A DNA stretch of 64,000 bases from Propionibacteriaceae bacterium (GTDB lineage: Bacteria > Actinomycetota > Actinomycetes > Propionibacteriales > Propionibacteriaceae): the NCBI GenBank assembly GCA_030532575.1, contig JAUNKV010000005.1:62001-126000 (forward strand), written 5' to 3'. Below the pieces are notes generated by a model, which saw nothing but the letters and a program-made list of their open reading frames with translations, searched no databases and was not told the origin of the DNA. Position 1 is the first letter of the stretch; the number at the start of each line of letters is the position of its first letter. This document shows, in pieces, positions 1-64,000 of the stretch. The position numbers and the translations under genes are program-made.

Positions 1-192
1 TCCAGGCTCGGCACCGGCGGCGGCTGGTACGACCGCGCACTGCCCCATGCCCGCCCCAGGGCCCCGCGCTGGGTGCTGGTCAACGACGACGAGGTGCTGC
101 CCGAGCTGCCCATCGAACCTCACGACCTTCCCGTCGATGCGGCCATCACCGAGCGCGGATTCACGCTCCTGAACCTCGGCCACGTATCCTGA
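1..192 (+). CDS. 5-formyltetrahydrofolate cyclo-ligase, C-terminal part (gene runs off the left edge)
   Basis: Only the last 63 codons are in the window, ending at TGA 190-192. The fragment carries the family signature GTGGGWYDRAL near its start, the glycine-rich loop that binds the ATP/folate substrate in 5-formyl-THF cyclo-ligases. This is followed by the short conserved tail containing the VDAAITERG motif. The enzyme converts 5-formyl-THF to 5,10-methenyl-THF with ATP in the cytosol. FmdB follows 30 bp downstream on the same strand, so the two may be co-transcribed. The start and N-terminal half cannot be assessed. Confidence 0.9.
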   Translation, partial: SRLGTGGGWYDRALPHARPRAPRWVLVNDDEVLPELPIEPHDLPVDAAITERGFTLLNLGHVS

Positions 193-222
193 TCGACGTT
201 TGTCCGCCCACCGGGAGAATCC

Positions 223-501
223 ATGCCCACCTATCAGTACCGCTGCACGGCCTGCGGCAACGAGCTCGAGGTCGTCCAGAAGTTCACCGACGCCGCGCTG
301 ACCACCTGCCCTGCCTGCCAGGGTTCGCTGCGCAAGGTCTACAACGCCGTCGGCGTGGTGTTCAAGGGCTCCGGTTTCTACGCCACCGATTCCCGGAAGT
401 CGAACAGCGCCTCCAAACCGGCCGAGTCCAAACCCGCGGACTCAAAGCCCACCGCCAAGACCGAGACGAAGGCCACCACCTCTAAGAGCGCCCGCGGATA
501 G
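223..501 (+). CDS. FmdB-family zinc ribbon protein
   Basis: A 92-residue protein starting MPTYQYRCTACG with a second CPAC knuckle at about residues 29-32. This is the four-cysteine zinc ribbon of the FmdB regulatory-protein family. The family name comes from methylotroph amide-utilisation loci, and the true role is unknown. After residue 60 the chain is a low-complexity Lys/Ser/Ala/Pro/Thr tail, typical of actinobacterial members. The last few codons and the stop (TAG 499-501) lie inside the left end of a MITE-like element. Without the element the frame would reach TGA after one further codon, so the insertion only alters the extreme C-terminus. Confidence 0.9.
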   Translation: MPTYQYRCTACGNELEVVQKFTDAALTTCPACQGSLRKVYNAVGVVFKGSGFYATDSRKSNSASKPAESKPADSKPTAKTETKATTSKSARG

Positions 502-645
502 GTGGAATCTACTGCGGTCGCCCTGGAGGCCCCCTGGCAGCGTTGAACTCCTCGAACGCACGCTCCAGTGCGATCTTCGTCGTCCGCCTTGCCAAGTGGC
601 CACCATGACGATCCTCGTGACGACCCCACCTCACCGCGCACCCTC
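486..645 (+). repeat. MITE-like element, copy A
   Basis: A 160 bp block about 90% identical by eye to 63133-63293 and, reversed, to 3951-4110. Its ends are imperfect inverted repeats related to GAGGGTGCGCGGTGAGG: the left end has drifted to GAGCGCCCGCGGATAGG and the right end reads CCTCACCGCGCACCCTC. The left flank is TAA and the right flank is TGG, so no target duplication is preserved here. It contains no convincing gene. It begins inside the last codons of fmdB and provides that gene's stop codon. Confidence 0.8.
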
Positions 646-705
646 TGGCTGAACTCCTGCTGTGGAAAAGCGTTTTCGGGCCTGATTCGTGCCTACAACG
701 GGAGT

Positions 706-1314
706 ATGGACACCTTGCTCCAGCGCGCGAAGCGTTTCATCTCCTGGCACCGTCGGATCATTGCCGCTCTCCTGGTTGGGGTGGCCACCGCCATCGTGCT
801 CGGGCAGCTGCGCCCGGACACCGTCGACCTCACCGATGTCGCCGTGCTCACCTCCAACCTGGAGCAGGGGCATCGGCTCACCGCCTCTGATGTGCACCTC
901 GTCCGGGCACCACGCGACACCCTGCCCGATGAGTACCTGGACACTGCTGAGGAGGCCATCGGCAGGACCATCAGTGTCAGCCTTTCACCCGGCACCGTGC
1001 TTCAGCACGGGCTGCTCTCCGCGGCTCCGACGGTGGCCGAAGGGCGCTCACTGACCCCGATCCAGCTGGCCGATCCATCCCTGGTCGAGGTCCTGTCCCC
1101 CGGCATGTCCGTCACCCTGGTACTCACCGAGACCAGCGAGATCGTTGCTTCTCACGCTCGGATCACAGCACTTTCCGCACCGGACGGTGGGGGCACCTTC
1201 CAGCTCGGCTCCAGTCATCGCCCACTGATCCTGCTCGACGTGGCGGCCGAGTCCGCGCCCATCGTCTCCGCCCTGGGGCAGAGCGGACAGCTCTCGGTCG
1301 TCATCGAGACCTGA
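706..1314 (+). CDS. SAF-domain membrane-anchored protein (CpaB/RcpC-like)
   Basis: A 202-residue protein with one N-terminal membrane segment (about residues 17-33, IIAALLVGVATAIVLGQL). A SAF-type domain follows (about residues 40-110), with the usual pattern of a residue able to enter 'at will' motifs (DVHLVRAPRDTLP, then GRTISVSLSPGTVL). This resembles the CpaB/RcpC proteins of Flp pilus assembly, but no other pilus genes lie nearby. The ATG at 706 is chosen because GGGAG precedes it and the membrane segment follows; a longer frame upstream would run through the repeat element. Function beyond an envelope-anchored SAF protein is unknown. Confidence 0.75.
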   Translation: MDTLLQRAKRFISWHRRIIAALLVGVATAIVLGQLRPDTVDLTDVAVLTSNLEQGHRLTASDVHLVRAPRDTLPDEYLDTAEEAIGRTISVSLSPGTVLQHGLLSAAPTVAEGRSLTPIQLADPSLVEVLSPGMSVTLVLTETSEIVASHARITALSAPDGGGTFQLGSSHRPLILLDVAAESAPIVSALGQSGQLSVVIET

Positions 1315-1351
1315 GCCTTTCGGGGGACTGGCACTTCTTCCCTCCGGCGCG

Positions 1352-1380
1352 TAGAGTGCGGACGACCCCGCTTCGGGGTC
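1352..1380 (+). promoter_or_regulatory. Probable mscL promoter -10 and leader hairpin
   Basis: TAGAGT (1352-1357) has the TAnnnT form of actinobacterial -10 boxes. It is followed by a perfect 7-bp hairpin GACCCCG-CTT-CGGGGTC (1364-1380) at the start of a predicted leader of about 90 nt before mscL. The promoter call is by pattern only, and any regulatory role of the hairpin is inference. Confidence 0.4.
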
Positions 1381-1451
1381 CCCCGGAAACTGAATCCGCA
1401 GTACCGGGAAGTCCCGGCCCCACGGCCGGCCCACGATCAGAAGGATTTGGA

Positions 1452-1817
1452 ATGCAGGGTTTCAAGGAATTCCTCATGCGCGGCAACCTGGTTGAGCTGG
1501 CTGTCGCAGTCATCATCGGCTCCGTCTTCGCGAAGGTCGTCGAGGCGTTCACCAAGATCCTCACCGACTTCATCGGCTACTTCGGCGGCCAGCCGGACTT
1601 CTCCGCCGTCGAGATCGCCGGCATCAACATCGGTGGCTTCATCAACGCGGTCATCACCTTCGTCATCACCGCAGCGGTCGTCTACTTCTTCGTCGTCAAG
1701 CCCTACAACGCGATGCGTGAGCGCTTCAGCAAGAAGCAGGAGGAGGAGCCCGCGGCCCCGACCTCCGAGGAGCTGCTGACCGAGATCCGCGACCTGCTCA
1801 GGACCCGCAACGCCTGA
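1452..1817 (+). CDS. mscL: Large-conductance mechanosensitive channel MscL
   Basis: A 121-residue protein with the MscL layout. An N-terminal amphipathic helix (MQGFKEFLMRGN) is followed by TM1 (about residues 14-35, VELAVAVIIGSVFAKVV), a short periplasmic loop (GGQPDFSAVEIAG) and TM2 (about 62-85). It ends in a charged cytoplasmic helix (EELLTEIRDLLRTR). It opens under membrane tension to release solutes during hypo-osmotic shock. The loop is short and the protein is slightly smaller than the roughly 136 residues of E. coli MscL, as is common in actinobacteria. It has its own promoter-like box at 1352 and a strong terminator at 1836, so it is probably monocistronic. Confidence 0.95.
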   Translation: MQGFKEFLMRGNLVELAVAVIIGSVFAKVVEAFTKILTDFIGYFGGQPDFSAVEIAGINIGGFINAVITFVITAAVVYFFVVKPYNAMRERFSKKQEEEPAAPTSEELLTEIRDLLRTRNA

Positions 1818-1835
1818 GCGGCGCACCCACCACGG

Positions 1836-1870
1836 ATCGGCCGTCCCGCCTCGCGGGGCGGCCGATTTCT
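1836..1870 (+). terminator. Terminator after mscL
   Basis: ATCGGCCGTCCCGC and GCGGGGCGGCCGAT form a 14-bp stem with one G-U pair and a 3-nt loop, followed by TTTCT. It lies between mscL and the convergent gene ending at 1870, so it could serve both strands. Confidence 0.85.
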
Positions 1871-2214
1871 CATCCCCAGTGGGGTGGCCGCTCAGCGACC
1901 AGCCGCCGCTCGTCGGCATTCAGCTCACGAGTGATGACATGCGCAGGCCGCACCTGGGAGTCCAGCCCAAGACCTCTCCTGAACTCGGTGAGGCAGGCAT
2001 CGAAACGCGCGAACCCGATCCCACGCAGCGCCCGGGGATCGACGGGGAACGGCCAGGGCAGACGCTCTCGCCGCCGGGTCTCGCGGAACTCCAGCAGCCG
2101 ATCACGATCCCAGCCGAGAGCAGCCAACTCTGCGACGAGCCCCGCCGGGTCGGTGCGCGTGACCGGCAACTCCTGTCCGGTCAGGGCCAGGGCAAGCAGC
2201 GCGGCCTCAGCCAC
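1870..2214 (-). CDS. Hypothetical protein, translationally coupled to UDP-glucose pyrophosphorylase
   Basis: I do not recognise this 114-residue protein. It is soluble, mixed helical, and carries an acidic/arginine-rich middle (RDRLLEFRETRRRERLPW) and a conserved-looking GIGFARFDACLTEFRRGLG stretch. The GTG at 2214 is chosen because GTGGCTGA overlaps the stop codon of the upstream gene by 8 bp, a typical coupling arrangement. A longer frame starting at 2292 would overlap that gene deeply. The coupling suggests expression together with the nucleotide-sugar enzyme but gives no function. Confidence 0.6.
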   Translation of the reverse strand: MAEAALLALALTGQELPVTRTDPAGLVAELAALGWDRDRLLEFRETRRRERLPWPFPVDPRALRGIGFARFDACLTEFRRGLGLDSQVRPAHVITRELNADERRLVAERPPHWG

Positions 2215-3583
2215 CAATCGTCGCCCCGTCAGGAACGACCCCGGGCACACCCTGATCCTCCAGACTGGCCTCACCGACCACCGTGACGCCACGCCCGAAG
2301 GTCCAGTCCCCCTTGACCCGCAGCGCCGTCGCCCCCTTCAGTGACGGGGCCTCAGGAATCCGGGCCTCGAACTTCTGGATGGTCTTGTAATGGGCACCGT
2401 CCAGGCTCACCTCGGGGGTCTCGACCTCGGCGATCAGGTGTCCGTCCTCGTCCAGCCGGTAGACATCCGAGCGCAGCAGCAGCAGCTCGTTGGTGGTCTT
2501 GACCGGCTGGAACCGGTCCCGACCGACACAGATCGCCGTCGCCCCGGGGAACACCTCGATGGCCGCCCCCATCGCGGACTCCACCTGGATCACCGGGGTG
2601 GAGTCAGCATCGGCAGGGTCCACGGTCTTCTCGTTGCGGATCATGGGCAGCCCCAGCACCGCGTTGCGCTCCACGAGGGTCGCCATCAACCGTCGAAGAT
2701 CGAACCACAGGTTGTTGGTGTGGAAGAACGGGTGGCGGTGCTCGTCGGTGAAGAAATCCATCTCCTCCGGAGCGGTCTGCGCGGTGTCGCGGAGGATCAG
2801 CTGGCCGTCGCTGCGTCGAATGGCCAGGTGCCCGCCCTTGCGGTCGTTGACGGTGCGGCGGCACAGCTCAGCCGCGTAGGGCGCCCCCGAGGCGGCGAAC
2901 CAGCCTGCCAGGCGCGCATTCGGGGCAGCCCCCAGGTTGTCGCCGTTGGAGATGCAGGCGTAGCGGAAGCCCGCATCCAGCAGCTGCTGCAGCACCCCGG
3001 AGCCGTAGAGGGCGGTGTACAGGTCGCCGTGCCCGGGTGGGCACCACTCCAGGCTGGGGTCGGCCTCCCACTCGACGGGGGTGAGGTCGTCGGCCCTGAG
3101 CTTGGGCTCCTGGTTCTGCACGAAGGACAGCGGCAGCCCACCGACGGCGAGGTCGTCGTAGCGAGACAGGTGCTCCAGCGTGTCGGCCTCGGTGCGGAAG
3201 GAGTTCATGAACAGCAGCGGCAGCCGCGCCCCGTACTCACGGCGGGCGGCCTGCACCTGGCGGACGATCAGGTCCAGGAAGTTCAGCCCATCACGCACCT
3301 CGAGCAGGTTCTTGGCCTTGTCGAGGCCCATCGAGGTACCCAACCCACCGTTCAGTTTGATGATGACGGTGGCCCCGATGGCCTCCTTGGCCTGCTCCTG
3401 TGAGACCTCGACCGCATCCAGCATGGGCGGATCGAGCAGCGGGGTGATGCTGTCCTCACGGATCAGCCCCGTCTCGCCGGACTCCAGGAGCCGGTAGTAG
3501 TGGGAGAACACCTCTATGGCGGGAACCGGGACCCCGGCTGCACTCATCTTCTGGCGAGCGGCCTCGAGACCTTGCTGGGACAT
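2207..3583 (-). CDS. UTP--glucose-1-phosphate uridylyltransferase (eukaryote-type UDPGP family)
   Basis: A 458-residue protein of the UDPGP family, which makes UDP-glucose from UTP and glucose-1-phosphate. The nucleotide-binding motif KLNGGLGTSMGLDKAK sits at about residues 76-92, where the eukaryotic enzymes have LNGGLGTxMGxxxPK. It is followed by the LLFMNSF and QNQEPKL regions and the YACISNGDNLGA sugar-binding segment. This is not the bacterial GalU type, but such enzymes are common in actinobacteria. ATG 3583 is preceded by a purine-rich GGAGAGAAG ribosome site. It is upstream partner of the 1870-2214 gene. Confidence 0.9.
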   Translation of the reverse strand: MSQQGLEAARQKMSAAGVPVPAIEVFSHYYRLLESGETGLIREDSITPLLDPPMLDAVEVSQEQAKEAIGATVIIKLNGGLGTSMGLDKAKNLLEVRDGLNFLDLIVRQVQAARREYGARLPLLFMNSFRTEADTLEHLSRYDDLAVGGLPLSFVQNQEPKLRADDLTPVEWEADPSLEWCPPGHGDLYTALYGSGVLQQLLDAGFRYACISNGDNLGAAPNARLAGWFAASGAPYAAELCRRTVNDRKGGHLAIRRSDGQLILRDTAQTAPEEMDFFTDEHRHPFFHTNNLWFDLRRLMATLVERNAVLGLPMIRNEKTVDPADADSTPVIQVESAMGAAIEVFPGATAICVGRDRFQPVKTTNELLLLRSDVYRLDEDGHLIAEVETPEVSLDGAHYKTIQKFEARIPEAPSLKGATALRVKGDWTFGRGVTVVGEASLEDQGVPGVVPDGATIGG

Positions 3584-3656
3584 CTGTCTTCTCTCCTGCG
3601 TCGGTACGTCGGACAGTCTATCTCCCGAGCGCCCTCGCAGTCGTGGAGTCAGGATC

Positions 3657-3710
3657 GGGCGGTCGGGTCCATCCTGCAGCCCCCCGCAGGATTCCCGGAC
3701 CCGACCGCCC
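3657..3710. terminator. Long bipartite hairpin in the 3584-3950 gap
   Basis: A perfect 14-bp outer stem (3657-3670 with 3697-3710, GGGCGGTCGGGTCC) is separated by a 4-nt bulge from a perfect 7-bp inner stem ATCCTGC/GCAGGAT. There is no U tract on either side. It lies between the end of the glutamine-synthetase-like gene and the start of the pyrophosphorylase gene, both leftward. A factor-assisted terminator or mRNA stabiliser is likely. The rest of 3584-3950 shows no convincing gene. Confidence 0.55.
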
Positions 3711-3911
3711 GGCCATGTGTCAGCTCACCGTCGTTCAGTTCGATTCCGGGGAGCCAATCCGACGCCCGACGCGAGAGGAACCTTGTGACATCTGCTGATG
3801 GTTGCAGGCTCCATCCGGAACCTGAACCACCTAGATGTTTACATTTTCAACGGCCACGACACAAGGCCGGATCGTCGAAAAAGCCCGCAAATCCCAGAAC
3901 TCTAGCCGATA

Positions 3912-3929
3912 GTCATCCATATGGATGAC
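3912..3929. promoter_or_regulatory. Perfect 18-bp palindrome
   Basis: GTCATCCATATGGATGAC is its own reverse complement. It lies in a less GC-rich stretch 22 bp left of MITE-like copy B and about 330 bp upstream of the leftward pyrophosphorylase gene. The size and symmetry suit a dimeric regulator's operator, but no promoter is obvious beside it. Confidence 0.4.
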
Positions 3930-3950
3930 ATGAGGGTGACCTTCGGTCAA

Positions 3951-4110
3951 GAGGGTGCGCGGTGAGGAGGGGTCGTCACGAGGATCGTCATGGTGGGCAC
4001 CTGGCAAGGTAGTACGACGAAGATCGCACTGGATCGTGCGTTCGAGGAGGTCCGCAGCCAGGGGGTCACCAGGGCGACCGCAGTAGATTCCGCCCTCACC
4101 GCGCACCCTC
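3951..4110 (-). repeat. MITE-like element, copy B
   Basis: The best-preserved ends of the family: 3951-3967 and the complement of 4094-4110 are the same 17 bp, GAGGGTGCGCGGTGAGG. The element is flanked by CAA on both sides (3948-3950 and 4111-4113), a 3-bp target duplication. In the family orientation it reads leftward. It begins 8 bp past the stop codon (4119-4121) of the leftward glutamine-synthetase-like gene, the same relative position and orientation as copies A and C. Confidence 0.85.
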
Positions 4111-4118
4111 CAAGTTCA

Positions 4119-5600
4119 TCAGCCGATGTGGAAGGACCGATCCACCAGCTCCTGGACGTCCACCCCGCCCTTGGCCAGCTGAGAGCGCAAGTCAGCATCG
4201 CCGTGGGCCTCCAGCATCGCCGCCCAGGAGTCGATGAGTCCCGGCGGGAAGACATCATGGGCCTCGTAGTCGGCCCGCTGCGCCCTCAGACACTGCGCCG
4301 CCTCCGCGCAGGACGCGGGCAGCTGGTCCAGCCCCTCAACCTTGGAGGCGTCCCCCACCACGTAACGACGTTCCGCGTACTCCAGCATCGACGGGTCGGT
4401 GAGCCCCAGACGGGCCGCGACGGCGACCCCCGCCAGCAGCAGGTGCACGCTGGCCGAGCCGTCCGGGGAACGCAGCTCGACGGTCTGCGCGTTGTTCACC
4501 AGGCGGGGCACCGGCTCATCGTGCGGGTTGGCGTCGCGGTACATCCGGTCGTCGAGGTTCTGCCAGCCGAGCGGCACCCTCACCAGCACGGAGCGGTTGC
4601 GATCCCCCCAGCAGATGGCGGTCGGGGCCTCCTGGTGGGGCACCAGCCTCAGGAAGGAGGTGGGCACGGTGTTGCCGAAGGCGGTGAGCGAGGCCGCGTG
4701 GGACAGGTACCCGCCGATGACCCGCTTCGCCACCTCCGTCAGCCCCTGGCCCTGGGAGAACTGGTTGACCCCGTCCTTCATCAACCGGGTGTGGAAGTGC
4801 ATCCCGGAACCGGCCTGCCCCTCCTCGATCTTCGGGGAGAACGAGACCTCGACCCCGTGCCGGTGCGCCACCTCACGCAGCACCCACTTGGCCAGCACCA
4901 TCTGGTCCGCGGCCCGGCAGACATCGGTGGGGCTGAACTCGATCTCCTGCTGCACCATCTGCCTGCCACCGGCGATGAAGTTGCCCACCTCGGCGTGCGC
5001 ATACTTCACCGAGCAGCCCATCCGCACCAGGTGGGCGAGGGTCTCGGTACGGATCTGGGTCCACTTCGAGAAGGGACCGGCCTCGTGGTAGCCGCGTTGC
5101 GGCTCCACCGGGAACAGCTCCTCGACGTCGGAGAACAGGTAGTACTCCAGCTCGCCCAGCGCCTCAAGCCGACACCCGGTCTCGGCCTCCAGCGCCTCCT
5201 GGGCCTTGCGGAGGATGTGCTGCGGGGCGCTGGCCAACGGCTGGCCGTCCACGTCGTAGAAGCCGCACAGGAACTCCAGCGTCGGTTCGTCGGTGAACGG
5301 GTTGAGGAAGGCGGTGCGCAGCTGTGGGATGACGTAGAGATCGGAGCTGGAGGCATCCACGAAGTCGAACAGCGAGGAGCCGTCCACCCGCTCCCCCATC
5401 GTCAGGATGCGTTCCAGGTGCTCCCGGGACTGGATGGCGAAGTTCAGGGCCTTCAGCCTGCCATCACCCCCGATGTAGCGCAGATTGAGCATGAGAATGT
5501 CGCTGTGGGCGACGTATCGGACGATGTCAGCCCGGGTGAACTCCTCAGCAGGCTTGCCGATGGCACGAACCAGGGGACTGGGATTGAGGTCAAGCGACAC
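4119..5600 (-). CDS. Glutamine synthetase family protein
   Basis: A 493-residue protein of the glutamine-synthetase fold. Metal- and substrate-site signatures are visible: GELEYYLF with paired acidic residues, AEVGNFIAGGRQMVQQEIEF, the ATP/metal histidine segment GSGMHFHTR, the arginine loop GDRNRSVLVRVP and VELRSPDGS near the end. Family members ligate ammonia or an amine to glutamate with ATP. Divergence from GlnA and its lone setting mean it could be a gamma-glutamyl-amine ligase rather than the main enzyme. GTG 5600 has AGGAG just upstream. A MITE-like element sits immediately past its stop codon. Confidence 0.8.
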   Translation of the reverse strand: MSLDLNPSPLVRAIGKPAEEFTRADIVRYVAHSDILMLNLRYIGGDGRLKALNFAIQSREHLERILTMGERVDGSSLFDFVDASSSDLYVIPQLRTAFLNPFTDEPTLEFLCGFYDVDGQPLASAPQHILRKAQEALEAETGCRLEALGELEYYLFSDVEELFPVEPQRGYHEAGPFSKWTQIRTETLAHLVRMGCSVKYAHAEVGNFIAGGRQMVQQEIEFSPTDVCRAADQMVLAKWVLREVAHRHGVEVSFSPKIEEGQAGSGMHFHTRLMKDGVNQFSQGQGLTEVAKRVIGGYLSHAASLTAFGNTVPTSFLRLVPHQEAPTAICWGDRNRSVLVRVPLGWQNLDDRMYRDANPHDEPVPRLVNNAQTVELRSPDGSASVHLLLAGVAVAARLGLTDPSMLEYAERRYVVGDASKVEGLDQLPASCAEAAQCLRAQRADYEAHDVFPPGLIDSWAAMLEAHGDADLRSQLAKGGVDVQELVDRSFHIG

Positions 5601-5753
5601 GGATCACTCCTCGTCGAGATCGGTTTTCACGTCATCCTACTCCGCCCCAGGCCACCTCTCCCCGATCTGGCACGAATCGCGGGCGAAGATACCTCTGCAC
5701 GCCACCCCCACGACGCCGCACCGCCCTGCCCTCGCGATTCCTGCCCGTGGAGG

Positions 5754-6674
5754 TCACCTGCTGTTTCGCACGGGGAGCCGGTCCAGGTCGTTCAGGGTCA
5801 CCACGTCCGGGTGGATCGCGCTGGCCTCGGCCAGGTGGGCTTTCGTGTCGGTGTAGCGGGTGGAGAAGTGGGTCAGGGCCAGTCTCCTCGCTCCAGCGGC
5901 AACGGCGATGCGCGCGGCCTGCTCCGCCGTCGTGTGGCCGTGTTCATCCGCCAATGGGGCACAGTCGTTGGCATAGGTGGCCTCCATCACCATCAGGTCG
6001 ACGCCCCTGGCCAACAGCTCCGCGCCCCGACAGGGCCGGGTGTCCATGATGAAGGCCATCGAAGCTCCCTCGCGGGGCCGGGAGACCTCCTCGACGGTGG
6101 TGACCCGGCCGTCGATCTCCACCCGACCGTCGCGGCTGAGCTGCCCCACCAGCGGTCCCTGGATGCCCCGCTCGGCCAGCGCCGCCTTGTCGAAGGTGAT
6201 CCCGGGCGGCTCCTCCACCCGGTAGCCGACGGCGGGGACTCTGTGGTCCAGCGAGGCCGCGGACAGCACGAACTGCGGGGTGCTGAGAATCACCCGCGGT
6301 TCGTCGCTGGCATCGACCGGCAGGAACCGGATCTCGGCCTGGTCGTGATAGATGCTGGCGCGGTACAGCCGCTCCACGTAGTCCTGACTCTCGGCGGGGA
6401 AGGCGAGCACCACCGGGTGCGGGGAACGGTCCAGCGAAATCCGCTGCAGCACCCCGGGCAGCCCCAGACAGTGGTCGCCGTGCAGGTGGGTGAGGGCGAT
6501 GACGTGCAGACTGCGCGCCCCGATCCCGGCGAAGGTGAGCTGCCGCTGGGTGCCCTCCCCACAGTCGAACAGCAACCCCTTGCCCCGCCAGTCGAGGTGG
6601 TAACCGTTGTGGTTGCGGACCTTGGTGGGGACGAGGCTGGAGGTGCCGAGGGCAGTGAATCTCAGATCACTCAC
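5754..6674 (-). CDS. rnz: Ribonuclease Z
   Basis: A 306-residue metallo-beta-lactamase-fold protein. The metal motif LTHLHGDHCLGLPG follows the early FDCGEGTQRQL segment typical of tRNA 3' processing endonuclease RNase Z. Later come MVMEATYA, the HTTAEQAA histidine motif and LTHFSTRY. It removes 3' trailers from tRNA precursors. GTG 6674 is chosen because it overlaps the preceding stop codon (GTGAGTGA) and begins VSDLRFTALGTSS, the usual N-terminus. The arrangement makes it translationally coupled to the VOC gene. Confidence 0.93.
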   Translation of the reverse strand: MSDLRFTALGTSSLVPTKVRNHNGYHLDWRGKGLLFDCGEGTQRQLTFAGIGARSLHVIALTHLHGDHCLGLPGVLQRISLDRSPHPVVLAFPAESQDYVERLYRASIYHDQAEIRFLPVDASDEPRVILSTPQFVLSAASLDHRVPAVGYRVEEPPGITFDKAALAERGIQGPLVGQLSRDGRVEIDGRVTTVEEVSRPREGASMAFIMDTRPCRGAELLARGVDLMVMEATYANDCAPLADEHGHTTAEQAARIAVAAGARRLALTHFSTRYTDTKAHLAEASAIHPDVVTLNDLDRLPVRNSR

Positions 6675-7533
6675 CTGACACCCCTGCCCTGCTGCCCAGT
6701 GCCGCCAGGTCGAGCCTGCCCATCTGGAAGGCCTTCTGCCGGGTGGCCTCAATGGCCATCAGCTCGGCGATGTCATGGGGCAGCACCTGCCAGGAGACCC
6801 CCCACTGATCCATGCACCAGCCACACCGCTCAGCCTCAGGCACCGCGGACAGGGCCTCCCAGTGCCGGTCGATCTCCGCCTGGTCCCGGCAGAAGACCAT
6901 CATCGAGACCCCGGGGGTGAAGGTGAAGTCGTGGAAGTCCCCGGCATCCATCGCCGCGAACCACTGGCCGCGCAGCTGGAAGTCGGTGAACATCACCGAG
7001 CCCTCCGCCACCGGGGCCCCTGCCTCGTAGCGCACCAAGTTTCCGCGCCTGGCATCGTCGAACAGCTCGATCCATGCGTTCGTGGCCGGTTCAGCCCCGC
7101 CGTCGGCGGCACCACCGAACATGAACGACGGCGTGAGGAAGGGGCGCGGCTCCCCACCGGGGTTGGTCAGCATCAGCTGCCAGGTGAACCCGAAGTCGTC
7201 TCGCACCCAGGCGTAGCGTTTGCTGAACGGGTACTCCTGCAAGGGCATCAGCACCCCGCCCCCGCTGAGTTTCCCGTACAGCTCGTCGAGGTAGGCGATG
7301 GCCTCCTGTTCACCACCGAGGGCAACCGGGTCGAAATTCAACAGACCGCTGATCGACGGGTTCGGGGCATACTCGTCACCCGCGTTGATGAGGAAGAGGT
7401 GGCGGCCGTGAATCTCGACGATCCCGGGCAGCTCCGCCACCACTCTCGCGTCGCGGAAGGTCTCGGCGTAGAACCGGGCAGCCTCGGCGGCGTTCTGGTT
7501 GCACCAGATGGCGGGGATGATCTGCTGAGTCAT
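6667..7533 (-). CDS. Tandem VOC/PhnB-like glyoxalase-fold protein
   Basis: A 288-residue protein with two PhnB-like halves. The first starts MTQQIIPAIWCNQNAAEAARFYAE-type, where the visible core is IIPAIWCNQNAAEAARFY. The second starts near residue 150 and ends with CGWCMDQWGVSWQVLP, the conserved tail of '3-demethylubiquinone methyltransferase-like' VOC proteins. These are small-molecule or metal-binding proteins of mostly unknown substrate. ATG 7533 is taken because a TACGCT box lies 7 nt upstream on the same strand, fitting a leaderless message. RNase Z overlaps its stop codon. Confidence 0.8.
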   Translation of the reverse strand: MTQQIIPAIWCNQNAAEAARFYAETFRDARVVAELPGIVEIHGRHLFLINAGDEYAPNPSISGLLNFDPVALGGEQEAIAYLDELYGKLSGGGVLMPLQEYPFSKRYAWVRDDFGFTWQLMLTNPGGEPRPFLTPSFMFGGAADGGAEPATNAWIELFDDARRGNLVRYEAGAPVAEGSVMFTDFQLRGQWFAAMDAGDFHDFTFTPGVSMMVFCRDQAEIDRHWEALSAVPEAERCGWCMDQWGVSWQVLPHDIAELMAIEATRQKAFQMGRLDLAALGSRAGVSGE

Positions 7534-7540
7534 GACTGCC

Positions 7541-7546
7541 AGCGTA
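7541..7546 (-). promoter_or_regulatory. Leaderless-type -10 box for the VOC gene
   Basis: TACGCT followed by 7 nt (GGCAGTC) and the ATG at 7533. This is one of the TAnnnT-to-start arrangements recurring in the window. Confidence 0.5.
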
Positions 7547-7595
7547 AAACAGAACCGACCCCCTGCCCACACGACCTCACCGGCTGAGGCATGAT

Positions 7596-10500
7596 GTGAG
7601 GGTGACGAAGGTGACAGATGCAGCCCTCATCAGTTCCGCAGTGACCACCGCCAGACGCTGGGCGGCGGAGTCCCTGCAGCACCCGGAACCCCGCGCCGCG
7701 AAACTGCTGGCCGGGGTCCTGGCCCACCCGGATGGCCTGAAGTTCACGTTGGAGTTCGTGGACGGGGTGCTTCGCCCCGAGGACCCGGCCGTTGCTGCCC
7801 GGAACCTGGCCCGGCTCTCCCGCCAACCCGCCCCGTTCCTGCCCGCCCCGCTGCGTGCCGGGCTCGGGATCGGGGTCAAGGCAGCACCCCGCACCCTGTT
7901 GCCGATGGTCAGGCGCACCTTCGCGCTGCTGCTCGGCGACCTCGTCATCGACATCGGCAAGGACCCCGGCCCGGCGCTGGCGCGGCTGCGTGCCAGCGGA
8001 GCCAGCCTGAACGTGAACCTGCTGGGTGAGGCCGTCCTCGGCGACGACCATGCGCGCGAGCGGCTGGAGCGCACCATCGACCTGCTGTCCCGCGACGACG
8101 TGGACTACGTCTCCATCAAGGTCTCCTCCGTCACCGGCCCGCACGCCCCCTGGGCCCACGCCGCCACCGTGGAGGAGTCCATGACCCGGCTGCGCCCCCT
8201 GATGACGCTGGCTGAGCGCACCGGCAAACTGGTGAACCTGGACATGGAGGAGTACCGCGACCTCCACCTCACCCTGGAGGTCTTCGAGCGTTTCGCCGTC
8301 GAGCTGCCGAGGCTCCGGCTGGGGCTGGCGGTGCAGGCCTACCTGCGTGAGGTCTCGCTGCTGTTGGACCGGGTTCAGGAGGTGGCCCGGTTGCGTCACG
8401 CCGAGGGTGGGGTGCCGCTGCGGGTCCGGCTGGTCAAGGGCGCGAACCTGGCGATGGAGCGCACCCAGAGCGAGATGCGGGGCTGGCCGAACCCCATCCA
8501 AGCGACCAAGCGCCACAGCGACGCCAGCTACCTGGCCTGCCTGGACCGGCTGATCCAACCCGACTCGCTGAAGTCGCTGGAGCTGGGCGTGGCCAGCCAC
8601 AACATCTACAGCCTCGCCACCGCCGTCGAGCTGGCCAAGGCCCGCGGCGTGCAGCAGGGGGTGCAGATCGAGATGCTGGCCGGGATGGCAGTGCCCCTGC
8701 AGAAGGTACTGCTGGGCGAGACCGGATCGCTGCGCCTCTACGTGCCGGTGGTGCCACGTACCGAGTTCGACGCCGCGATCTCCTACCTGGTGCGTCGCCT
8801 GGAGGAGAACGCCGCGCCGGAGAACTTCATGTCCGGGGCCATCGGGCTGGGTCGTGACACTGCCTTCCTCGACCGGGAGGAGCAGCGTTTCCGTGAGGCC
8901 GTGGAGCTGGCGGATGCACCCGTCCCGACGGCGTGGCGCACCCAGGAGCGCACCGAGACCCCGTTCTTCCGCAACGCCGTCGACACCGACCCCGCGCTGC
9001 TGGCCAACCAGGAATGGGCCGAGGGCATCCGGGCCACGCTGCCCTGCCCCGAGCTGGGGGCCGCGACGGTGGAGGCCGCCACCATCCATGCGGACAAGGA
9101 CCTCGACGACGCGCTGGAGCGTGCGACGAAGGCCGGGAAGCTCTGGGCCGCCACCCCGGCGGCGGAACGGGCCGCAGCACTCAGCCGCCTGGGCGAGGTC
9201 CTGGAGCAGATGCGCACCGAGCTGGTCACCGTCGCCGCCGACGAGGTGGGCAAGCTGTTCGACCAGGCCGATGTCGAGGTCTCGGAGGCCTGCGACTTCG
9301 CCCACTACTACGCCGAATCCGCGGTGGAGGCCGTCGCGGGCGCAACCCACGTGCCGCCTGCGGTGACGCTGGTGACCCCGCCGTGGAACTTCCCGCTGGC
9401 GATCCCGCTGGGCGGGGTGGCGGCCGCCCTGGCAGCTGGGTCGGCGGTGATCCTCAAGCCCGCCTCCCCCGCCCGTCGCTGCTCGGCCCTGCTGGCCGAG
9501 GCCTGCTGGAAGGCTGGGCTGCCGCGTGACCTGGTGCAGCTGATCGTCCCCGGCAACCGCGACCTGGGGCGGCAGCTGGTCAGTGACGAACGGGTCGGCC
9601 TGGTGGTGCTCACCGGCTCCGCCGAGACCGCGCAGCTGTTCCGGTCCTGGCGGCCAGGCCTGCCGCTGCTGGCGGAGACCTCCGGCAAGAACGCGCTGGT
9701 GGTGACCCCCACCGCCGATCTCGATCTCGCAGCCGCCGACCTGGTGCAGTCGGCCTTCGGGCACGCCGGACAGAAGTGTTCGGCCGCATCGCTCGGCATC
9801 CTGGTCGGCTCCGTGGCCCGCTCGAAGCGGTTCCTGGACCAGGTGCTGGATGCCACCGCGTCGCTGGTGGTGGAGTGGCCCACCAGCGCCTCGTCGCAGA
9901 TGGGGCCACTGACCGAGCCACCGGGTGAGAAGCTGCTGCGTGGCCTGACCCGGCTCGGCCCGGGCGAGCGCTGGCTGCTGCAGCCGGAACGCATCGACGA
10001 GCGACTGTGGCGACCCGGCATCCGCATCGGGGTGCAGCCGGGCAGCGAGTTCCACACCACCGAGTACTTCGGCCCGGTGCTGGGGCTCATGGCGGCCCGG
10101 GACCTGATGGAGGCCATCGACTGGCAGAACGGCACCGACTACGGCCTCACCGCAGGTCTGCACGCCCTGGACGCCGAGGAGATCCAGCTGTGGCTGGATC
10201 GCGTGGAGGCCGGAAACCTGTACGTCAACCGAGGCATCACGGGGGCCATCGTGCGCAGGCAGCCGTTCGGTGGCTGGAAGCGCTCCGCGGTGGGCACCGG
10301 CAGCAAGGCGGGCGGCCCGAACTACGTGGTCGGTTTCGGCCACTGGGAGCCGGGGACGCTGCCCACCCGGCACGTCACCGACCCGCGGCTGGCGCGGCTG
10401 GTGGCCGGGGCCTCGCGCATCCTCGACAAGCAGGCCTTGGACCAGTTGCGCGCGGCGGTCGCCTCCGACCAGCAGGCATGGCGGGAGGAGTACGGGGCCA

Positions 10501-10943
10501 TCCACGACCCCTCAGCGCTGGAGGCGGAGATCAATGCGTTCCGCTACCGCCCGGCCCGGGTGACGGTGCGGGTGGAGTGCGACGACGTGACGGCAGTGCT
10601 GCGGGAGGCCTCGGCAGCCCTGGTGACGGGGGCCCGGACGGTGTTCTCGTTCCGCACCACCCCGTCCGAGCCCGTCGCGGAGTTGCTGGAGGACCTGGGC
10701 TTCACCGTCGAGGTGACCCCGGATGAGGTTTTCGATCCTGCGATCCGGGGGCGGGTCAGGCACCTGGGTGAGCGTGACCTCCTGAGCGCCGTCGGTGGCT
10801 CCATCGACGTCTCGGTGTACGCCGGTGCCTCCCTGCCGCCGGGGCGGCTGGCCCAGCTGCCCTACGTCCGTGAGCAGGCGGTGTCCATCACCAACCACCG
10901 GTTCGGGCATCCCACGGCTTTGACCCGGGACCTGAGGCTGTGA
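7596..10943 (+). CDS. putA: Bifunctional proline dehydrogenase / L-glutamate-gamma-semialdehyde dehydrogenase
   Basis: A 1115-residue PutA that oxidises proline to glutamate. The FAD-barrel PRODH domain occupies about residues 20-420 (VSIKVSSVTGPHAPW, VNLDMEEYRDLHLT, RLVKGANLAMER, EMLAGMAVPLQKVLLGE). The aldehyde dehydrogenase domain spans about 470-930 (PPWNFPLAIPLGG, LTGSAETA, ETSGKNALVV, GHAGQKCSAAS with catalytic Cys728). A C-terminal region of about 150 residues follows. It lacks the N-terminal ribbon-helix-helix DNA-binding domain of enterobacterial PutA, so it is purely enzymatic. GTG 7596 follows TGAGG; GTG 7602 is an alternative. A methyltransferase gene follows after 3 bp. Confidence 0.95.
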   Translation: MRVTKVTDAALISSAVTTARRWAAESLQHPEPRAAKLLAGVLAHPDGLKFTLEFVDGVLRPEDPAVAARNLARLSRQPAPFLPAPLRAGLGIGVKAAPRTLLPMVRRTFALLLGDLVIDIGKDPGPALARLRASGASLNVNLLGEAVLGDDHARERLERTIDLLSRDDVDYVSIKVSSVTGPHAPWAHAATVEESMTRLRPLMTLAERTGKLVNLDMEEYRDLHLTLEVFERFAVELPRLRLGLAVQAYLREVSLLLDRVQEVARLRHAEGGVPLRVRLVKGANLAMERTQSEMRGWPNPIQATKRHSDASYLACLDRLIQPDSLKSLELGVASHNIYSLATAVELAKARGVQQGVQIEMLAGMAVPLQKVLLGETGSLRLYVPVVPRTEFDAAISYLVRRLEENAAPENFMSGAIGLGRDTAFLDREEQRFREAVELADAPVPTAWRTQERTETPFFRNAVDTDPALLANQEWAEGIRATLPCPELGAATVEAATIHADKDLDDALERATKAGKLWAATPAAERAAALSRLGEVLEQMRTELVTVAADEVGKLFDQADVEVSEACDFAHYYAESAVEAVAGATHVPPAVTLVTPPWNFPLAIPLGGVAAALAAGSAVILKPASPARRCSALLAEACWKAGLPRDLVQLIVPGNRDLGRQLVSDERVGLVVLTGSAETAQLFRSWRPGLPLLAETSGKNALVVTPTADLDLAAADLVQSAFGHAGQKCSAASLGILVGSVARSKRFLDQVLDATASLVVEWPTSASSQMGPLTEPPGEKLLRGLTRLGPGERWLLQPERIDERLWRPGIRIGVQPGSEFHTTEYFGPVLGLMAARDLMEAIDWQNGTDYGLTAGLHALDAEEIQLWLDRVEAGNLYVNRGITGAIVRRQPFGGWKRSAVGTGSKAGGPNYVVGFGHWEPGTLPTRHVTDPRLARLVAGASRILDKQALDQLRAAVASDQQAWREEYGAIHDPSALEAEINAFRYRPARVTVRVECDDVTAVLREASAALVTGARTVFSFRTTPSEPVAELLEDLGFTVEVTPDEVFDPAIRGRVRHLGERDLLSAVGGSIDVSVYAGASLPPGRLAQLPYVREQAVSITNHRFGHPTALTRDLRL

Positions 10944-10946
10944 CCC

Positions 10947-11765
10947 GTGGTTGAGCAGGCCGCCCTGGATGAGGCACTGATCGCCTTCTACACAGGCGAC
11001 GACGAAGATCGTCGCATCCAGGGAAGTACCGCCAGCGGGGTCGTGGAGTTCATCCGGGTGCAGCGGTTGCTGCGTGCCCGACTGCGCCCGACCTCCCGCA
11101 TCCTTGATGTCGGGGGCGCGACGGGGGTGCACAGCCGGTGGCTCGCCGCCGACGGGCACCACGTCACCCTGCTCGACCCGGTGCCCTCGCAAGTGGCTCG
11201 GGCTGCCGAGGTCGGCACCTTCGAGGCCTTGGTGGGCGATGCGCGGAGGCTGCCCTTCAGGGATTCCAGCATCGATGCGGTGCTGCTGTTCGGCCCGCTG
11301 TACCACCTGATCCACCGGGAAGATCGGATACGTGCCCTCAGCGAGGCAGCGCGAGTGCTGCGGCCGGGCGGCCTGCTGTTCGTCCAGGCCATCACGCGGT
11401 TGGCGGCCATTGCGACGGATGCCGCCGTCGTCGGCTATGCCCAGCTGGCCGAGCCGGAGTGGGAGTTGTTGCGGAACGGGCAGTGGGCGAATGCTGACGG
11501 TGGTTTCCCCGGCGGTCACTTCCACACCGTTGCCGAGCTGCGCGACGAGGTGAACCGGGCCGGGTGCGTGGTGGAGAGCGTGCATGGTTTGGAGGGTCCG
11601 CACGCCGGGGCGCTGGAGTTCCTGGCTGTGGACGATGAGCTGGTCGCAACCGCCGTGGCGCTGGCGGAACGGGTGGAGACGCTGCTCGACGGCTCACCGC
11701 GCGCCGATGCGGTGGCCGAGTACAGCCCTCACGTCATGGCGGTGGCCCGACGTGTGGTTGACTGA
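10947..11765 (+). CDS. Class I SAM-dependent methyltransferase
   Basis: A 272-residue protein with the Rossmann methyltransferase motifs: motif I LDVGGATGVHSRWLA, VTLLDPVPSQV for the SAM ribose acidic position, the GDARRLPF motif and the LRPGGLLFVQAI strand. A PLYHL signature resembles a subgroup often annotated as SAM methyltransferases next to unrelated genes, and the substrate is unknown. GTG 10947 starts 3 bp after the putA stop and the next gene begins 3 bp after its own stop. The three genes therefore look co-transcribed. Confidence 0.8.
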   Translation: MVEQAALDEALIAFYTGDDEDRRIQGSTASGVVEFIRVQRLLRARLRPTSRILDVGGATGVHSRWLAADGHHVTLLDPVPSQVARAAEVGTFEALVGDARRLPFRDSSIDAVLLFGPLYHLIHREDRIRALSEAARVLRPGGLLFVQAITRLAAIATDAAVVGYAQLAEPEWELLRNGQWANADGGFPGGHFHTVAELRDEVNRAGCVVESVHGLEGPHAGALEFLAVDDELVATAVALAERVETLLDGSPRADAVAEYSPHVMAVARRVVD

Positions 11766-11768
11766 GGC

Positions 11769-13154
11769 ATGGAGACCTTCGAGGCAGTCGCGTCGCTGCC
11801 CCACCCGGCGCGGGAAGTGTTTGACTGGCACCGTCGGCCAGGGGCACTGACCAGGCTCAGCCCGCCGTGGGCGATGCGGGTGATTGCGGAGGCCAGCCCG
11901 CCGATGGCGACGGGGGCCGTGGCGAGGCTTCGCACCGTGGTACCCCGAACCGGCGGGCTGGGGTGGGTGCACTTCGACGCCCGTCACGAAGCAGGGCCTG
12001 AGCCGTCATCCTTCATCGACCGCATGGTCCGTGGTCCCTTCCGGTTGTGGGAACACACCCATCTGTTCCGCGAGGCTGACGGCTGCCACGTGATCGACCG
12101 GGTGAACTGGCTGGCCCCCTTCGGGGTGCCAGCGCGCATGGTCGAGGCCCAGCTGCCCGCCATCTTCGAGGCCCGAACCCTGCGGTTGCGTCGAGAACTG
12201 GACCACGCTGCCGACCTCACCCGCCGTTTCCCCGGGCAGCTCCGCGTGTTGATCGCCGGGGCCTCCGGGCTGATCGGGACGCAGGTTGCTGCCCTGTTCA
12301 GCACGCTCGGGCACCAGGTCAGGCGTCTGGTGCGTCGTGCTCCTCGGGACGATGAGGCTCGGTGGGACCCCGACCGGGGTGAGCTGTCACCGTCGGACGT
12401 GGCTTGGGCGGATGTCGTGATGCATCTGGGCGGGGCCACGATTGGGCGTCGTCACACCGAGTACGGCAAAAAGCTGATCCGCCAGTCACGTATCGACTCC
12501 ACGCGCCTGTTGGCCGATGTCATCGGGCAGCTGTCGGCGCAGGATCGACCCGATGTGTTCGTGTGTGCCTCAGCGATGGGAGTCTACGGTGCGCAGCGTC
12601 CGGGTGAGGAGCTGAGCGAGGATTCCCCCACCGGCACCGGCTTCCTGGCAGAGGTGTGCCGGGCTTGGGAGCGGGAGGCGGCCCGCGTCGAGGAGGTCGG
12701 GGTGCGGTGGGTGTCCATACGTTCCGGTGTGGTGCTGAGCACCCTGGGAGGCACCCTGCCGCTGCAGCTGCCGCTGTTCCTGGCGGGACTGGGAGGTGTG
12801 CTGGGCAATCCGGCGGCGCACCTGCCGTGGATCTCCCTCGACGACGTAGCCCGCGTCTACGTGCGTGCTGCCCTGGACCCTGCTCTCAGCGGTCCTGTCA
12901 ACGCCGTCGCCCCGACTCCGGCCACACAAGGCGACTACGCCTCGACACTGGCCCGGCTGTGCCGTCGCCCCGCATGGCTTCCGGTGCCCCGCCTGGGCCC
13001 CCGACTGTTGCTGGGCAGTGACGGGGCGAAGGAGTTGGCCTTCGCGGATCAGCTGGGGCTCCCGACCCGGCTGGAGGCGGTGGGCTTCAACTTCACCCAC
13101 CCGGGCCTCGAGGACGCCCTCAGGGAGACCACAGGGTTGGGTCAACTGGTCTGA
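11769..13154 (+). CDS. TIGR01777-type NAD(P)-dependent epimerase with N-terminal SRPBCC domain
   Basis: A 461-residue two-domain protein. Residues 1-150 form an SRPBCC (START-like) ligand-binding domain (METFEAVASLPHPAREVFDWH, later HVIDRVNWLAPFG). From about 158 on is an extended short-chain dehydrogenase/epimerase of the TIGR01777 (YfcH/SulA) family. It has VLIAGASGLIGTQVAALF, HLGGATIGRR, CASAMGVYG, RSGVVL and WISLDDVARVYVRA. Substrate unknown. It is the last gene of the putA-led run, and its 3' end overlaps the convergent ABC permease gene by 13 bp. Confidence 0.88.
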   Translation: METFEAVASLPHPAREVFDWHRRPGALTRLSPPWAMRVIAEASPPMATGAVARLRTVVPRTGGLGWVHFDARHEAGPEPSSFIDRMVRGPFRLWEHTHLFREADGCHVIDRVNWLAPFGVPARMVEAQLPAIFEARTLRLRRELDHAADLTRRFPGQLRVLIAGASGLIGTQVAALFSTLGHQVRRLVRRAPRDDEARWDPDRGELSPSDVAWADVVMHLGGATIGRRHTEYGKKLIRQSRIDSTRLLADVIGQLSAQDRPDVFVCASAMGVYGAQRPGEELSEDSPTGTGFLAEVCRAWEREAARVEEVGVRWVSIRSGVVLSTLGGTLPLQLPLFLAGLGGVLGNPAAHLPWISLDDVARVYVRAALDPALSGPVNAVAPTPATQGDYASTLARLCRRPAWLPVPRLGPRLLLGSDGAKELAFADQLGLPTRLEAVGFNFTHPGLEDALRETTGLGQLV

Positions 13155-13888
13155 TCCCAGCGGAACAACCGGGTGCCGAGCGTCCCGAAGACCACACAGC
13201 AGCCGATCAGGACTCCGACCGAGAGCATCGGCCAGGCCTTCCCCTGCCAGCTGGCCGCCACCAGTTGGGCGATGTGATGGACGGGCGAGAACCGCATCAC
13301 GGCCTGCGCCCCGTCGGACAGCACGGCGGCGGGGATGAAGGCCCCGGAGGTCATCATGAGCAGGATCATGAGGCCGTTGCCGATCCCGGTGGCGGCCCCA
13401 ACCGAGGGGTAGAGCGCGGCCAGGGTGTATCCGATGGCCAACATCGCGGCACACCCGAGCATCAGGGCGAGGATGAGGAGGAGCAGACTCGCAGGCCGGT
13501 CAACGCGGAAGACCAGGATGCCGGTCAACAGGGTGCCGACGGCCCCAGCCATCCCCAGAAGGAACTGGACGGTGAGGTCTGCCGCCACGAAGGTTCCTGG
13601 CTTCAGCGGGGTGACCCGAAGGCGTGTGAGCGCCCCGCGGCTGCGCAGGATGAGCTGGGTGGTGGGCACCAACATGATGCCCACCACGACGATCCCGATG
13701 ACGATCAACCCTGGCAAGGTCTGGTCCACGAAACCCTGCATCCCGAACTGGGGCTGCGGGTCGTTGCCGAAGATCGCGCCAAGCACCAGCAGCAGCACAG
13801 GCGAGAAGATGAGGGTGAAGAACAGCGCGACGGGTTCTCGCACCTGTGATTTCACCAGAGCAGTCATCAGGGCTCGGTAGCTTCGCAT
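13142..13888 (-). CDS. ABC-2 type transporter permease
   Basis: A 248-residue membrane protein with six predicted membrane segments (for example FFTLIFSPVLLLVLGAIF, LIVIGIVVVGIMLVP, LLLLILALMLGCAAMLAIG). It has the ABC-2 layout, including the LTRLRVTPLKPGTFVAADL stretch between segments 2 and 3 and the SPVHH motif before the final helix. It pairs with the ATPase gene 1 bp upstream and with the AbrB-type regulator to form an exporter operon. Substrate unknown; drug or lipid-like compound export is a guess. Confidence 0.88.
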   Translation of the reverse strand: MRSYRALMTALVKSQVREPVALFFTLIFSPVLLLVLGAIFGNDPQPQFGMQGFVDQTLPGLIVIGIVVVGIMLVPTTQLILRSRGALTRLRVTPLKPGTFVAADLTVQFLLGMAGAVGTLLTGILVFRVDRPASLLLLILALMLGCAAMLAIGYTLAALYPSVGAATGIGNGLMILLMMTSGAFIPAAVLSDGAQAVMRFSPVHHIAQLVAASWQGKAWPMLSVGVLIGCCVVFGTLGTRLFRWDQTS

Positions 13889-13889
13889 G

Positions 13890-14804
13890 TCACTGTCCTT
13901 CCCGCATGGTGCGGCCGGTGAGGGTGAGGAACACGTCCTCCAGGGTTGGCTCCGTGATGTTCATGGCGGTCACCTCAATGCCTTCGGCGGCGAGCCTCGC
14001 CAGCACCTTGGGTGTGAACTGGCCGGTTCCCCTGACCACGAGCGTCTCGCCATCGAGGACTGCGGAGGTCACCTGCTCGACTCCCAGCAGCTGCTTGGGC
14101 GCGAGCGGAGCAGTGGTTTCCAGGCGCAACACCGCGCCGTCGGTGTATTGCTGGATGAGCTCGGCCGGGGTTCCCTCGGCGATGATGCGCCCGGCGTCGA
14201 TGATGGCGATGCGATCACAGAGGGCGGCGGCCTCCTCCATCGAATGGGTGGTGAGAATGATGGTGCGGCCCTGCTGCCGGAGGTTCTGCAGCACTTCCCA
14301 GATGGCCAGCCGCGCCTGGGGATCGACGGCGGAGGTCAGCTCGTCGAAGAACAGCAGTTCGGGGTCGTGCAGCAGCGCCAGCGCGATGAAGACCCGCTGC
14401 CGCTGCCCACCGGAGAGCTTCTCGATGCGGGAGCGTGCCTTCGAGGTCAGTCCCAGCTCGGCCAGGAGGTCGTCGATGTCGCGGGTATGGTCGTAGAGGG
14501 AGGCGAAGGTGGCCAGGGCCTCGGTGACGGTCAGCCGCGGGATGATCGTCGATTCCTGGAGCTGGCTTCCCATGCGACCGGTCAGCAGGTCGCGATCCCG
14601 GATGGGGTCAAGGCCGAGCACCTCGACGGTGCCCGAGGTCGGGCGGTCGAGGCCCTGCAGCTGGTTCAGCAGCGTGGTCTTGCCCGAGCCGTTGGGGCCG
14701 AGCAGACCGAAGATCTGGCGAGCTTCGATGTCCAGGCTCACACCGTCGAGGGCGGTCACGTCCTTGAAGCGACGGCGGAGGTCACGGCAGCTGACGGCGA
14801 TCAC
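13890..14804 (-). CDS. ABC transporter ATP-binding protein
   Basis: A 304-residue ATPase of the drug-exporter (DrrA/CcmA-like) class. It has Walker A GPNGSGKTTLLNQL, signature LSGGQRQRVFIAL, Walker B ELLFFDELTS and switch histidine LTTHSMEEA. It ends in the C-terminal extension (about residues 225-304) common to this class, finishing LEDVFLTLTGR. It reads DELTS where most have DEPTS. Its GTG start overlaps the stop of the regulator gene by 4 bp (GTGA), so the three genes form one operon. Confidence 0.92.
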   Translation of the reverse strand: MIAVSCRDLRRRFKDVTALDGVSLDIEARQIFGLLGPNGSGKTTLLNQLQGLDRPTSGTVEVLGLDPIRDRDLLTGRMGSQLQESTIIPRLTVTEALATFASLYDHTRDIDDLLAELGLTSKARSRIEKLSGGQRQRVFIALALLHDPELLFFDELTSAVDPQARLAIWEVLQNLRQQGRTIILTTHSMEEAAALCDRIAIIDAGRIIAEGTPAELIQQYTDGAVLRLETTAPLAPKQLLGVEQVTSAVLDGETLVVRGTGQFTPKVLARLAAEGIEVTAMNITEPTLEDVFLTLTGRTMREGQ

Positions 14805-15034
14805 GCCTCCTCCTTCGGTGGCTGCTCCACGGCCGCCATCATGTCGGCCAGCGCGGCAGCCGGGAGGATGGCGATGCCTCGGGCGCGGTCGGCCAGCAGC
14901 AGCACCTGATCACCGGGCGCGAAACCGAGTAGGTCGCGGGCCCCCTTCGGGATGACGATCTGCCCCTTGGGGCCGATGGTGAGCGTGGCGGCGAAGCGTC
15001 CCTCGACGGGTGGCAGGCCGACGTGGTCGTCCAT
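14801..15034 (-). CDS. SpoVT-AbrB-type DNA-binding regulator of the ABC operon
   Basis: A 77-residue protein with a swapped-hairpin AbrB domain (TLTIGPKGQIVIPKGARDLLGF, read at residues 18-39), as in MazE/AbrB antitoxins and transition-state regulators. There is no toxin gene beside it. Instead it is the first gene of an operon with an ABC exporter, suggesting a local repressor of export. ATG 15034 has AGGAGG 6 nt upstream. A palindromic TAGTACTA overlaps the likely -10 box. Confidence 0.85.
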   Translation of the reverse strand: MDDHVGLPPVEGRFAATLTIGPKGQIVIPKGARDLLGFAPGDQVLLLADRARGIAILPAAALADMMAAVEQPPKEEA

Positions 15035-15064
15035 GACTCCTCCTAAATGTAGAACTCAGAAGGA

Positions 15065-15073
15065 ATAGTACTA
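15065..15073 (-). promoter_or_regulatory. Promoter -10 with overlapping TAGTACTA palindrome
   Basis: On the minus strand TACTAT (15070-15065) could serve as the -10 of the AbrB/ABC operon, about 30 nt before its ATG. The palindrome TAGTACTA (15066-15073) overlaps it in an AT-rich pocket unusual for this DNA. Autoregulation by the AbrB-type protein is inferred. Confidence 0.4.
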
Positions 15074-15098
15074 CTTTTCTTACCTTCTCAGGAGGATT

Positions 15099-15168
15099 CC
15101 GCTGCAAATGTGCGGAGCGTTGCCGATGAGACCGCTCTCACAGGCAACGCTCCGCACATTTGCAGCGG
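15099..15168. terminator. Very long hairpin with a perfect 26-bp stem
   Basis: 15099-15124 is the exact reverse complement of 15143-15168. The 18-nt loop contains a further 5-bp stem TGAGA/TCTCA. There is no U tract. It lies 13 bp past the stop codon of the leftward hydrolase gene and upstream of the AbrB/ABC operon promoter. A terminator for the hydrolase is the simplest reading, though 26 perfect bp is more than termination needs. Confidence 0.55.
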
Positions 15169-15181
15169 GCCAGGGTCCCAA

Positions 15182-15946
15182 CTACCCCAGGCGGTGCTCC
15201 GCCAGCCAGGGGTCCACCAAGCCGTGGTACAGCTCCGGGTCGTCGCGCCGGATGCAGTGACCCACACCATCGAGGTAGTCGAAACAAACCAGTTCGTTGG
15301 TCAGGATGTCAGGATCACAGCGGAAGTCCCCGTCGGCATCCCACAGCACCAGGGTCGGCACCTGCAGCGCGTTGAACACCTGCGCCGGGTCCAGCGGCCC
15401 GAGATGGCCGCGACGCAACATCCACCGATCCACCCGGGGCTTGGATGCCGCCCAGGAGGTGAGCTCAGCCTCAGACCACGAGGTCTCCGCGCGCATCCGA
15501 TCCAGCTCCTCCTCCGGGTACTCGGAGACGGCTGTGACCCCCTCCAGCCACTCAGGGTTGGGGCCGGGAGTCAGGATCGCCCGGTCCACGATGGCGGGGT
15601 CCTCCAGCACCAGGCAGCTGAACAGCTCCGGGCGTTGCACGGCAGCCTCAGCTGCGACCCGCCCGCCGAGTGAGTGACCGACGACGGCAGCAGGTCCGTC
15701 GAGTCCTTCCAGTAGCGTGATGAGATCAGCCACCAGGGCTTCCGCCATGCGCCCCATCTGATCGGGGCCGAGGCGGGGCGAGAAGCCGTGGCCGCGTTGG
15801 TCCACCGCGAGCACCCGCCAGGCCCCCTGCCATCGCTCGACGGCATCGGGCCAGTTCGAGCCGTCGTCGGTGATGCCGTGCAGGAGCACCAGCGGCGGGC
15901 TGTCGGGAGAACCGTGCTCGTGGACATGGAGTGCGTCGTCGCTCAT
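15182..15946 (-). CDS. Alpha/beta hydrolase
   Basis: A 254-residue alpha/beta-hydrolase. The oxyanion segment is LLHGITDDGSNW, the nucleophile elbow VVGHSLGGR (Ser about residue 94), the acid region LVLWDADGDF, and the catalytic histidine is in VGHCIRRDDPE. Substrate unknown; it resembles small-molecule esterases and haloperoxidase-like hydrolases. A TACGGT box 6 nt before the ATG suggests a leaderless message. The upstream region holds the ATGTCGA-type site cluster, which may control it. Confidence 0.88.
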   Translation of the reverse strand: MSDDALHVHEHGSPDSPPLVLLHGITDDGSNWPDAVERWQGAWRVLAVDQRGHGFSPRLGPDQMGRMAEALVADLITLLEGLDGPAAVVGHSLGGRVAAEAAVQRPELFSCLVLEDPAIVDRAILTPGPNPEWLEGVTAVSEYPEEELDRMRAETSWSEAELTSWAASKPRVDRWMLRRGHLGPLDPAQVFNALQVPTLVLWDADGDFRCDPDILTNELVCFDYLDGVGHCIRRDDPELYHGLVDPWLAEHRLG

Positions 15947-15952
15947 ACCTCT

Positions 15953-15958
15953 ACCGTA
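15953..15958 (-). promoter_or_regulatory. Leaderless-type -10 box for the hydrolase at 15182-15946
   Basis: TACGGT, then AGAGGT, then ATG on the minus strand. The nearest half-site of the repeated-motif cluster (16012) lies about 55 bp upstream. Confidence 0.5.
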
Positions 15959-16011
15959 CTGCCATGAGTGATGAGCGTCCCGAGTCTCCCGTGAATCCCC
16001 GCCGCTGCGGT

Positions 16012-16137
16012 CATGTCGACCTGCTGCGCGAGGTCATTGACGGCACCGTCGGCGAGTGACGTGTCGACGACATGTCGACGTCTTCGACACGTTCTGGAAA
16101 CGTGTCGAAATTTTCCACTTTTTTCGACATGTTTCCG
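16012..16137. repeat. Cluster of six ATGTCGA/GTGTCGA sites with nested inverted repeats
   Basis: The heptamer RTGTCGA occurs six times in 126 bp: forward at 16013, 16061, 16072 and 16102, reversed at 16084-16090 and 16124-16130. The last pair forms an inverted repeat with 15-bp arms and one mismatch, GGAAACGTGTCGAAA (16096-16110) against TTTCGACATGTTTCC (16122-16136). The stretch is AT-richer than its surroundings. It lies between two leftward hydrolase genes, upstream of the one at 15182-15946. No good gene lies in the 238 bp gap; a 31-codon frame at 15964-16059 has no ribosome site. Multisite operator or recombination site are both possible. Confidence 0.6.
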
Positions 16138-16184
16138 GGGAGATGCCTCACGAGGGGCCTTGCTGCCGCATGGCGGTCACGGCC

Positions 16185-16880
16185 TCACAGTGCCGCGACG
16201 AATTCCCGGAGCAGTCCGCTCACCTCATCGGGGTGGGTCAGGGGTGCCAGGTGGGTGGCGCGTGGCACCGTCGCCAGGCGGGCATCCAGGGCCAGGGATC
16301 GGTAGCGGCGTTCGTTGATGCGCATCTGGTCGAACTGCCCGTTGAGGATGAGCACCGGGCAGGTGACCTTGCGCAGCAACTGGGGCGGGCAGTCGTCGAT
16401 GACGGCCTGCCATGCGGCGGGGAGCACTGCGTAGGCCGATGGGTCGGGGAATTTCTCGGCTGGCACCCCGAGTCGACGGGCGACGGCGTCACGCAGCCGC
16501 CCCAACTTCTCGTGGCTGACCCGCTCCACCAGCCAGGCATAGCCCCGGTAGACGACGGCCAGGGGACTGCGCGGGTCGCCGGTGGCCCCGATGAGCACCA
16601 ACCCGGCCAGCACACCGGGGTTCCGTGCGGCGTACACCGAGGCCATGTAGCCGCCGAGGCTGTGGCCGACCAGCACCACGGGCTGCCCGCTGACACGCTG
16701 TGCCACTGCGTCCTCGATCACCCGGACGGCATTCCTGGTGGTGAAGACCGTCGTCTCCCGCTCGCCGTGCCCGGGCAGATCGACGGTGACGACATCGCAC
16801 TCGGGCAACAAGTCGACATACCCACTCCACTCGTCGGCACTCGACAGGGAACCGTGCACCAGCACGACGAGAGGTCGCAT
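16185..16880 (-). CDS. Alpha/beta hydrolase
   Basis: A 231-residue alpha/beta-hydrolase. LVHGSLSSADEW provides the oxyanion hole, LVGHSLGGYMA the nucleophile elbow, LNGQFDQMR the acid loop and the motif ATHLAPL the histidine. It is a different subgroup from the neighbour at 15182-15946. Substrate unknown. ATG 16880 follows a TATCGT box by 7 nt, suggesting a leaderless message. A longer frame to 16955 would run across the divergent promoter region. Confidence 0.85.
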   Translation of the reverse strand: MRPLVVLVHGSLSSADEWSGYVDLLPECDVVTVDLPGHGERETTVFTTRNAVRVIEDAVAQRVSGQPVVLVGHSLGGYMASVYAARNPGVLAGLVLIGATGDPRSPLAVVYRGYAWLVERVSHEKLGRLRDAVARRLGVPAEKFPDPSAYAVLPAAWQAVIDDCPPQLLRKVTCPVLILNGQFDQMRINERRYRSLALDARLATVPRATHLAPLTHPDEVSGLLREFVAAL

Positions 16881-16887
16881 GGCCCCC

Positions 16888-16893
16888 ACGATA
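16888..16893 (-). promoter_or_regulatory. Leaderless-type -10 box for the hydrolase at 16185-16880
   Basis: TATCGT, then GGGGGCC, then ATG 16880 on the minus strand. Confidence 0.5.
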
Positions 16894-16999
16894 CCCACCC
16901 CTGCGGGTCGCTCGCCGATCAGATCACCTGCCCCGCCCTCAGCATTCGGCAACATTGTCGGAGGCCGATGGCAGAATGTGTGGCAGGAAGGAGGCTGAC

Positions 17000-17752
17000 A
17001 TGAGCAAGGAAGCAGACATCATGCTCACCGTTGACCACGGTCACCCTGCGCTGGCGACGCACTTCTTCGCTGCCGGTCTGCACTTGCTGGAGCTTCTGGA
17101 CGACTTGGCGGACACCCCGAATGTCGAGTGGCAGATCGGCCAGCTCAGTCTTGGCTCCGCCGTCTCTGGCCTGGCTGCCGTCGGGGATCATCGAGGTTCA
17201 GGAGAGCGCGCCGCCAAGGTTGCAAGCCAGGGACTCGCCCAGATTCGGAAGGGGCAGGGTATGCCTCCCCTGTGGAACCCCAACGCTCTGGCCCATGCCA
17301 AGGACCTCGTTCGGGGCGCCGGGGAGCACGCCAAGATCGAGGTCGGTGGCATCGTGGTCCCCTTCGACCATGCGTTGCGCCGCCACATCGAGTCCCTCGC
17401 TCCGTGGGTGCGAGAGTTCCACGGCTCGGTTCGAGGAAGGTTGACCGGCGTCAACGTCACCCGAGGAAACAGGGCTTCCATCAGTCCCCTGGATGGCAGG
17501 AACATCATTCGTGCCAGCTTCCCGACCCCCTTGGCCGAGAGGATGCGGCAAGGCCTGCTCCACCATGTCGAGGTGGAGGGTACGATCCGCCAGAACGAGG
17601 ATGGCAAGGCCTACCACATCGCCGTCGAGGATGTTCACATCCTTCCTGAGAAAACACCTTCCTGGGGAGATCTGCAGGGCATCATGCCGGAGATCACCGA
17701 GGGTCTCACAATCGCGGCCTATCTGGAGAGCATCCGTGGCGACGAGGAGTGA
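17000..17752 (+). CDS. Unrecognised protein coupled to a PIN-domain nuclease
   Basis: A 250-residue soluble protein I cannot assign to a named family. The N-terminal half is helical (ATHFFAAGLHLLELLDDLAD). Residues about 155-215 look beta-rich with a repeating strand pattern (GSVRGRLTGVNVTRGN, IIRASFPTPLAERM, HHVEVEGTIRQNEDG, YHIAVEDVHIL), reminiscent of small barrel nucleic-acid-binding folds. It ends in an AAYLESIRGDEE helix. ATG 17000 has AGGAAGGAGG upstream. The PIN gene starts inside its last codons (17-bp overlap), so the two are translationally coupled. Its position is that of an antitoxin or partner, but it is three times the usual antitoxin size and shows no RHH, AbrB or Phd motif. 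Confidence 0.7.
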   Translation: MSKEADIMLTVDHGHPALATHFFAAGLHLLELLDDLADTPNVEWQIGQLSLGSAVSGLAAVGDHRGSGERAAKVASQGLAQIRKGQGMPPLWNPNALAHAKDLVRGAGEHAKIEVGGIVVPFDHALRRHIESLAPWVREFHGSVRGRLTGVNVTRGNRASISPLDGRNIIRASFPTPLAERMRQGLLHHVEVEGTIRQNEDGKAYHIAVEDVHILPEKTPSWGDLQGIMPEITEGLTIAAYLESIRGDEE

Positions 17753-18305
17753 ACAGCGTGGTCCGAGACGGGTGTCCTTGGACTCCAGCGTGCTGATCGC
17801 CTGGATCAAAGGGGAACCGCTCGCTGAACGTCTGCGGCCACTGTTCACATTGATCGACCAGGGTGAGATCCAGTTGATCGAATCAGTGATCGTTCTGGCT
17901 GAGGTCTTCAAACGTTCCACGGCCTCCATTGAGGAAGAACGCAGCACCCAGGATGCCAAACTCGAATTGATCCTGAACAAGTTGCAGTCACCGGAGGTGT
18001 TCCTTGCCGACGTCACTCCGGCCATCGCACGCAAGGTTGCTGACCTGCGGGCCGAACACGGCCTGAAGCTTCCCGACGCCACCCACCTGGCCACTGCTGT
18101 GCTCAACAAATGTGACTGGTTCGTCACACTTGACGCTGACTTCCCCGAGCTCGACAAACCGCAGGTCCTCTGCCTGACTCCTTCGAACTCCTCGACCCCA
18201 CTGCCCTGGGAGGATTCTTCCGAAGAAGCGCTCATCCCTCGGGAGGGCTTCCCCACGAATGTGTCTTTTCTCCGGTTGCCCACCCAGGATGAGGACCGTC
18301 CCTGA
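17736..18305 (+). CDS. PIN-domain protein (VapC-like), second gene of a coupled pair
   Basis: A 189-residue protein with the PIN acidic quartet: Asp in VSLDSSVLIAW, Glu in VIVLAEVFK, Asp in LPDATHLATAV and Asp in FVTLDADFPEL. This is the layout of VapC-type Mg2+-dependent ribonucleases. A roughly 40-residue low-complexity tail rich in Ser/Pro/Glu follows the domain, longer than in ordinary VapC. GTG 17736 overlaps the upstream gene; GTG 17772, nearer the domain, is an alternative. A toxin role is inferred from family and arrangement. Confidence 0.8.
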   Translation: MATRSEQRGPRRVSLDSSVLIAWIKGEPLAERLRPLFTLIDQGEIQLIESVIVLAEVFKRSTASIEEERSTQDAKLELILNKLQSPEVFLADVTPAIARKVADLRAEHGLKLPDATHLATAVLNKCDWFVTLDADFPELDKPQVLCLTPSNSSTPLPWEDSSEEALIPREGFPTNVSFLRLPTQDEDRP

Positions 18306-18430
18306 GGGCGTTGTTCATCGCGGGCTGAGCCAGCCTCTTCCAGCCCACTGCTCACACAGGGGTTTCCTCGCTGACGCTCGCGGTTCAGTTCGACCAGCGG
18401 AAAGAAGGACATGAACAACAGCCCTGCGGG

Positions 18431-19303
18431 TCAGATCAGGTCGAAGCCCCCGTCGCTGCTCAGCACCTGCCCCACCACCCAGGCTCCGCTCGGCGACGAG
18501 AGCCAGCCGATCAGCTCGGCCGGGTCAGCTGGGGTGCCGAGCCTGCCGAAGGGCAGCGAGGCGAGCCATTCGTCGAGGCCCTCCAGCTCTCGGTCCGTGC
18601 TGTCCGCATCGAGGTAGCCGGTGTTGACCGGCCCGGGATTGATGGTGTTGAGCACGATGCCGAGGCGCATGAGTTCAGCCGCAACGGTCTTCGTGACCCC
18701 TGCGAGCGCGGCCTTGCTCGTGGCGTAGGCCACCTCGCCGCGCATCGGCCCGTTGATCTGGCCCGAGGTCATCCAGAACACCCGTCCTCGGGGCTCCTGG
18801 AATGGGCCCTGGAAGGGCACGGCATCCCCCGGTCTCGCGGCCTCGCCTCCACCGAGCCCGGACTTGCGACGCGCGAACTCTGCGGTGAGCAGGATCGTCG
18901 AGCGCGTGTTGGTGTCCCAGAATGCATCGAGACGTTCTGCCGTCATGTCGATGATGCTTCCGTCATCGCCGCTACGTGCGTGGTTGCACACGACGACATC
19001 GAGGGCACCGGTGAGGGCGAAGGCCGCGTCCAGCAACGCGGGGATGGTCGCCGCATCGGTCAGGTCGGCACCGAGGTCACCCGTGGTGGCGCCGTCGATG
19101 AGTGCGGCCCGGACCCCTGCGCGCACCTCATCCAAGTCATCGCCGCCCCACGGCTGCCGCTCGTCGTGGGGCTTGTGGTGGTGGATGAACACGCTCGCCC
19201 CGAGCGAGGCCAGCTTCCTCGCGACCGCGAAGCCGATCCCACGACGCCGCGAGACACCGGTGACCAAGGCTGCCCTGCCCGAAAGCGGAAGAGGTTGGGA
19301 CAT
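18431..19303 (-). CDS. Short-chain dehydrogenase/reductase
   Basis: A 290-residue SDR with the nucleotide loop ALVTGVSRRRGIGFAVA, the CNHARSG segment in place of NNAG, and the catalytic Ser (MTSGQ) and Tyr-X-X-X-Lys (YATSKAALAG). It ends in the GWLSSPSGAWVVGQVLSSDGG region typical of FabG-like enzymes. Substrate unknown. ATG 19303 follows TATGGT by 6 nt. The 125 bp between this gene and the PIN gene (18306-18430) shows nothing recognisable. Confidence 0.88.
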   Translation of the reverse strand: MSQPLPLSGRAALVTGVSRRRGIGFAVARKLASLGASVFIHHHKPHDERQPWGGDDLDEVRAGVRAALIDGATTGDLGADLTDAATIPALLDAAFALTGALDVVVCNHARSGDDGSIIDMTAERLDAFWDTNTRSTILLTAEFARRKSGLGGGEAARPGDAVPFQGPFQEPRGRVFWMTSGQINGPMRGEVAYATSKAALAGVTKTVAAELMRLGIVLNTINPGPVNTGYLDADSTDRELEGLDEWLASLPFGRLGTPADPAELIGWLSSPSGAWVVGQVLSSDGGFDLI

Positions 19304-19309
19304 GAGGCA

Positions 19310-19315
19310 ACCATA
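19310..19315 (-). promoter_or_regulatory. Leaderless-type -10 box for the SDR gene
   Basis: TATGGT, then TGCCTC, then ATG 19303 on the minus strand. Confidence 0.5.
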
Positions 19316-19399
19316 CTCAGTGAAACTCTGGGCAACCCGTTGCACGCTGTCAGCGAGGCCTCTGCTTCACACAGCGTGCGACGGGTCACCCAGTCTTCC

Positions 19400-20257
19400 T
19401 CAGGCCGCGTAGGTGGTCCGCTGGAGTGGGTTGTCGTCCAGGCTGGCCAGACCGTCGAAGTAGGCCTTGTTCTGCTTCGACAGCTCGATGGCCTTGGCCA
19501 CATCGACGGCCCCGTAGCCGTCGCCCTCCCAGTAGTACTTGACCGGCTTGTCCTCGGCGTCCGCGTAAATCGCCTTGTAGGCGGCGTACTCGTAGTTGCC
19601 GCCCAGGAAGAGCCGGACGTACGGGGCGTAGTCGGTGTGCGGGGCACCGTCGCGGCTGGCCTGCAGCCACTGACCGATGTACTCGTTGACCTCCTCGAAC
19701 CGGGACAGGCGCAGCTGACGGGCCTGCTTCTCCTCGTTGCTGGAGTACCGCCCCACCTTGGCCTTGGCATCCGCCAACCCAGCCTGGATGAGGGGTCGGG
19801 CCCGTTCGGTCACGGCGGCGTCCACCCCGACCTGCTCCAGATCCAGGGCGCGGGCCTCAGCATTCCCCTCGGCCTTCAACACCGCGAGCAGGAACCGCAG
19901 CAGCGCGATGTTGCGCGGCGCGTACTGCCTGTCGATCGCCTTCTGGTAGGGAGCACCGCTCTCGTAGTACTTCTTGTACCTCAGGGCATCCACCTGAGCA
20001 CGGTAGTCCTCGTCGCGCAGCTTGAACATGCGGAGCCAGACGTTCAGCTCACGGTGGTACGACGCGGCATCGGCAGCCGGGACGAAGTGAACCCCAGCAG
20101 TCCCCACCGGGTACAGGGCTTTCGACGGACTCGGCGTTGGCGTCGGCTTCGGCGTGGGCTTGGGCCGACGCCGCCTGGCCTCGGCCAGCGATGCGGGCAG
20201 CACCGGGGCCAGCGCAAGCCCCAGACCAGCGGTGAGGATGAAGCGGCGGGATTTCAT
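19400..20257 (-). CDS. Secreted protein of unknown function
   Basis: A 285-residue exported protein. The N-terminus MKSRRFILTAGLGLALAP is a signal peptide with two arginines that could engage Tat or Sec. It is followed by a basic ARRRRPKP stretch and a Thr/Pro/Lys repeat linker (PTPKPTPTPSP), then a helical, charged domain rich in Tyr, Lys and Glu. The domain is not one I recognise; repeated aromatic/charged helices suggest a four-helix or similar fold. ATG 20257 has AAGGAG upstream. The gene lies alone between the SDR and the old yellow enzyme. Confidence 0.75.
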   Translation of the reverse strand: MKSRRFILTAGLGLALAPVLPASLAEARRRRPKPTPKPTPTPSPSKALYPVGTAGVHFVPAADAASYHRELNVWLRMFKLRDEDYRAQVDALRYKKYYESGAPYQKAIDRQYAPRNIALLRFLLAVLKAEGNAEARALDLEQVGVDAAVTERARPLIQAGLADAKAKVGRYSSNEEKQARQLRLSRFEEVNEYIGQWLQASRDGAPHTDYAPYVRLFLGGNYEYAAYKAIYADAEDKPVKYYWEGDGYGAVDVAKAIELSKQNKAYFDGLASLDDNPLQRTTYAA

Positions 20258-20396
20258 GGCAGAACTCCTTGAAGGTCAGTGGAGCATCTCGTTGCTCTCA
20301 GCGTCGAGCCTAACCAGATGTGATTTACGCTTCAATGGTTTTTTCGGGTCCTCTTGGCCGACATCCGCCTTGACCGAGCCTTGAAACGACTTCTGT

Positions 20397-21473
20397 TCAA
20401 TCCACGAACGGGTAGTCGATGTAGCCGCGCTCACCGCCATCGTAGAAGGTGCTCGCATCCGGTGGGTTCTCGGGCAGCCCCTCCCGCCAGCGACGCAGCA
20501 GGTCCGGGTTCGCGATCAACGGCCGCCCCACCCCCACCGCGTCGGCCAGCCCCTGCTCCAGGAAACACTCCAGGTTCTCCCGGGTGCTGGGCGAATCGAA
20601 ACCGGTGTTGACCACCAGCGGCGCCCCACTGACCCGCCTGATCTCCTGCACCAGGGGACTCGCGGGGTCGTGGTGCAGCACATCGACGAAGGCCAGCCCC
20701 AGCGGCGCCACCGCCGCAGCCCACGTCGCATAGGTTTCACGCACCTGCTCCAGATCAGTCTCATCGATGCCCTGGATGCTGTTGCCCGGAGACAGCCGAA
20801 TCCCCGTGCGACCCCCACCGACGGTCTCGGCGACGGCGCGCGTCACCTCGATGGCGAACCGGGCCCGGCGGGCCGGGCTGCCACCCCAGCCGTCGCTGCG
20901 GAGGTTGGTGGAGGGGGCCAGGAACTGGTGGATCAGGTAGCCGTTGGCCCCGTGAATCTCGACGGCGTCCAGCCCCGCCTCGACCGCTCGACGGGCCGCC
21001 TCGGCAAAGCCCCGGATCAGCTCCTCGATCTCGCCCTCCTCCAGCTCGTGGGCCGTCGGGGCCGCCACCTTTCCCCCGCTGCTGCGCACCGGCTCCGGCC
21101 CCGCCGTCGCACTGGCCGAGACCACTCGCCCGGTCCCGGTGATCTCGGGGTGCGACAGTCGCCCACCGTGCATGATCTGCATCGCGATCCGGCCACCTGC
21201 AGCGTGCACGGCATCGGCCACCCGAGCCCAGCCCGCAGCCTGCTCACCCGTGGCGATCCCCGGTTGACCGTCCCAGCTGCGTCCCTCGGGCACCGGCCAG
21301 GTGCCCTCCGTGACGATCATCCCGGTCGAGGCCCGCTGCCGGTAGTACTCCGCCACCATCTCATCAGGCACCCCCGCCGCGCCGCAGCGCAGTCGGGTCA
21401 GTGGAGCCATCACGAGCCGGTTGGTCAGGTCAACGGCCCCCATCCGAATGGGGGTGAGCAGTGTGCAGGTCAT
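20397..21473 (-). CDS. Old yellow enzyme family alkene reductase (NemA-like)
   Basis: A 358-residue FMN-barrel oxidoreductase. The order of motifs is that of OYE/NemA enzymes: NRLVMAPLTRLRC, then GMIVTEGTWPVPEG, MQIMHGGRLSHP, the active-site pair in EIHGANGYLIHQFL, GGSPARRARFAIEV and FMN phosphate-binding VGVGRPLIANPDL. It reduces activated C=C bonds or nitro compounds with NAD(P)H. ATG 21473 is chosen because GGAGG lies 5 nt upstream of the GTG codon two before it and the ATG gives better spacing. Confidence 0.93.
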   Translation of the reverse strand: MTCTLLTPIRMGAVDLTNRLVMAPLTRLRCGAAGVPDEMVAEYYRQRASTGMIVTEGTWPVPEGRSWDGQPGIATGEQAAGWARVADAVHAAGGRIAMQIMHGGRLSHPEITGTGRVVSASATAGPEPVRSSGGKVAAPTAHELEEGEIEELIRGFAEAARRAVEAGLDAVEIHGANGYLIHQFLAPSTNLRSDGWGGSPARRARFAIEVTRAVAETVGGGRTGIRLSPGNSIQGIDETDLEQVRETYATWAAAVAPLGLAFVDVLHHDPASPLVQEIRRVSGAPLVVNTGFDSPSTRENLECFLEQGLADAVGVGRPLIANPDLLRRWREGLPENPPDASTFYDGGERGYIDYPFVD

Positions 21474-21545
21474 GGACACCTCCTTGAGTCCGCACAGATG
21501 CTATACCCCTGAGCACGGCCACGACCACCCGGGGTGAGGTCCCCA

Positions 21546-21551
21546 TAGACT
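21546..21551 (+). promoter_or_regulatory. Leaderless-type -10 box for the methyltransferase at 21558
   Basis: TAGACT, then GCTCGC, then ATG 21558. Confidence 0.55.
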
Positions 21552-21557
21552 GCTCGC

Positions 21558-22286
21558 ATGGCTGATGAAGAGTTCGACGACCCGCGCCTGGCCGTGCTCT
21601 ACGACGTGCTCGACCCCGACCGCTCCGACCTGGACTGCTACCTCCGGTTGGCAGCGGAACTGCAGACCGAGCGGGTGCTCGATGTCGGGTGTGGCACCGG
21701 GGTGCTCGCACTGCTGCTGGCGGAGCGGGGCGCGCAGGTGGTCGGAGTCGATCCCGCCGGGGCCAGCCTCGATGTGGCCCGCGCCAAGCCGGGGGCCGAG
21801 CATGTGACCTGGCTGCAGGGAGACGCCACCTCGCTGCCCGGGCTGCAGGTGGATCTGGTGACGATGACCGCCAACGTCGCGCAGGTGTTCCTCACCGACG
21901 AGGCCTGGCAGGCCACTCTCAGCGCCATCCACCGGGCGCTTCGCCCGGGCGGGACGCTGGCCTTCGAGACCCGGAATCCCGAGGCGCGCAGCTGGGAGTC
22001 CTGGGTGCCGTCGGCCTCCCGCCGCACCACCGAGGTACCGGGCCTCGGCCCCGTCACCACCTGGGTCGAGGTGTTGGAGGTGACCGAGCACCCGCTGCTG
22101 GTGACCTTCCGCTGGCACTACGGTTTCCCGGACGGCCAGGAGCTGCTGTCCACCTCCACCCTGCGGTTCCGAGGACGAGACGAGATCATCACCTCCCTGG
22201 AGCAGGCCAACTTCACCGGCCTCCGGGTCGATGACCTGCCCCACGCCCCTGGCAGAGGCTGGTTGATCCGAGCCGAGTCAGCCTGA
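21558..22286 (+). CDS. Class I SAM-dependent methyltransferase
   Basis: A 242-residue methyltransferase: motif I VLDVGCGTGVLALLLAERG, VVGVDPAGASLDVAR, a GDATSLP motif, the TANVAQVF segment and a LRPGGTLAFET strand. The C-terminal half is beta-rich and likely binds the substrate. Target unknown. No ribosome site precedes the ATG; a TAGACT box ends 6 nt before it. The VapC gene converges on its 3' end, 6 bp away. Confidence 0.85.
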   Translation: MADEEFDDPRLAVLYDVLDPDRSDLDCYLRLAAELQTERVLDVGCGTGVLALLLAERGAQVVGVDPAGASLDVARAKPGAEHVTWLQGDATSLPGLQVDLVTMTANVAQVFLTDEAWQATLSAIHRALRPGGTLAFETRNPEARSWESWVPSASRRTTEVPGLGPVTTWVEVLEVTEHPLLVTFRWHYGFPDGQELLSTSTLRFRGRDEIITSLEQANFTGLRVDDLPHAPGRGWLIRAESA

Positions 22287-22292
22287 ACCTGC

Positions 22293-22697
22293 CTACACGA
22301 CCACGATCTGGAGGAGGTGCTCAAGTCCCCGGAAGTCCGACGGGTTCCGGGTATACAGCGGAACTTCCTCAGCCACCGCTGTGGCTGCTATGAGACAGTC
22401 AGCGACACGGGGTCTGGGGTTACGTCCCGCTGCAAGAACAGCGGCGTAGATGTGTCCGTAGGCGCGGGCAGCACGCACTCCGAAGGGAAAGGGCTCAAAA
22501 AGCATCTCCACGCGCTGCAGCCGCTCCTGGCGTCGCGCACGCTCCACGAGGTCTTCCGTGACCAGCGGCCCCGCCGCAAGCTCAGCCAAGGTAATCGCGG
22601 CGATTCCTGCAGTCGCAGGAAGAAGAGCTGGGTCAATCCCTTCCAGGTCGATCACCACCGAGGTATCGAGAATCCCCGAGGCGGGAGGGTTAGACAT
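22293..22697 (-). CDS. vapC: VapC-type PIN-domain toxin
   Basis: A 134-residue PIN ribonuclease with the family's acidic residues: ILDTSVVIDLE, ITLAELAAG, VADCLIAATA and a terminal YTRNPSDFRGL. Its ATG (22697) overlaps the end of the antitoxin gene by 8 bp. Family members cleave RNA, often initiator tRNA or rRNA, when not bound by the antitoxin. All expected active-site residues are present, so it should be functional. Confidence 0.92.
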   Translation of the reverse strand: MSNPPASGILDTSVVIDLEGIDPALLPATAGIAAITLAELAAGPLVTEDLVERARRQERLQRVEMLFEPFPFGVRAARAYGHIYAAVLAAGRNPRPRVADCLIAATAVAEEVPLYTRNPSDFRGLEHLLQIVVV

Positions 22698-22944
22698 GAG
22701 GCTCCATCTCTTGGTCCACGACTGCATCCAAGTCTTTCCTCAGCCGTTCCAGGTCCACTTGCGGGCATCCGCGAAAGACCTCAGCGATGACGTGAGCGTC
22801 CACCATGCGTTGCCGACGAAGCGGCCTGAGCTCTCCAACAGGAACGGAGTTCCGGGTCAGCAAAAAACTCCGTCCCTCCTCAAGGGCACGCATGATGCGG
22901 CCACTGTCATTGCGTAGCTCGCGTTGGCTGATGACCTCACTCAT
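22690..22944 (-). CDS. Phd/YefM-type antitoxin of the VapC pair
   Basis: An 84-residue protein with the Phd/YefM N-terminal DNA-binding fold (SEVISQRELRNDSGRIMRAL, then FLLTRNSVPVGELRP) and an acidic C-terminal tail that would wrap the toxin. It precedes vapC and overlaps it. The ATG at 22944 has no ribosome site. Instead TACAGT lies 6 nt upstream, consistent with a leaderless message, and that box overlaps a palindrome. Confidence 0.9.
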   Translation of the reverse strand: MSEVISQRELRNDSGRIMRALEEGRSFLLTRNSVPVGELRPLRRQRMVDAHVIAEVFRGCPQVDLERLRKDLDAVVDQEMEPHV

Positions 22945-22950
22945 GAAACC

Positions 22951-22970
22951 ACTGTAGCACCAAGTGCTAC
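22951..22970 (-). promoter_or_regulatory. Toxin-antitoxin promoter and operator
   Basis: The perfect palindrome GTAGCAC-CAA-GTGCTAC (22954-22970) overlaps a minus-strand TACAGT -10 box (22956-22951) that ends 6 nt before the antitoxin ATG. This is the expected layout for autorepression by the antitoxin-toxin complex. It sits 9 bp from the BCCT stop codon, so readthrough from that gene is also possible. Confidence 0.7.
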
Positions 22971-22978
22971 GGTTGGGC

Positions 22979-24790
22979 TCAGTGCGCTTGCTCCTCGTCG
23001 TCCTCCTCCGGCTCGGGGGTCGGCACGAGGGCACCCACACCCTGACCCGGGGCGGTGCGCCCCACCGCCAACGCGAAGTCGTCACCGTGGGCGCTGACGC
23101 CCTGGACGACCGCCTGGTCGATGGCCACCTCCGCGTAGCGGCCACGCACGATGCGGGGATCGTGGCGCAGGTCCCGCATCAGGGCCGCCGCCATCGCGAT
23201 GAGCACCACCAGGAACGGCAGCCCCGCGACGATGGTCACCGATTGCAGCCCCGACAGGGCATCCTTGCCGCCGACGACGAGCATGATGGCCGCGACCGCA
23301 CCCGTCACCACACCCCAGAACACGACGGTGGCGCGGCGGGGCTCCATGATGCCGTTCTCGCTGAGCGCCCCCATGACGATGGAGGCTGAGTCCGCCCCGG
23401 AGACGAAGAAGATCCCGACCAGGACCATCACCAGAACCGAGGTGAAAGCCTCCCAGGGCATGGTGTGCAGCAGCGCGAACAGCGTCGATTCGGCGTCCCC
23501 GGTCTCGGACAGCCCCGCCCCCTGCTGCTCGGCGTTGATGGCGGCCCCACCGAAGATGCAGAACCACACCAGCGAGACCATGCTGGGCAGCAGCAGCACC
23601 CCGGAGACGAACTGCCGGATGGTGCGCCCCTTCGAGATGCGGGCGATGAACATGCCGACGAAGGGGGTCCAGGACACCCACCACGCCCAGTAGAAGATGG
23701 TCCATGACGCCAGCCATGCGTCGGCCTCGCCGCCCAGCGCCCCCGTCGTCGAGGACATCAGCATGATCCGCTGGAAGTAGGTGCCGAGCGTGGTCGGGAT
23801 GAGGTTGAGGATCAGCACCGTCGGTCCGCCGACGAAGACGAACAGCGCCAGCGCCACCGCCAGCCCCATGTTGATGTTGGACAACCACTGGATGCCCTTG
23901 GCCACCCCGGAGACCGCCGAGAAGATGAAACAGATGGTCAGTCCGCAGATCAGCAGGATCAGGAAGGCGTTGCCCACCTCGCCGATCCAACCGACGATCT
24001 GCGCACCGTGCGCAATCTGCAGCGCCCCGAGCCCCAGCGAGGTCGCCGACCCGAACAAGGTGGCGAAGATGGCGAAGATGTCGATGATCTTGCCGCCGGG
24101 GCCATAGGTCTGACGCTTGCCGAGCAGGGGCTCGAAGACCGCGGAAATGGTCAGCGGACGTCCCTTGCGGAAGACGCTGTAGGCGATGGCCACACCTGCC
24201 ACGGCGTAGATCGCCCAAGGGTGCAGCCCCCAGTGGAACAACGTGGTCGCCATCGCGTTGCGCACCGCGTCGGCCTCGCCGGCCGATGGCTGCCCCGGCG
24301 GCGGGGTGAGGAAGTGGGACAGCGGTTCGGCCGCCCCGTAGAACATCAAGCCGATACCCATCCCTGCGCTGAACATCATCGCCACCCAGGAGATGGTGGA
24401 GAACTCCGGCGACTCACCGTCGCGGGCCAGGGGGATGGCCCCGTAGCGGCTGGCGGCCAGCCACAGCACGAAGAAGACGAACCCCGTCGCCGCCAGGGCG
24501 AACAGCCAGCCGGTGTTGCCGACCACCCAGGTCAGACCGGACTGGGAGGCGTTGCCGAGGGTGGCGGGAGACAGCACACCCCACAGCACGAAGGCCAGGG
24601 ACACCACTGCGGTGAACCCGAAGACCACCTTGTCCAACCGACCCGGTTGCTCATCACCGAGCTCCTCGACGGTGGGTTCCAGGGCCGGGTGCGAGGTGAT
24701 GGCCACCCGCCACCGTCTTGGCCCTGTCATTCCAGCCCATGACAGTCGTGGTCCGCGGTTGCGTTCTCCTCGTTTGCTGCGGGCTCGCAC
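22979..24790 (-). CDS. BCCT-family betaine/carnitine/choline transporter
   Basis: A 603-residue transporter with about twelve membrane segments and the BCCT signature region (FYWAWWVSWTPFVGMFIARI, then SKGRTIRQFV). The glycine-rich AGMGIGLMFYGAAEP helix also matches. It likely takes up glycine betaine or a related quaternary amine with Na+ or H+, often for osmoprotection. GTG 24790 is chosen for a GGAG ribosome site 8-10 nt upstream; ATG 24730 is an alternative that loses a basic N-terminal stretch. The C-terminus is acidic (PEPEEDDEEQ), a region that senses osmotic stress in some family members. Confidence 0.92.
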   Translation of the reverse strand: MRARSKRGERNRGPRLSWAGMTGPRRWRVAITSHPALEPTVEELGDEQPGRLDKVVFGFTAVVSLAFVLWGVLSPATLGNASQSGLTWVVGNTGWLFALAATGFVFFVLWLAASRYGAIPLARDGESPEFSTISWVAMMFSAGMGIGLMFYGAAEPLSHFLTPPPGQPSAGEADAVRNAMATTLFHWGLHPWAIYAVAGVAIAYSVFRKGRPLTISAVFEPLLGKRQTYGPGGKIIDIFAIFATLFGSATSLGLGALQIAHGAQIVGWIGEVGNAFLILLICGLTICFIFSAVSGVAKGIQWLSNINMGLAVALALFVFVGGPTVLILNLIPTTLGTYFQRIMLMSSTTGALGGEADAWLASWTIFYWAWWVSWTPFVGMFIARISKGRTIRQFVSGVLLLPSMVSLVWFCIFGGAAINAEQQGAGLSETGDAESTLFALLHTMPWEAFTSVLVMVLVGIFFVSGADSASIVMGALSENGIMEPRRATVVFWGVVTGAVAAIMLVVGGKDALSGLQSVTIVAGLPFLVVLIAMAAALMRDLRHDPRIVRGRYAEVAIDQAVVQGVSAHGDDFALAVGRTAPGQGVGALVPTPEPEEDDEEQAH

Positions 24791-24876
24791 GTCCTACTCC
24801 TAACTCCTGTGGGTCGTCCCCCTCGTAGGAGGCTACCCCCAGAAGAAGTCACGACAAGACGAGCAAAGTCAGACTT

Positions 24877-26109
24877 TCAGCTTCTTTCAGCTTCATCCGC
24901 CTGTTTCTCCAGAGCCCACTCGATCACGGAGGCCATCGACATCTCCCGTGCCGCAGCAGCTGCCCCGAGGGAGACCAGATCCCCTCCCAGAGGCGACGCA
25001 ACCACTTTCAGGGCCCCCAGACCAGAGGTTGCAGCAAGCTCCCGGCGAACCGCTTCCAGCACCGGAGCGACATCCCGGGCCACCGGTCCGGCAACGATGA
25101 TCACCGCCGGGTCATAGACCAGGGCGAGGAACTCCAGGATCCGCCCGATCCTCAGCACCAGCTCCCGGAAGAGGGGCGCCATGACCAGATCCTGCTCCCC
25201 CAGCAGGGCGAGCAGGGACTCCCGCGGTCGCTCCCCACGCAGGTATTCCTGCCATGGATGGCCTCCGGGGAGGTCCTCCTCCCGCCAGTTCGTGCGCACC
25301 CAGTCCTCGATGAACTCGTGGAAGCCGACCGAGCTGCCGACCCCCTTCACCCTCTCGAAGAAACCCAGCTCGCCGACAGCTCCATTGACCCCTCGCACCA
25401 GACGCCCATCGAGCACAACCCCCGCTCCGATGCCCCACGCCGCCAGCAGCGTCACAAAGTTCCGCTCCTGCTTGGCAGCACCGAAGTGCAGTTCGGCCAG
25501 GGCCGCCAGCACGGCATCGTTCTCGATCCGCACATGCGCGAACTCCTGCTGGAACATCTCCGCGAGCCCTGCGTGCATCACCTTCCAGAAGCCCTGCCAC
25601 CCGTGGGGGGAGCGACCGTGTTCATCGACCGGGGCCGGGACCCCGATCCCGACCACGACCACGTCACCGACACCCACCCCCGCGTCCCGAAGTGCTTCCT
25701 CGACGGCGGCACGGGCCAGTAGCCTGCGCTGGACCGGGTCCTGCTGGTGGGACGGTTCAGCGTTCGGGATGTCGACGCTTCGGCTCGCGCGGACGGCGCC
25801 CATCAGGTCGGTGACGGTGACGGTCATCGTGCGCTGCCCGGCCTCCAGACCGACGATGGCACCAGCCTGTGACCTGAGTCTGAATCGTCTGGCAGGCCGC
25901 CCTTTGCCCCGTTCCCCCTCCCTGGTGGAGGCCTCCTCGATGAGGCCGAGCTCACTCAGGGCGTCGAGGGCCTGGAGCACGGTGGAGCGGGTCAGCCCGG
26001 AGCGCTCCATGACGTCGTCGGCACGAAGCACCCCACCCTCCCAGGCGATCTCGAGCACCGCCCGGGTGCTGGCTCGTCGGCACACCTGTCCCAGCACCGG
26101 ATTCACCAC
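24877..26109 (-). CDS. ROK-family transcriptional regulator of the alpha-glucoside operon
   Basis: A 410-residue regulator. The N-terminal winged helix (SGLTRSTVLQALDALSELGLI, about residues 35-60) is followed by a ROK domain (IVGLEAGQRTMTVTV, VGIGVPAPVDEHG, IENDAVLAALAE, GIGAGVVLDGRLVRG, GAVGELGF). The canonical DxGxT kinase motif is changed to LEAGQRT, so it is a sensor, not a sugar kinase. GTG 26109 is chosen because GGGGAGG lies about 10 nt upstream. A frame open to GTG 26151 would start directly against the operator at 26152-26180. It is divergent from the sugar operon it presumably controls. Confidence 0.85.
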   Translation of the reverse strand: MVNPVLGQVCRRASTRAVLEIAWEGGVLRADDVMERSGLTRSTVLQALDALSELGLIEEASTREGERGKGRPARRFRLRSQAGAIVGLEAGQRTMTVTVTDLMGAVRASRSVDIPNAEPSHQQDPVQRRLLARAAVEEALRDAGVGVGDVVVVGIGVPAPVDEHGRSPHGWQGFWKVMHAGLAEMFQQEFAHVRIENDAVLAALAELHFGAAKQERNFVTLLAAWGIGAGVVLDGRLVRGVNGAVGELGFFERVKGVGSSVGFHEFIEDWVRTNWREEDLPGGHPWQEYLRGERPRESLLALLGEQDLVMAPLFRELVLRIGRILEFLALVYDPAVIIVAGPVARDVAPVLEAVRRELAATSGLGALKVVASPLGGDLVSLGAAAAAREMSMASVIEWALEKQADEAERS

Positions 26110-26151
26110 TTCTGCTGACACCTCCCCGTCGTTGCGGTAAGCTACCACCAC

Positions 26152-26180
26152 AGACTTGATTTGGTGAGCAAATCAAGTCT
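26152..26180. promoter_or_regulatory. Operator between the ROK regulator and the sugar operon
   Basis: AGACTTGATTT (26152-26162) and AAATCAAGTCT (26170-26180) are a perfect 11-bp inverted repeat around a 7-nt spacer, in an AT-rich pocket. It is placed 33 bp before the binding-protein ATG and 42 bp before the regulator's likely start. The regulator is the obvious ligand. ROK-family operators are often A/T-rich inverted repeats of this size. Confidence 0.75.
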
Positions 26181-26212
26181 TCACAGAGTCGATGGGGACG
26201 AGGAGAAGGCGC

Positions 26213-27478
26213 ATGACACCCACGCAACACCACCCAACACTCAGCAGGAGACGACTGTTGACCACGGCAGCGGGGATCGCTGCTGGCAGCACACTGGTCG
26301 GCTGCTCCAGTGGCGGGAAGACCGTACTGTTCCACCAGTCGAAGCCCGAGGCGGTGCCCTACTTCGGCGATCTGGCAGCCCAGTTCACCGGTGCCCAGAC
26401 CACCTACCGGATCCTCCATGACATCTCGACGAACCTGTCCGCCAGCTTCGTGCGCAACAACCCCCCGGATCTCGGGATGCTCAACTACAACCTGGAGATG
26501 GCACGCTTCATGGAGCGCGGTGCCCTGAGCGACCTGTCCGACCTTCCCGAGGCCGCACGCATCCTCGACAACATCGTCGAGCTGTCGAAGTCCTACCCCC
26601 AGTACAAGGACCGCACCAGCGTGCTTCCCTACTCCGCGATGGCGGCATCGGTGATCTACAACAAGCGCATCTTCGCTGACAACGGCCTCGAGGTCCCCGA
26701 GACCTGGGATGCTCTCATCGAGGTCTGTGAACGCCTCAAGGCGGCCGGGATCACCCCCATCTACGGCACCTTCCTCGACACCTGGACCATCATGCAGGGC
26801 TGGTTCGACTATCCCGCAGGCGGCATGGTCGACATCGCCGAGTTCTACCGCGCCATGAACGAGCTCGGCCCTGAGGTCACCCCGAACTCCGAGGTCTCCT
26901 TCTCCAACGTGATGCTGGAACCGGTCAAGAAGATGATCGAACTCACCAAGTACGTCAACGACGACGCCCGTAGCCGCACCTACGGCGACGGCAACACCGC
27001 CTTCGCCAACGACCAGGCCGCGATGATCCTGCAGGGGCCGTGGGCCTTCGGAGAGTTCGAGAAGGCGGGCAAGGAGCAGGAACTCGGCACCTTCCCGTTC
27101 CCCGCAACCGACAACCCGGAGGACCTCAAGGTCCGGGTCAACATTGATCTGGCCCTGTGGGTGCCAGAGGCAGCCGACGCGCAGGAGGGAGCCCGGGAAT
27201 TCCTGCAGTACCTGATGCAGCCTGAGATCCAGCACCCGTACAACGCCCAGTTCCTGGGTTTCGGCACCACGAAGGACGCCCCCGACGTCACCGATCCGCG
27301 CATCGTCGGGATGAGTGAGTACTACCAGCAGGGCCGCTTCTACATGGGGGCCTCGCAGTTCATCCCCAAGAACATCCCCGCCTACAACTACTTCCAGGCC
27401 ATCGCCCTGGGGGCCGAACCAGAACCCATCCTCGCCCAGCTCGACCGCGACTGGGCCCGGCTCGCCTTCCGCGACTGA
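26213..27478 (+). CDS. Sugar ABC transporter substrate-binding lipoprotein (Tat-type signal)
   Basis: A 421-residue cluster-B/family-1 solute-binding protein. The signal has a twin-arginine run (LSRRRLLTTAAG) and a lipobox (LVGC, Cys about residue 30), so it is anchored outside the membrane. The mature part shows the usual pattern SVLPYSAMAASVIYNKRIF, VPETWDALIEVC and NDQAAMILQGPW. With the two permeases and the GH13 enzymes it should bind malto- or isomalto-oligosaccharides. ATG 26213 has GAGGAG upstream. No ATPase gene is in the operon, so a shared MsiK-type ATPase is implied. Confidence 0.92.
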   Translation: MTPTQHHPTLSRRRLLTTAAGIAAGSTLVGCSSGGKTVLFHQSKPEAVPYFGDLAAQFTGAQTTYRILHDISTNLSASFVRNNPPDLGMLNYNLEMARFMERGALSDLSDLPEAARILDNIVELSKSYPQYKDRTSVLPYSAMAASVIYNKRIFADNGLEVPETWDALIEVCERLKAAGITPIYGTFLDTWTIMQGWFDYPAGGMVDIAEFYRAMNELGPEVTPNSEVSFSNVMLEPVKKMIELTKYVNDDARSRTYGDGNTAFANDQAAMILQGPWAFGEFEKAGKEQELGTFPFPATDNPEDLKVRVNIDLALWVPEAADAQEGAREFLQYLMQPEIQHPYNAQFLGFGTTKDAPDVTDPRIVGMSEYYQQGRFYMGASQFIPKNIPAYNYFQAIALGAEPEPILAQLDRDWARLAFRD

Positions 27479-27491
27479 AGGAGTCGAAAAC

Positions 27492-28385
27492 ATGTCATCC
27501 GATACCAGGACCGCCCGGTCCACCCTGCGACGCCGCCCGGTTGAGCCGATCTACTGGTTCTTCCTGCTCCCCGCCCTGCTGGCCTTCACCCTGTTCGTCG
27601 CCTATCCGGCCCTGGAGGGCCTGGTGATGAGCTTCACCAACTCCATCGGCTTCGGTGACTTCAAGTGGGTGGGGCTGCGCAATTACATGGCCTTGTTCCA
27701 GGACGAGAACATCGTCAACTCCTACGCCTTCACCTTCCTGTTCGCCATCGTCACGGTGCTGCTGGTCAACGCCATCGCCTTCTTCCTGGCCTTGGCGCTG
27801 ACTGCGAACCTGAAGCTGAAGACCCCGCTGCGCGCCATCTACGTGATCCCGATGGTGATCTCAGCCATCATCTACTCCTTCGTCTTCAAGTTCCTGTTCA
27901 ACAACTCCCTGCCCCAGATCGGGCAGGCCTTGGGCATCGAGAACCTGTCAGTCAGCCTGCTGGCCAATGAGAGCCTGGCCTGGTTCGCCGTCGTGATCGT
28001 CACCACCTGGGGTTCGGTGCCGAGCGCCCTGCTCATCTACATCGCAGGCCTGACCACCATTCCCGGCGAGGTCTACGAGGCCGGCGCCATCGACGGCGCC
28101 ACCGGCTGGCAGAAGTTGCGTCACATCACGCTGCCGCTGGTGGTCGGCTACATCGGAATCAACATGGTGGTGGGGCTGAAGAGCTACCTACAGGTCTACG
28201 ACCAGATCGTGGCCCTCACCGGTGGCGGCCCCGGTACCGCCACCCGCAGCGTTGCCTTCACCATCTTCGACGGCTTCAACGGCGGCGACTACGCCTACCA
28301 GATGGCCAACGCCGCGGTGTTCTTCGTCATCGCTCTGGTCATCGCCGGCATCCAGCTTCGTTTCACCCAGAGGAGCACCAACTGA
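27492..28385 (+). CDS. Carbohydrate ABC transporter permease (MalF/UgpA type)
   Basis: A 297-residue permease with six membrane segments (WFFLLPALLAFTLFVAYPAL at the start) and the EAA cytoplasmic loop (YEAGAIDGATGWQKLRHITL) that contacts the ATPase. It lies 13 bp after the binding protein gene and shares its last base with the next permease's ATG. It forms the membrane channel together with the 28385-29260 product. Confidence 0.93.
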   Translation: MSSDTRTARSTLRRRPVEPIYWFFLLPALLAFTLFVAYPALEGLVMSFTNSIGFGDFKWVGLRNYMALFQDENIVNSYAFTFLFAIVTVLLVNAIAFFLALALTANLKLKTPLRAIYVIPMVISAIIYSFVFKFLFNNSLPQIGQALGIENLSVSLLANESLAWFAVVIVTTWGSVPSALLIYIAGLTTIPGEVYEAGAIDGATGWQKLRHITLPLVVGYIGINMVVGLKSYLQVYDQIVALTGGGPGTATRSVAFTIFDGFNGGDYAYQMANAAVFFVIALVIAGIQLRFTQRSTN

Positions 28386-29260
28386 TGAGCACCACGACCG
28401 CCCCCATGCCAGTCACCGTGCAACGCCGCGGCCGCGTCGGTCAGGAGCGCAGCAACTGGTCTCTGACCATCCTGCTGATCCTCGGTAGCGTCACCGTGCT
28501 GCTGCCGCTGTACGTCACCATCTCGATGGCCTTCAAGACCACCGAGCAGTCCACTGATCTCAACGCCTTCTCCCTGCCTGCCCCCTTCTCCCTGGAGGGC
28601 CTCCAGAAGGCCTGGGAACTCACCAACTTTCCGCGCGCCTTCCTGGTCTCCCTGATCGTCACGGCGCTGGCCGTGACCGGCTCCATCCTCATCTCCTCGA
28701 TGGCCTCCTACGCGATCGTTCGGAACTGGGATCGACGGTTCTTCCGCTGGTCCTTCTTCTACCTGCTGGCCGCGATGTTCATCCCGTTCCCGGTCGTCGC
28801 CCTGCCCCAGGTGCGGTTGACCGGGCTGCTGGGGCTGGACAACTACGTCGGGGTGGCGCTGCTTCACATCGTGTTCAGCCTGGCCTTCAACACCCTGTTG
28901 TTCACCGCGTACCTGCGGTCCATCCCGCTGGAGCTGGAGGAATCGATGCGGGTTGACGGCGCCACCACGGCCCAGACCTTCTGGAAGCTGATCTTCCCGC
29001 TGCTGGCCCCGATGGCTGCCACAGTCGGCATCTTCTCGTTCCTGCACTCGTGGAACGACTTCATGATGCCCTCGCTCATCATCTCGCAGCCGGAATGGCA
29101 GACCATTCCCGTGGTGAACAACATCTTCCAGACCCAGTTCAGCAACAACTACAACGTGGCCTTCTCCTCCTACCTGATGGCGATGGCCCCGGCAATCCTG
29201 GTCTACATCCTGGCGCAGCGCTGGGTGATGTCCGGCCTCACCCAGGGAGCGATCAAGTGA
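28385..29260 (+). CDS. Carbohydrate ABC transporter permease (MalG/UgpE type)
   Basis: A 291-residue permease with six membrane segments and an EAA loop (LEESMRVDGATTAQTFWKLI). The N-terminus (SNWSLTILLILGSVTVLLPLY) is typical of the MalG-type subunit. Its ATG overlaps the stop of the preceding permease by one base, and the GH13 gene starts inside its own last codon (GTGA). Tight coupling indicates one transcript through both GH13 genes. Confidence 0.93.
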   Translation: MSTTTAPMPVTVQRRGRVGQERSNWSLTILLILGSVTVLLPLYVTISMAFKTTEQSTDLNAFSLPAPFSLEGLQKAWELTNFPRAFLVSLIVTALAVTGSILISSMASYAIVRNWDRRFFRWSFFYLLAAMFIPFPVVALPQVRLTGLLGLDNYVGVALLHIVFSLAFNTLLFTAYLRSIPLELEESMRVDGATTAQTFWKLIFPLLAPMAATVGIFSFLHSWNDFMMPSLIISQPEWQTIPVVNNIFQTQFSNNYNVAFSSYLMAMAPAILVYILAQRWVMSGLTQGAIK

Positions 29261-30975
29261 CGAATCCTCCGGAGCACCGCCCTGAGGACTGGTGGCACCG
29301 CGCCACCGTCTACCAGATCTATCCCCGGTCCTTCCAGGACTCGAACGGCGATGGTGTGGGTGATCTGCAGGGCATCATCGCCCGACTGGACCATCTGGCC
29401 CGGCTCGGGATCGAGGTGCTGTGGCTCTCACCCATCTACCGTTCCCCGATGGTGGACAACGGCTACGACATCTCGGACTACCGTGACATCGATCCGGTCT
29501 TCGGAACGCTCAGCGATTTCGACGAGCTGCTGGAGCAGGCCCACCGTCGGGGCATCAAGGTGATGATGGATCTGGTGGTGAACCACTCCTCGGATCAGCA
29601 TCCCTGGTTCCAGGCCTCACGCGAGAAGGACTCGCCGTACCGGGACTGGTACTTCTGGCGCCCCGCTCGCCCAGGCCTGACTCCGGGCGCACCGGGATCG
29701 GAACCCGACGACGGAGCGGGGGCCTTCGCGCCCCGCAACTGGCACTTCGATCCCGCAAGTGGCGAGTACTACTACGGGCTGTTCAGCCCGGGCCAGCCGG
29801 ATCTGAACTGGGAGAACCCGGCGCTACGTCAGGCCGTGTACGAGCTGATGCGGTTCTGGGTGGAGCGCGGGGTGGACGGCTTCCGCATGGATGTCATCAA
29901 CCTGATCTCCAAGCCACAGGCCATGACACAGGGCGAGGTCGTCGCCCCGGGGTCCAGCCACTGGTACGCCGTCGCGAACGGGCCGAGGTTGGATGAGTTC
30001 CTGGCGGAGATGAACCAGCAGGTGGGGCTGAAGCGGCTGAACCTGCTCACCGTCGGGGAGATGCCGGGATCGACGCTGGATGTGGCCAGACGGGCCACGG
30101 ACCCGGCGCACAATGAGCTGAACATGGTGTTCACCTTCGAGCACGTGGACCTGGACCAGAGCCCGGATGGCTCCAAGTGGGACCTGGCCCCGCACCGGTT
30201 GGTGCCGTTCAAGCAGAATCTGGCGCACTGGCAGGAGGGGTTGGCCGAGGCGGGTTGGAACTCGCTGTACCTCGACAACCACGACCAGCCCCGGGCGGTG
30301 TCCCGGTTCGGCGACGACTCGCCCGCGCACCGGGTGAGCTCGGCGAAGACGCTGGCGACGGTGCTGCACCTGCACAAGGGCACCCCGTACGTCTACCAGG
30401 GCGAGGAGTTGGGAATGACCAACTTCCCGTTCCGCAGCATCGACGACTACCAGGACGTGGAGAGCCTCAACCATCACCGGTTGGCGCTGGCCGCGGGGCA
30501 GGATGAGGCCCAGGTGCTGCAGGCGCTTGCCACCAAGGGCCGGGACAATGCCCGCACCCCGGTGCAGTGGGACGACTCCCCGCACGCCGGATTCACCACC
30601 GGAGAGCCCTGGCTGGCGGTCAACCCGAACCACATGGAGATCAACGCAGCCGCCCAGCTGGACGACCCCGATTCGGTCTTCCACCACTACCGGCGGCTCA
30701 TCGCGCTGCGGAAGTCCGATCCGACGGTGGTGCACGGCCGCTTCGAGCTGCTGGCCCCGGAGCACGAGCAGCTGTGGGCCTTCACCCGTACCCTGGATGG
30801 TGACCGACTGCTGGTGCTGGCGAACTGCTCCTCCAACCCCCTCGATCTGGGCTCAGTGGGGCTGCCCTGTGCCGAGGGGGCTGAGCTGGTGCTCGGGGTG
30901 AACGTCTCGGATGATCCACACCGGATGAACCCGTGGGAGTCACGGGTGCTGCGGCTGCCGAGGGAGCAGGCGTGA
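29257..30975 (+). CDS. GH13 oligo-1,6-glucosidase-type alpha-glucosidase
   Basis: A 572-residue cytosolic GH13 enzyme. The conserved regions are VNHSSDQHPWF, GFRMDVINLI with nucleophile Asp212, the acid/base Glu in LTVGEMPG, and DNHDQPR. The residue after the nucleophile is Val213, which in the oligo-1,6-glucosidase/isomaltase group goes with alpha-1,6 preference. The typical TPVQWDDSPHAGFT segment is present. The GTG start overlaps the permease stop by 4 bp. It should release glucose from imported isomalto-oligosaccharides. Confidence 0.92.
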   Translation: MTNPPEHRPEDWWHRATVYQIYPRSFQDSNGDGVGDLQGIIARLDHLARLGIEVLWLSPIYRSPMVDNGYDISDYRDIDPVFGTLSDFDELLEQAHRRGIKVMMDLVVNHSSDQHPWFQASREKDSPYRDWYFWRPARPGLTPGAPGSEPDDGAGAFAPRNWHFDPASGEYYYGLFSPGQPDLNWENPALRQAVYELMRFWVERGVDGFRMDVINLISKPQAMTQGEVVAPGSSHWYAVANGPRLDEFLAEMNQQVGLKRLNLLTVGEMPGSTLDVARRATDPAHNELNMVFTFEHVDLDQSPDGSKWDLAPHRLVPFKQNLAHWQEGLAEAGWNSLYLDNHDQPRAVSRFGDDSPAHRVSSAKTLATVLHLHKGTPYVYQGEELGMTNFPFRSIDDYQDVESLNHHRLALAAGQDEAQVLQALATKGRDNARTPVQWDDSPHAGFTTGEPWLAVNPNHMEINAAAQLDDPDSVFHHYRRLIALRKSDPTVVHGRFELLAPEHEQLWAFTRTLDGDRLLVLANCSSNPLDLGSVGLPCAEGAELVLGVNVSDDPHRMNPWESRVLRLPREQA

Positions 30976-32615
30976 GCGCGCCGTCGGCCGACTGGTGGCG
31001 CGACGCGGTGGTCTACCAGATCTATCCCCGCAGCTTCGCCGACGGCAACGCCGACGGGATCGGGGATCTGGCGGGCATCCTGGCCCACATCGACCACCTG
31101 GTGTGGTTGGGGGTCGATGCGGTGTGGCTGAGCCCGTTCTACACCTCCGCCCTGGCCGACGGCGGCTACGACGTCATCGATCATCGAGCCATCGACCCCA
31201 GGATCGGCACCCTGGAGGAGTTCGACGCTCTGGTGGCAGCCCTGGCCGAGCACGACATCAAGGTCATCATCGACATCGTGCCGAACCATTCCTCGAACCT
31301 CCATCCGTGGTTCCAGGAGGCGCTGGCAGCCGGTCCCGGCTCACAGGCCCGGCAGCGCTACCACTTCCGCGACGGCACCGGGGACGGAGGCGAGCTGCCG
31401 CCGTCGGACTGGGAGTCGCTGTTCGGTGGCCCGGCGTGGACGAGGACCGACGACGGGCAGTGGTACCTGCACACCTTCGCCAGGGAGCAGCCGGACCTGA
31501 ACTGGGACAACGCAGAGGTACGTCAGCACTTCCTGGAGGTGTTGGAGTTCTGGGCCGAGCGCGGGGTGGCGGGTTTCCGCATCGACGCCGCGCACATGCT
31601 CATCAAGCATCTGCCAGAGGAGCTGCCGACCCAGGCTGAGCTGAACTCCTGGAGTGGTGTGGGCGATCATCCGGTGGTGGATCGCAACGAGTTGCGGGAG
31701 CTGTACCGCACGTGGCGGGAGCTGTTCAACCGTTACGATCCGCCGCGCACTGCGGTGGCGGAGGCGGCGGTCCCGGCGGAGCGGGTGCCGATGTATGCCA
31801 GCCCGGAGACGCTGGGGCAGTCGTTCTTCTTCGACCTGCTGCTCGGCGACTTCGACGCGCAGACCTTCCGCTCCACCATCGACCGTTGTCTGGAAACGGC
31901 GGCCGCGACGGGCTCGTCGGTGACCTGGGTGTTGAACAACCACGACACGGTGCGCTCAGCAAGCCGTTACGGCACCCGGTTCGCCGGGATGGGGCCGAAC
32001 GGGTTCCCAATGGCCAAGCATGGGATGGACTGGCTGTTGGCCCACGGCGACCCGGTGCTGTGCGATGCCCCGCGTGGGTTGCGTCGGGCCCGGGCGGCTG
32101 CGCTGGTGATGCTGGCCCTGCCGGGGAGCGCCTACCTGTACCAGGGCGAGGAGCTGGGGCTGCCGGAGGTGGCGGAGATACCGGATGATCGGCGCGCCGA
32201 CCCAGCGTTCTTCCGCAATCCCGGGGTGGACATGGGTCGCGACGGCTGCCGGGTGCCGCTGCCGTGGACCCGCACCGGGCCGTCGTTCGGTTTCGGCGAC
32301 GGCGGGGCGCACCTGCCGCAACCGGCCTGGTTCGGCCGCTACAGCATCGAGGCGGAGCAGGAGGACCCGAGTTCAACCCTCCACATGTACCGGGAGGCGC
32401 TTCGGCTCCGTCGCGAACTGGGCTGCAAGGAGGATTTCGAGTGGTTGCCGAGCGACAGCGCTGATGTGCTCCACTTCCGCCGGGGCCGCTGGCACATGGC
32501 GGCGAACTTCGGCCCCACCCCGGTTCCGCTGCCGGAGGGTCAGCTGCTGCTGGCGTCCCAGGAGATCGGGGAGAACCTGCCGGGCGAGACGACCGCCTGG
32601 CTGCTGGACGGCTGA
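30972..32615 (+). CDS. GH13 alpha-glucosidase (maltase-type)
   Basis: A 547-residue GH13 enzyme following the first with a 4-bp overlap. It shares YQIYPRSFADGNADGIGDL, VPNHSSNLHPWF, GFRIDAAHML (nucleophile Asp205), a Glu in TAVAEAAVP and LNNHDTVRSASRYG. Ala206 after the nucleophile is the alpha-1,4-type residue, unlike Val in its neighbour, so the pair should cover both linkages. A calcium-like DGNADGIGD loop is present near the N-terminus. It ends the operon. Confidence 0.9.
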   Translation: MSAPSADWWRDAVVYQIYPRSFADGNADGIGDLAGILAHIDHLVWLGVDAVWLSPFYTSALADGGYDVIDHRAIDPRIGTLEEFDALVAALAEHDIKVIIDIVPNHSSNLHPWFQEALAAGPGSQARQRYHFRDGTGDGGELPPSDWESLFGGPAWTRTDDGQWYLHTFAREQPDLNWDNAEVRQHFLEVLEFWAERGVAGFRIDAAHMLIKHLPEELPTQAELNSWSGVGDHPVVDRNELRELYRTWRELFNRYDPPRTAVAEAAVPAERVPMYASPETLGQSFFFDLLLGDFDAQTFRSTIDRCLETAAATGSSVTWVLNNHDTVRSASRYGTRFAGMGPNGFPMAKHGMDWLLAHGDPVLCDAPRGLRRARAAALVMLALPGSAYLYQGEELGLPEVAEIPDDRRADPAFFRNPGVDMGRDGCRVPLPWTRTGPSFGFGDGGAHLPQPAWFGRYSIEAEQEDPSSTLHMYREALRLRRELGCKEDFEWLPSDSADVLHFRRGRWHMAANFGPTPVPLPEGQLLLASQEIGENLPGETTAWLLDG

Positions 32616-32657
32616 GCCGTCGAGGACCTTCCAGCAGACGTGGTGACCTCTCGGGAT

Positions 32658-33341
32658 TCACTCCGGGAGGTCGTCCTCGAGGGCCTCGGCGACCATGGCA
32701 CTGGTGATGCTGTGCCCCTCCACCGTCGGCAGGAGGATCAGGCCCGCTTCAGTGGACCCGATGCCGTGCCCGGAGTTCGTTGACGTGGCCCCGCCCACTT
32801 CCTCTCGCAGGTCACGCCAGTACACGACGTGACGACGGGAATGCCCCGGGGCGTCCGGCTCCATCTCATACTCCCCGGCGAGCCTTTGAAACCCTGCCCG
32901 GCCCAAAGCCCGCCACGACGACTCGTTGTCGGCGTTGACCGGCACCAGGAGGCCATCCACGCCCTGGCTGGCGAGGACATCGCAGGCCACATGGATCATC
33001 GCGGAGGCCAGCCCCCGGCCGAGGGCCTCTGGTTCGCCGATCAGGTAGTCGATGCTCCAGGCCCCAGCGGGAACCTCCACCCCAGCGCTGGTCAGCTCTC
33101 CGAGATATCCGTCCTCGTCGCTGATCTCGTAGCCCTGGATGAATCCGTAGGGCCACTCATCCAGCGCGGCAATCCAGTAGAGGCCCCGCTCCCCTCCGGC
33201 GGCCACTCCGCTGCGGATGCCCTCGAGCTCCTCGGCGTGGTTGTCACCCCACCAGCGCGTCACCTGTGGGGCGCGAAGCCAACCCTCCATGAGCGGCAGG
33301 TCCTCTGCCGTCACGGGCCGCAGCGTGATGATCGGCTTCAT
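32658..33341 (-). CDS. GNAT-family acetyltransferase with C-terminal extension
   Basis: A 227-residue protein. Residues 1-170 are a GNAT domain close to AAC(6')-type aminoglycoside or siderophore acetyltransferases: ITLRPVTAEDLPLMEGWL, the WSIDYLIGEPEALGRGLAS acetyl-CoA loop, VNADNESSWRALGRAGF. The last 50 residues (from about GGATSTNSGHGIGS) go beyond the domain and are unlike the usual family ending. The ATG at 33341 is chosen because the domain starts at once. It sits directly behind the broken nucleotidyltransferase gene on the same strand. Substrate not predictable; drug resistance cannot be inferred. Confidence 0.75.
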   Translation of the reverse strand: MKPIITLRPVTAEDLPLMEGWLRAPQVTRWWGDNHAEELEGIRSGVAAGGERGLYWIAALDEWPYGFIQGYEISDEDGYLGELTSAGVEVPAGAWSIDYLIGEPEALGRGLASAMIHVACDVLASQGVDGLLVPVNADNESSWRALGRAGFQRLAGEYEMEPDAPGHSRRHVVYWRDLREEVGGATSTNSGHGIGSTEAGLILLPTVEGHSITSAMVAEALEDDLPE

Positions 33342-33683
33342 CTGATCGGGCGCACCATCATTTGCTCTCCTTCGCACGCGCCACCACCTCATCCACCAGG
33401 TACCGGTGCCGAGGCAACAGCCGAGAAACTCCATAAGTCCTTGTCAACAAGTCAAAGCATTCCTTTGAAGTGCGGTATCCGAGGATGTTGAACAGCCAAG
33501 CTGCATCCTCAAGGTCTCGGTCGTCACGAGCTGCATGTATCTTCATCGCAAGCAAGTACTCCGGAGAAGCAACTTGAACCAGCAGCACCTCTGTCTCGAA
33601 GACAGTCCGTGGTGCAGCATCAGTGGACTGCTACATGTTTCTCGGACAGTGGTGAAATTCCGAGTTCATTCGAACATGTGAGG

Positions 33684-33689
33684 TAAAAT
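33684..33689 (+). promoter_or_regulatory. Promoter -10 of the IS3 element
   Basis: TAAAAT, then AGGTATC, then the orfA ATG at 33697. A good consensus box placed for a leaderless transposase message. Confidence 0.55.
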
Positions 33690-33696
33690 AGGTATC

Positions 33697-33984
33697 ATGT
33701 CAAGATCGAAGTACAGCGATGAGTTCAAGGGGCAGATCGTGGCAGAGGTGATCGAGAAGTCACGTCCGGTCAGCGAGGTCGCGAAAGCCTATGGGCTGGT
33801 CCCACAGACGGTGGGGAACTGGGTGAACACGTGGCGAAGGACCCACCCTGAGGATGGGGGCGAAGAACTCACGGCGGCACAGCTGGCCGAGTTCAAGAAG
33901 GTCAAGTCCCAGCTGCGTGAGGCCCAGATGGAGATCGAGTTCTTGAAAAAAGCAGCGGCCTTCTTCGCCCGGGAGTCCCGGTAG
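33697..33984 (+). CDS. IS3-family transposase OrfA
   Basis: A 95-residue protein with an N-terminal helix-turn-helix that recognises the IS ends (RPVSEVAKAYGLVPQTVGNW) and a leucine-zipper helix near the C-terminus (EFKKVKSQLREAQMEIEFLK). It is the first frame of the element. It is normally made alone and also as the front part of an OrfAB fusion through the slippery site at 33946. Confidence 0.93.
   Translation: MSRSKYSDEFKGQIVAEVIEKSRPVSEVAKAYGLVPQTVGNWVNTWRRTHPEDGGEELTAAQLAEFKKVKSQLREAQMEIEFLKKAAAFFARESR
33946..33952 (+). other. Programmed -1 frameshift site A6G
   Basis: AAAAAAG occurs near the end of orfA. The -1 frame is open from here through to the orfB stop at 34865 with no intervening stop codon. 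This gives a continuous OrfAB transposase, as in other IS3 elements. Confidence 0.75.
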
Positions 33985-34028
33985 CCGTCAAGTACGTCTA
34001 CCTTCACCGCGAAGAAGGCAACTATCCG

Positions 34029-34865
34029 GTGTATCTGATGTGCAGGTGGGCCGGGGTGTCCAGGTCGGGCTATTACGCCTGGCGTGGGAGGGGACTCTCC
34101 CAACAGGAGAAACGTCGTGAAGAACTCACCGTGCTGATCCGGCACTTCTTCGATCACGCGGGACAGGCCTACGGGTACCGACGCATCCACGCGATCCTGG
34201 TCCGTAACGGTATCGCCGTGAGTCCGGAGCTGGTCCGCCAGATCATGGCCCGGGAAGGCCTGGTGGCGTGCCAGCCCCGTCCCAGGGCCCGCACGACCAT
34301 CCCCGCTGCGGACCTGGCAGAGCGTCCGGACCGGGTCCAGCGGGACTTCACCGCCCAGGCCCCAGGATGCAAGTGGGTCGGAGACATCACCTACATCCGG
34401 ACCTGGGAAGGACACGCCTACCTCGCCACGGTGATGGACTGTCACTCACGCAAGATCATCGGCTACGCCATCGACACTCATATGCGTACCGAGTTGATCA
34501 TCCAGGCCCTCGACATGGCTGTCCGCATCTGTCCACCACGCCCCGGTGTGACGATCTTCCATTCCGACCGAGGAGCCCAGTACACCTCCAGCGACTACGC
34601 CCACGTCATGGAACAACACGGAATCTTGGCCTCCGTCGGACGTACCGGCAGTTGTTACGACAACGCTGCAGCAGAATCCTTCAATGCCGCCCTGAAGAAA
34701 GAGCTGGTCAATCGGAAGGTCTACCCCACCCGACAAAAAGCCATCACGGATGTAACATCCTGGATCGAGCTTTGCTACAATCACACCAGGCTCCATTCCA
34801 GCTTGGGCTACAAAACCCCGAACGAAGCCCACCAAGAATGGTACACAAATCAAGTAGCAGCGTAA
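34029..34865 (+). CDS. IS3-family transposase OrfB (integrase catalytic part)
   Basis: A 278-residue rve-type catalytic protein. The DDE residues are in GDITYIRT, FHSDRGAQYTS and NAAAESFNAALK, with the HTH_21 region GYRRIHAILVRNGIAVSP before them. The frame is open from about 33951, so the natural product is probably the -1 fusion with OrfA. The ATG at 34029 is only the first in-frame ATG. No truncation is visible. Confidence 0.93.
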   Translation: MYLMCRWAGVSRSGYYAWRGRGLSQQEKRREELTVLIRHFFDHAGQAYGYRRIHAILVRNGIAVSPELVRQIMAREGLVACQPRPRARTTIPAADLAERPDRVQRDFTAQAPGCKWVGDITYIRTWEGHAYLATVMDCHSRKIIGYAIDTHMRTELIIQALDMAVRICPPRPGVTIFHSDRGAQYTSSDYAHVMEQHGILASVGRTGSCYDNAAAESFNAALKKELVNRKVYPTRQKAITDVTSWIELCYNHTRLHSSLGYKTPNEAHQEWYTNQVAA

Positions 34866-35176
34866 TCGAAAACCATGTTTTCAACACTGTTCAAAAAACG
34901 TATAGCAGACCACAGTTCCCGGCAGAAACCCTTTGACAGCATCGTTCAACCAATCCGGCTCCAAACCATGCATCGTCGCAACCTTTTCAGCTGCTTGCCG
35001 CACTTCTGCAGATGGGACGAAGAGCGCATCAACATCACGGGTCAGTCGACTCTGATCGTATGCCAACGCCATCGCCGCCCCTCCAACAACAAACAACTGT
35101 GCTGTTGCGCCTGTCGCAGCCAAACACCGCGACAGCTCTTGAAAGAGGTCCAGGACCCGTTCCTGGTTCAGCTCGT

Positions 35177-35668
35177 TCATGCTCGCTCCAGTGAGCGGGC
35201 GGTGATGAAGATTCCTCGATCCCGGAACGCTCTCGGACTCTCCTTGCGCGCCGCATCCCTGAAGATTCTCGGCACTGCAGGGAACCAGCCGTCAGCGACT
35301 CGGGTCGGGTCCAGCGCCCATGCAGGGGTGGGCCAACCATCCCGACTGGACAGATGATCCGCCAAGGCTGCGAACGCAGCGTCCAACTCCAGCGCTCCGG
35401 TCGGTGTCACCTCTTCCTGGAACACCTGGGCTCCCAGTTCCACCCCGCCACGCCGGAATGAGGAGGTGTAGTCGTCCAACGTCTGGAGCACCCCGAACCG
35501 CCAACACGACTCCAAGGACTCCCCCTCAGACAGCAGCCGTGCGCAATGGGCCGCATTGCCGGACGCTGAGTGAAGCAGCCCAACTTTCGGAGGAGGCACC
35601 TGCTCGGGTTCCGCCAAAGAACGCGCCAGCATCGCCTCCACCGACAGCACCTCACCGCTAAAACCCAT
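35177..35668 (-). CDS. Partner protein upstream of the broken nucleotidyltransferase
   Basis: A 163-residue soluble protein I cannot name. It ends ESPRAFRDRGIFITARSLERA after a WFPAVPRIFRDAAR segment. Its TGA overlaps the ATG of the nucleotidyltransferase gene (ATGA), so the two were a coupled pair resembling antitoxin/toxin operons with DUF6036-type enzymes. ATG 35668 has GGGGAGG upstream. The gene itself is intact, so the cell would now make this protein without a full-length partner. No DNA-binding motif is evident. Confidence 0.7.
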   Translation of the reverse strand: MGFSGEVLSVEAMLARSLAEPEQVPPPKVGLLHSASGNAAHCARLLSEGESLESCWRFGVLQTLDDYTSSFRRGGVELGAQVFQEEVTPTGALELDAAFAALADHLSSRDGWPTPAWALDPTRVADGWFPAVPRIFRDAARKESPRAFRDRGIFITARSLERA

Positions 35669-35711
35669 GACGGCGACACCTCCCCTGACTCACAGTTACC
35701 TCCACGTTACC

Positions 35712-36383
35712 TCACGCGACCTGGGCCAGGGCCTCGGTCATCGCGGCGGGGCTCAGCACCCCGACGTGGGTCTGCCGGACCATGCCCTCGGCGTCGATGA
35801 AGTGGTGCGACGGCACCCCCATGATCCCGTAGGCCGCCGCGATCTGCTGGGACTGGTCCGCGATCTCGGGGAAGTCGTTGCCGACCCGCTTCGAGTAGTC
35901 ACTCACACTCGTCTGGCTCTCACCGACGTAGATCAGCACCAGCTGCACCCCCGGCGTGGCCTTGGCTGCCGCCTGCACGTCCGGCATCTCCGTGCGGCAG
36001 CCGGTGCACCACGTGGCCATGAACAGCAGCCACACCGGTCTGCCCCGCAACGCTTCCAGCGAGACCGGCTGGCCGTCGATGTCAGTTGCCGAGAACTCCG
36101 GGGCCTGCTCCCCCACCCTCGGGGGCTGCTGCACCCCTGCGACCTCGACCGCGGACATCGCCTCCCCCGTGGCCTGGGTCCGGTTCTCATCGTTCGGTTT
36201 GACCACCCACCATGCGGCAATCGCGATGGCGAAAGCTGCGACCAGCACCACCGCCACCTGCCCGAAGGTGGAGGCCCTGATCCTCGCCCGCCACGCCGGT
36301 TCCCCGGCGACCTGCGGGTCGGGCGAAGGCGGGACGGGCTCGTCGGTCTCCAGGAACTCAGTCACCTCGTCGTCATCATGCAT
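35712..36383 (-). CDS. TlpA/ResA-like thioredoxin-fold protein, membrane anchored
   Basis: A 223-residue protein with an acidic cytoplasmic N-terminus, one membrane segment (about residues 43-60, VAVVLVAAFAIAIAAWW) and an extracytoplasmic AhpC/TSA-thioredoxin domain. The redox centre is WCTGC (about residues 125-129) and the cis-proline is in GVPSHHF. It most likely keeps apocytochrome CXXCH cysteines reduced for haem attachment, the ResA/CcmG role. It is the last gene of the nrf-ccs operon and overlaps the ccsB 3' end by 8 bp. Confidence 0.9.
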   Translation of the reverse strand: MHDDDEVTEFLETDEPVPPSPDPQVAGEPAWRARIRASTFGQVAVVLVAAFAIAIAAWWVVKPNDENRTQATGEAMSAVEVAGVQQPPRVGEQAPEFSATDIDGQPVSLEALRGRPVWLLFMATWCTGCRTEMPDVQAAAKATPGVQLVLIYVGESQTSVSDYSKRVGNDFPEIADQSQQIAAAYGIMGVPSHHFIDAEGMVRQTHVGVLSPAAMTEALAQVA

Positions 36384-37284
36384 AGGAGTGCAGCCCTCCG
36401 AAGAACAGGTTGCCCAGATAGGTGAACACCACCGCGACGAAGGCCAGCACCAACAGCCACGCCGACTTCGAGCCGCGCCAGCTGCGGGTCACCCGCGCGT
36501 GCAGGTAGGCGCCGTAGATGAGCCAGGTCACCAGGGCCGCGGTCTCCTTCGGGTCCCAACCCCAGTACCTCCCCCACGCCACATTCGCCCAGATGGCCCC
36601 CAGGATCAACATCAGGGTGAGCATCGGGAAGGTGACGACGGTGGCCTTGTAGCCGAGTTCATCGAGCGAGTCCTGGCTGGGCCACCCCTGCCACTTCACG
36701 TGAGGCGCGACGAGGTACATCACCGCTGAGGCGAACCCCACCACCGCTGCCCCGTAGCCCAGCGACGCGGTGAACACGTGCAGGGTCAGCAGTGGCGAGT
36801 TCTGCAGCGCCGGCATCAGCGGATTCGGCTGGTAGGACAGCGTCGAGGCGTAGATGAGCATCGCGAGTATCACCGGCAGCGTGATGATCGACATCGTCCT
36901 GATCCGGTGCCGCCACTCGAACCAGACCTGGGCCAGCAGCATCCCCCACGCGAACGCCAGAGCGAACTCGTAGTGGTTGGACAGCGGGGCATGGCCGGTG
37001 GCGATCATCCGGGTGAGCAGGGAACCGGTCAGCAACACCAGGGCCAGCTGTGTGGTTCTGGTGGCCCACCAGGTGACGGAGAAACGCCGCTGCGGGATGC
37101 GCCGAATCCCGCCGGTGACCTCCACCCCGGAGTCACCAACGACCACAGCCTCGCCGCCCGGTGTCACGGAAACCCGCACCGGATTGCTCATCCGCGCGGC
37201 GAACACCGCCCCGAGGTAGGCGATGGTGGAGACCACGACCAACCCCGTGGTGATGAGCAGCAGGGCCTGGGAGTACTCAATCAT
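36376..37284 (-). CDS. ccsB: Cytochrome c biogenesis protein CcsB (ResC/CcsA-type haem handling)
   Basis: A 302-residue membrane protein with about eight segments. The tryptophan-rich haem motif WGRYWGWDPKETAALVTW lies between segments in the second half, and flanking histidines are present in HYEFALAF and the final region. It is one of the two subunits of the system II synthase that moves haem across the membrane and attaches it to CXXCH. ATG 37284 is chosen because the preceding in-frame ATG adds only six basic residues. It overlaps resB by 8 bp. Confidence 0.93.
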   Translation of the reverse strand: MIEYSQALLLITTGLVVVSTIAYLGAVFAARMSNPVRVSVTPGGEAVVVGDSGVEVTGGIRRIPQRRFSVTWWATRTTQLALVLLTGSLLTRMIATGHAPLSNHYEFALAFAWGMLLAQVWFEWRHRIRTMSIITLPVILAMLIYASTLSYQPNPLMPALQNSPLLTLHVFTASLGYGAAVVGFASAVMYLVAPHVKWQGWPSQDSLDELGYKATVVTFPMLTLMLILGAIWANVAWGRYWGWDPKETAALVTWLIYGAYLHARVTRSWRGSKSAWLLVLAFVAVVFTYLGNLFFGGLHSYA

Positions 37285-38734
37285 CGGCGTTCTTCCTCTC
37301 ATTCGTACCCGTCAGTTGGGCGCTGACCCGCTCCACCAGGTCCGTGACGAACCGGGTGAAGCCGGAGTCGCGTCGATCCGGGGAGGCCATCTGCACCAGC
37401 GTCCCCGCCTCGGTTTCCGTCACCCGCAGCCACAGGCGCTGGTGCCGGAAGAACATGGTCATGCAGGTGCCGATCACCAGCAGCGCGAACCCCACCCACA
37501 CGATGGGGGCACCGGGGTCACGGCGCACGATCATCCCGGTGAACTGCTGTTCCCGCTGGAAGGTGAGCGTGTGCTCCCCCACCTGCGTGGCAGCCCCCAT
37601 GTCCAGCAGCGACGACGCGACGGGCGTGGTCTGCTCCCCCCGGTACAACTCGACCTTCACCTGGCCGGGCGCGATCCCCGTCCCGGTCCGACCCGAGGCG
37701 GAGCCGATGACGTAGCACACCATGCCATCGGGCAGGGTGACGTGCCCGTAGGTGAAGGCCTTGTCCTGGGTGCTCCACTCCAACGGCACCCCGCCGTCGA
37801 ACAGCACCGTCCCGGAGGCATCACTGATCTGCACCACCGCCGCCACCCCGAAGTAGGCCTGATGGAACATCACCCCGTCGTGGCCGAGCGGTGAGTTGAT
37901 GCGCACCTCCTGCTCGGCGACGACCTGCTCGCCGTCACGCAGCACCAGGTCCGCCACGTAGTCCTTCGGCGCCCCATTGTCGTAATAGGTGTCACGGAAG
38001 TCCCTGGCCTCGGCCACCAGGGTGGTGCCGTGGCCGACCTCACGGGGATGCCCGATGGTCAGCGTGAACTGCTCCTCCCGGAACCCGGTCAGGGAGGAGA
38101 CCACGAACCCGGCCATGATGACCACGAAGGCCGCGTGGGCGAGCGCCGTACCGAAGGGCATCCAGGCATTGCGGTCCAGATAGGCGCTCCTACCCGGGCT
38201 CTGGTCATTGATGACGACTCGCATCCCGTGCCGCTTCGCATCAGCGACGATCAGCTGCAGCGTCTCGTCGACGCCTCGGATGCTGTGGAACCGGGTGCGC
38301 AGCCTCGCCGCATCGAAGAACCGGGCCTTGACCCGGGTGTGGGGATGCCGGGCGGCCTTCCACAGGATGGGAACCCGGTGGAGCGTGCAGGCGACGATGG
38401 AGGCGGCGAGCAGCCCCATCACGATGAGGAAGGGAATGCTGGAGAACATCGTGAAGAAACCGAGGCCGTCCAGGATCGGGGTCCAGCCGCCGACGCTCTC
38501 CCGCACCTTCTCCAGCCAGGCTGCCTGTCGTTGCGGATCTCCGGCGATGTTCGCCGGTTTCTGTGGCAGCAGCACCCCGATGAAGGACAACAGCCCGGTC
38601 AGCAGGATGAGGACCAGCCCGAACGCCTTGTTGTACAGCAGGGCGTTGATGGCATGCAGGATACGACCCGGCGAAACCTCGAGCGGCTCGTCCAGGCCAT
38701 CGGCAGCACCGGCGCGGGGACTGTGATCACTCAT
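37277..38734 (-). CDS. resB: Cytochrome c biogenesis protein ResB
   Basis: A 485-residue ResB/Ccs1 protein. It has three N-terminal membrane segments (for example LVLILLTGLLSFIGVLLPQK), a large extracytoplasmic domain of about 250 residues, and a final membrane helix (VWVGFALLVIGTCMTMFF) before a cytosolic tail. It works with CcsB as the haem ligation complex of system II, here presumably for the five-haem NrfA and four-haem NrfH encoded upstream. The start is 8 bp after the ccdA stop. Confidence 0.93.
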   Translation of the reverse strand: MSDHSPRAGAADGLDEPLEVSPGRILHAINALLYNKAFGLVLILLTGLLSFIGVLLPQKPANIAGDPQRQAAWLEKVRESVGGWTPILDGLGFFTMFSSIPFLIVMGLLAASIVACTLHRVPILWKAARHPHTRVKARFFDAARLRTRFHSIRGVDETLQLIVADAKRHGMRVVINDQSPGRSAYLDRNAWMPFGTALAHAAFVVIMAGFVVSSLTGFREEQFTLTIGHPREVGHGTTLVAEARDFRDTYYDNGAPKDYVADLVLRDGEQVVAEQEVRINSPLGHDGVMFHQAYFGVAAVVQISDASGTVLFDGGVPLEWSTQDKAFTYGHVTLPDGMVCYVIGSASGRTGTGIAPGQVKVELYRGEQTTPVASSLLDMGAATQVGEHTLTFQREQQFTGMIVRRDPGAPIVWVGFALLVIGTCMTMFFRHQRLWLRVTETEAGTLVQMASPDRRDSGFTRFVTDLVERVSAQLTGTNERKNADD

Positions 38735-38742
38735 GGCTCACC

Positions 38743-39438
38743 TCAGATTCCGAAAGCGGGGATCAGCCCGGCCAGGGGCGCGAACAGGTTGGTGATCATG
38801 AGCAGCCCGACCAGCACCAACAGCCCCCCGGTGACCAGGGAGATCGCCACGTGGTGGCGGCGGAACCAGTCGACGTGTCGGGTGATCCGGGCGGAACCGA
38901 GGGCGACGGCGATGATCGGGATTCCCAGCCCCAGGCAGTAGGTCACCATGAGGGCGACCCCGGACCACACGGTGCTGCTGGTCGCGGCCAAGGCCAGGAT
39001 GCCGCTCAGCACCGGACCGATGCAGGGCGTCCACCCGGCACCGAAGACGACCCCCATCAGCCCGGCCCGCCAGAGCGAGGTGGCGCCGTCCGGTTTCGGC
39101 ATCGGGCCGCGAAGTGCACCGTCGAGGATCGGGATTCGCAGCAGCCCGGCGACGTGCAGCCCCATGAACACCAGCACCGCTCCCCCGATGATCCGGGCGT
39201 GGATGGCGTAGGGACCGAGCGAGCGGCCGAGCAGCCCGAGGGAGGCCCACACCGCGATGAAGACGACGGAGAACCCGGCCACGAAGGCCACGGAGTTGCC
39301 GAGCGCCGTGCGACGGCTCACCTGTGCCTGGCCGGAACCGACCAGCTGACCGACGAAGACCGGGACGATGGGCAGGAAGCAGGGCGAGGCAAAGGACACC
39401 AGCCCTGCCAGCAGCGCCACCGGGACGGTCAACTCCAC
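38743..39438 (-). CDS. ccdA: CcdA thiol-disulfide transporter
   Basis: A 231-residue protein with six membrane segments and the two conserved cysteines of CcdA, one in FASPCFLPIVP and one in GWTPCIGP. It passes electrons from cytosolic thioredoxin to extracytoplasmic thiol proteins such as the TlpA-like product of this operon. The gene is 3 bp after the TPR gene and 8 bp before resB. Confidence 0.94.
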   Translation of the reverse strand: MELTVPVALLAGLVSFASPCFLPIVPVFVGQLVGSGQAQVSRRTALGNSVAFVAGFSVVFIAVWASLGLLGRSLGPYAIHARIIGGAVLVFMGLHVAGLLRIPILDGALRGPMPKPDGATSLWRAGLMGVVFGAGWTPCIGPVLSGILALAATSSTVWSGVALMVTYCLGLGIPIIAVALGSARITRHVDWFRRHHVAISLVTGGLLVLVGLLMITNLFAPLAGLIPAFGI

Positions 39439-39441
39439 GGC

Positions 39442-40266
39442 TCAGCCCTCGGAGCTCGGGGCGGCTTCAGGCGTGGCGAGGGTCGTGAGCAGGGCGGAGA
39501 CTTCCTGGGCCATGCGGGAGGAGGGATCGATCTCCACCACCTTGGTCCATGCGGCCCGTGCCTGTTCGACATCGGCCGGGGTGCGCGCCATGTGCAGGAA
39601 GCCGAGGCTGTACCACGGTTCCTGGCGCTCTGGGTCCAGCTCGGTGACCCGCACCCAGTGCTGCTCGGCGGCGTCGTACTGGTTGGTCCGGTACTCGGCG
39701 GCCCCCAGTCCGATGAGGGCGTCGATGTGGTTCGGGTCCTGTTCCAGAACCTGCTGCAGCAGCGGGATCACCTCCTGGTGGACGGCGGCCTCGTAGTACA
39801 TGGTGCTGAGCTGCAGCCGGGACTCGATGTCAGCCGGGTCCGCTGCGATCTTCTCCTTCAGCTCGGCCTCGCGGGTCCGGTCCACCTCCTTGCTGGGCGT
39901 CATCTGGGCCATCGCCGAGGCATCGACGGGCGGATGGTTGCTGGGCATCGCGGTGGGCTGCTCCGGCTGCGGCCGCCCCGCCATCTGCACGATGACCACG
40001 ACGGCGGCCGCCAGCAGGGTGACCAGCACCAGGTTGAGCCGGGACACCCCGGTGCGGCGTTCCAGGGCGGAGACCTTCACAGCCTTTCCGGGAGCTGGCT
40101 CCTCGGCCTCGTACTCCTCACCCTCACGCAGCAGATCAGCCAGGTCGGCACCGTCGTCGTCGAACTGGGCGAGCTGCTGGTCGGCCCAGCCCTTCAGCTG
40201 ATCAGGCGCGGTGGAGAGGAAGGCCGCCAACTCCTCCCGGGTGAACGTCCTGCCCTCCTGCTCCAT
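39442..40266 (-). CDS. TPR-repeat membrane protein of the nitrite reductase operon
   Basis: A 274-residue protein. A cytoplasmic acidic N-terminal half of about 85 residues (EGRTFTREELAAFLSTAPDQ) is followed by one membrane helix (LVLVTLLAAAVVVIVQMAG). A periplasmic-side TPR region comes next (HIDALIGLGAAEYRTNQYDAAEQHW, then PWYSLGFLHMARTPADVEQA, read in parts). It resembles CcmH/NrfG-type TPR proteins that hold apocytochromes for haem ligation. Its place between nrfA and ccdA supports that role. ATG 40266 follows GGAAGGAGGAG. Confidence 0.85.
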   Translation of the reverse strand: MEQEGRTFTREELAAFLSTAPDQLKGWADQQLAQFDDDGADLADLLREGEEYEAEEPAPGKAVKVSALERRTGVSRLNLVLVTLLAAAVVVIVQMAGRPQPEQPTAMPSNHPPVDASAMAQMTPSKEVDRTREAELKEKIAADPADIESRLQLSTMYYEAAVHQEVIPLLQQVLEQDPNHIDALIGLGAAEYRTNQYDAAEQHWVRVTELDPERQEPWYSLGFLHMARTPADVEQARAAWTKVVEIDPSSRMAQEVSALLTTLATPEAAPSSEG

Positions 40267-40285
40267 CGCGCCGCTCCTCCTTCCT

Positions 40286-41752
40286 TCAGTTCTCCTGGCT
40301 CGGCATGTGCTGCTCAGGGATGGCCGGGCCGATGTTGTTGTCCACCTCGATGCCACGCAGCACCAGCTGCCCGGAACGCGCCCAGTCGGTGGCCTGGTTG
40401 AGCATGGACAGCGCGTACTGGGGGGCGTGGAAGCCACGGCCGTTCTCGGAGAACGTGTAGTCGATGAGGAACTGTGCCTTGCGCTGGTAGTCGCGCGCAG
40501 CGGTCAGCTGTTCCTCGGTGGCGGTGCCCTCGGCCGATGCCTTCGTGATGTCGGTGATGAGAGCCTCCAGGGAGGTGAAACCAACGTTGAGCGAGTTCTG
40601 CCAGGTGTCCTGGATGCCCTTGACGCGCTGCCTCATCTCGTCCTCGGTGGACTTGTGGCAGGTCAGGCACGAGGCGTTGATGGTCTCGTCGCTGGCCATC
40701 GGGCTCATGATCTGGTGGTTGGAGATCTTCGCCGCACCCTCACGCTGGTAGGCCATGTGGCAGTCCGCACAGGTGACCCCGTTGGCCGCGTGGATGCCCT
40801 GGGACCAGGTCTCGAAGTCGGGATGCTGGGCCTTGAGGATCGGGGCACCGCTCTCGGCATGGGTGAAGTCGGTCCAGCCGATCTCGTCGTAGTAGTTCAT
40901 CGCGTCATATGCGGTCAGCCCCTTCTCCCACGGGAAGGTCAGGGTCTTGCCCTCTCCAGCGAAGTAGTACTCGACGTGGCACTGTGCACAGACGAAGGTC
41001 CGCATCTCCAGGTTGGTGGCGTCCCGGTTGACGTCGTAGTCCTGGATGCCCTCCAGGGCCTTGGCTTCCTTGATGCCCTCGATGAAGGCGGGTCGGGTGA
41101 TGGTCAGCTCCATCGTCTGCGGATCGTGACAGTCGATGCAGGCGATGCTGGAACTCGCGTGTTGACTGGCCTCGGAGAAGCTGAGGGCGTTCATGGCGTG
41201 GAAACCAGCCGTCCGGTCTCCACCCCCGAGCTTGTCGTAGACCTCAGGCATGGAGGCGTGGCAGTTCAGGCAGGTGCCGGGCTGCTTGAACGGCTCCTTG
41301 GTTCGTTTGGTGTTCTGCTGGTCGATGAACGCCCATTCGTGGCCACGGGGCGCGGTGTAGTCCACCGCGAAGGGGTAGCCCCGCCACATCAGTTGCGCAC
41401 GCGGCTCCATGTCGATGCGGGACAGGGTGTGGGTCTCGCGTGGATCATCCGCCGTCGGGGTGACGGCCACGAAGTCACCGTCGGTGTCCTCAGCGGTCTT
41501 CTTGTACTGGTCGTAGTGGATGGGGAAGTTCTGCCCCCACACCGCCGGGTCGTAGGTGGTGTCGGTCAGCTCAACCACCTGGGTGAAGGGATGCCTGGCC
41601 TCCTCACGATGCTGGAAGATCGTGGTGAGCAGCCATGTCAGTCCGGCCGCAGCCACCGCCACGAAGACCAGCACCACGATGGGAACCCACCTCTTGCGGG
41701 GACCCTCCCATCGGGTCGGGGCCTTCTCAGGCTTGTCAGTCGTGGAACTCAT
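40286..41752 (-). CDS. nrfA: Ammonia-forming cytochrome c nitrite reductase NrfA (CXXCH-type first haem)
   Basis: A 488-residue pentahaem reductase turning nitrite into ammonium. Haem motifs are at residues 161-165 (CLNCH), 205-209 (CIDCH), 255-259 (CAQCH), 328-332 (CADCH) and 362-366 (CLTCH). The active-site motif is the first, which in E. coli-type NrfA is CXXCK; here it is CXXCH, the variant found in a distinct NrfA clade. The site residues Tyr (HVEYYF), His310 (KAQHPDF) and Arg (MWRGYPF) are present. An N-terminal membrane anchor lies at about 22-46. Followed by maturation genes and preceded by nrfH with 6 bp between. Confidence 0.95.
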   Translation of the reverse strand: MSSTTDKPEKAPTRWEGPRKRWVPIVVLVFVAVAAAGLTWLLTTIFQHREEARHPFTQVVELTDTTYDPAVWGQNFPIHYDQYKKTAEDTDGDFVAVTPTADDPRETHTLSRIDMEPRAQLMWRGYPFAVDYTAPRGHEWAFIDQQNTKRTKEPFKQPGTCLNCHASMPEVYDKLGGGDRTAGFHAMNALSFSEASQHASSSIACIDCHDPQTMELTITRPAFIEGIKEAKALEGIQDYDVNRDATNLEMRTFVCAQCHVEYYFAGEGKTLTFPWEKGLTAYDAMNYYDEIGWTDFTHAESGAPILKAQHPDFETWSQGIHAANGVTCADCHMAYQREGAAKISNHQIMSPMASDETINASCLTCHKSTEDEMRQRVKGIQDTWQNSLNVGFTSLEALITDITKASAEGTATEEQLTAARDYQRKAQFLIDYTFSENGRGFHAPQYALSMLNQATDWARSGQLVLRGIEVDNNIGPAIPEQHMPSQEN

Positions 41753-41758
41753 CTCTCC

Positions 41759-42256
41759 TCACCTCTCATGACCGACGCCGTCGTGGCAGCGGATGCAGGA
41801 CATCTGCTCGCCCTTGTGCTCGGAGCTGTTCATGGCCTGGTCGACCTGGTTGCCGTGGCAGTCGATGCAGGCGGCCTCGATGATCTCGCGGTTGTGCTCA
41901 CGGACCTTGATGTTCTCGGGATAGTTCTGCAGGGTGAACTTCAGGGCGTGCCAGAAGCCGTTGTCCGCCTTGTTCACGTACTTCCCTACGATGTCGTTGT
42001 GGGGGGCGTGGCAGGAATTGCAGGTTGCCACGTCGTGATGGGACCCCTTGAGCCAGCCCTCGTACTGCTCGTTCATGGCGTGGCAGTTGGCGCAGCTGGC
42101 GGGGTCGTCGCCGAGGTAGTCGGTGGCACCGGAGTAGTAGACCGTGAACGCCCCGACACCCAGGATCATGCCGAGCAGGGCAGCCAGGACCACACCCGTC
42201 CAGCCCGTGAAGGCCCGGGTGAAATCCTGCCACCTGGCAGCGATGAAACGCTTCAT
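41759..42256 (-). CDS. nrfH: NrfH quinol-oxidising tetrahaem cytochrome
   Basis: A 165-residue NapC/NrfH-family cytochrome with one N-terminal membrane helix (about 20-40). Its four haem sites are at residues 55-59 (CANCH), 79-83 (CNSCH), 130-134 (CIDCH) and 154-158 (CIRCH). It oxidises menaquinol and hands electrons to NrfA. It is the first gene of the operon running left to 35712. The ATG has GAAGAAGAG upstream. The 141 bp upstream gap shows no FNR-type box that I can identify. Confidence 0.95.
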   Translation of the reverse strand: MKRFIAARWQDFTRAFTGWTGVVLAALLGMILGVGAFTVYYSGATDYLGDDPASCANCHAMNEQYEGWLKGSHHDVATCNSCHAPHNDIVGKYVNKADNGFWHALKFTLQNYPENIKVREHNREIIEAACIDCHGNQVDQAMNSSEHKGEQMSCIRCHDGVGHER

Positions 42257-42397
42257 GGTGTCTCTTCTTCGAGGGTGAGGACGTCTCCGCCACGGGGTGT
42301 GACGGAACCCGACACCACGACGCTAACACCGGGCGCTGACGTTTTCAGGAAAATGCCCGCAATACCACAGCTTGTGAGGCAAGGGCAACCTAACAGG

Positions 42398-44497
42398 TCA
42401 GCCCACCAGCAGCTGACGTGCGGCCTTCGCGGCTGCCGAGCTCCCCGAGAACTGCTCCAGCCAGCCCCGCAGGGCGGCATCCATGGTGGAGCGGCCCTTG
42501 CGGGTCTGCTCGTCGTGCAGCAGGGTGAGCAGCTTGGCCACCCCGGTGGCGCCGTGTTCGAGCTTCGGCAGCAGGGCCGTCAGCACGTCGATGACGGCAT
42601 CCGGGTTGAGCCCCGCTGCATCCGCCAGGGAACCCGCCCAGCGGGAGAGCACCACGTTGGACACCTGGTCCGCCATCGCCGTCGCCAGCTGTTCAGCCCT
42701 CAGGCGGCCCGGAACCTTCGACGCCACCAGCTCCGCCGCGCTCGCCCGCACCGCCTGGTGCCGGGAGGCCAGACCGAGGGCGACGCAGGCACCAGCCGCC
42801 TCATCCCAGCGCCCCGGGTGGCGGGTCAGCAGCTCGAGGGACAACGCATCGAGCTGGCGCGGCGCCACCTCGTCCAGGCCCTTGTGGATGGCCATCTTGG
42901 CGGTCGGCACCAGCGGCGCGGTGTCATCGGGGAAAGCCAGGGCCACGGCCTGCAGGTGCTGCGGGTGGAGGGTGTAGAGGTCCTGCCAGAACTCCTCGTC
43001 GTAGGTGCCCTGCGCCGGGACAGCGGTCCCCAGCAGCGCGGCCCCGCGCTGCCGGTCCTCGGGATGCAGCCGCCAGATGGCCTGGAACAGATCGGCCGGT
43101 GGGGCGGTCGTCGGCTCGGCAGCCCGGTGGGCGAAGTCATCCCAGGTGATCCAGCCGTCCTCGTCGCTCAAGGTGGCGAGCAGCAGGCGACGGGGCCGCT
43201 CACCCCGCACCATCTCCACCACCTCACGCATCCGAATGGCCCACACCCGAAGCGCCGAACCGACTTCGCCGTCGCTCTGGTCGGGCCTCGGCTTGTGGAA
43301 GGGGTCCAGGGCGCTGGGCGGGATGCTTGGAGCCTCAGGGTCCAGCACAGCGTGGAGGAACTCGGCTGGGATGGAGCCACGTTTCGCGCAGGCCTTGGCC
43401 CGTTTCGTCAGCGGCGCCAGGACGGTGGCGGCGTCGTCTGTGACGGCCACCCAGGCCATCGCGAGCTCCACCTCGAGGGCATCCCCACCTTCGATCAGGG
43501 CCGCGGCCCGCTCCAGGGCGTCGTCTCCCCACGGCACGACACGCCGGGCGGAGGTCTCGTCGATCTGCTGCGCCGCGGTCTCCGCCACGTCGATCCCGAA
43601 CTGGGCCGCCACGGCCGGGGACAGCAGCTGCGCTCCCTCGCGCAGCACCTCCTCGGCCCCGAGCTCCCGCAGCGCCTCGGCGGCTGCGATCTGCACGGCC
43701 GCATGAGGGTGGGACAGCGCGACGGCGACGGCCTCGGCCTTCCGCTCGGCAGGGGCGTCGAGACGCTGGATGATCCGCAACCCCGTCGAGGCGATGCTCT
43801 TGGCCCCCGTGAGCGGCCCGTGGCAGTGGTCCAGAAACTCAGTGGAGGCGAGTTTCCCCGCCCGCTGCACGGCCGCCAGCTGCATCGTGGCCATCGACAC
43901 CGTCGCATTGATCCCGGAGTCGAGGGCGCGCAGCAGGAGGTCCTGATCGGCGGCTGCCTCCTCAGGGGTGGGTTTCAGATCCGTGTAGAGGCCGGAGAAC
44001 CAGTTGGCCTGGTAGGCGGACAGGTCACGCACCAGACCCGCCAGGCAGGCCCGCAGCACCCGGGCGCGATCCAGCAGCCCCTCGGCGACCAGGGTGGCGA
44101 TGTCCGAGGCCCAGTGCGCCCGGGGGCCATAGGCGGAGCGGTCGAGGCTGGCCAGCGAGTCCTCGGTGCCGCCGTTCCAGGCCAGGACCTGCCAGATCAG
44201 CTCCCGCATCTGCTCGTCGCGGCGCAGCAGATGCAGCCGGTGACCCTCGGATGCGGTGACCAGGGTGCGCAGGTAGGCCTCGTCGTGGGCGACCTCCAGC
44301 CCCTGGAACAGCTCCCGCAGCCTCACCTGGTAGGTGGTGCCGACGAGCTTGGGGGGCAGCTCACCGTGCTGGGCCTGCAGCCCCAGCAGGAAGGCGTGAA
44401 CCTCGACCAGGGAGGGCTCCAGCGCGAAGAAGGCGTCCAGCACCTTCTCCAGCTCCTGCACGGTGTGCACCCTCATGGAGGAGTTGTACCACTTCAT
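42398..44497 (-). CDS. Large helical-repeat protein of unknown function
   Basis: A 699-residue soluble, leucine/alanine-rich protein made mostly of helix pairs in a HEAT-like repeat pattern, for example HPHAAVQIAAAEALRELGAE and RHPGRWDEAAGACVALGLAS. It resembles the large uncharacterised proteins grouped as DUF6493-like, but I cannot confirm the family. There are no membrane segments and no catalytic motif. The start is uncertain: ATG 44497 is used, with GTG 44503 and ATG 44476 as alternatives and no strong ribosome site. It is divergent from the gene at 44567. Confidence 0.65.
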   Translation of the reverse strand: MKWYNSSMRVHTVQELEKVLDAFFALEPSLVEVHAFLLGLQAQHGELPPKLVGTTYQVRLRELFQGLEVAHDEAYLRTLVTASEGHRLHLLRRDEQMRELIWQVLAWNGGTEDSLASLDRSAYGPRAHWASDIATLVAEGLLDRARVLRACLAGLVRDLSAYQANWFSGLYTDLKPTPEEAAADQDLLLRALDSGINATVSMATMQLAAVQRAGKLASTEFLDHCHGPLTGAKSIASTGLRIIQRLDAPAERKAEAVAVALSHPHAAVQIAAAEALRELGAEEVLREGAQLLSPAVAAQFGIDVAETAAQQIDETSARRVVPWGDDALERAAALIEGGDALEVELAMAWVAVTDDAATVLAPLTKRAKACAKRGSIPAEFLHAVLDPEAPSIPPSALDPFHKPRPDQSDGEVGSALRVWAIRMREVVEMVRGERPRRLLLATLSDEDGWITWDDFAHRAAEPTTAPPADLFQAIWRLHPEDRQRGAALLGTAVPAQGTYDEEFWQDLYTLHPQHLQAVALAFPDDTAPLVPTAKMAIHKGLDEVAPRQLDALSLELLTRHPGRWDEAAGACVALGLASRHQAVRASAAELVASKVPGRLRAEQLATAMADQVSNVVLSRWAGSLADAAGLNPDAVIDVLTALLPKLEHGATGVAKLLTLLHDEQTRKGRSTMDAALRGWLEQFSGSSAAAKAARQLLVG

Positions 44498-44553
44498 GTT
44501 CACGCTCACGGCGGAATCGTAGCCAATACGAAAGCACCGCCTGCCCGGGCTGG

Positions 44554-44559
44554 GATACT
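44554..44559 (+). promoter_or_regulatory. Leaderless-type -10 box for the gene at 44567
   Basis: GATACT, then GGCGAAC, then ATG 44567. Confidence 0.45.
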
Positions 44560-44566
44560 GGCGAAC

Positions 44567-45802
44567 ATGGAGACGACACGACAGGTCATCATGGCCTCCC
44601 GGGCACACGCCATCCCGAGGACGACGCTGCGGCAGCGCCTGCTGCGCCCCTTCTGGGTGGTTCCCGCCATCGTCATGCTGGGAGCCCTGCTCTGCGGGCT
44701 GCTGCTCCCTCTCCTCGACCGGGCACTGGGGCCTTCCCTGCCGTACGTGTTCCTGGGAGGCCCAGAGGCCGCCCGGTCCCTGCTGTCCACGATCGCAGGG
44801 GCGATGATGTCAGTGGCAGGCCTGGTCTTCTCCATCACCATCGTCGTGTTGCAACTGGCCTCCAGCCAGTTCACCCCGCGGGTGCTCTCCGACTTCCTGT
44901 CCGACCGCGTCACCCAGCTCACGATGGGGGTCTTCCTCGGCGCCTTCACCTACTCCCTGACCGTGATGCGTCTGGTGATCGACGGTACCGACAACTCCCC
45001 CGGCTTCGTCCCCCGCTTGTCGGTGACCTTGTCCTACCTGTTCGTGTTGGCCTCGCTCGTGATGTTCCTGATCTACATCCGGCAGATCACCCGGGCGGTC
45101 CAGGTCTCGGTCCTCATCCGTGAACTCGGCGATGCCACCACCGCCCTCATCGACGAGATGTACCCCGCGACCATGCCACAGCAGCACGGGCAGTGGCGGG
45201 CCAGCGGGACGGCGACGACAGTACCGATGGATGAACGTCACGGTCACGTCGTCGAGATCGACGAGTCAGCGCTGATCTCCTTCGCAACCGAGCACGACCT
45301 CAGCATCGACCTGTTGGTCCGGCCGGGAGAGTTCATCACCGCTGGGATGCCCCTCGCCCAGGTCTTCGGGGAGGTCGACGATGAGGTGGCCTCCCGGATC
45401 AACTCACAGGTCACCCTCGGCTCGGAGCGCACCATGACCCAGGACCCCGACTTCGGGCTCCGGCAGCTCGTGGACATCGCGGATCGTGCTCTGTCACCGG
45501 GCGTGAACGACCCGACGACCACTCGGGACGTGCTGGGTGAGCTGCACCGGGTGCTGCGGGTGCTGGTGACCAGGAGGGAACCGGCGGAGTACCTGGGGGA
45601 TGAGGAGGGCAACGCTCGACTCCGCAGACGGCATGGCACCATTCCTGACACGGTGGCCTGGCCACTTCGGGAGATCGCACACTACGCCGAGACCTCCCCC
45701 ACCGTGCTGGCCCACATCGAGAGCATCATCGAGGACCTGCACGGCGCGTCGCTGCCGGAGCATCGCGACGAACTCGCAGCCCTCCTCCGTCGCAGCTCGT
45801 GA
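44567..45802 (+). CDS. DUF2254-type membrane protein
   Basis: A 411-residue protein with four membrane segments in the first 170 residues (VVPAIVMLGALLCGLLLPLL, then SVAGLVFSITIVVLQL, then MGVFLGAFTYSLTVM and YLFVLASLVMFLIYI). The SSQFTPRVLSDFLSD motif characteristic of DUF2254 lies between them. The rest is soluble, with a DRALSPGVNDPTTTRDVL motif also typical of the family. Function unknown. The start follows a GATACT box by 7 nt. Confidence 0.88.
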   Translation: METTRQVIMASRAHAIPRTTLRQRLLRPFWVVPAIVMLGALLCGLLLPLLDRALGPSLPYVFLGGPEAARSLLSTIAGAMMSVAGLVFSITIVVLQLASSQFTPRVLSDFLSDRVTQLTMGVFLGAFTYSLTVMRLVIDGTDNSPGFVPRLSVTLSYLFVLASLVMFLIYIRQITRAVQVSVLIRELGDATTALIDEMYPATMPQQHGQWRASGTATTVPMDERHGHVVEIDESALISFATEHDLSIDLLVRPGEFITAGMPLAQVFGEVDDEVASRINSQVTLGSERTMTQDPDFGLRQLVDIADRALSPGVNDPTTTRDVLGELHRVLRVLVTRREPAEYLGDEEGNARLRRRHGTIPDTVAWPLREIAHYAETSPTVLAHIESIIEDLHGASLPEHRDELAALLRRSS

Positions 45803-45841
45803 GGTCGCGGACGACGATTCACCTTTTCGTCGTGGATCGGG

Positions 45842-45933
45842 TAGAGTGGAGGGCAGAGGGTGTCCGCCAGGGGGCCAATTCCTTGTAAACCCATAGGGAT
45901 CTGGATTCGAGAAACTGCTGGTCGGGCACCCTC
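45842..45933 (+). ncRNA. Possible structured RNA with its own promoter
   Basis: A TAGAGT box (45842-45847) is followed 8 bp later by 45856-45870 (GAGGGTGTCCGCCAG). This pairs with 45918-45933 (CTGGTCGGGCACCCTC) to make a closing stem of about 15 bp with one G-U pair and one bulge around a 47-nt loop. The predicted transcript start falls at the base of the stem. The loop holds a small CCC-ATA-GGG hairpin. It lies in the gap 45803-45985. It is not a tRNA and I know no family match; a 5' or intergenic hairpin is the alternative. Confidence 0.3.
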
Positions 45934-45973
45934 CCTTGTGTCCGAAAACAGCCCACCCGAGCCGCTGAGAGGC

Positions 45974-45979
45974 TAGGGT
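45974..45979 (+). promoter_or_regulatory. Leaderless-type -10 box for the gene at 45986
   Basis: TAGGGT, then TGATGC, then ATG 45986. Confidence 0.45.
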
Positions 45980-45985
45980 TGATGC

Positions 45986-47131
45986 ATGTCTGACCCCGGC
46001 CCTGAGTTCAACGCTGATGCCCTGCGGCAGCGGGCCGCCCAGGGCAAGTCGGTCCACGAGTTCATCGTCACCGATGCCCAGCTCACCGGATGCACCCCCG
46101 CCGAGAGCGCAGCCCGCTGGGCCGCTGAGGTGGAGCTTGCCCCGAACGTGTGGGGTGAAGCCGCCGTGGGAGTGGTCAGTGCCGAGCTCACCCCTGAGGA
46201 GCAGTGTTCCCGCTCCGATGAGTTCTTCGCCGCCGCCGTCGCCCGGATGCGCGACGAGGACACACCCATTTGGATGCGGGTGGGGCTCGCCCTGCAACAG
46301 CTGCCAGCGGCCCGCACCTACTACCCCGCTGTCGCCTCCGATCCACTGCACCCGGACTCCCCACTGGCGGCTGAGCTGCTGGACGCCTGGGACCAGGCCG
46401 AGCACGCCGTGTGGTCGGCAACCCAGTGGCCGGGTATCGACCTGGCTGATCCCCAGGCCCGCCACTGGTTCGAGGTCCAGCCCCGGCTGAGTCCCGGCCA
46501 GGTGGAATGGTGCCGCAAGCAGTTCCGCGCCCCCGAGATCAAGGGCGTGGCCCTGGGGCTGTGTCTGCGGCGGGTGATGGATGCCGAGGCGTTGACGACC
46601 GAAGACCTCGATGTTCTGGTCGAGGGCTGGCAGGAGCGGTTCGTGACCCAGCTTTCGGGCGAGACCTTTGCCTGCGTACCCGCCGTCGTGGCCCTCGGCA
46701 TCGCCCTGGCAGAGTCGGAACATCCCGCCCGGAAGGACTTCGCCGCCCACATCCGCAAGAGCTTCGCCGCCTGGGACGACCTGGTACGGGTACCGCTGCT
46801 GGGGTGGTACGGCAGCAGCGAGGACCTGGAGCCGCTCTGGGAGGAGATGACCAGCACCGGGGCCGAGTATCGGACCTGCCTGGGCGTGGCAGTGGGGCGG
46901 GCACGTCTGGCGAGCGCCCCCGTCGCGACGCTGTGCGACCAGGCAGCCGGGGTGAACCCGAAGCTGCTGCGGAACCTGGTGCAGATCGCCATCGCCTTCG
47001 GAGGGCGTCCCCGGCTGTGGGATGGCGTGGCCAACCCGCATTCGCGCGCCTGGCGTCGCCGGGCCGCCGTGATCGCCAGTGACGCCAGCCTCAGCGAGGA
47101 GTTCCGGGCCGAGGCCCGACGGCTCAGCTGA
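45986..47131 (+). CDS. Hypothetical helical protein
   Basis: A 381-residue soluble protein I do not recognise. It is rich in helices and Trp/Ala (HPARKDFAAHIRKSFAAWDD, LLRNLVQIAIAFGGRPRLWD), with no membrane segment, signal or known catalytic motif. A repeat-like alpha architecture is likely. It is transcribed alone, between the possible RNA and a strong terminator shared with the convergent esterase gene. The ATG is preceded by TAGGGT at 6 nt. Confidence 0.65.
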   Translation: MSDPGPEFNADALRQRAAQGKSVHEFIVTDAQLTGCTPAESAARWAAEVELAPNVWGEAAVGVVSAELTPEEQCSRSDEFFAAAVARMRDEDTPIWMRVGLALQQLPAARTYYPAVASDPLHPDSPLAAELLDAWDQAEHAVWSATQWPGIDLADPQARHWFEVQPRLSPGQVEWCRKQFRAPEIKGVALGLCLRRVMDAEALTTEDLDVLVEGWQERFVTQLSGETFACVPAVVALGIALAESEHPARKDFAAHIRKSFAAWDDLVRVPLLGWYGSSEDLEPLWEEMTSTGAEYRTCLGVAVGRARLASAPVATLCDQAAGVNPKLLRNLVQIAIAFGGRPRLWDGVANPHSRAWRRRAAVIASDASLSEEFRAEARRLS

Positions 47132-47135
47132 AAAA

Positions 47136-47176
47136 CGGACCCGCTGCAGGTGCGTGATGCGCCTGCAGCGGGTCCG
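47136..47176 (-). terminator. Terminator between convergent genes
   Basis: CGGACCCGCTGCAGG (47136-47150) pairs perfectly with 47162-47176 to give a 15-bp stem. On the minus strand the stem is followed by TTTTT (complement of 47131-47135), making it a classical terminator for the esterase gene. It is also placed to stop the rightward gene. Confidence 0.9.
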
Positions 47177-47193
47177 GTCAGCCTCTCAGCGGG

Positions 47194-48198
47194 TCACGCG
47201 GCCGGTTTCAGGTGGGCGACGATGCCGTCGATGTCCTCCTGCAGCCGGTGCTGACGAACGAAGTGCCCGCCGGGCTCCTCGTAGCGGGTGTGCGGGATAC
47301 CCGCCTGGTCGAGCAAGGCACCGAACTGCCGCTGACCATCTGCAACCTGCTGCTCCTGCAGCTCGTTCCACTCTGCCTTCCCGTTGAACAGGGCGCTGCG
47401 GTCGGTGCCCGCCACCAAGAAGATCCGCTTGTTGCGGTAGCTCTCGATCCGCTCCACCGGGTTGTCCGCACTCACCAGGTCCTCACGCCACGGAACGCCG
47501 TACACTGGGCGCCCGGAGTCGCCGATCCCAGTTCCATTGATGTAGTGGGCCACCGCAATCGCATCGAAGGGCTCACGCAGGCTGGCGGGGCCGGAGTGAG
47601 AGCTCACCGAAGCGAAGTGACCGTAGTACTTCGCGGTGTACTTCAGTGCTCCGAAGCCACCCATCGAGAAGCCGGAGACCGCGCGTCCGGCGTACTCGGC
47701 GTGGGTGCGGAAGGTGGCGTCCACCCACGGGATCAGCTCGTTCATGTGGAAGGTCTCCCAGTGACGACGCCCCACCGTGATGCTGGTCGATGCCGGGTTG
47801 CAGTACCACCCGGCGAAGCCGCCCTCGGGCATGACAACGATGATGTCCTTCCCTGCGGTGAGGCCCTCGATGTCCATACCCCGGAACTGCTCATAGTTCG
47901 CGAGACCACCGTGAAGCAGGTAGAGCACCGGATAGCGTTTCCCGCTCGTGTGATACCCGTCGGGCAGCAGCACGGTGGCCCTCGCCGAGGGCTGGCCGGG
48001 GAAGCGGGTCTCCACGGAGGAGGTGTTGAAGCTGTAGCTCTGGAATCGGCCCTGATCCTCGAACTTGTGGGCACCCCTCAGGTCGGCGCGAGCCGGGGAG
48101 GCTCCCAGACCGAGGGCTCCGACACCCAGGGCTGTGGCGGCGACGAGGCCACCGGCTCCGAGGAAACCACGGCGGTTGATGTGTTGCTGATTGGACAT
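47194..48198 (-). CDS. Tat-exported esterase (esterase D / antigen 85-like fold)
   Basis: A 334-residue secreted protein. A twin-arginine signal (NRRGFLGAGGLVAATALG) is followed by an alpha/beta-hydrolase of the putative esterase family: ATVLLPDGYHTSGKRYPVLYL with LLHGG, nucleophile elbow GFSMGGFGALKY (Ser about residue 178), an aspartate near VAGTDRSALF and the histidine in EEPGGHFVRQH. It likely cleaves acyl or acetyl esters outside the cell. ATG 48198 is used; ATG 48204 two codons earlier is possible. A terminator follows. Confidence 0.88.
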   Translation of the reverse strand: MSNQQHINRRGFLGAGGLVAATALGVGALGLGASPARADLRGAHKFEDQGRFQSYSFNTSSVETRFPGQPSARATVLLPDGYHTSGKRYPVLYLLHGGLANYEQFRGMDIEGLTAGKDIIVVMPEGGFAGWYCNPASTSITVGRRHWETFHMNELIPWVDATFRTHAEYAGRAVSGFSMGGFGALKYTAKYYGHFASVSSHSGPASLREPFDAIAVAHYINGTGIGDSGRPVYGVPWREDLVSADNPVERIESYRNKRIFLVAGTDRSALFNGKAEWNELQEQQVADGQRQFGALLDQAGIPHTRYEEPGGHFVRQHRLQEDIDGIVAHLKPAA

Positions 48199-48483
48199 GG
48201 ACACTCCTTGTGGGAGTTCGACTTCAGTTCCATCTGGTCAAGCTCGACCAGTCGCTGGGGGATGAGCTGAACCCTCCCCCACGGCCGAGCCCTCTTATGC
48301 AGCCAACCTAACAAAGTCTCCCGAGGTTTTGAAAGGGTCCTTGAAAATTGGTCCAGCCGAGGCCCTCGGACATGTCCCCACTCCCCGCCCCTCACAAGCT
48401 CCTCAGCCCTCCGGCTCACTCTTCCGGAGGCCAGCATGACCGCCAAAAAGCCGACAGTGCCCGGACCGTGCCAGCAGAGCTGC

Positions 48484-49887
48484 TCAGGCTTGCTGCTCAG
48501 CGACAGCCGCCTCCCGCAGGAGCTTGTTCTGCTTCTCCACGTCCAGCCGGGACACCAGCACCAGGATGAGCACACAGGCCAACATCGGCAACCACAGGTA
48601 GGTGACGTGGAGCATGTCGATCACGGACTGCGGCTGGGTCACCGTGTCGCCTCCCCCGGTCGTCGAGCTGACATAGCCCGAGGCCTCCAACAGCCAGCCG
48701 GTGAGCGCCGTCCCGATACCACCACCCAGCTTCGTTCCCAGCGACGTGCAGGAGAACATGAGCCCGTCGATGCGTTTGCCGGATTTCAGGAAGGTGTACT
48801 CGCTGGTCTCGGCGATGAGCGCGGTGAGTGTGCCCTGGACCGGAGCGATCGTCAGCGAGGCGATGGCGGTGAACACCAGCATGAGCGGAACGTTGACCAT
48901 GTAGCCCGCGATGATGACCCCGATCCGGGCCGCCACGGCGATGACATAGCCCCACAGATTGACCCGGTACATGCCACGCGCCCGCGCCACGATCAGGGGC
49001 AGCGCGATGAGCGCGACCATCTGCGGAATGTTGATCGCCGCCGCGAATTGACCCAGCAGGTCAGGGTTGCCCAGCACATAGGTCATGAAATAGATCCCCA
49101 TGCCGGTCAGCGCCCCGTACAGCTGCATCGTGATGAACATGACCACCAGCAGGATGAAGTACTTGTTCCGCACCACCAGCCTCAGCGACTCCCGGATGGG
49201 TGGCCGCGATTCGATGGTCTCCGGACGTCCATCGGTCAGCTGATCCACCGAGAGCTCCTTGACCGAGAACACGGCCAGGGTGTTCGAGGCCAGCCCGATC
49301 AGGGCGTAGACGATGGCGACGGCGCGCCATCCCTCGGCACCGCCACCCATCATGCGCACCGCCTCCACCGTCACCGCCTGGATGGCCAGGCTGGTCCCGA
49401 AGGCGAACACGAAGCGGATGGAGCCCATCTGGACGCGCTCGTTGACGTTCTTGGTCACCAGGGCCGTCAAGGCCGAGTAGGCGATGTTGTTGGCGGTGTA
49501 GAACACCGAGTTCAGCAGGGTGTAGGCGATGAAGAACCACACGTACTTCGCGGTCATGCCGAGGCTGGGTGGGATCGCGAACACGGCGACGATCATCGCC
49601 GCACACCCGAAGAAGGCCCAGAACATCCAGGGGCGGGCCTTGCCCATCCGGGTTCGGGTCTTGTCCATGAGGACCCCGAACACGAAGTCCGAGAAACCGT
49701 CGAAGAAGCGCGACAGCATCATCAGCGTCGCAACCACCCCGGCCTGCATCCCCATGCTGTCGGTCAGGTAGATCATGACGAAGGCGGACAGGAAGGCGTA
49801 GACGACATTGCCCGCGATGTCCCCGCTCCCGTAACCAACCTTGTTGTACCACTTGAGGTACTTCTTCTCAGCGACATCACCACTCAC
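48484..49887 (-). CDS. GPH-family sugar:cation symporter (probable lactose permease)
   Basis: A 467-residue transporter with twelve predicted membrane segments. The N-terminus (KKYLKWYNKVGYGSGDIAGN) is typical of glycoside-pentoside-hexuronide symporters, and the motif DKTRTRMGKARPWMFW is the conserved cation/sugar loop. Its location directly behind lacZ on the same strand points to lactose or another galactoside. GTG 49887 follows AAAGGAG by 5-7 nt. The C-terminus has a long charged helix, no EIIA domain. Confidence 0.88.
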   Translation of the reverse strand: MSGDVAEKKYLKWYNKVGYGSGDIAGNVVYAFLSAFVMIYLTDSMGMQAGVVATLMMLSRFFDGFSDFVFGVLMDKTRTRMGKARPWMFWAFFGCAAMIVAVFAIPPSLGMTAKYVWFFIAYTLLNSVFYTANNIAYSALTALVTKNVNERVQMGSIRFVFAFGTSLAIQAVTVEAVRMMGGGAEGWRAVAIVYALIGLASNTLAVFSVKELSVDQLTDGRPETIESRPPIRESLRLVVRNKYFILLVVMFITMQLYGALTGMGIYFMTYVLGNPDLLGQFAAAINIPQMVALIALPLIVARARGMYRVNLWGYVIAVAARIGVIIAGYMVNVPLMLVFTAIASLTIAPVQGTLTALIAETSEYTFLKSGKRIDGLMFSCTSLGTKLGGGIGTALTGWLLEASGYVSSTTGGGDTVTQPQSVIDMLHVTYLWLPMLACVLILVLVSRLDVEKQNKLLREAAVAEQQA

Positions 49888-49945
49888 GGTGTTCTCCTTT
49901 CTGACAGGTGGATGTGAGGTCGCGAGCGCAGGGGTGGCCCTGCGC

Positions 49946-53089
<3,144 letters not shown>

Positions 53090-53094
53090 TCAAC

Positions 53095-53134
53095 ATTCTA
53101 GACCTCGAATCTCCTCAGCGCCACCTGTTTGACA
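53095..53134. promoter_or_regulatory. lacZ/lacI divergent promoter region
   Basis: A minus-strand TAGAAT (complement of 53095-53100) is a plausible lacZ -10. A plus-strand TTGACA (53129-53134) sits nearby. Related half-sites TCAACAT and ATGTTGA flank the region in opposite orientation (about 53090 and 53143). A LacI-type operator is likely here but I cannot define it. Confidence 0.35.
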
Positions 53135-53245
53135 AGGATTTTTATGTTGAAAACCCAGCGAATCTAGCCACAAAGACGCTATGGCAACGTAAACATCAAG
53201 GGTTCTCGGGCCCGCTCGGGGAGCACACTGCCGAGGCCGCGTTGG

Positions 53246-53251
53246 TATCGT
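53246..53251 (+). promoter_or_regulatory. Leaderless-type -10 box for lacI
   Basis: TATCGT, then CGCCAC, then ATG 53258. Confidence 0.5.
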
Positions 53252-53257
53252 CGCCAC

Positions 53258-55613
<2,356 letters not shown>

Positions 55614-55753
55614 CTACCCGTAGCCCCCGTGCACCTTGGTGCAGGCCTTCCCTGCCTCGGCTTCACGATCGTGCAGCCCGCGAGGCCGCATTTGAACCCA
55701 GCAGCTTTTCAGGCCAGCATCTATGGCAATCCACCCCGCAAAGGAGCAGGTTC

Positions 55754-56748
<995 letters not shown>

Positions 56749-56749
<1 letters not shown>

Positions 56750-57366
56750 TGATCCACCGCGACCAGCTCGTCTCCTGGCTGAAGGGGTTCTCCGCTCTCC
56801 TGGCGGAGCACACCACCACCTTGACCACCCTGGACTCGGCCATCGGCGACGCCGACCACGGGGCCAACATGACCCGTGGCTTCAGCGCCGTCGTTGACCA
56901 GCTCGACGCCTCCGAGCCGCTGCCTGCGCTGTTCAAGAAGGCCGGGATGACCCTCATCAGCACCGTGGGGGGCGCCTCCGGCCCGCTGTACGGCACCTTC
57001 TTCCTGCGCCTGGGCAAGGGGCTGCCGGAGGACGCGGTGCTGGCCGACACCTTCGCCGATGCGCTGCGGGCGGGCCTCGACGGGGTGATCGCCCGGGGCA
57101 AGGCCACCACCGGCGAGAAGACCATGATCGATGCCATGACCCCCGCCGTCGACGCCTTCGCCGCAGCCGTCGAACAGGGCGCCCAGGCAGCTGCCCGGGC
57201 CGCCGCTGAGGCCGCCGCCGCAGGCTGCGAGGCGACCATCCCGATGGTCGCGACGAAGGGCCGGGCCAGCTACCTCGGGGAACGCTCAGCCGGGCACCAG
57301 GACCCCGGCGCCACCTCGACGGCGCTGATGTTCCAGGCCCTGGCCGACGCGCTGCAGGAGGGCTGA
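56749..57366 (+). CDS. dhaL: Dihydroxyacetone kinase subunit DhaL
   Basis: A 205-residue ADP-binding subunit with the metal/ADP motif AIGDADHGANMTRGF. The GRASYLGERSAGHQDPGATST motif, read in parts, lies near the C-terminus. The bound ADP is phosphorylated by DhaM and donates the phosphate to dihydroxyacetone on DhaK. It starts in the dhaK stop codon (TGATG). Confidence 0.96.
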
Positions 57367-57370
57367 GCCC

Positions 57371-59758
57371 ATGAGCCTGGTCGGGATCGTCGCGGTCTCC
57401 CACAGCCGTGCCCTCGCGGATGCCGCCGTCGAGTTGTCGTTGCAGATGGTCCACGGCGAACAGCCAGCCGTCCTGGTGGCCGCCGGGACCAGCGACGGCA
57501 GGCTCGGCACGGATGCCACCGCCGTCGCTGAGGCCATCACGGCGGCCGACCGGGGCGCGGGCGTGGTGGTGCTCGTCGATCTCGGCTCGGCGATACTGAG
57601 CGCCGAACTCGCCCTCGACCTCATCGAATCCGACCCGGAGCAGGTGAGGATCATCGCGGCCCCCTTCGTGGAAGGACTCCTGGCCGCAGTGGTGCAGGCC
57701 GCGACGGGTGCGGACCTGGAGGAGGTCGCCGCCGAGGCCAGCCGCGCCCTGGCCGCCAAACAGGAAGCCCTGGGCACTCAGGAGCCCCCGGCCCCGACAG
57801 CCCAGGCCCCCGCCTGGACCGCCACCGCGAAGGATTCGGCCACCCTGGTCAACCCGTCGGGCCTGCACGTGCGTCCCGTGGCCCAGGTGGTGGCGGCGGT
57901 CTCCGGATTCAACTGCCAACTGCGGCTGCTCTGCCACGGCCGGGAGGCCTCTGGCACCTCGCCGGTCTCCCTGGCCGGGCTGGGCGCCCGGCAGGGGGAC
58001 CGGGTGTGGGTGGAGGCCGCTGGTCCCGATGCCGACGAGGCGGTGGCCGCCGTGGTCGCGCTGATCCACGATGGTTTCGGTGAGCTCACCGCCGTCCAGC
58101 AGCAGCCCGTCCCCATCGCCACCGGCCCGCAGGGGGTCAGTGCTGGCCGGGTGGTCGGAACCGCCCGGATCATGACCAGCCCCGCCACCAAACCCCCAAA
58201 GGACTTCCTGCTGTCGCCAGACGAGATCCCCGAGGAACGCCGTCGCCTGGCCGAAGCCCTGGAGACCACTGCCGTGGGCTACGAATCCCAGGCCGAAGGG
58301 GCAGCCACAGAAGTGGCTGAGATTCTGCGGGCCAGCGCCATGTTGTCGCGCGACCCGATGTTGACCACGCGGGCCCTGGACCGGGTCGGGGTGGACGGGG
58401 CTGGCGGGGTGTCGGCACTGTGGCAGACGGTCTCCGAGATCGTGGTGGAATTCCAGACCAGCGGCGGGCTGCTGGCGGAACGAGTCACCGATCTCATCGA
58501 CATCCGCGACCGCGCGGTCAGCCACCTCACGGGCCGACCCCTGCCCGGGATTCCCGTCAGCGAGGCACCGTTCATCCTGGTGGCCCAGGACCTGGCCCCG
58601 TCAGACACCGCGACCCTGAACGCTGAACGGTGCCTGGGCATCATCACCGTGGACGGCGGCCCCACTTCCCACACCTCCATCCTGGCCCGCAGCATGGGCA
58701 TCCCGGCTGTGGTCGGGGTGAGCGATGCACTCGGGATTCCCGACGGCACGACGGTACTACTGGACGGTGACACCGGCGAGGTGCTGGTGGACCCGGATGA
58801 GGCCCAGCGGGCAGGGGCCCGGACCGCCCCGGCGACGATCCCGCCGCTGACCGCGCCGGGCCGCACCGCTGACGGGGTCGCCGTCGGGCTGTACGCCAAC
58901 GTCGCCTCCTCCGGGGCCGCCGAGGTGGCACAGCGTGCTGGTGCGGAGGGAATCGGACTGTTCCGAACCGAGATCGGGTTCCTGGCCAGCCGGGAGGAAC
59001 CGAGCATCACCGAGCAGGCCGAGGGATACGCGAAGGTCCTGGCGCCATTCGTCGACCGCAAGGTGGTGGTGCGAACCCTCGATGCGGGCAGCGACAAACC
59101 ATTGCCGTTCCTCACCGCCCCCGGTGAGGAGAACCCGGCGTTGGGCATCCGTGGTTTCCGCACCCAGGCGCTGGCACCCGAGGTGCTGGAGCGGCAGCTG
59201 GCGGCCATCGCGCTGGCCGAACAGGACAGCGGGGCGGAGGTGTGGGTGATGGCCCCGATGATCTCCACTCCCGACGAGGCCGCCCGGTTCGCCGCGCTGG
59301 CACGCTCCGCCGGGCTGCGGCACGTCGGTGTGATGATCGAGGTCCCGGCGGCCGCGTTGTGTGCCAGGGAGATTCTGGCTGAGGTGGACTTCGCCAGCAT
59401 CGGCAGCAACGACCTCACCCAGTACGTCATGGCCATCGACCGGATGGCGACGGGGGTGCCGGAGTTGCAGGACCCGTGGAACCCGGCGGTGCTACGACTC
59501 ATCCAGGCCATCGGCGAGGCAGGCCACGAGCTGGGCAAGCCTGTCTCCTGCTGCGGCGAGGCCGCCGCCATGCCGGACCTGGCTCCGGTGCTGGTGGGGC
59601 TCGGCGTCACGACATTGTCGATGAGCGTGCAGTCCCTGGAGCAGGTGCGCACCGCGTTGGCCGGAACCACCCTCGAGCAGTGTCGAGCAGCCGCGCGGAC
59701 CGCCGTCCAGGCCACCAGTCCGCAGGCAGCCAGGGAGGCCGCGGCAGCGTTGGGGTGA
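57371..59758 (+). CDS. dhaM: DhaM fused to HPr and full-length PTS enzyme I
   Basis: A 795-residue multidomain phosphotransferase: EIIA-Man-like DhaM (residues 1-135, His11 in VAVSHSRALAD), a Pro/Ala linker, HPr (about 155-240, His166 in NPSGLHVRPVAQ) and enzyme I (about 260-795). The enzyme I part has phosphohistidine His434 in GGPTSHTSILAR, GIGLFRTEIGFLAS, RTLDAGSDKPLPFL, IGSNDLTQYVMAIDR and Cys in SCCGEAAA. E. coli DhaM (about 470 residues) stops after the enzyme I N-terminal part. Here the PEP-binding barrel is present, so it should take phosphate from PEP directly. It starts 4 bp after dhaL. Confidence 0.93.
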   Translation: MSLVGIVAVSHSRALADAAVELSLQMVHGEQPAVLVAAGTSDGRLGTDATAVAEAITAADRGAGVVVLVDLGSAILSAELALDLIESDPEQVRIIAAPFVEGLLAAVVQAATGADLEEVAAEASRALAAKQEALGTQEPPAPTAQAPAWTATAKDSATLVNPSGLHVRPVAQVVAAVSGFNCQLRLLCHGREASGTSPVSLAGLGARQGDRVWVEAAGPDADEAVAAVVALIHDGFGELTAVQQQPVPIATGPQGVSAGRVVGTARIMTSPATKPPKDFLLSPDEIPEERRRLAEALETTAVGYESQAEGAATEVAEILRASAMLSRDPMLTTRALDRVGVDGAGGVSALWQTVSEIVVEFQTSGGLLAERVTDLIDIRDRAVSHLTGRPLPGIPVSEAPFILVAQDLAPSDTATLNAERCLGIITVDGGPTSHTSILARSMGIPAVVGVSDALGIPDGTTVLLDGDTGEVLVDPDEAQRAGARTAPATIPPLTAPGRTADGVAVGLYANVASSGAAEVAQRAGAEGIGLFRTEIGFLASREEPSITEQAEGYAKVLAPFVDRKVVVRTLDAGSDKPLPFLTAPGEENPALGIRGFRTQALAPEVLERQLAAIALAEQDSGAEVWVMAPMISTPDEAARFAALARSAGLRHVGVMIEVPAAALCAREILAEVDFASIGSNDLTQYVMAIDRMATGVPELQDPWNPAVLRLIQAIGEAGHELGKPVSCCGEAAAMPDLAPVLVGLGVTTLSMSVQSLEQVRTALAGTTLEQCRAAARTAVQATSPQAAREAAAALG

Positions 59759-59805
59759 CCCCGGGGCATGACACACTGACCGGGATCAACCCAACAGGAG
59801 GATCC

Positions 59806-60558
59806 ATGAAAGCCCAGTTCTCAGTACTCGCGGTCACCTCGGTGGCCGCCCTGACCCTGACACTCAGTGCCTGCTCCGGCAGCCCCGCCCCCAGTACCGA
59901 GGGGTCGGCCACGCCGCAGGCGGCTGACAACTCCTCGATGGCGGAGGGCACCCCGATGGGCACCGACCCCCAGTCGGACAGCTCCCCAGCCGCCCAGGGG
60001 ACCGATGCAGGCGGCACCGACAACGCTCAGCCCTCCTCCGAGTTCGACGGGAAACTCCTGGTGGGTGAACACGCGGGGATCACGCTCAATGCCGTCCCCC
60101 ACCTCACTGACTTCGGTGCCGTCCAGGAGGGGGCAGAGGTCGAACCCGCTGAGTGCAACGCCAAGGACCTGCCGAAGACCAAGGCGGCCTCCGCCGGGGT
60201 GGGTGCCGTCCTGGTCGGCTCGGTCACCCTGGCCGACAACTCCTTCGCCCCGGCTTTCAAGGAGCACGTGATGAAATGCCCCACCGTGACGGCAACCGCG
60301 GGAGGCATCACCGTCCAGCAGACCCAGGAGGTGGCCGAGGTCACCGTTGAAGGCGTTGAGGGGGCCTACGCCGTCAAACACGTGACCGAGTCGACGCTCG
60401 GTGAGGAGAAGATCGCCCAGCAGTCCTACTACATCGCCGGTGTTGTCTCCGACACCAGCGTCGTGATCCTCGTCACCGGCCTGGATGGCAGCTCCCCGCC
60501 CGACCCCGAGGTCGCCAAGGAGCTGTTCGAGAAGCAACGGGCTCTGCTGGGGGCCTGA
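59806..60558 (+). CDS. Lipoprotein of unknown function
   Basis: A 250-residue lipoprotein with signal and lipobox TLTLSACSG (Cys about residue 23). A Ser/Thr/Pro/Gly-rich linker runs to about residue 80. The folded domain that follows contains two conserved-looking cysteines (AECNAKDLPKT and VMKCPTVTA) and resembles the compact beta domains of actinobacterial surface lipoproteins such as mycobacterial DUF5642-like proteins. Role unknown. It has its own CAGGAGG ribosome site and a terminator at 60571. The dhaM stop is 47 bp upstream. Confidence 0.8.
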   Translation: MKAQFSVLAVTSVAALTLTLSACSGSPAPSTEGSATPQAADNSSMAEGTPMGTDPQSDSSPAAQGTDAGGTDNAQPSSEFDGKLLVGEHAGITLNAVPHLTDFGAVQEGAEVEPAECNAKDLPKTKAASAGVGAVLVGSVTLADNSFAPAFKEHVMKCPTVTATAGGITVQQTQEVAEVTVEGVEGAYAVKHVTESTLGEEKIAQQSYYIAGVVSDTSVVILVTGLDGSSPPDPEVAKELFEKQRALLGA

Positions 60559-60570
60559 TACCTCGAGAGC

Positions 60571-60609
60571 ACCGGTCTGCGCATCGCATGATGTGCAGAC
60601 CGGTGTTTT
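60571..60609 (+). terminator. Terminator after the lipoprotein gene
   Basis: ACCGGTCTGCGCATC pairs with GATGTGCAGACCGGT (15 bp with one G-U) around a 4-nt loop, then GTTTT. A classical intrinsic terminator 12 bp after the stop codon. Confidence 0.92.
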
Positions 60610-60648
60610 ACACTGTTCGGCGGCCCTGAACCGACCCGAGGAGTCCGT

Positions 60649-62499
60649 ATGCCCATCCGTTCCGATCTGCGCAACGTCGCGATCGTCGCCCATGTCGATC
60701 ATGGCAAGACCACGCTGGTGGATGCCATGTTGTGGCAGTCCGGCGCTTTCCGGGAAGGCTCGGATGTCAACAACCGGGTGATGGACTCGATGGACCTGGA
60801 GCGGGAGAAGGGCATCACCATCCTCGCGAAGAACACCGCGGTGCGTCACCGGATGGCCGATGGGCAGGAGGTGACGATCAACATCATCGACACCCCGGGT
60901 CACGCCGATTTCGGCGGCGAGGTGGAGCGCGGCCTGGAGATGGTGGACGGTGTGGTGCTGCTGGTGGACGCCTCCGAGGGGCCGCTGCCGCAGACCCGGT
61001 TCGTGCTGCGCAAGGCGCTGGCGAAGAAGCTGCCGCTCATCGTGGTGGTGAACAAGGTGGACCGCTCGGATGCCCGGATCGCCGCCGTCGTGGACGAGAC
61101 CTACGACCTGTTCATGGACCTGCTCGACGACGACGCCGCCGACGGCCTGGACTTCCCCATCGTCTACGCCTCGGCGAAGGCCGGGCGGGCCTCACTGACC
61201 CAGCCCGAGGACGGCCGGATGCCGGACTCGGAGAACCTGGAGCCGCTGTTCACCACCATCATGGAGCACATCCCCGCCCCCGCGTACGAGGAGGGTGCCA
61301 CCCTGCAGGCCCACGTCACCAACCTGGACGCCTCCCCCTACCTCGGCCGGTTGGCGCTGTGCCGGGTGGTGGCGGGCGAGCTGCGGCGCGGCCAGCAGGT
61401 GGCGTGGTGCAGGGCCGACGGCACCGTGACGAATGTGAAGCTGACCGAGCTGTTGATGACCGAGGCACTGGAGCGGGTGCCCGCCGATGTGGCGGGGCCG
61501 GGGGACATCGTCGCCATCGCCGGTATCCCGGAGATCACCATCGGGGAGACCCTCTCCGATCCGGAGAACCCGAAGCCGCTGCCGTTGATCCACGTGGACG
61601 AGCCGTCGATCTCCATGACGATCGGCATCAACACCTCGCCGCTGGCCGGGAAGTCCGGTAAGAATCTCACCGCCCGGCTGGTGAAGGCCCGGCTGGATCA
61701 GGAGCTGATCGGCAACGTCTCCATCCGGGTCAAGCCGACGGAACGCCCCGACACCTGGGAGGTGCAGGGCCGAGGTGAGCTGCAGCTGGCGGTGCTGGTG
61801 GAGATGATGCGCCGGGAGAGCTTCGAGCTGACCGTGGGCAAGCCGCAAGTGGTGACGAAGGTCATCGACGGAAAGGTTCACGAGCCCATCGAGCGGCTCA
61901 CGGTGGACATCCCGGAGGAGTTCGTGGGCGTGGTCACCCAGCTGATGGGGCTGCGTCGGGGCCGCATGGAGACGATGGTCAACCACGGCACCGGCTGGGT
62001 GCGCATGGAATTCCTGGTCCCGGCGCGTGGGCTGATCGGGTTCCGCACCGAGTTCCTCACCGAGACGCGCGGCACCGGCATCATGAACCACGTGGCGGAG
62101 GGCTACGAACCGTGGGCGGGTGACTTCCGCACCCGCCCGACGGGATCGCTGGTGGCCGACCGCACGGGCGTGGTCACCTCGTACGCCCTGTTCAACCTGC
62201 AGGAACGCGGCACCATGTTCGTCGGCCCCGGCGCCGAGGTCTACGAGGGCATGATCGTGGGCGAGAACCCGCGCCCCGAGGACATGGACGTCAACCCGTC
62301 GAAGGAGAAGAAGCTCACCAACATCCGCTCCTCGACGGGCGACGAGCTGGAGCGCCTCATCCCACCGCGGCTGATGTCGATGGAGCAGCAGCTGGAGTTC
62401 TGCGCCGCCGACGAGTGCCTGGAGGTGACCCCAGCCGTGGTGCGCATCCGCAAGGTGGTGCTGGGCCAGAAGGATCGCGCCCGCCTCAAGCGGGGCTGA
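60649..62499 (+). CDS. typA: Ribosome-associated GTPase TypA/BipA
   Basis: A 616-residue translational GTPase. G motifs: G1 AHVDHGKTTL, G2 GITILAKNT region, G3 DTPGHADFGGEVE, G4 NKVDRSDAR, G5 YASAKAG. An EF-G-like domain, two alpha/beta domains and the TypA-specific C-terminal domain (FRTRPTGSLVADRTGV, then EVTPAVVRIRK) follow. It binds ribosomes under stress and cold. The ATG has CCGAGGAG upstream and follows the terminator at 60571. Confidence 0.95.
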   Translation: MPIRSDLRNVAIVAHVDHGKTTLVDAMLWQSGAFREGSDVNNRVMDSMDLEREKGITILAKNTAVRHRMADGQEVTINIIDTPGHADFGGEVERGLEMVDGVVLLVDASEGPLPQTRFVLRKALAKKLPLIVVVNKVDRSDARIAAVVDETYDLFMDLLDDDAADGLDFPIVYASAKAGRASLTQPEDGRMPDSENLEPLFTTIMEHIPAPAYEEGATLQAHVTNLDASPYLGRLALCRVVAGELRRGQQVAWCRADGTVTNVKLTELLMTEALERVPADVAGPGDIVAIAGIPEITIGETLSDPENPKPLPLIHVDEPSISMTIGINTSPLAGKSGKNLTARLVKARLDQELIGNVSIRVKPTERPDTWEVQGRGELQLAVLVEMMRRESFELTVGKPQVVTKVIDGKVHEPIERLTVDIPEEFVGVVTQLMGLRRGRMETMVNHGTGWVRMEFLVPARGLIGFRTEFLTETRGTGIMNHVAEGYEPWAGDFRTRPTGSLVADRTGVVTSYALFNLQERGTMFVGPGAEVYEGMIVGENPRPEDMDVNPSKEKKLTNIRSSTGDELERLIPPRLMSMEQQLEFCAADECLEVTPAVVRIRKVVLGQKDRARLKRG

Positions 62500-62599
62500 G
62501 GGCGTCTGGGCCGAGTCAGGCGAAACCCACCCACACGCAGGAGACGGGTCGTCGTTCCGCCTGCCTGAAATCCATCCCGCCAGGGGCCACGCGCCCTTT

Positions 62600-62605
62600 T
62601 ATGCT
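62600..62605 (+). promoter_or_regulatory. Leaderless-type -10 box for the MarR gene
   Basis: TATGCT, then GGTGAC, then GTG 62612. Confidence 0.55.
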
Positions 62606-62611
62606 GGTGAC

Positions 62612-63148
62612 GTGACTGATACGGATACCTCCTCGTTCCACCTGCCACACCCTCGCCGTGGCGAGGAGGAGTTCGCCGAGGACTCTGCTGCCCGGCTCGG
62701 GTCGCACATCAAGACGGCGGAGCAGGCACTGCTCACGGCAAAGTCCGAGGCGTTGCGCCCGTTCGATTTGACGGTGGCGCAGTACGCGGTGTTGATGTCG
62801 TTGTACTACATGCCCGAGCAATCGTCGGCTCAGCTCGCGCGGGTCGCGGCGGTCACAGCGCAGACGATGGGGCAAACACTCGACAAGCTCGAAGCCAAGG
62901 GGTTCGTGACCCGGGTGCCTTCAAAGGTGCATCGCAGGATGCTGGTTGTCTCCCTGACCCCTGCGGGCGAGGCTCTGGCCCTGCGGGCAGACGAGGCCCC
63001 GCGGGCAATCGAGCAGCGCCTGGGCGAAGCCTTCACCGATGCGGAACGCACGCAGCTGCGCGACCTGTTGCGTCGGGCCACCGCCTCGCTGCGAGGCGAC
63101 TCCAGCGAGGAGGACCCTCAGCCCTCCGTTAAGAGGGTCCGCGAATAG
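62612..63148 (+). CDS. MarR-family transcriptional regulator
   Basis: A 178-residue MarR protein with a winged helix (SSAQLARVAAVTAQTMGQTL recognition region, LEAKGFVTRVPSKVHRRML wing). Helix 1 and the C-terminal helix (TDAERTQLRDLLRRATASL) form the dimer interface. It probably senses a small phenolic or oxidant and represses the quinone oxidoreductase gene at 63433, which has a matching operator. The last codons (RVRE) and the stop are supplied by a MITE-like element. Without it the frame would end at TAG right after Lys (SVK). Confidence 0.9.
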   Translation: MTDTDTSSFHLPHPRRGEEEFAEDSAARLGSHIKTAEQALLTAKSEALRPFDLTVAQYAVLMSLYYMPEQSSAQLARVAAVTAQTMGQTLDKLEAKGFVTRVPSKVHRRMLVVSLTPAGEALALRADEAPRAIEQRLGEAFTDAERTQLRDLLRRATASLRGDSSEEDPQPSVKRVRE

Positions 63149-63293
63149 GCGGAATCTACTGCGGTCGCCCTGGTGGCCCCCTGGCTGCGTTGAACTCCTC
63201 GACTGCCACGATCCAGTGCGATCTTCGTCGTCCGCCTTGCCAGGTGCCCACCATGACGATCCTCGTGACGATCCCACCTCACCGCGCACCCTC
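63133..63293 (+). repeat. MITE-like element, copy C
   Basis: A 161 bp copy of the family at 486-645 and 3951-4110. Ends: GAGGGTCCGCGAATAGG on the left and CCTCACCGCGCACCCTC on the right. TAA occurs on both sides (63130-63132 and 63294-63296) as a target duplication. It is inserted within the last codon before the original stop of the MarR gene and separates that gene from its likely target at 63433. Confidence 0.87.
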
Positions 63294-63386
63294 TAAGTAG
63301 CGAGCCCGGCAAGGACACTTCGATCCACCCGAGCCCAACCCGGCAGGGACCCCGTGATCCATCAACACGACCCCTTGCCTTAATAT

Positions 63387-63414
63387 AAGCAACCTGATAT
63401 TTTTCAGGTTACTT
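63387..63414. promoter_or_regulatory. MarR-type operator before the quinone oxidoreductase gene
   Basis: AAGCAACCTGA (63387-63397) and TCAGGTTACTT (63404-63414) are 11-bp inverted arms with one mismatch and a 6-nt spacer. A TAATAT/TATAAG stretch just to the left could be the -10 box, so a bound dimer would cover the transcription start. The size and symmetry fit MarR-family operators. Confidence 0.75.
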
Positions 63415-63432
63415 ACATTGAGGAGGCAGCGC

Positions 63433-64000
63433 ATGAAGGCTGTACAGATCATGAGCTACGACGGACCTGAGGGACTGCGCTACGACGAGGTCCCCACTCC
63501 CGAGCCGCAACGGGGACAGATCGCACTCGACGTCGAGTTCGCTGGGGCGAACTACGTCGAAGCCCTGTTCGCAGGTGGGCTCGTTCCTGCTCCCCTGCCC
63601 TGGGTGCCGGGGATCGAGGTCTCCGGCCGGGTACGTGCGCTCGGCGAGGGAGTCACCGGGTTCACACCCGGCGATCAGGTTGCGGCATTGACGATCAATG
63701 ATGGAGGCGGGTACGGGCAGGTTGCCGTCACCCAGGCCGGACTCGTGGCGCCACTGCCGACTGGCATGGACCCTGCCCTGGCAGCAGTGGTGCCGTCGAA
63801 CACGACCACCGCCCTGATCGCACTCGAACGCATCGCTCACCTGGCCCCCGGCGACCATGTGCTTGTCCACGCTGCCGCGGGAGGGCTCGGGTCACAGTTC
63901 GGGCAAATCGCCCGCACCCTCGGCGCTGACCGCGTCGTGGGGGTCGTCGGCAGCAAGGAGAAAAGACAGGCTGCACTCGACCTGGGTTATGACGAGGTCT
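63433..64000 (+). CDS. NADPH:quinone oxidoreductase family protein (runs off the right edge)
   Basis: The first 189 codons of a medium-chain dehydrogenase/quinone reductase: MKAVQIMSYDGPEGLRYDEV, VPGIEVSGRVRALGEGVTGF, VHAAAGGLGSQFGQIARTLGA (the NADPH-binding Rossmann start). The catalytic zinc ligands of alcohol dehydrogenases are absent, as in quinone oxidoreductases. The ribosome site AGGAGG lies 7 nt before the ATG. The MarR-type operator upstream suggests induction by a reactive or phenolic compound. The C-terminus is beyond the window. Confidence 0.9.
   Translation, partial: MKAVQIMSYDGPEGLRYDEVPTPEPQRGQIALDVEFAGANYVEALFAGGLVPAPLPWVPGIEVSGRVRALGEGVTGFTPGDQVAALTINDGGGYGQVAVTQAGLVAPLPTGMDPALAAVVPSNTTTALIALERIAHLAPGDHVLVHAAAGGLGSQFGQIARTLGADRVVGVVGSKEKRQAALDLGYDEV

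Follow-up and report, generated by a model that had tools for sequence, protein, structure and literature searches.

A MITE-like element with IS5-type ends that probably carries a conserved RNA hairpin in Propionibacteriaceae

The window, a stretch of 64,000 nucleotides from a genome near Arachnia propionica (G000; 3,188,189 bases in 75 contigs), contains three copies of an element of about 160 bp. Copy A lies at positions 486 to 645 and copy C at 63133 to 63293, both on the + strand in the orientation in which the original prediction described the family, and copy B lies inverted (− strand) at 3951 to 4110. The positions and orientations given in that prediction were recovered in BLAST searches with copy A (E values of 1.5e-62 for copy C and 3e-52 for copy B). 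The covariance model R2, built for the opposite strand (the R strand), matched all three and preferred that strand in each case: 157.8 bits on the − strand versus 34.8 on the + strand for copy A, 157.3 on + versus 58.3 on − for copy B, and 159.4 on − versus 42.6 on + for copy C. The conserved, RNA-like strand is therefore the minus strand at copies A and C and the plus strand at copy B. Within the copies, a core shared with elements of other genera was placed from alignment A2 and the cross-genus consensus at 535 to 595 (−) in copy A, 4001 to 4062 (+) in copy B, and 63182 to 63243 (−) in copy C, with limits that are approximate and counted by hand. The core of copy A holds internal loops (GGCAAGG.. 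and the ..GCAGCC/GCTGCC region) and an apical stem.

The inverted ends of copy B are perfect, as had been described, with a 17-bp end of GAGGGTGCGCGGTGAGG; in copies A and C the outer arms show 75% complementarity across 20 and 24 nt. Duplications of 3 bp, also part of the earlier description for two of the copies, flank copy B (CAA on the window's + strand at 3948 to 3950 and 4111 to 4113) and copy C (TAA at 63130 to 63132 and 63294 to 63296). The flanks of copy A are not identical, with TAA on the left and TGG on the right. When the empty sites were joined and a home-made gene caller was run on them, the stop codon of the upstream gene began 4 bp past the start of the target at copies A and C, and the target of copy B began 8 bp past the stop, in agreement with the claim that A and C lie at a stop codon and B just beyond one.

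The element is abundant in its own genome and in close relatives. In a DNA search of 60 genomes, the window's own included, seven matched, all from one genus, and the repeat was present in A. propionica strains OH2822_COT-296 and OH887_COT-365. Of 112 places that a profile found in the fetched stretches of two genomes, 99 were full length, with 42 of these in the window's own genome and 57 in the relative G023. At a slightly looser cut the analyzed set comprised 101 near-full-length copies, 44 from the window's own genome and 57 from G023; gene context was assessed without one G023 copy, whose flank was too short (n = 56 for G023). The relative G011 carries 23 further copies that form a subfamily ∼70% identical. 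Many contigs of the G023 draft start or stop within a copy; the element thus breaks that assembly, and the actual number of copies is probably larger. In alignment A1 the copies of the window's genome are mosaics: a few short variant words recur at fixed positions, in combinations that vary freely from copy to copy, as though the copies had recombined. Three partial matches in another genome, G034, had been considered as ends of an insertion sequence (IS) and were dismissed, being fragments or internally deleted copies.

Identical 3-bp flanks were found at 48 of the 101 copies (TAA, 22; TTA, 18; TTG, 3; TGA, 3; TCA, 2), and 40 of these 48 duplications are TAA or TTA. Among the 53 copies with nonidentical flanks, 23 have TAA or TTA on one side and a word one transition away on the other (hand count); the remaining 30, copy A included, are without a clear duplication. 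Empty sites were found as well. The joined flanks of one copy in the window's genome (C12:14735) aligned without gaps over 300 bp (87% identity) to an element-free site in strain OH2822_COT-296, and those of a G023 copy (C103:6345) aligned across positions 42072 to 42552 of the window, with gaps near the junction. There were 18 spanning alignments among the matches listed in this comparison, several of them to paralogues.

The original prediction had likened the GAG-type ends and TNA-like targets to those of the IS5 family while seeing no such transposase in the window, and IS5-family elements with matching ends were found in two relatives. In G023 an IS of 961 bp (locus L127, 603 to 1563) is bounded on each side by the same 17-bp end as the element (GAGGGTGCGCGGATAGG) and lies in a TAA duplication. 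Its protein belongs to the IS5 family (NF033580, 158.9 bits against a cutoff of 110, E = 1.6e-46) and falls just under the cutoff for DUF4096 (34.0 versus 34.3). G011 contains pieces of a counterpart IS whose ends, GAGATTCCGCAGGTAGG, are the same as those of G011's own copies. Relatives at 71% and 69% occur in two other genomes, G030 and G032. A broken relic of the partner transposase, matching in three pieces, was seen in G034 (C16, L138).

No partner IS with matching ends was found in the window's own genome, where the only IS5-type element is a different, distant one at two places (39% over part); the partner there has been lost or is hidden in assembly gaps. Two candidates from this genome were rejected as the partner. 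One, at C16 (∼74296 to 75208; L104) and C66 (∼2302 to 3214; L105), has a TAA/TTA duplication, and its ends, GAGGTGGTTTC, differ from those of the 160-bp element; the other, at C31, has ends GGTCGTGTT that likewise differ. The IS5-type element on C66 directly adjoins a copy of the 160-bp element, with a single TAA between them.

The 160-bp element encodes no transposase and has only its ends in common with the partner IS. It is short and non-coding, and has terminal inverted repeats, a target duplication and, in G023 and G011, a partner IS with the same ends. Judged by its ends, duplications, empty sites and the matching IS ends in two relatives, each copy is a miniature inverted-repeat transposable element (MITE). 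It is probably movable by a bacterial IS5-family transposase, and the partner transposase would be the one that moves it.

All three copies in the window lie at gene 3′ ends, from which site choice at transcript ends had been proposed. A gene caller that had been trained on the fetched sequence placed 10 of 44 copies in the window's genome and 8 of 56 in G023 inside genes. The target word itself is scarce in coding sequence: in the 62 kb of the window counted (positions 701 to 3900 and 4201 to 63000) there are 41 TAA/TTA sites, 25 of them outside called genes, and the window's genes contain 19 such sites against 135 (range, 115 to 152) when codons are shuffled within genes, a rarity measured within the window. 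It is generally known that such words are avoided across codon borders. Over all the sequence at hand from this genome, 46 of 162 TAA/TTA sites fell inside genes. The element thus lands between genes mainly because the TAA/TTA that it targets is rare inside them, which gives a simple reason for repeats at stop codons in a GC-rich genome whose genes nearly lack the target word.

Target choice does not account for everything. Copies overlapped stop codons in 6 of 44 cases in the window's genome and 8 of 56 in G023, versus 6 of 162 and 6 of 217 TAA/TTA sites, and 18 of 44 and 13 of 56 copies had a stop no more than 40 bp away, versus 33 of 162 and 23 of 217 sites; these control sites come from sequence that surrounds the copies and includes the restored targets, and they are not independent. 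Placement at gene ends is therefore mostly a result of target choice, and a choice of transcript ends is mostly not needed to explain it, with an excess right at stop codons remaining.

The same end of the element had been seen to face the stop codon at all three copies, and it is conceivable that the element serves a fixed-orientation role at gene 3′ ends, terminating or processing the upstream transcript. The window's genome agrees with this: between tandem genes 15 copies were parallel and 3 antiparallel (P = 0.0075), with 11 copies between convergent and 2 between divergent genes, and the left neighbor pointed toward the element in 28 cases and away in 5. The proximity of 18 of the 44 copies to a stop codon is a further point on this side. 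However, the tandem count falls to 12 to 3 when the three window copies are removed (two-sided P of about 0.035, calculated by hand), and the bias does not recur elsewhere. In G023 the counts were 10 parallel, 11 antiparallel, 8 convergent and 14 divergent, with the left neighbor pointing toward the element in 18 cases and away in 26 (P = 0.00013 for the difference between the two genomes); in G011 they were 6, 5, 0 and 7. Among 64 copies from a wider set of genomes, described below, the RNA strand was sense to a tandem pair in 13 cases and antisense in 18, and the duplications show no strand preference (22 TAA and 18 TTA). A fixed 3′-end role is thus quite unlikely, and the common orientation stands for the window's own genome only, where no cause for it was found. 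A TAGATT-like word occurs at the left end of 39 of its 44 copies. The idea of an outward promoter at that end was dropped, given that in G023 the left neighbors of word-bearing copies pointed away in 5 cases and toward the element in 3, with no sign of avoidance.

Nor did a known 3′-end structural RNA explain the repeat without transposition, the alternative that had been named beforehand; the marks of transposition are present, and no Rfam family reached its gathering score in positions 1 to 5000 of the window (copies A and B), in nine loci of relatives or in one Streptomyces locus. The best Rfam score on an element was 26.3 bits against a cutoff of 83 (mir-3151). A scan for intrinsic terminators of the form GC hairpin plus T-run, a form that excludes the T-less terminators of actinobacteria, found none at copies A and B and one terminator-like site in positions 1 to 5000, at 1736 to 1753, outside the copies.

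Pairing in the element extends well beyond the inverted ends noted earlier, and the entire 160 bp folds on itself. On its minus strand copy C forms one hairpin that spans its full length (−87.9 kcal/mol, z = −7.0), versus −65.3 kcal/mol (z = −3.0) on the plus strand. The R strand was the more stable in 123 of 124 copies (43 of 44 in the window's genome, 57 of 57 in G023 and 23 of 23 in G011), with 6 to 7.5 G·U pairs per copy. Covariation was examined in a MAFFT alignment of 66 of the 124 copies, 22 from each of the three genomes. Of the 53 predicted pairs, 29 had changes on both sides that kept the pairing, a count made without correction for the relatedness of the copies; none of 500 shuffles reached it, and slid partners gave at most 8. 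At the predicted pairs the bases could pair in 96.4% of cells, and at columns 21-152 and 40-137 wobble pairs had been exchanged for the reverse wobble. The both-sided changes represent fewer events than cells, since most of them separate the G011 copies from the others, and some arose within groups. An earlier alignment that left out G011 and comprised 40 copies on the strand of the original description had only 3 of 34 pairs of this kind.

Palindrome arms can be copied onto each other, and conversion between the arms could produce paired changes with no selection on the structure. Some end variants do match between arms within G011 copies, in which a change close to one end often has its mirror image at the opposite end (GAATAGG with CCTATTC). 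However, conversion would erase wobble pairs and internal loops, yet both persist; the left and right ends often differ in the window's own genome, and across genera the loops are more conserved than the stems. Arm conversion is therefore a very improbable source of the pattern. The interior is best read as a conserved structured RNA or, less probably, as a hairpin acting as DNA.

The interior was not confined to one genus or to one kind of end. Matches to R2, mostly at full length, came from 26 of the family's 147 searched genomes and from 7 of 29 genera. In the 64 copies outside the modeled set, which were found and oriented with the model itself, identity was 0.72 in unpaired and 0.57 in paired columns; inside the modeled set the two were about equal (0.84 and 0.82). 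The R strand was the more stable in 63 of the 64, a figure that is not independent, since the model chose the strand. The cross-genus consensus keeps cGT.gcGAG, tgGCAAGGCGga, ctGG, GaCAACGC.GCcaG and cgCGcAG.ag.

Around this core the ends vary. Among the 64 wider copies, 11 of which were left unclassed, GAG.. ends go with 3-bp duplications (identical in 3 of 6), TGGTCTGTC-like ends with CTAG (5 of 9), GGAGGG and G.GCCGCGGCC ends both with TA (3 of 6 and 2 of 2), AGAGKTGATTC ends with an unclear 2-bp duplication (1 of 5), and CCTG.ATCC-like ends with 5-bp duplications (12 of 14, and 8 of 11 more). One genome, G154, has three end types. Copy L288 resembles L286 in its outer part (83%, versus 66% in the inner part) and L284 in its inner part (83%, versus 39% in the outer part), which indicates an exchange of core and ends; shifted ends account for some of the other low outer scores of this comparison. 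A search of 14 genomes with NF033580 gave eight IS5-type loci in 4 genomes, none of which had any of the other end types (best agreement, 11 of 14 bases).

The core is also present on plasmids. Copy L286 gave one weak BLAST hit, to a Streptomyces plasmid, where the model matched the core only (E = 3.4e-5), and neither copy A nor the relative copy L282 matched any plasmid sequence. Starting from this plasmid, matches were found at 89 places on 48 plasmid records (46 Streptomyces and 2 Embleya); among the plasmid matches listed, 31 of 40 cover at most half of the query. A copy in S. canus has long inverted ends with CTAG on both sides. On Streptomyces plasmid NZ_CP108807.1 (L355, ∼1850 to 2112) the end of a second element seems, by eye, to lie directly before the first.

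Two simpler accounts of the interior can be weighed against these results. The element could be an ordinary MITE, an internally deleted IS with a meaningless interior, as its ends are common to an IS5-family element and many MITEs fold as hairpins according to PMC10969869. Against this, the interior shows no match to the G023 IS beyond the ends (R2 on L127, 13.1 bits, E = 0.55), has both-sided changes along its length and recurs with other ends, so that this origin is very doubtful. The hairpin could also act as DNA, forming a cruciform or a single-strand hairpin during transposition or replication and playing no part as RNA. The lower stem and ends are the terminal repeats of the transposon, the whole length pairs on one strand in 123 of 124 copies, and G·T pairs are tolerated in DNA hairpins. 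However, a role tied to one transposase does not explain why loop sequences are kept across different ends and duplication lengths, and the G023 IS moves, or moved, without the core. We consider a DNA hairpin unlikely.

The reading that we favor, with a probability of roughly 0.7, is that the element is a MITE with IS5-type ends inserted at TAA/TTA, that it carries a conserved hairpin whose core is common to other elements, and that it lands at gene ends mainly because of its target. The presence of this core in elements whose ends differ suggests that what is maintained and spread is the core itself. Somewhat short of an even chance, in our estimate, is the broader proposal that these elements are mobile structured RNAs and not reduced transposons. 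In that view a single RNA core of actinobacteria, preserved for a function of its own, would have taken up the terminal repeats of whatever transposases were available (3-bp TAA/TTA, 4-bp CTAG, 2-bp TA and 5-bp types), both within several of the family's genera and in Streptomyces.

In the mechanism that we envisage, an IS5-family transposase would recognize the ends and insert the nonautonomous element of ∼160 bp at TAA/TTA. Between the ends lies the conserved hairpin, on the strand opposite that first described, with a core common to elements with other ends and duplication lengths. Transcription from the neighborhood would run through the element, and the core would then work as RNA: a host factor might bind the hairpin and its conserved internal loops and process, end or shield the transcript, making insertions between genes tolerable. 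What favors a role in the transcript is that one strand preserves its wobble pairs and loops, together with the presence of the core in elements whose ends differ. That the core is kept because of such a host factor, which by acting on the transcript eases intergenic insertion, is a tentative suggestion that we rate as rather less likely than not.

MITEs are usually taken to be transposon leftovers with nothing of their own to preserve. In this family the fold inside persists across genera and duplication lengths although the ends vary, and selection thus appears to target the cargo rather than the ends. This allows asking what a small non-coding element gives to its host or to itself, and how its transposase is switched.

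The element was not described in the literature searched, mostly at the level of abstracts and including PMC10969869, and no paper in that literature contained both core words together. It has likenesses to several known systems. ERIC and Correia elements (NEMIS/CREE), known from enterobacteria and Neisseria, are also small, multicopy, non-coding and MITE-like, with transcripts that fold as hairpins; by description, the present family differs in having one core with several kinds of ends and duplications. The IS5 family (NF033580) has the GAG-type ends and 3-bp TNA-like duplication, but the element lacks a transposase gene and only the ends are common. 6S-type RNAs likewise form one long irregular hairpin of about 160 to 190 nt with internal loops, whereas the element is multicopy, is flanked by duplications and has no Rfam match near a cutoff in the stretches scanned. 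REP/REPIN sequences are dispersed palindromic repeats moved in trans by RAYT transposases; the element, in contrast, has DDE-type IS5 ends and target duplications.

Viral sequences were also searched. Neither copy A nor the copies from relatives matched phages, and when 80 of at least 120 stretches of viral contigs that fit a loose core pattern were scored with R2, none matched at E = 0.01. A stricter core pattern picked out one contig of the viral collection, IMGVR_UViG_2886804071_000004 (L354), in which positions 660 to 811 are a full-length match to the model (E = 4e-13) with four matching flanking bases.
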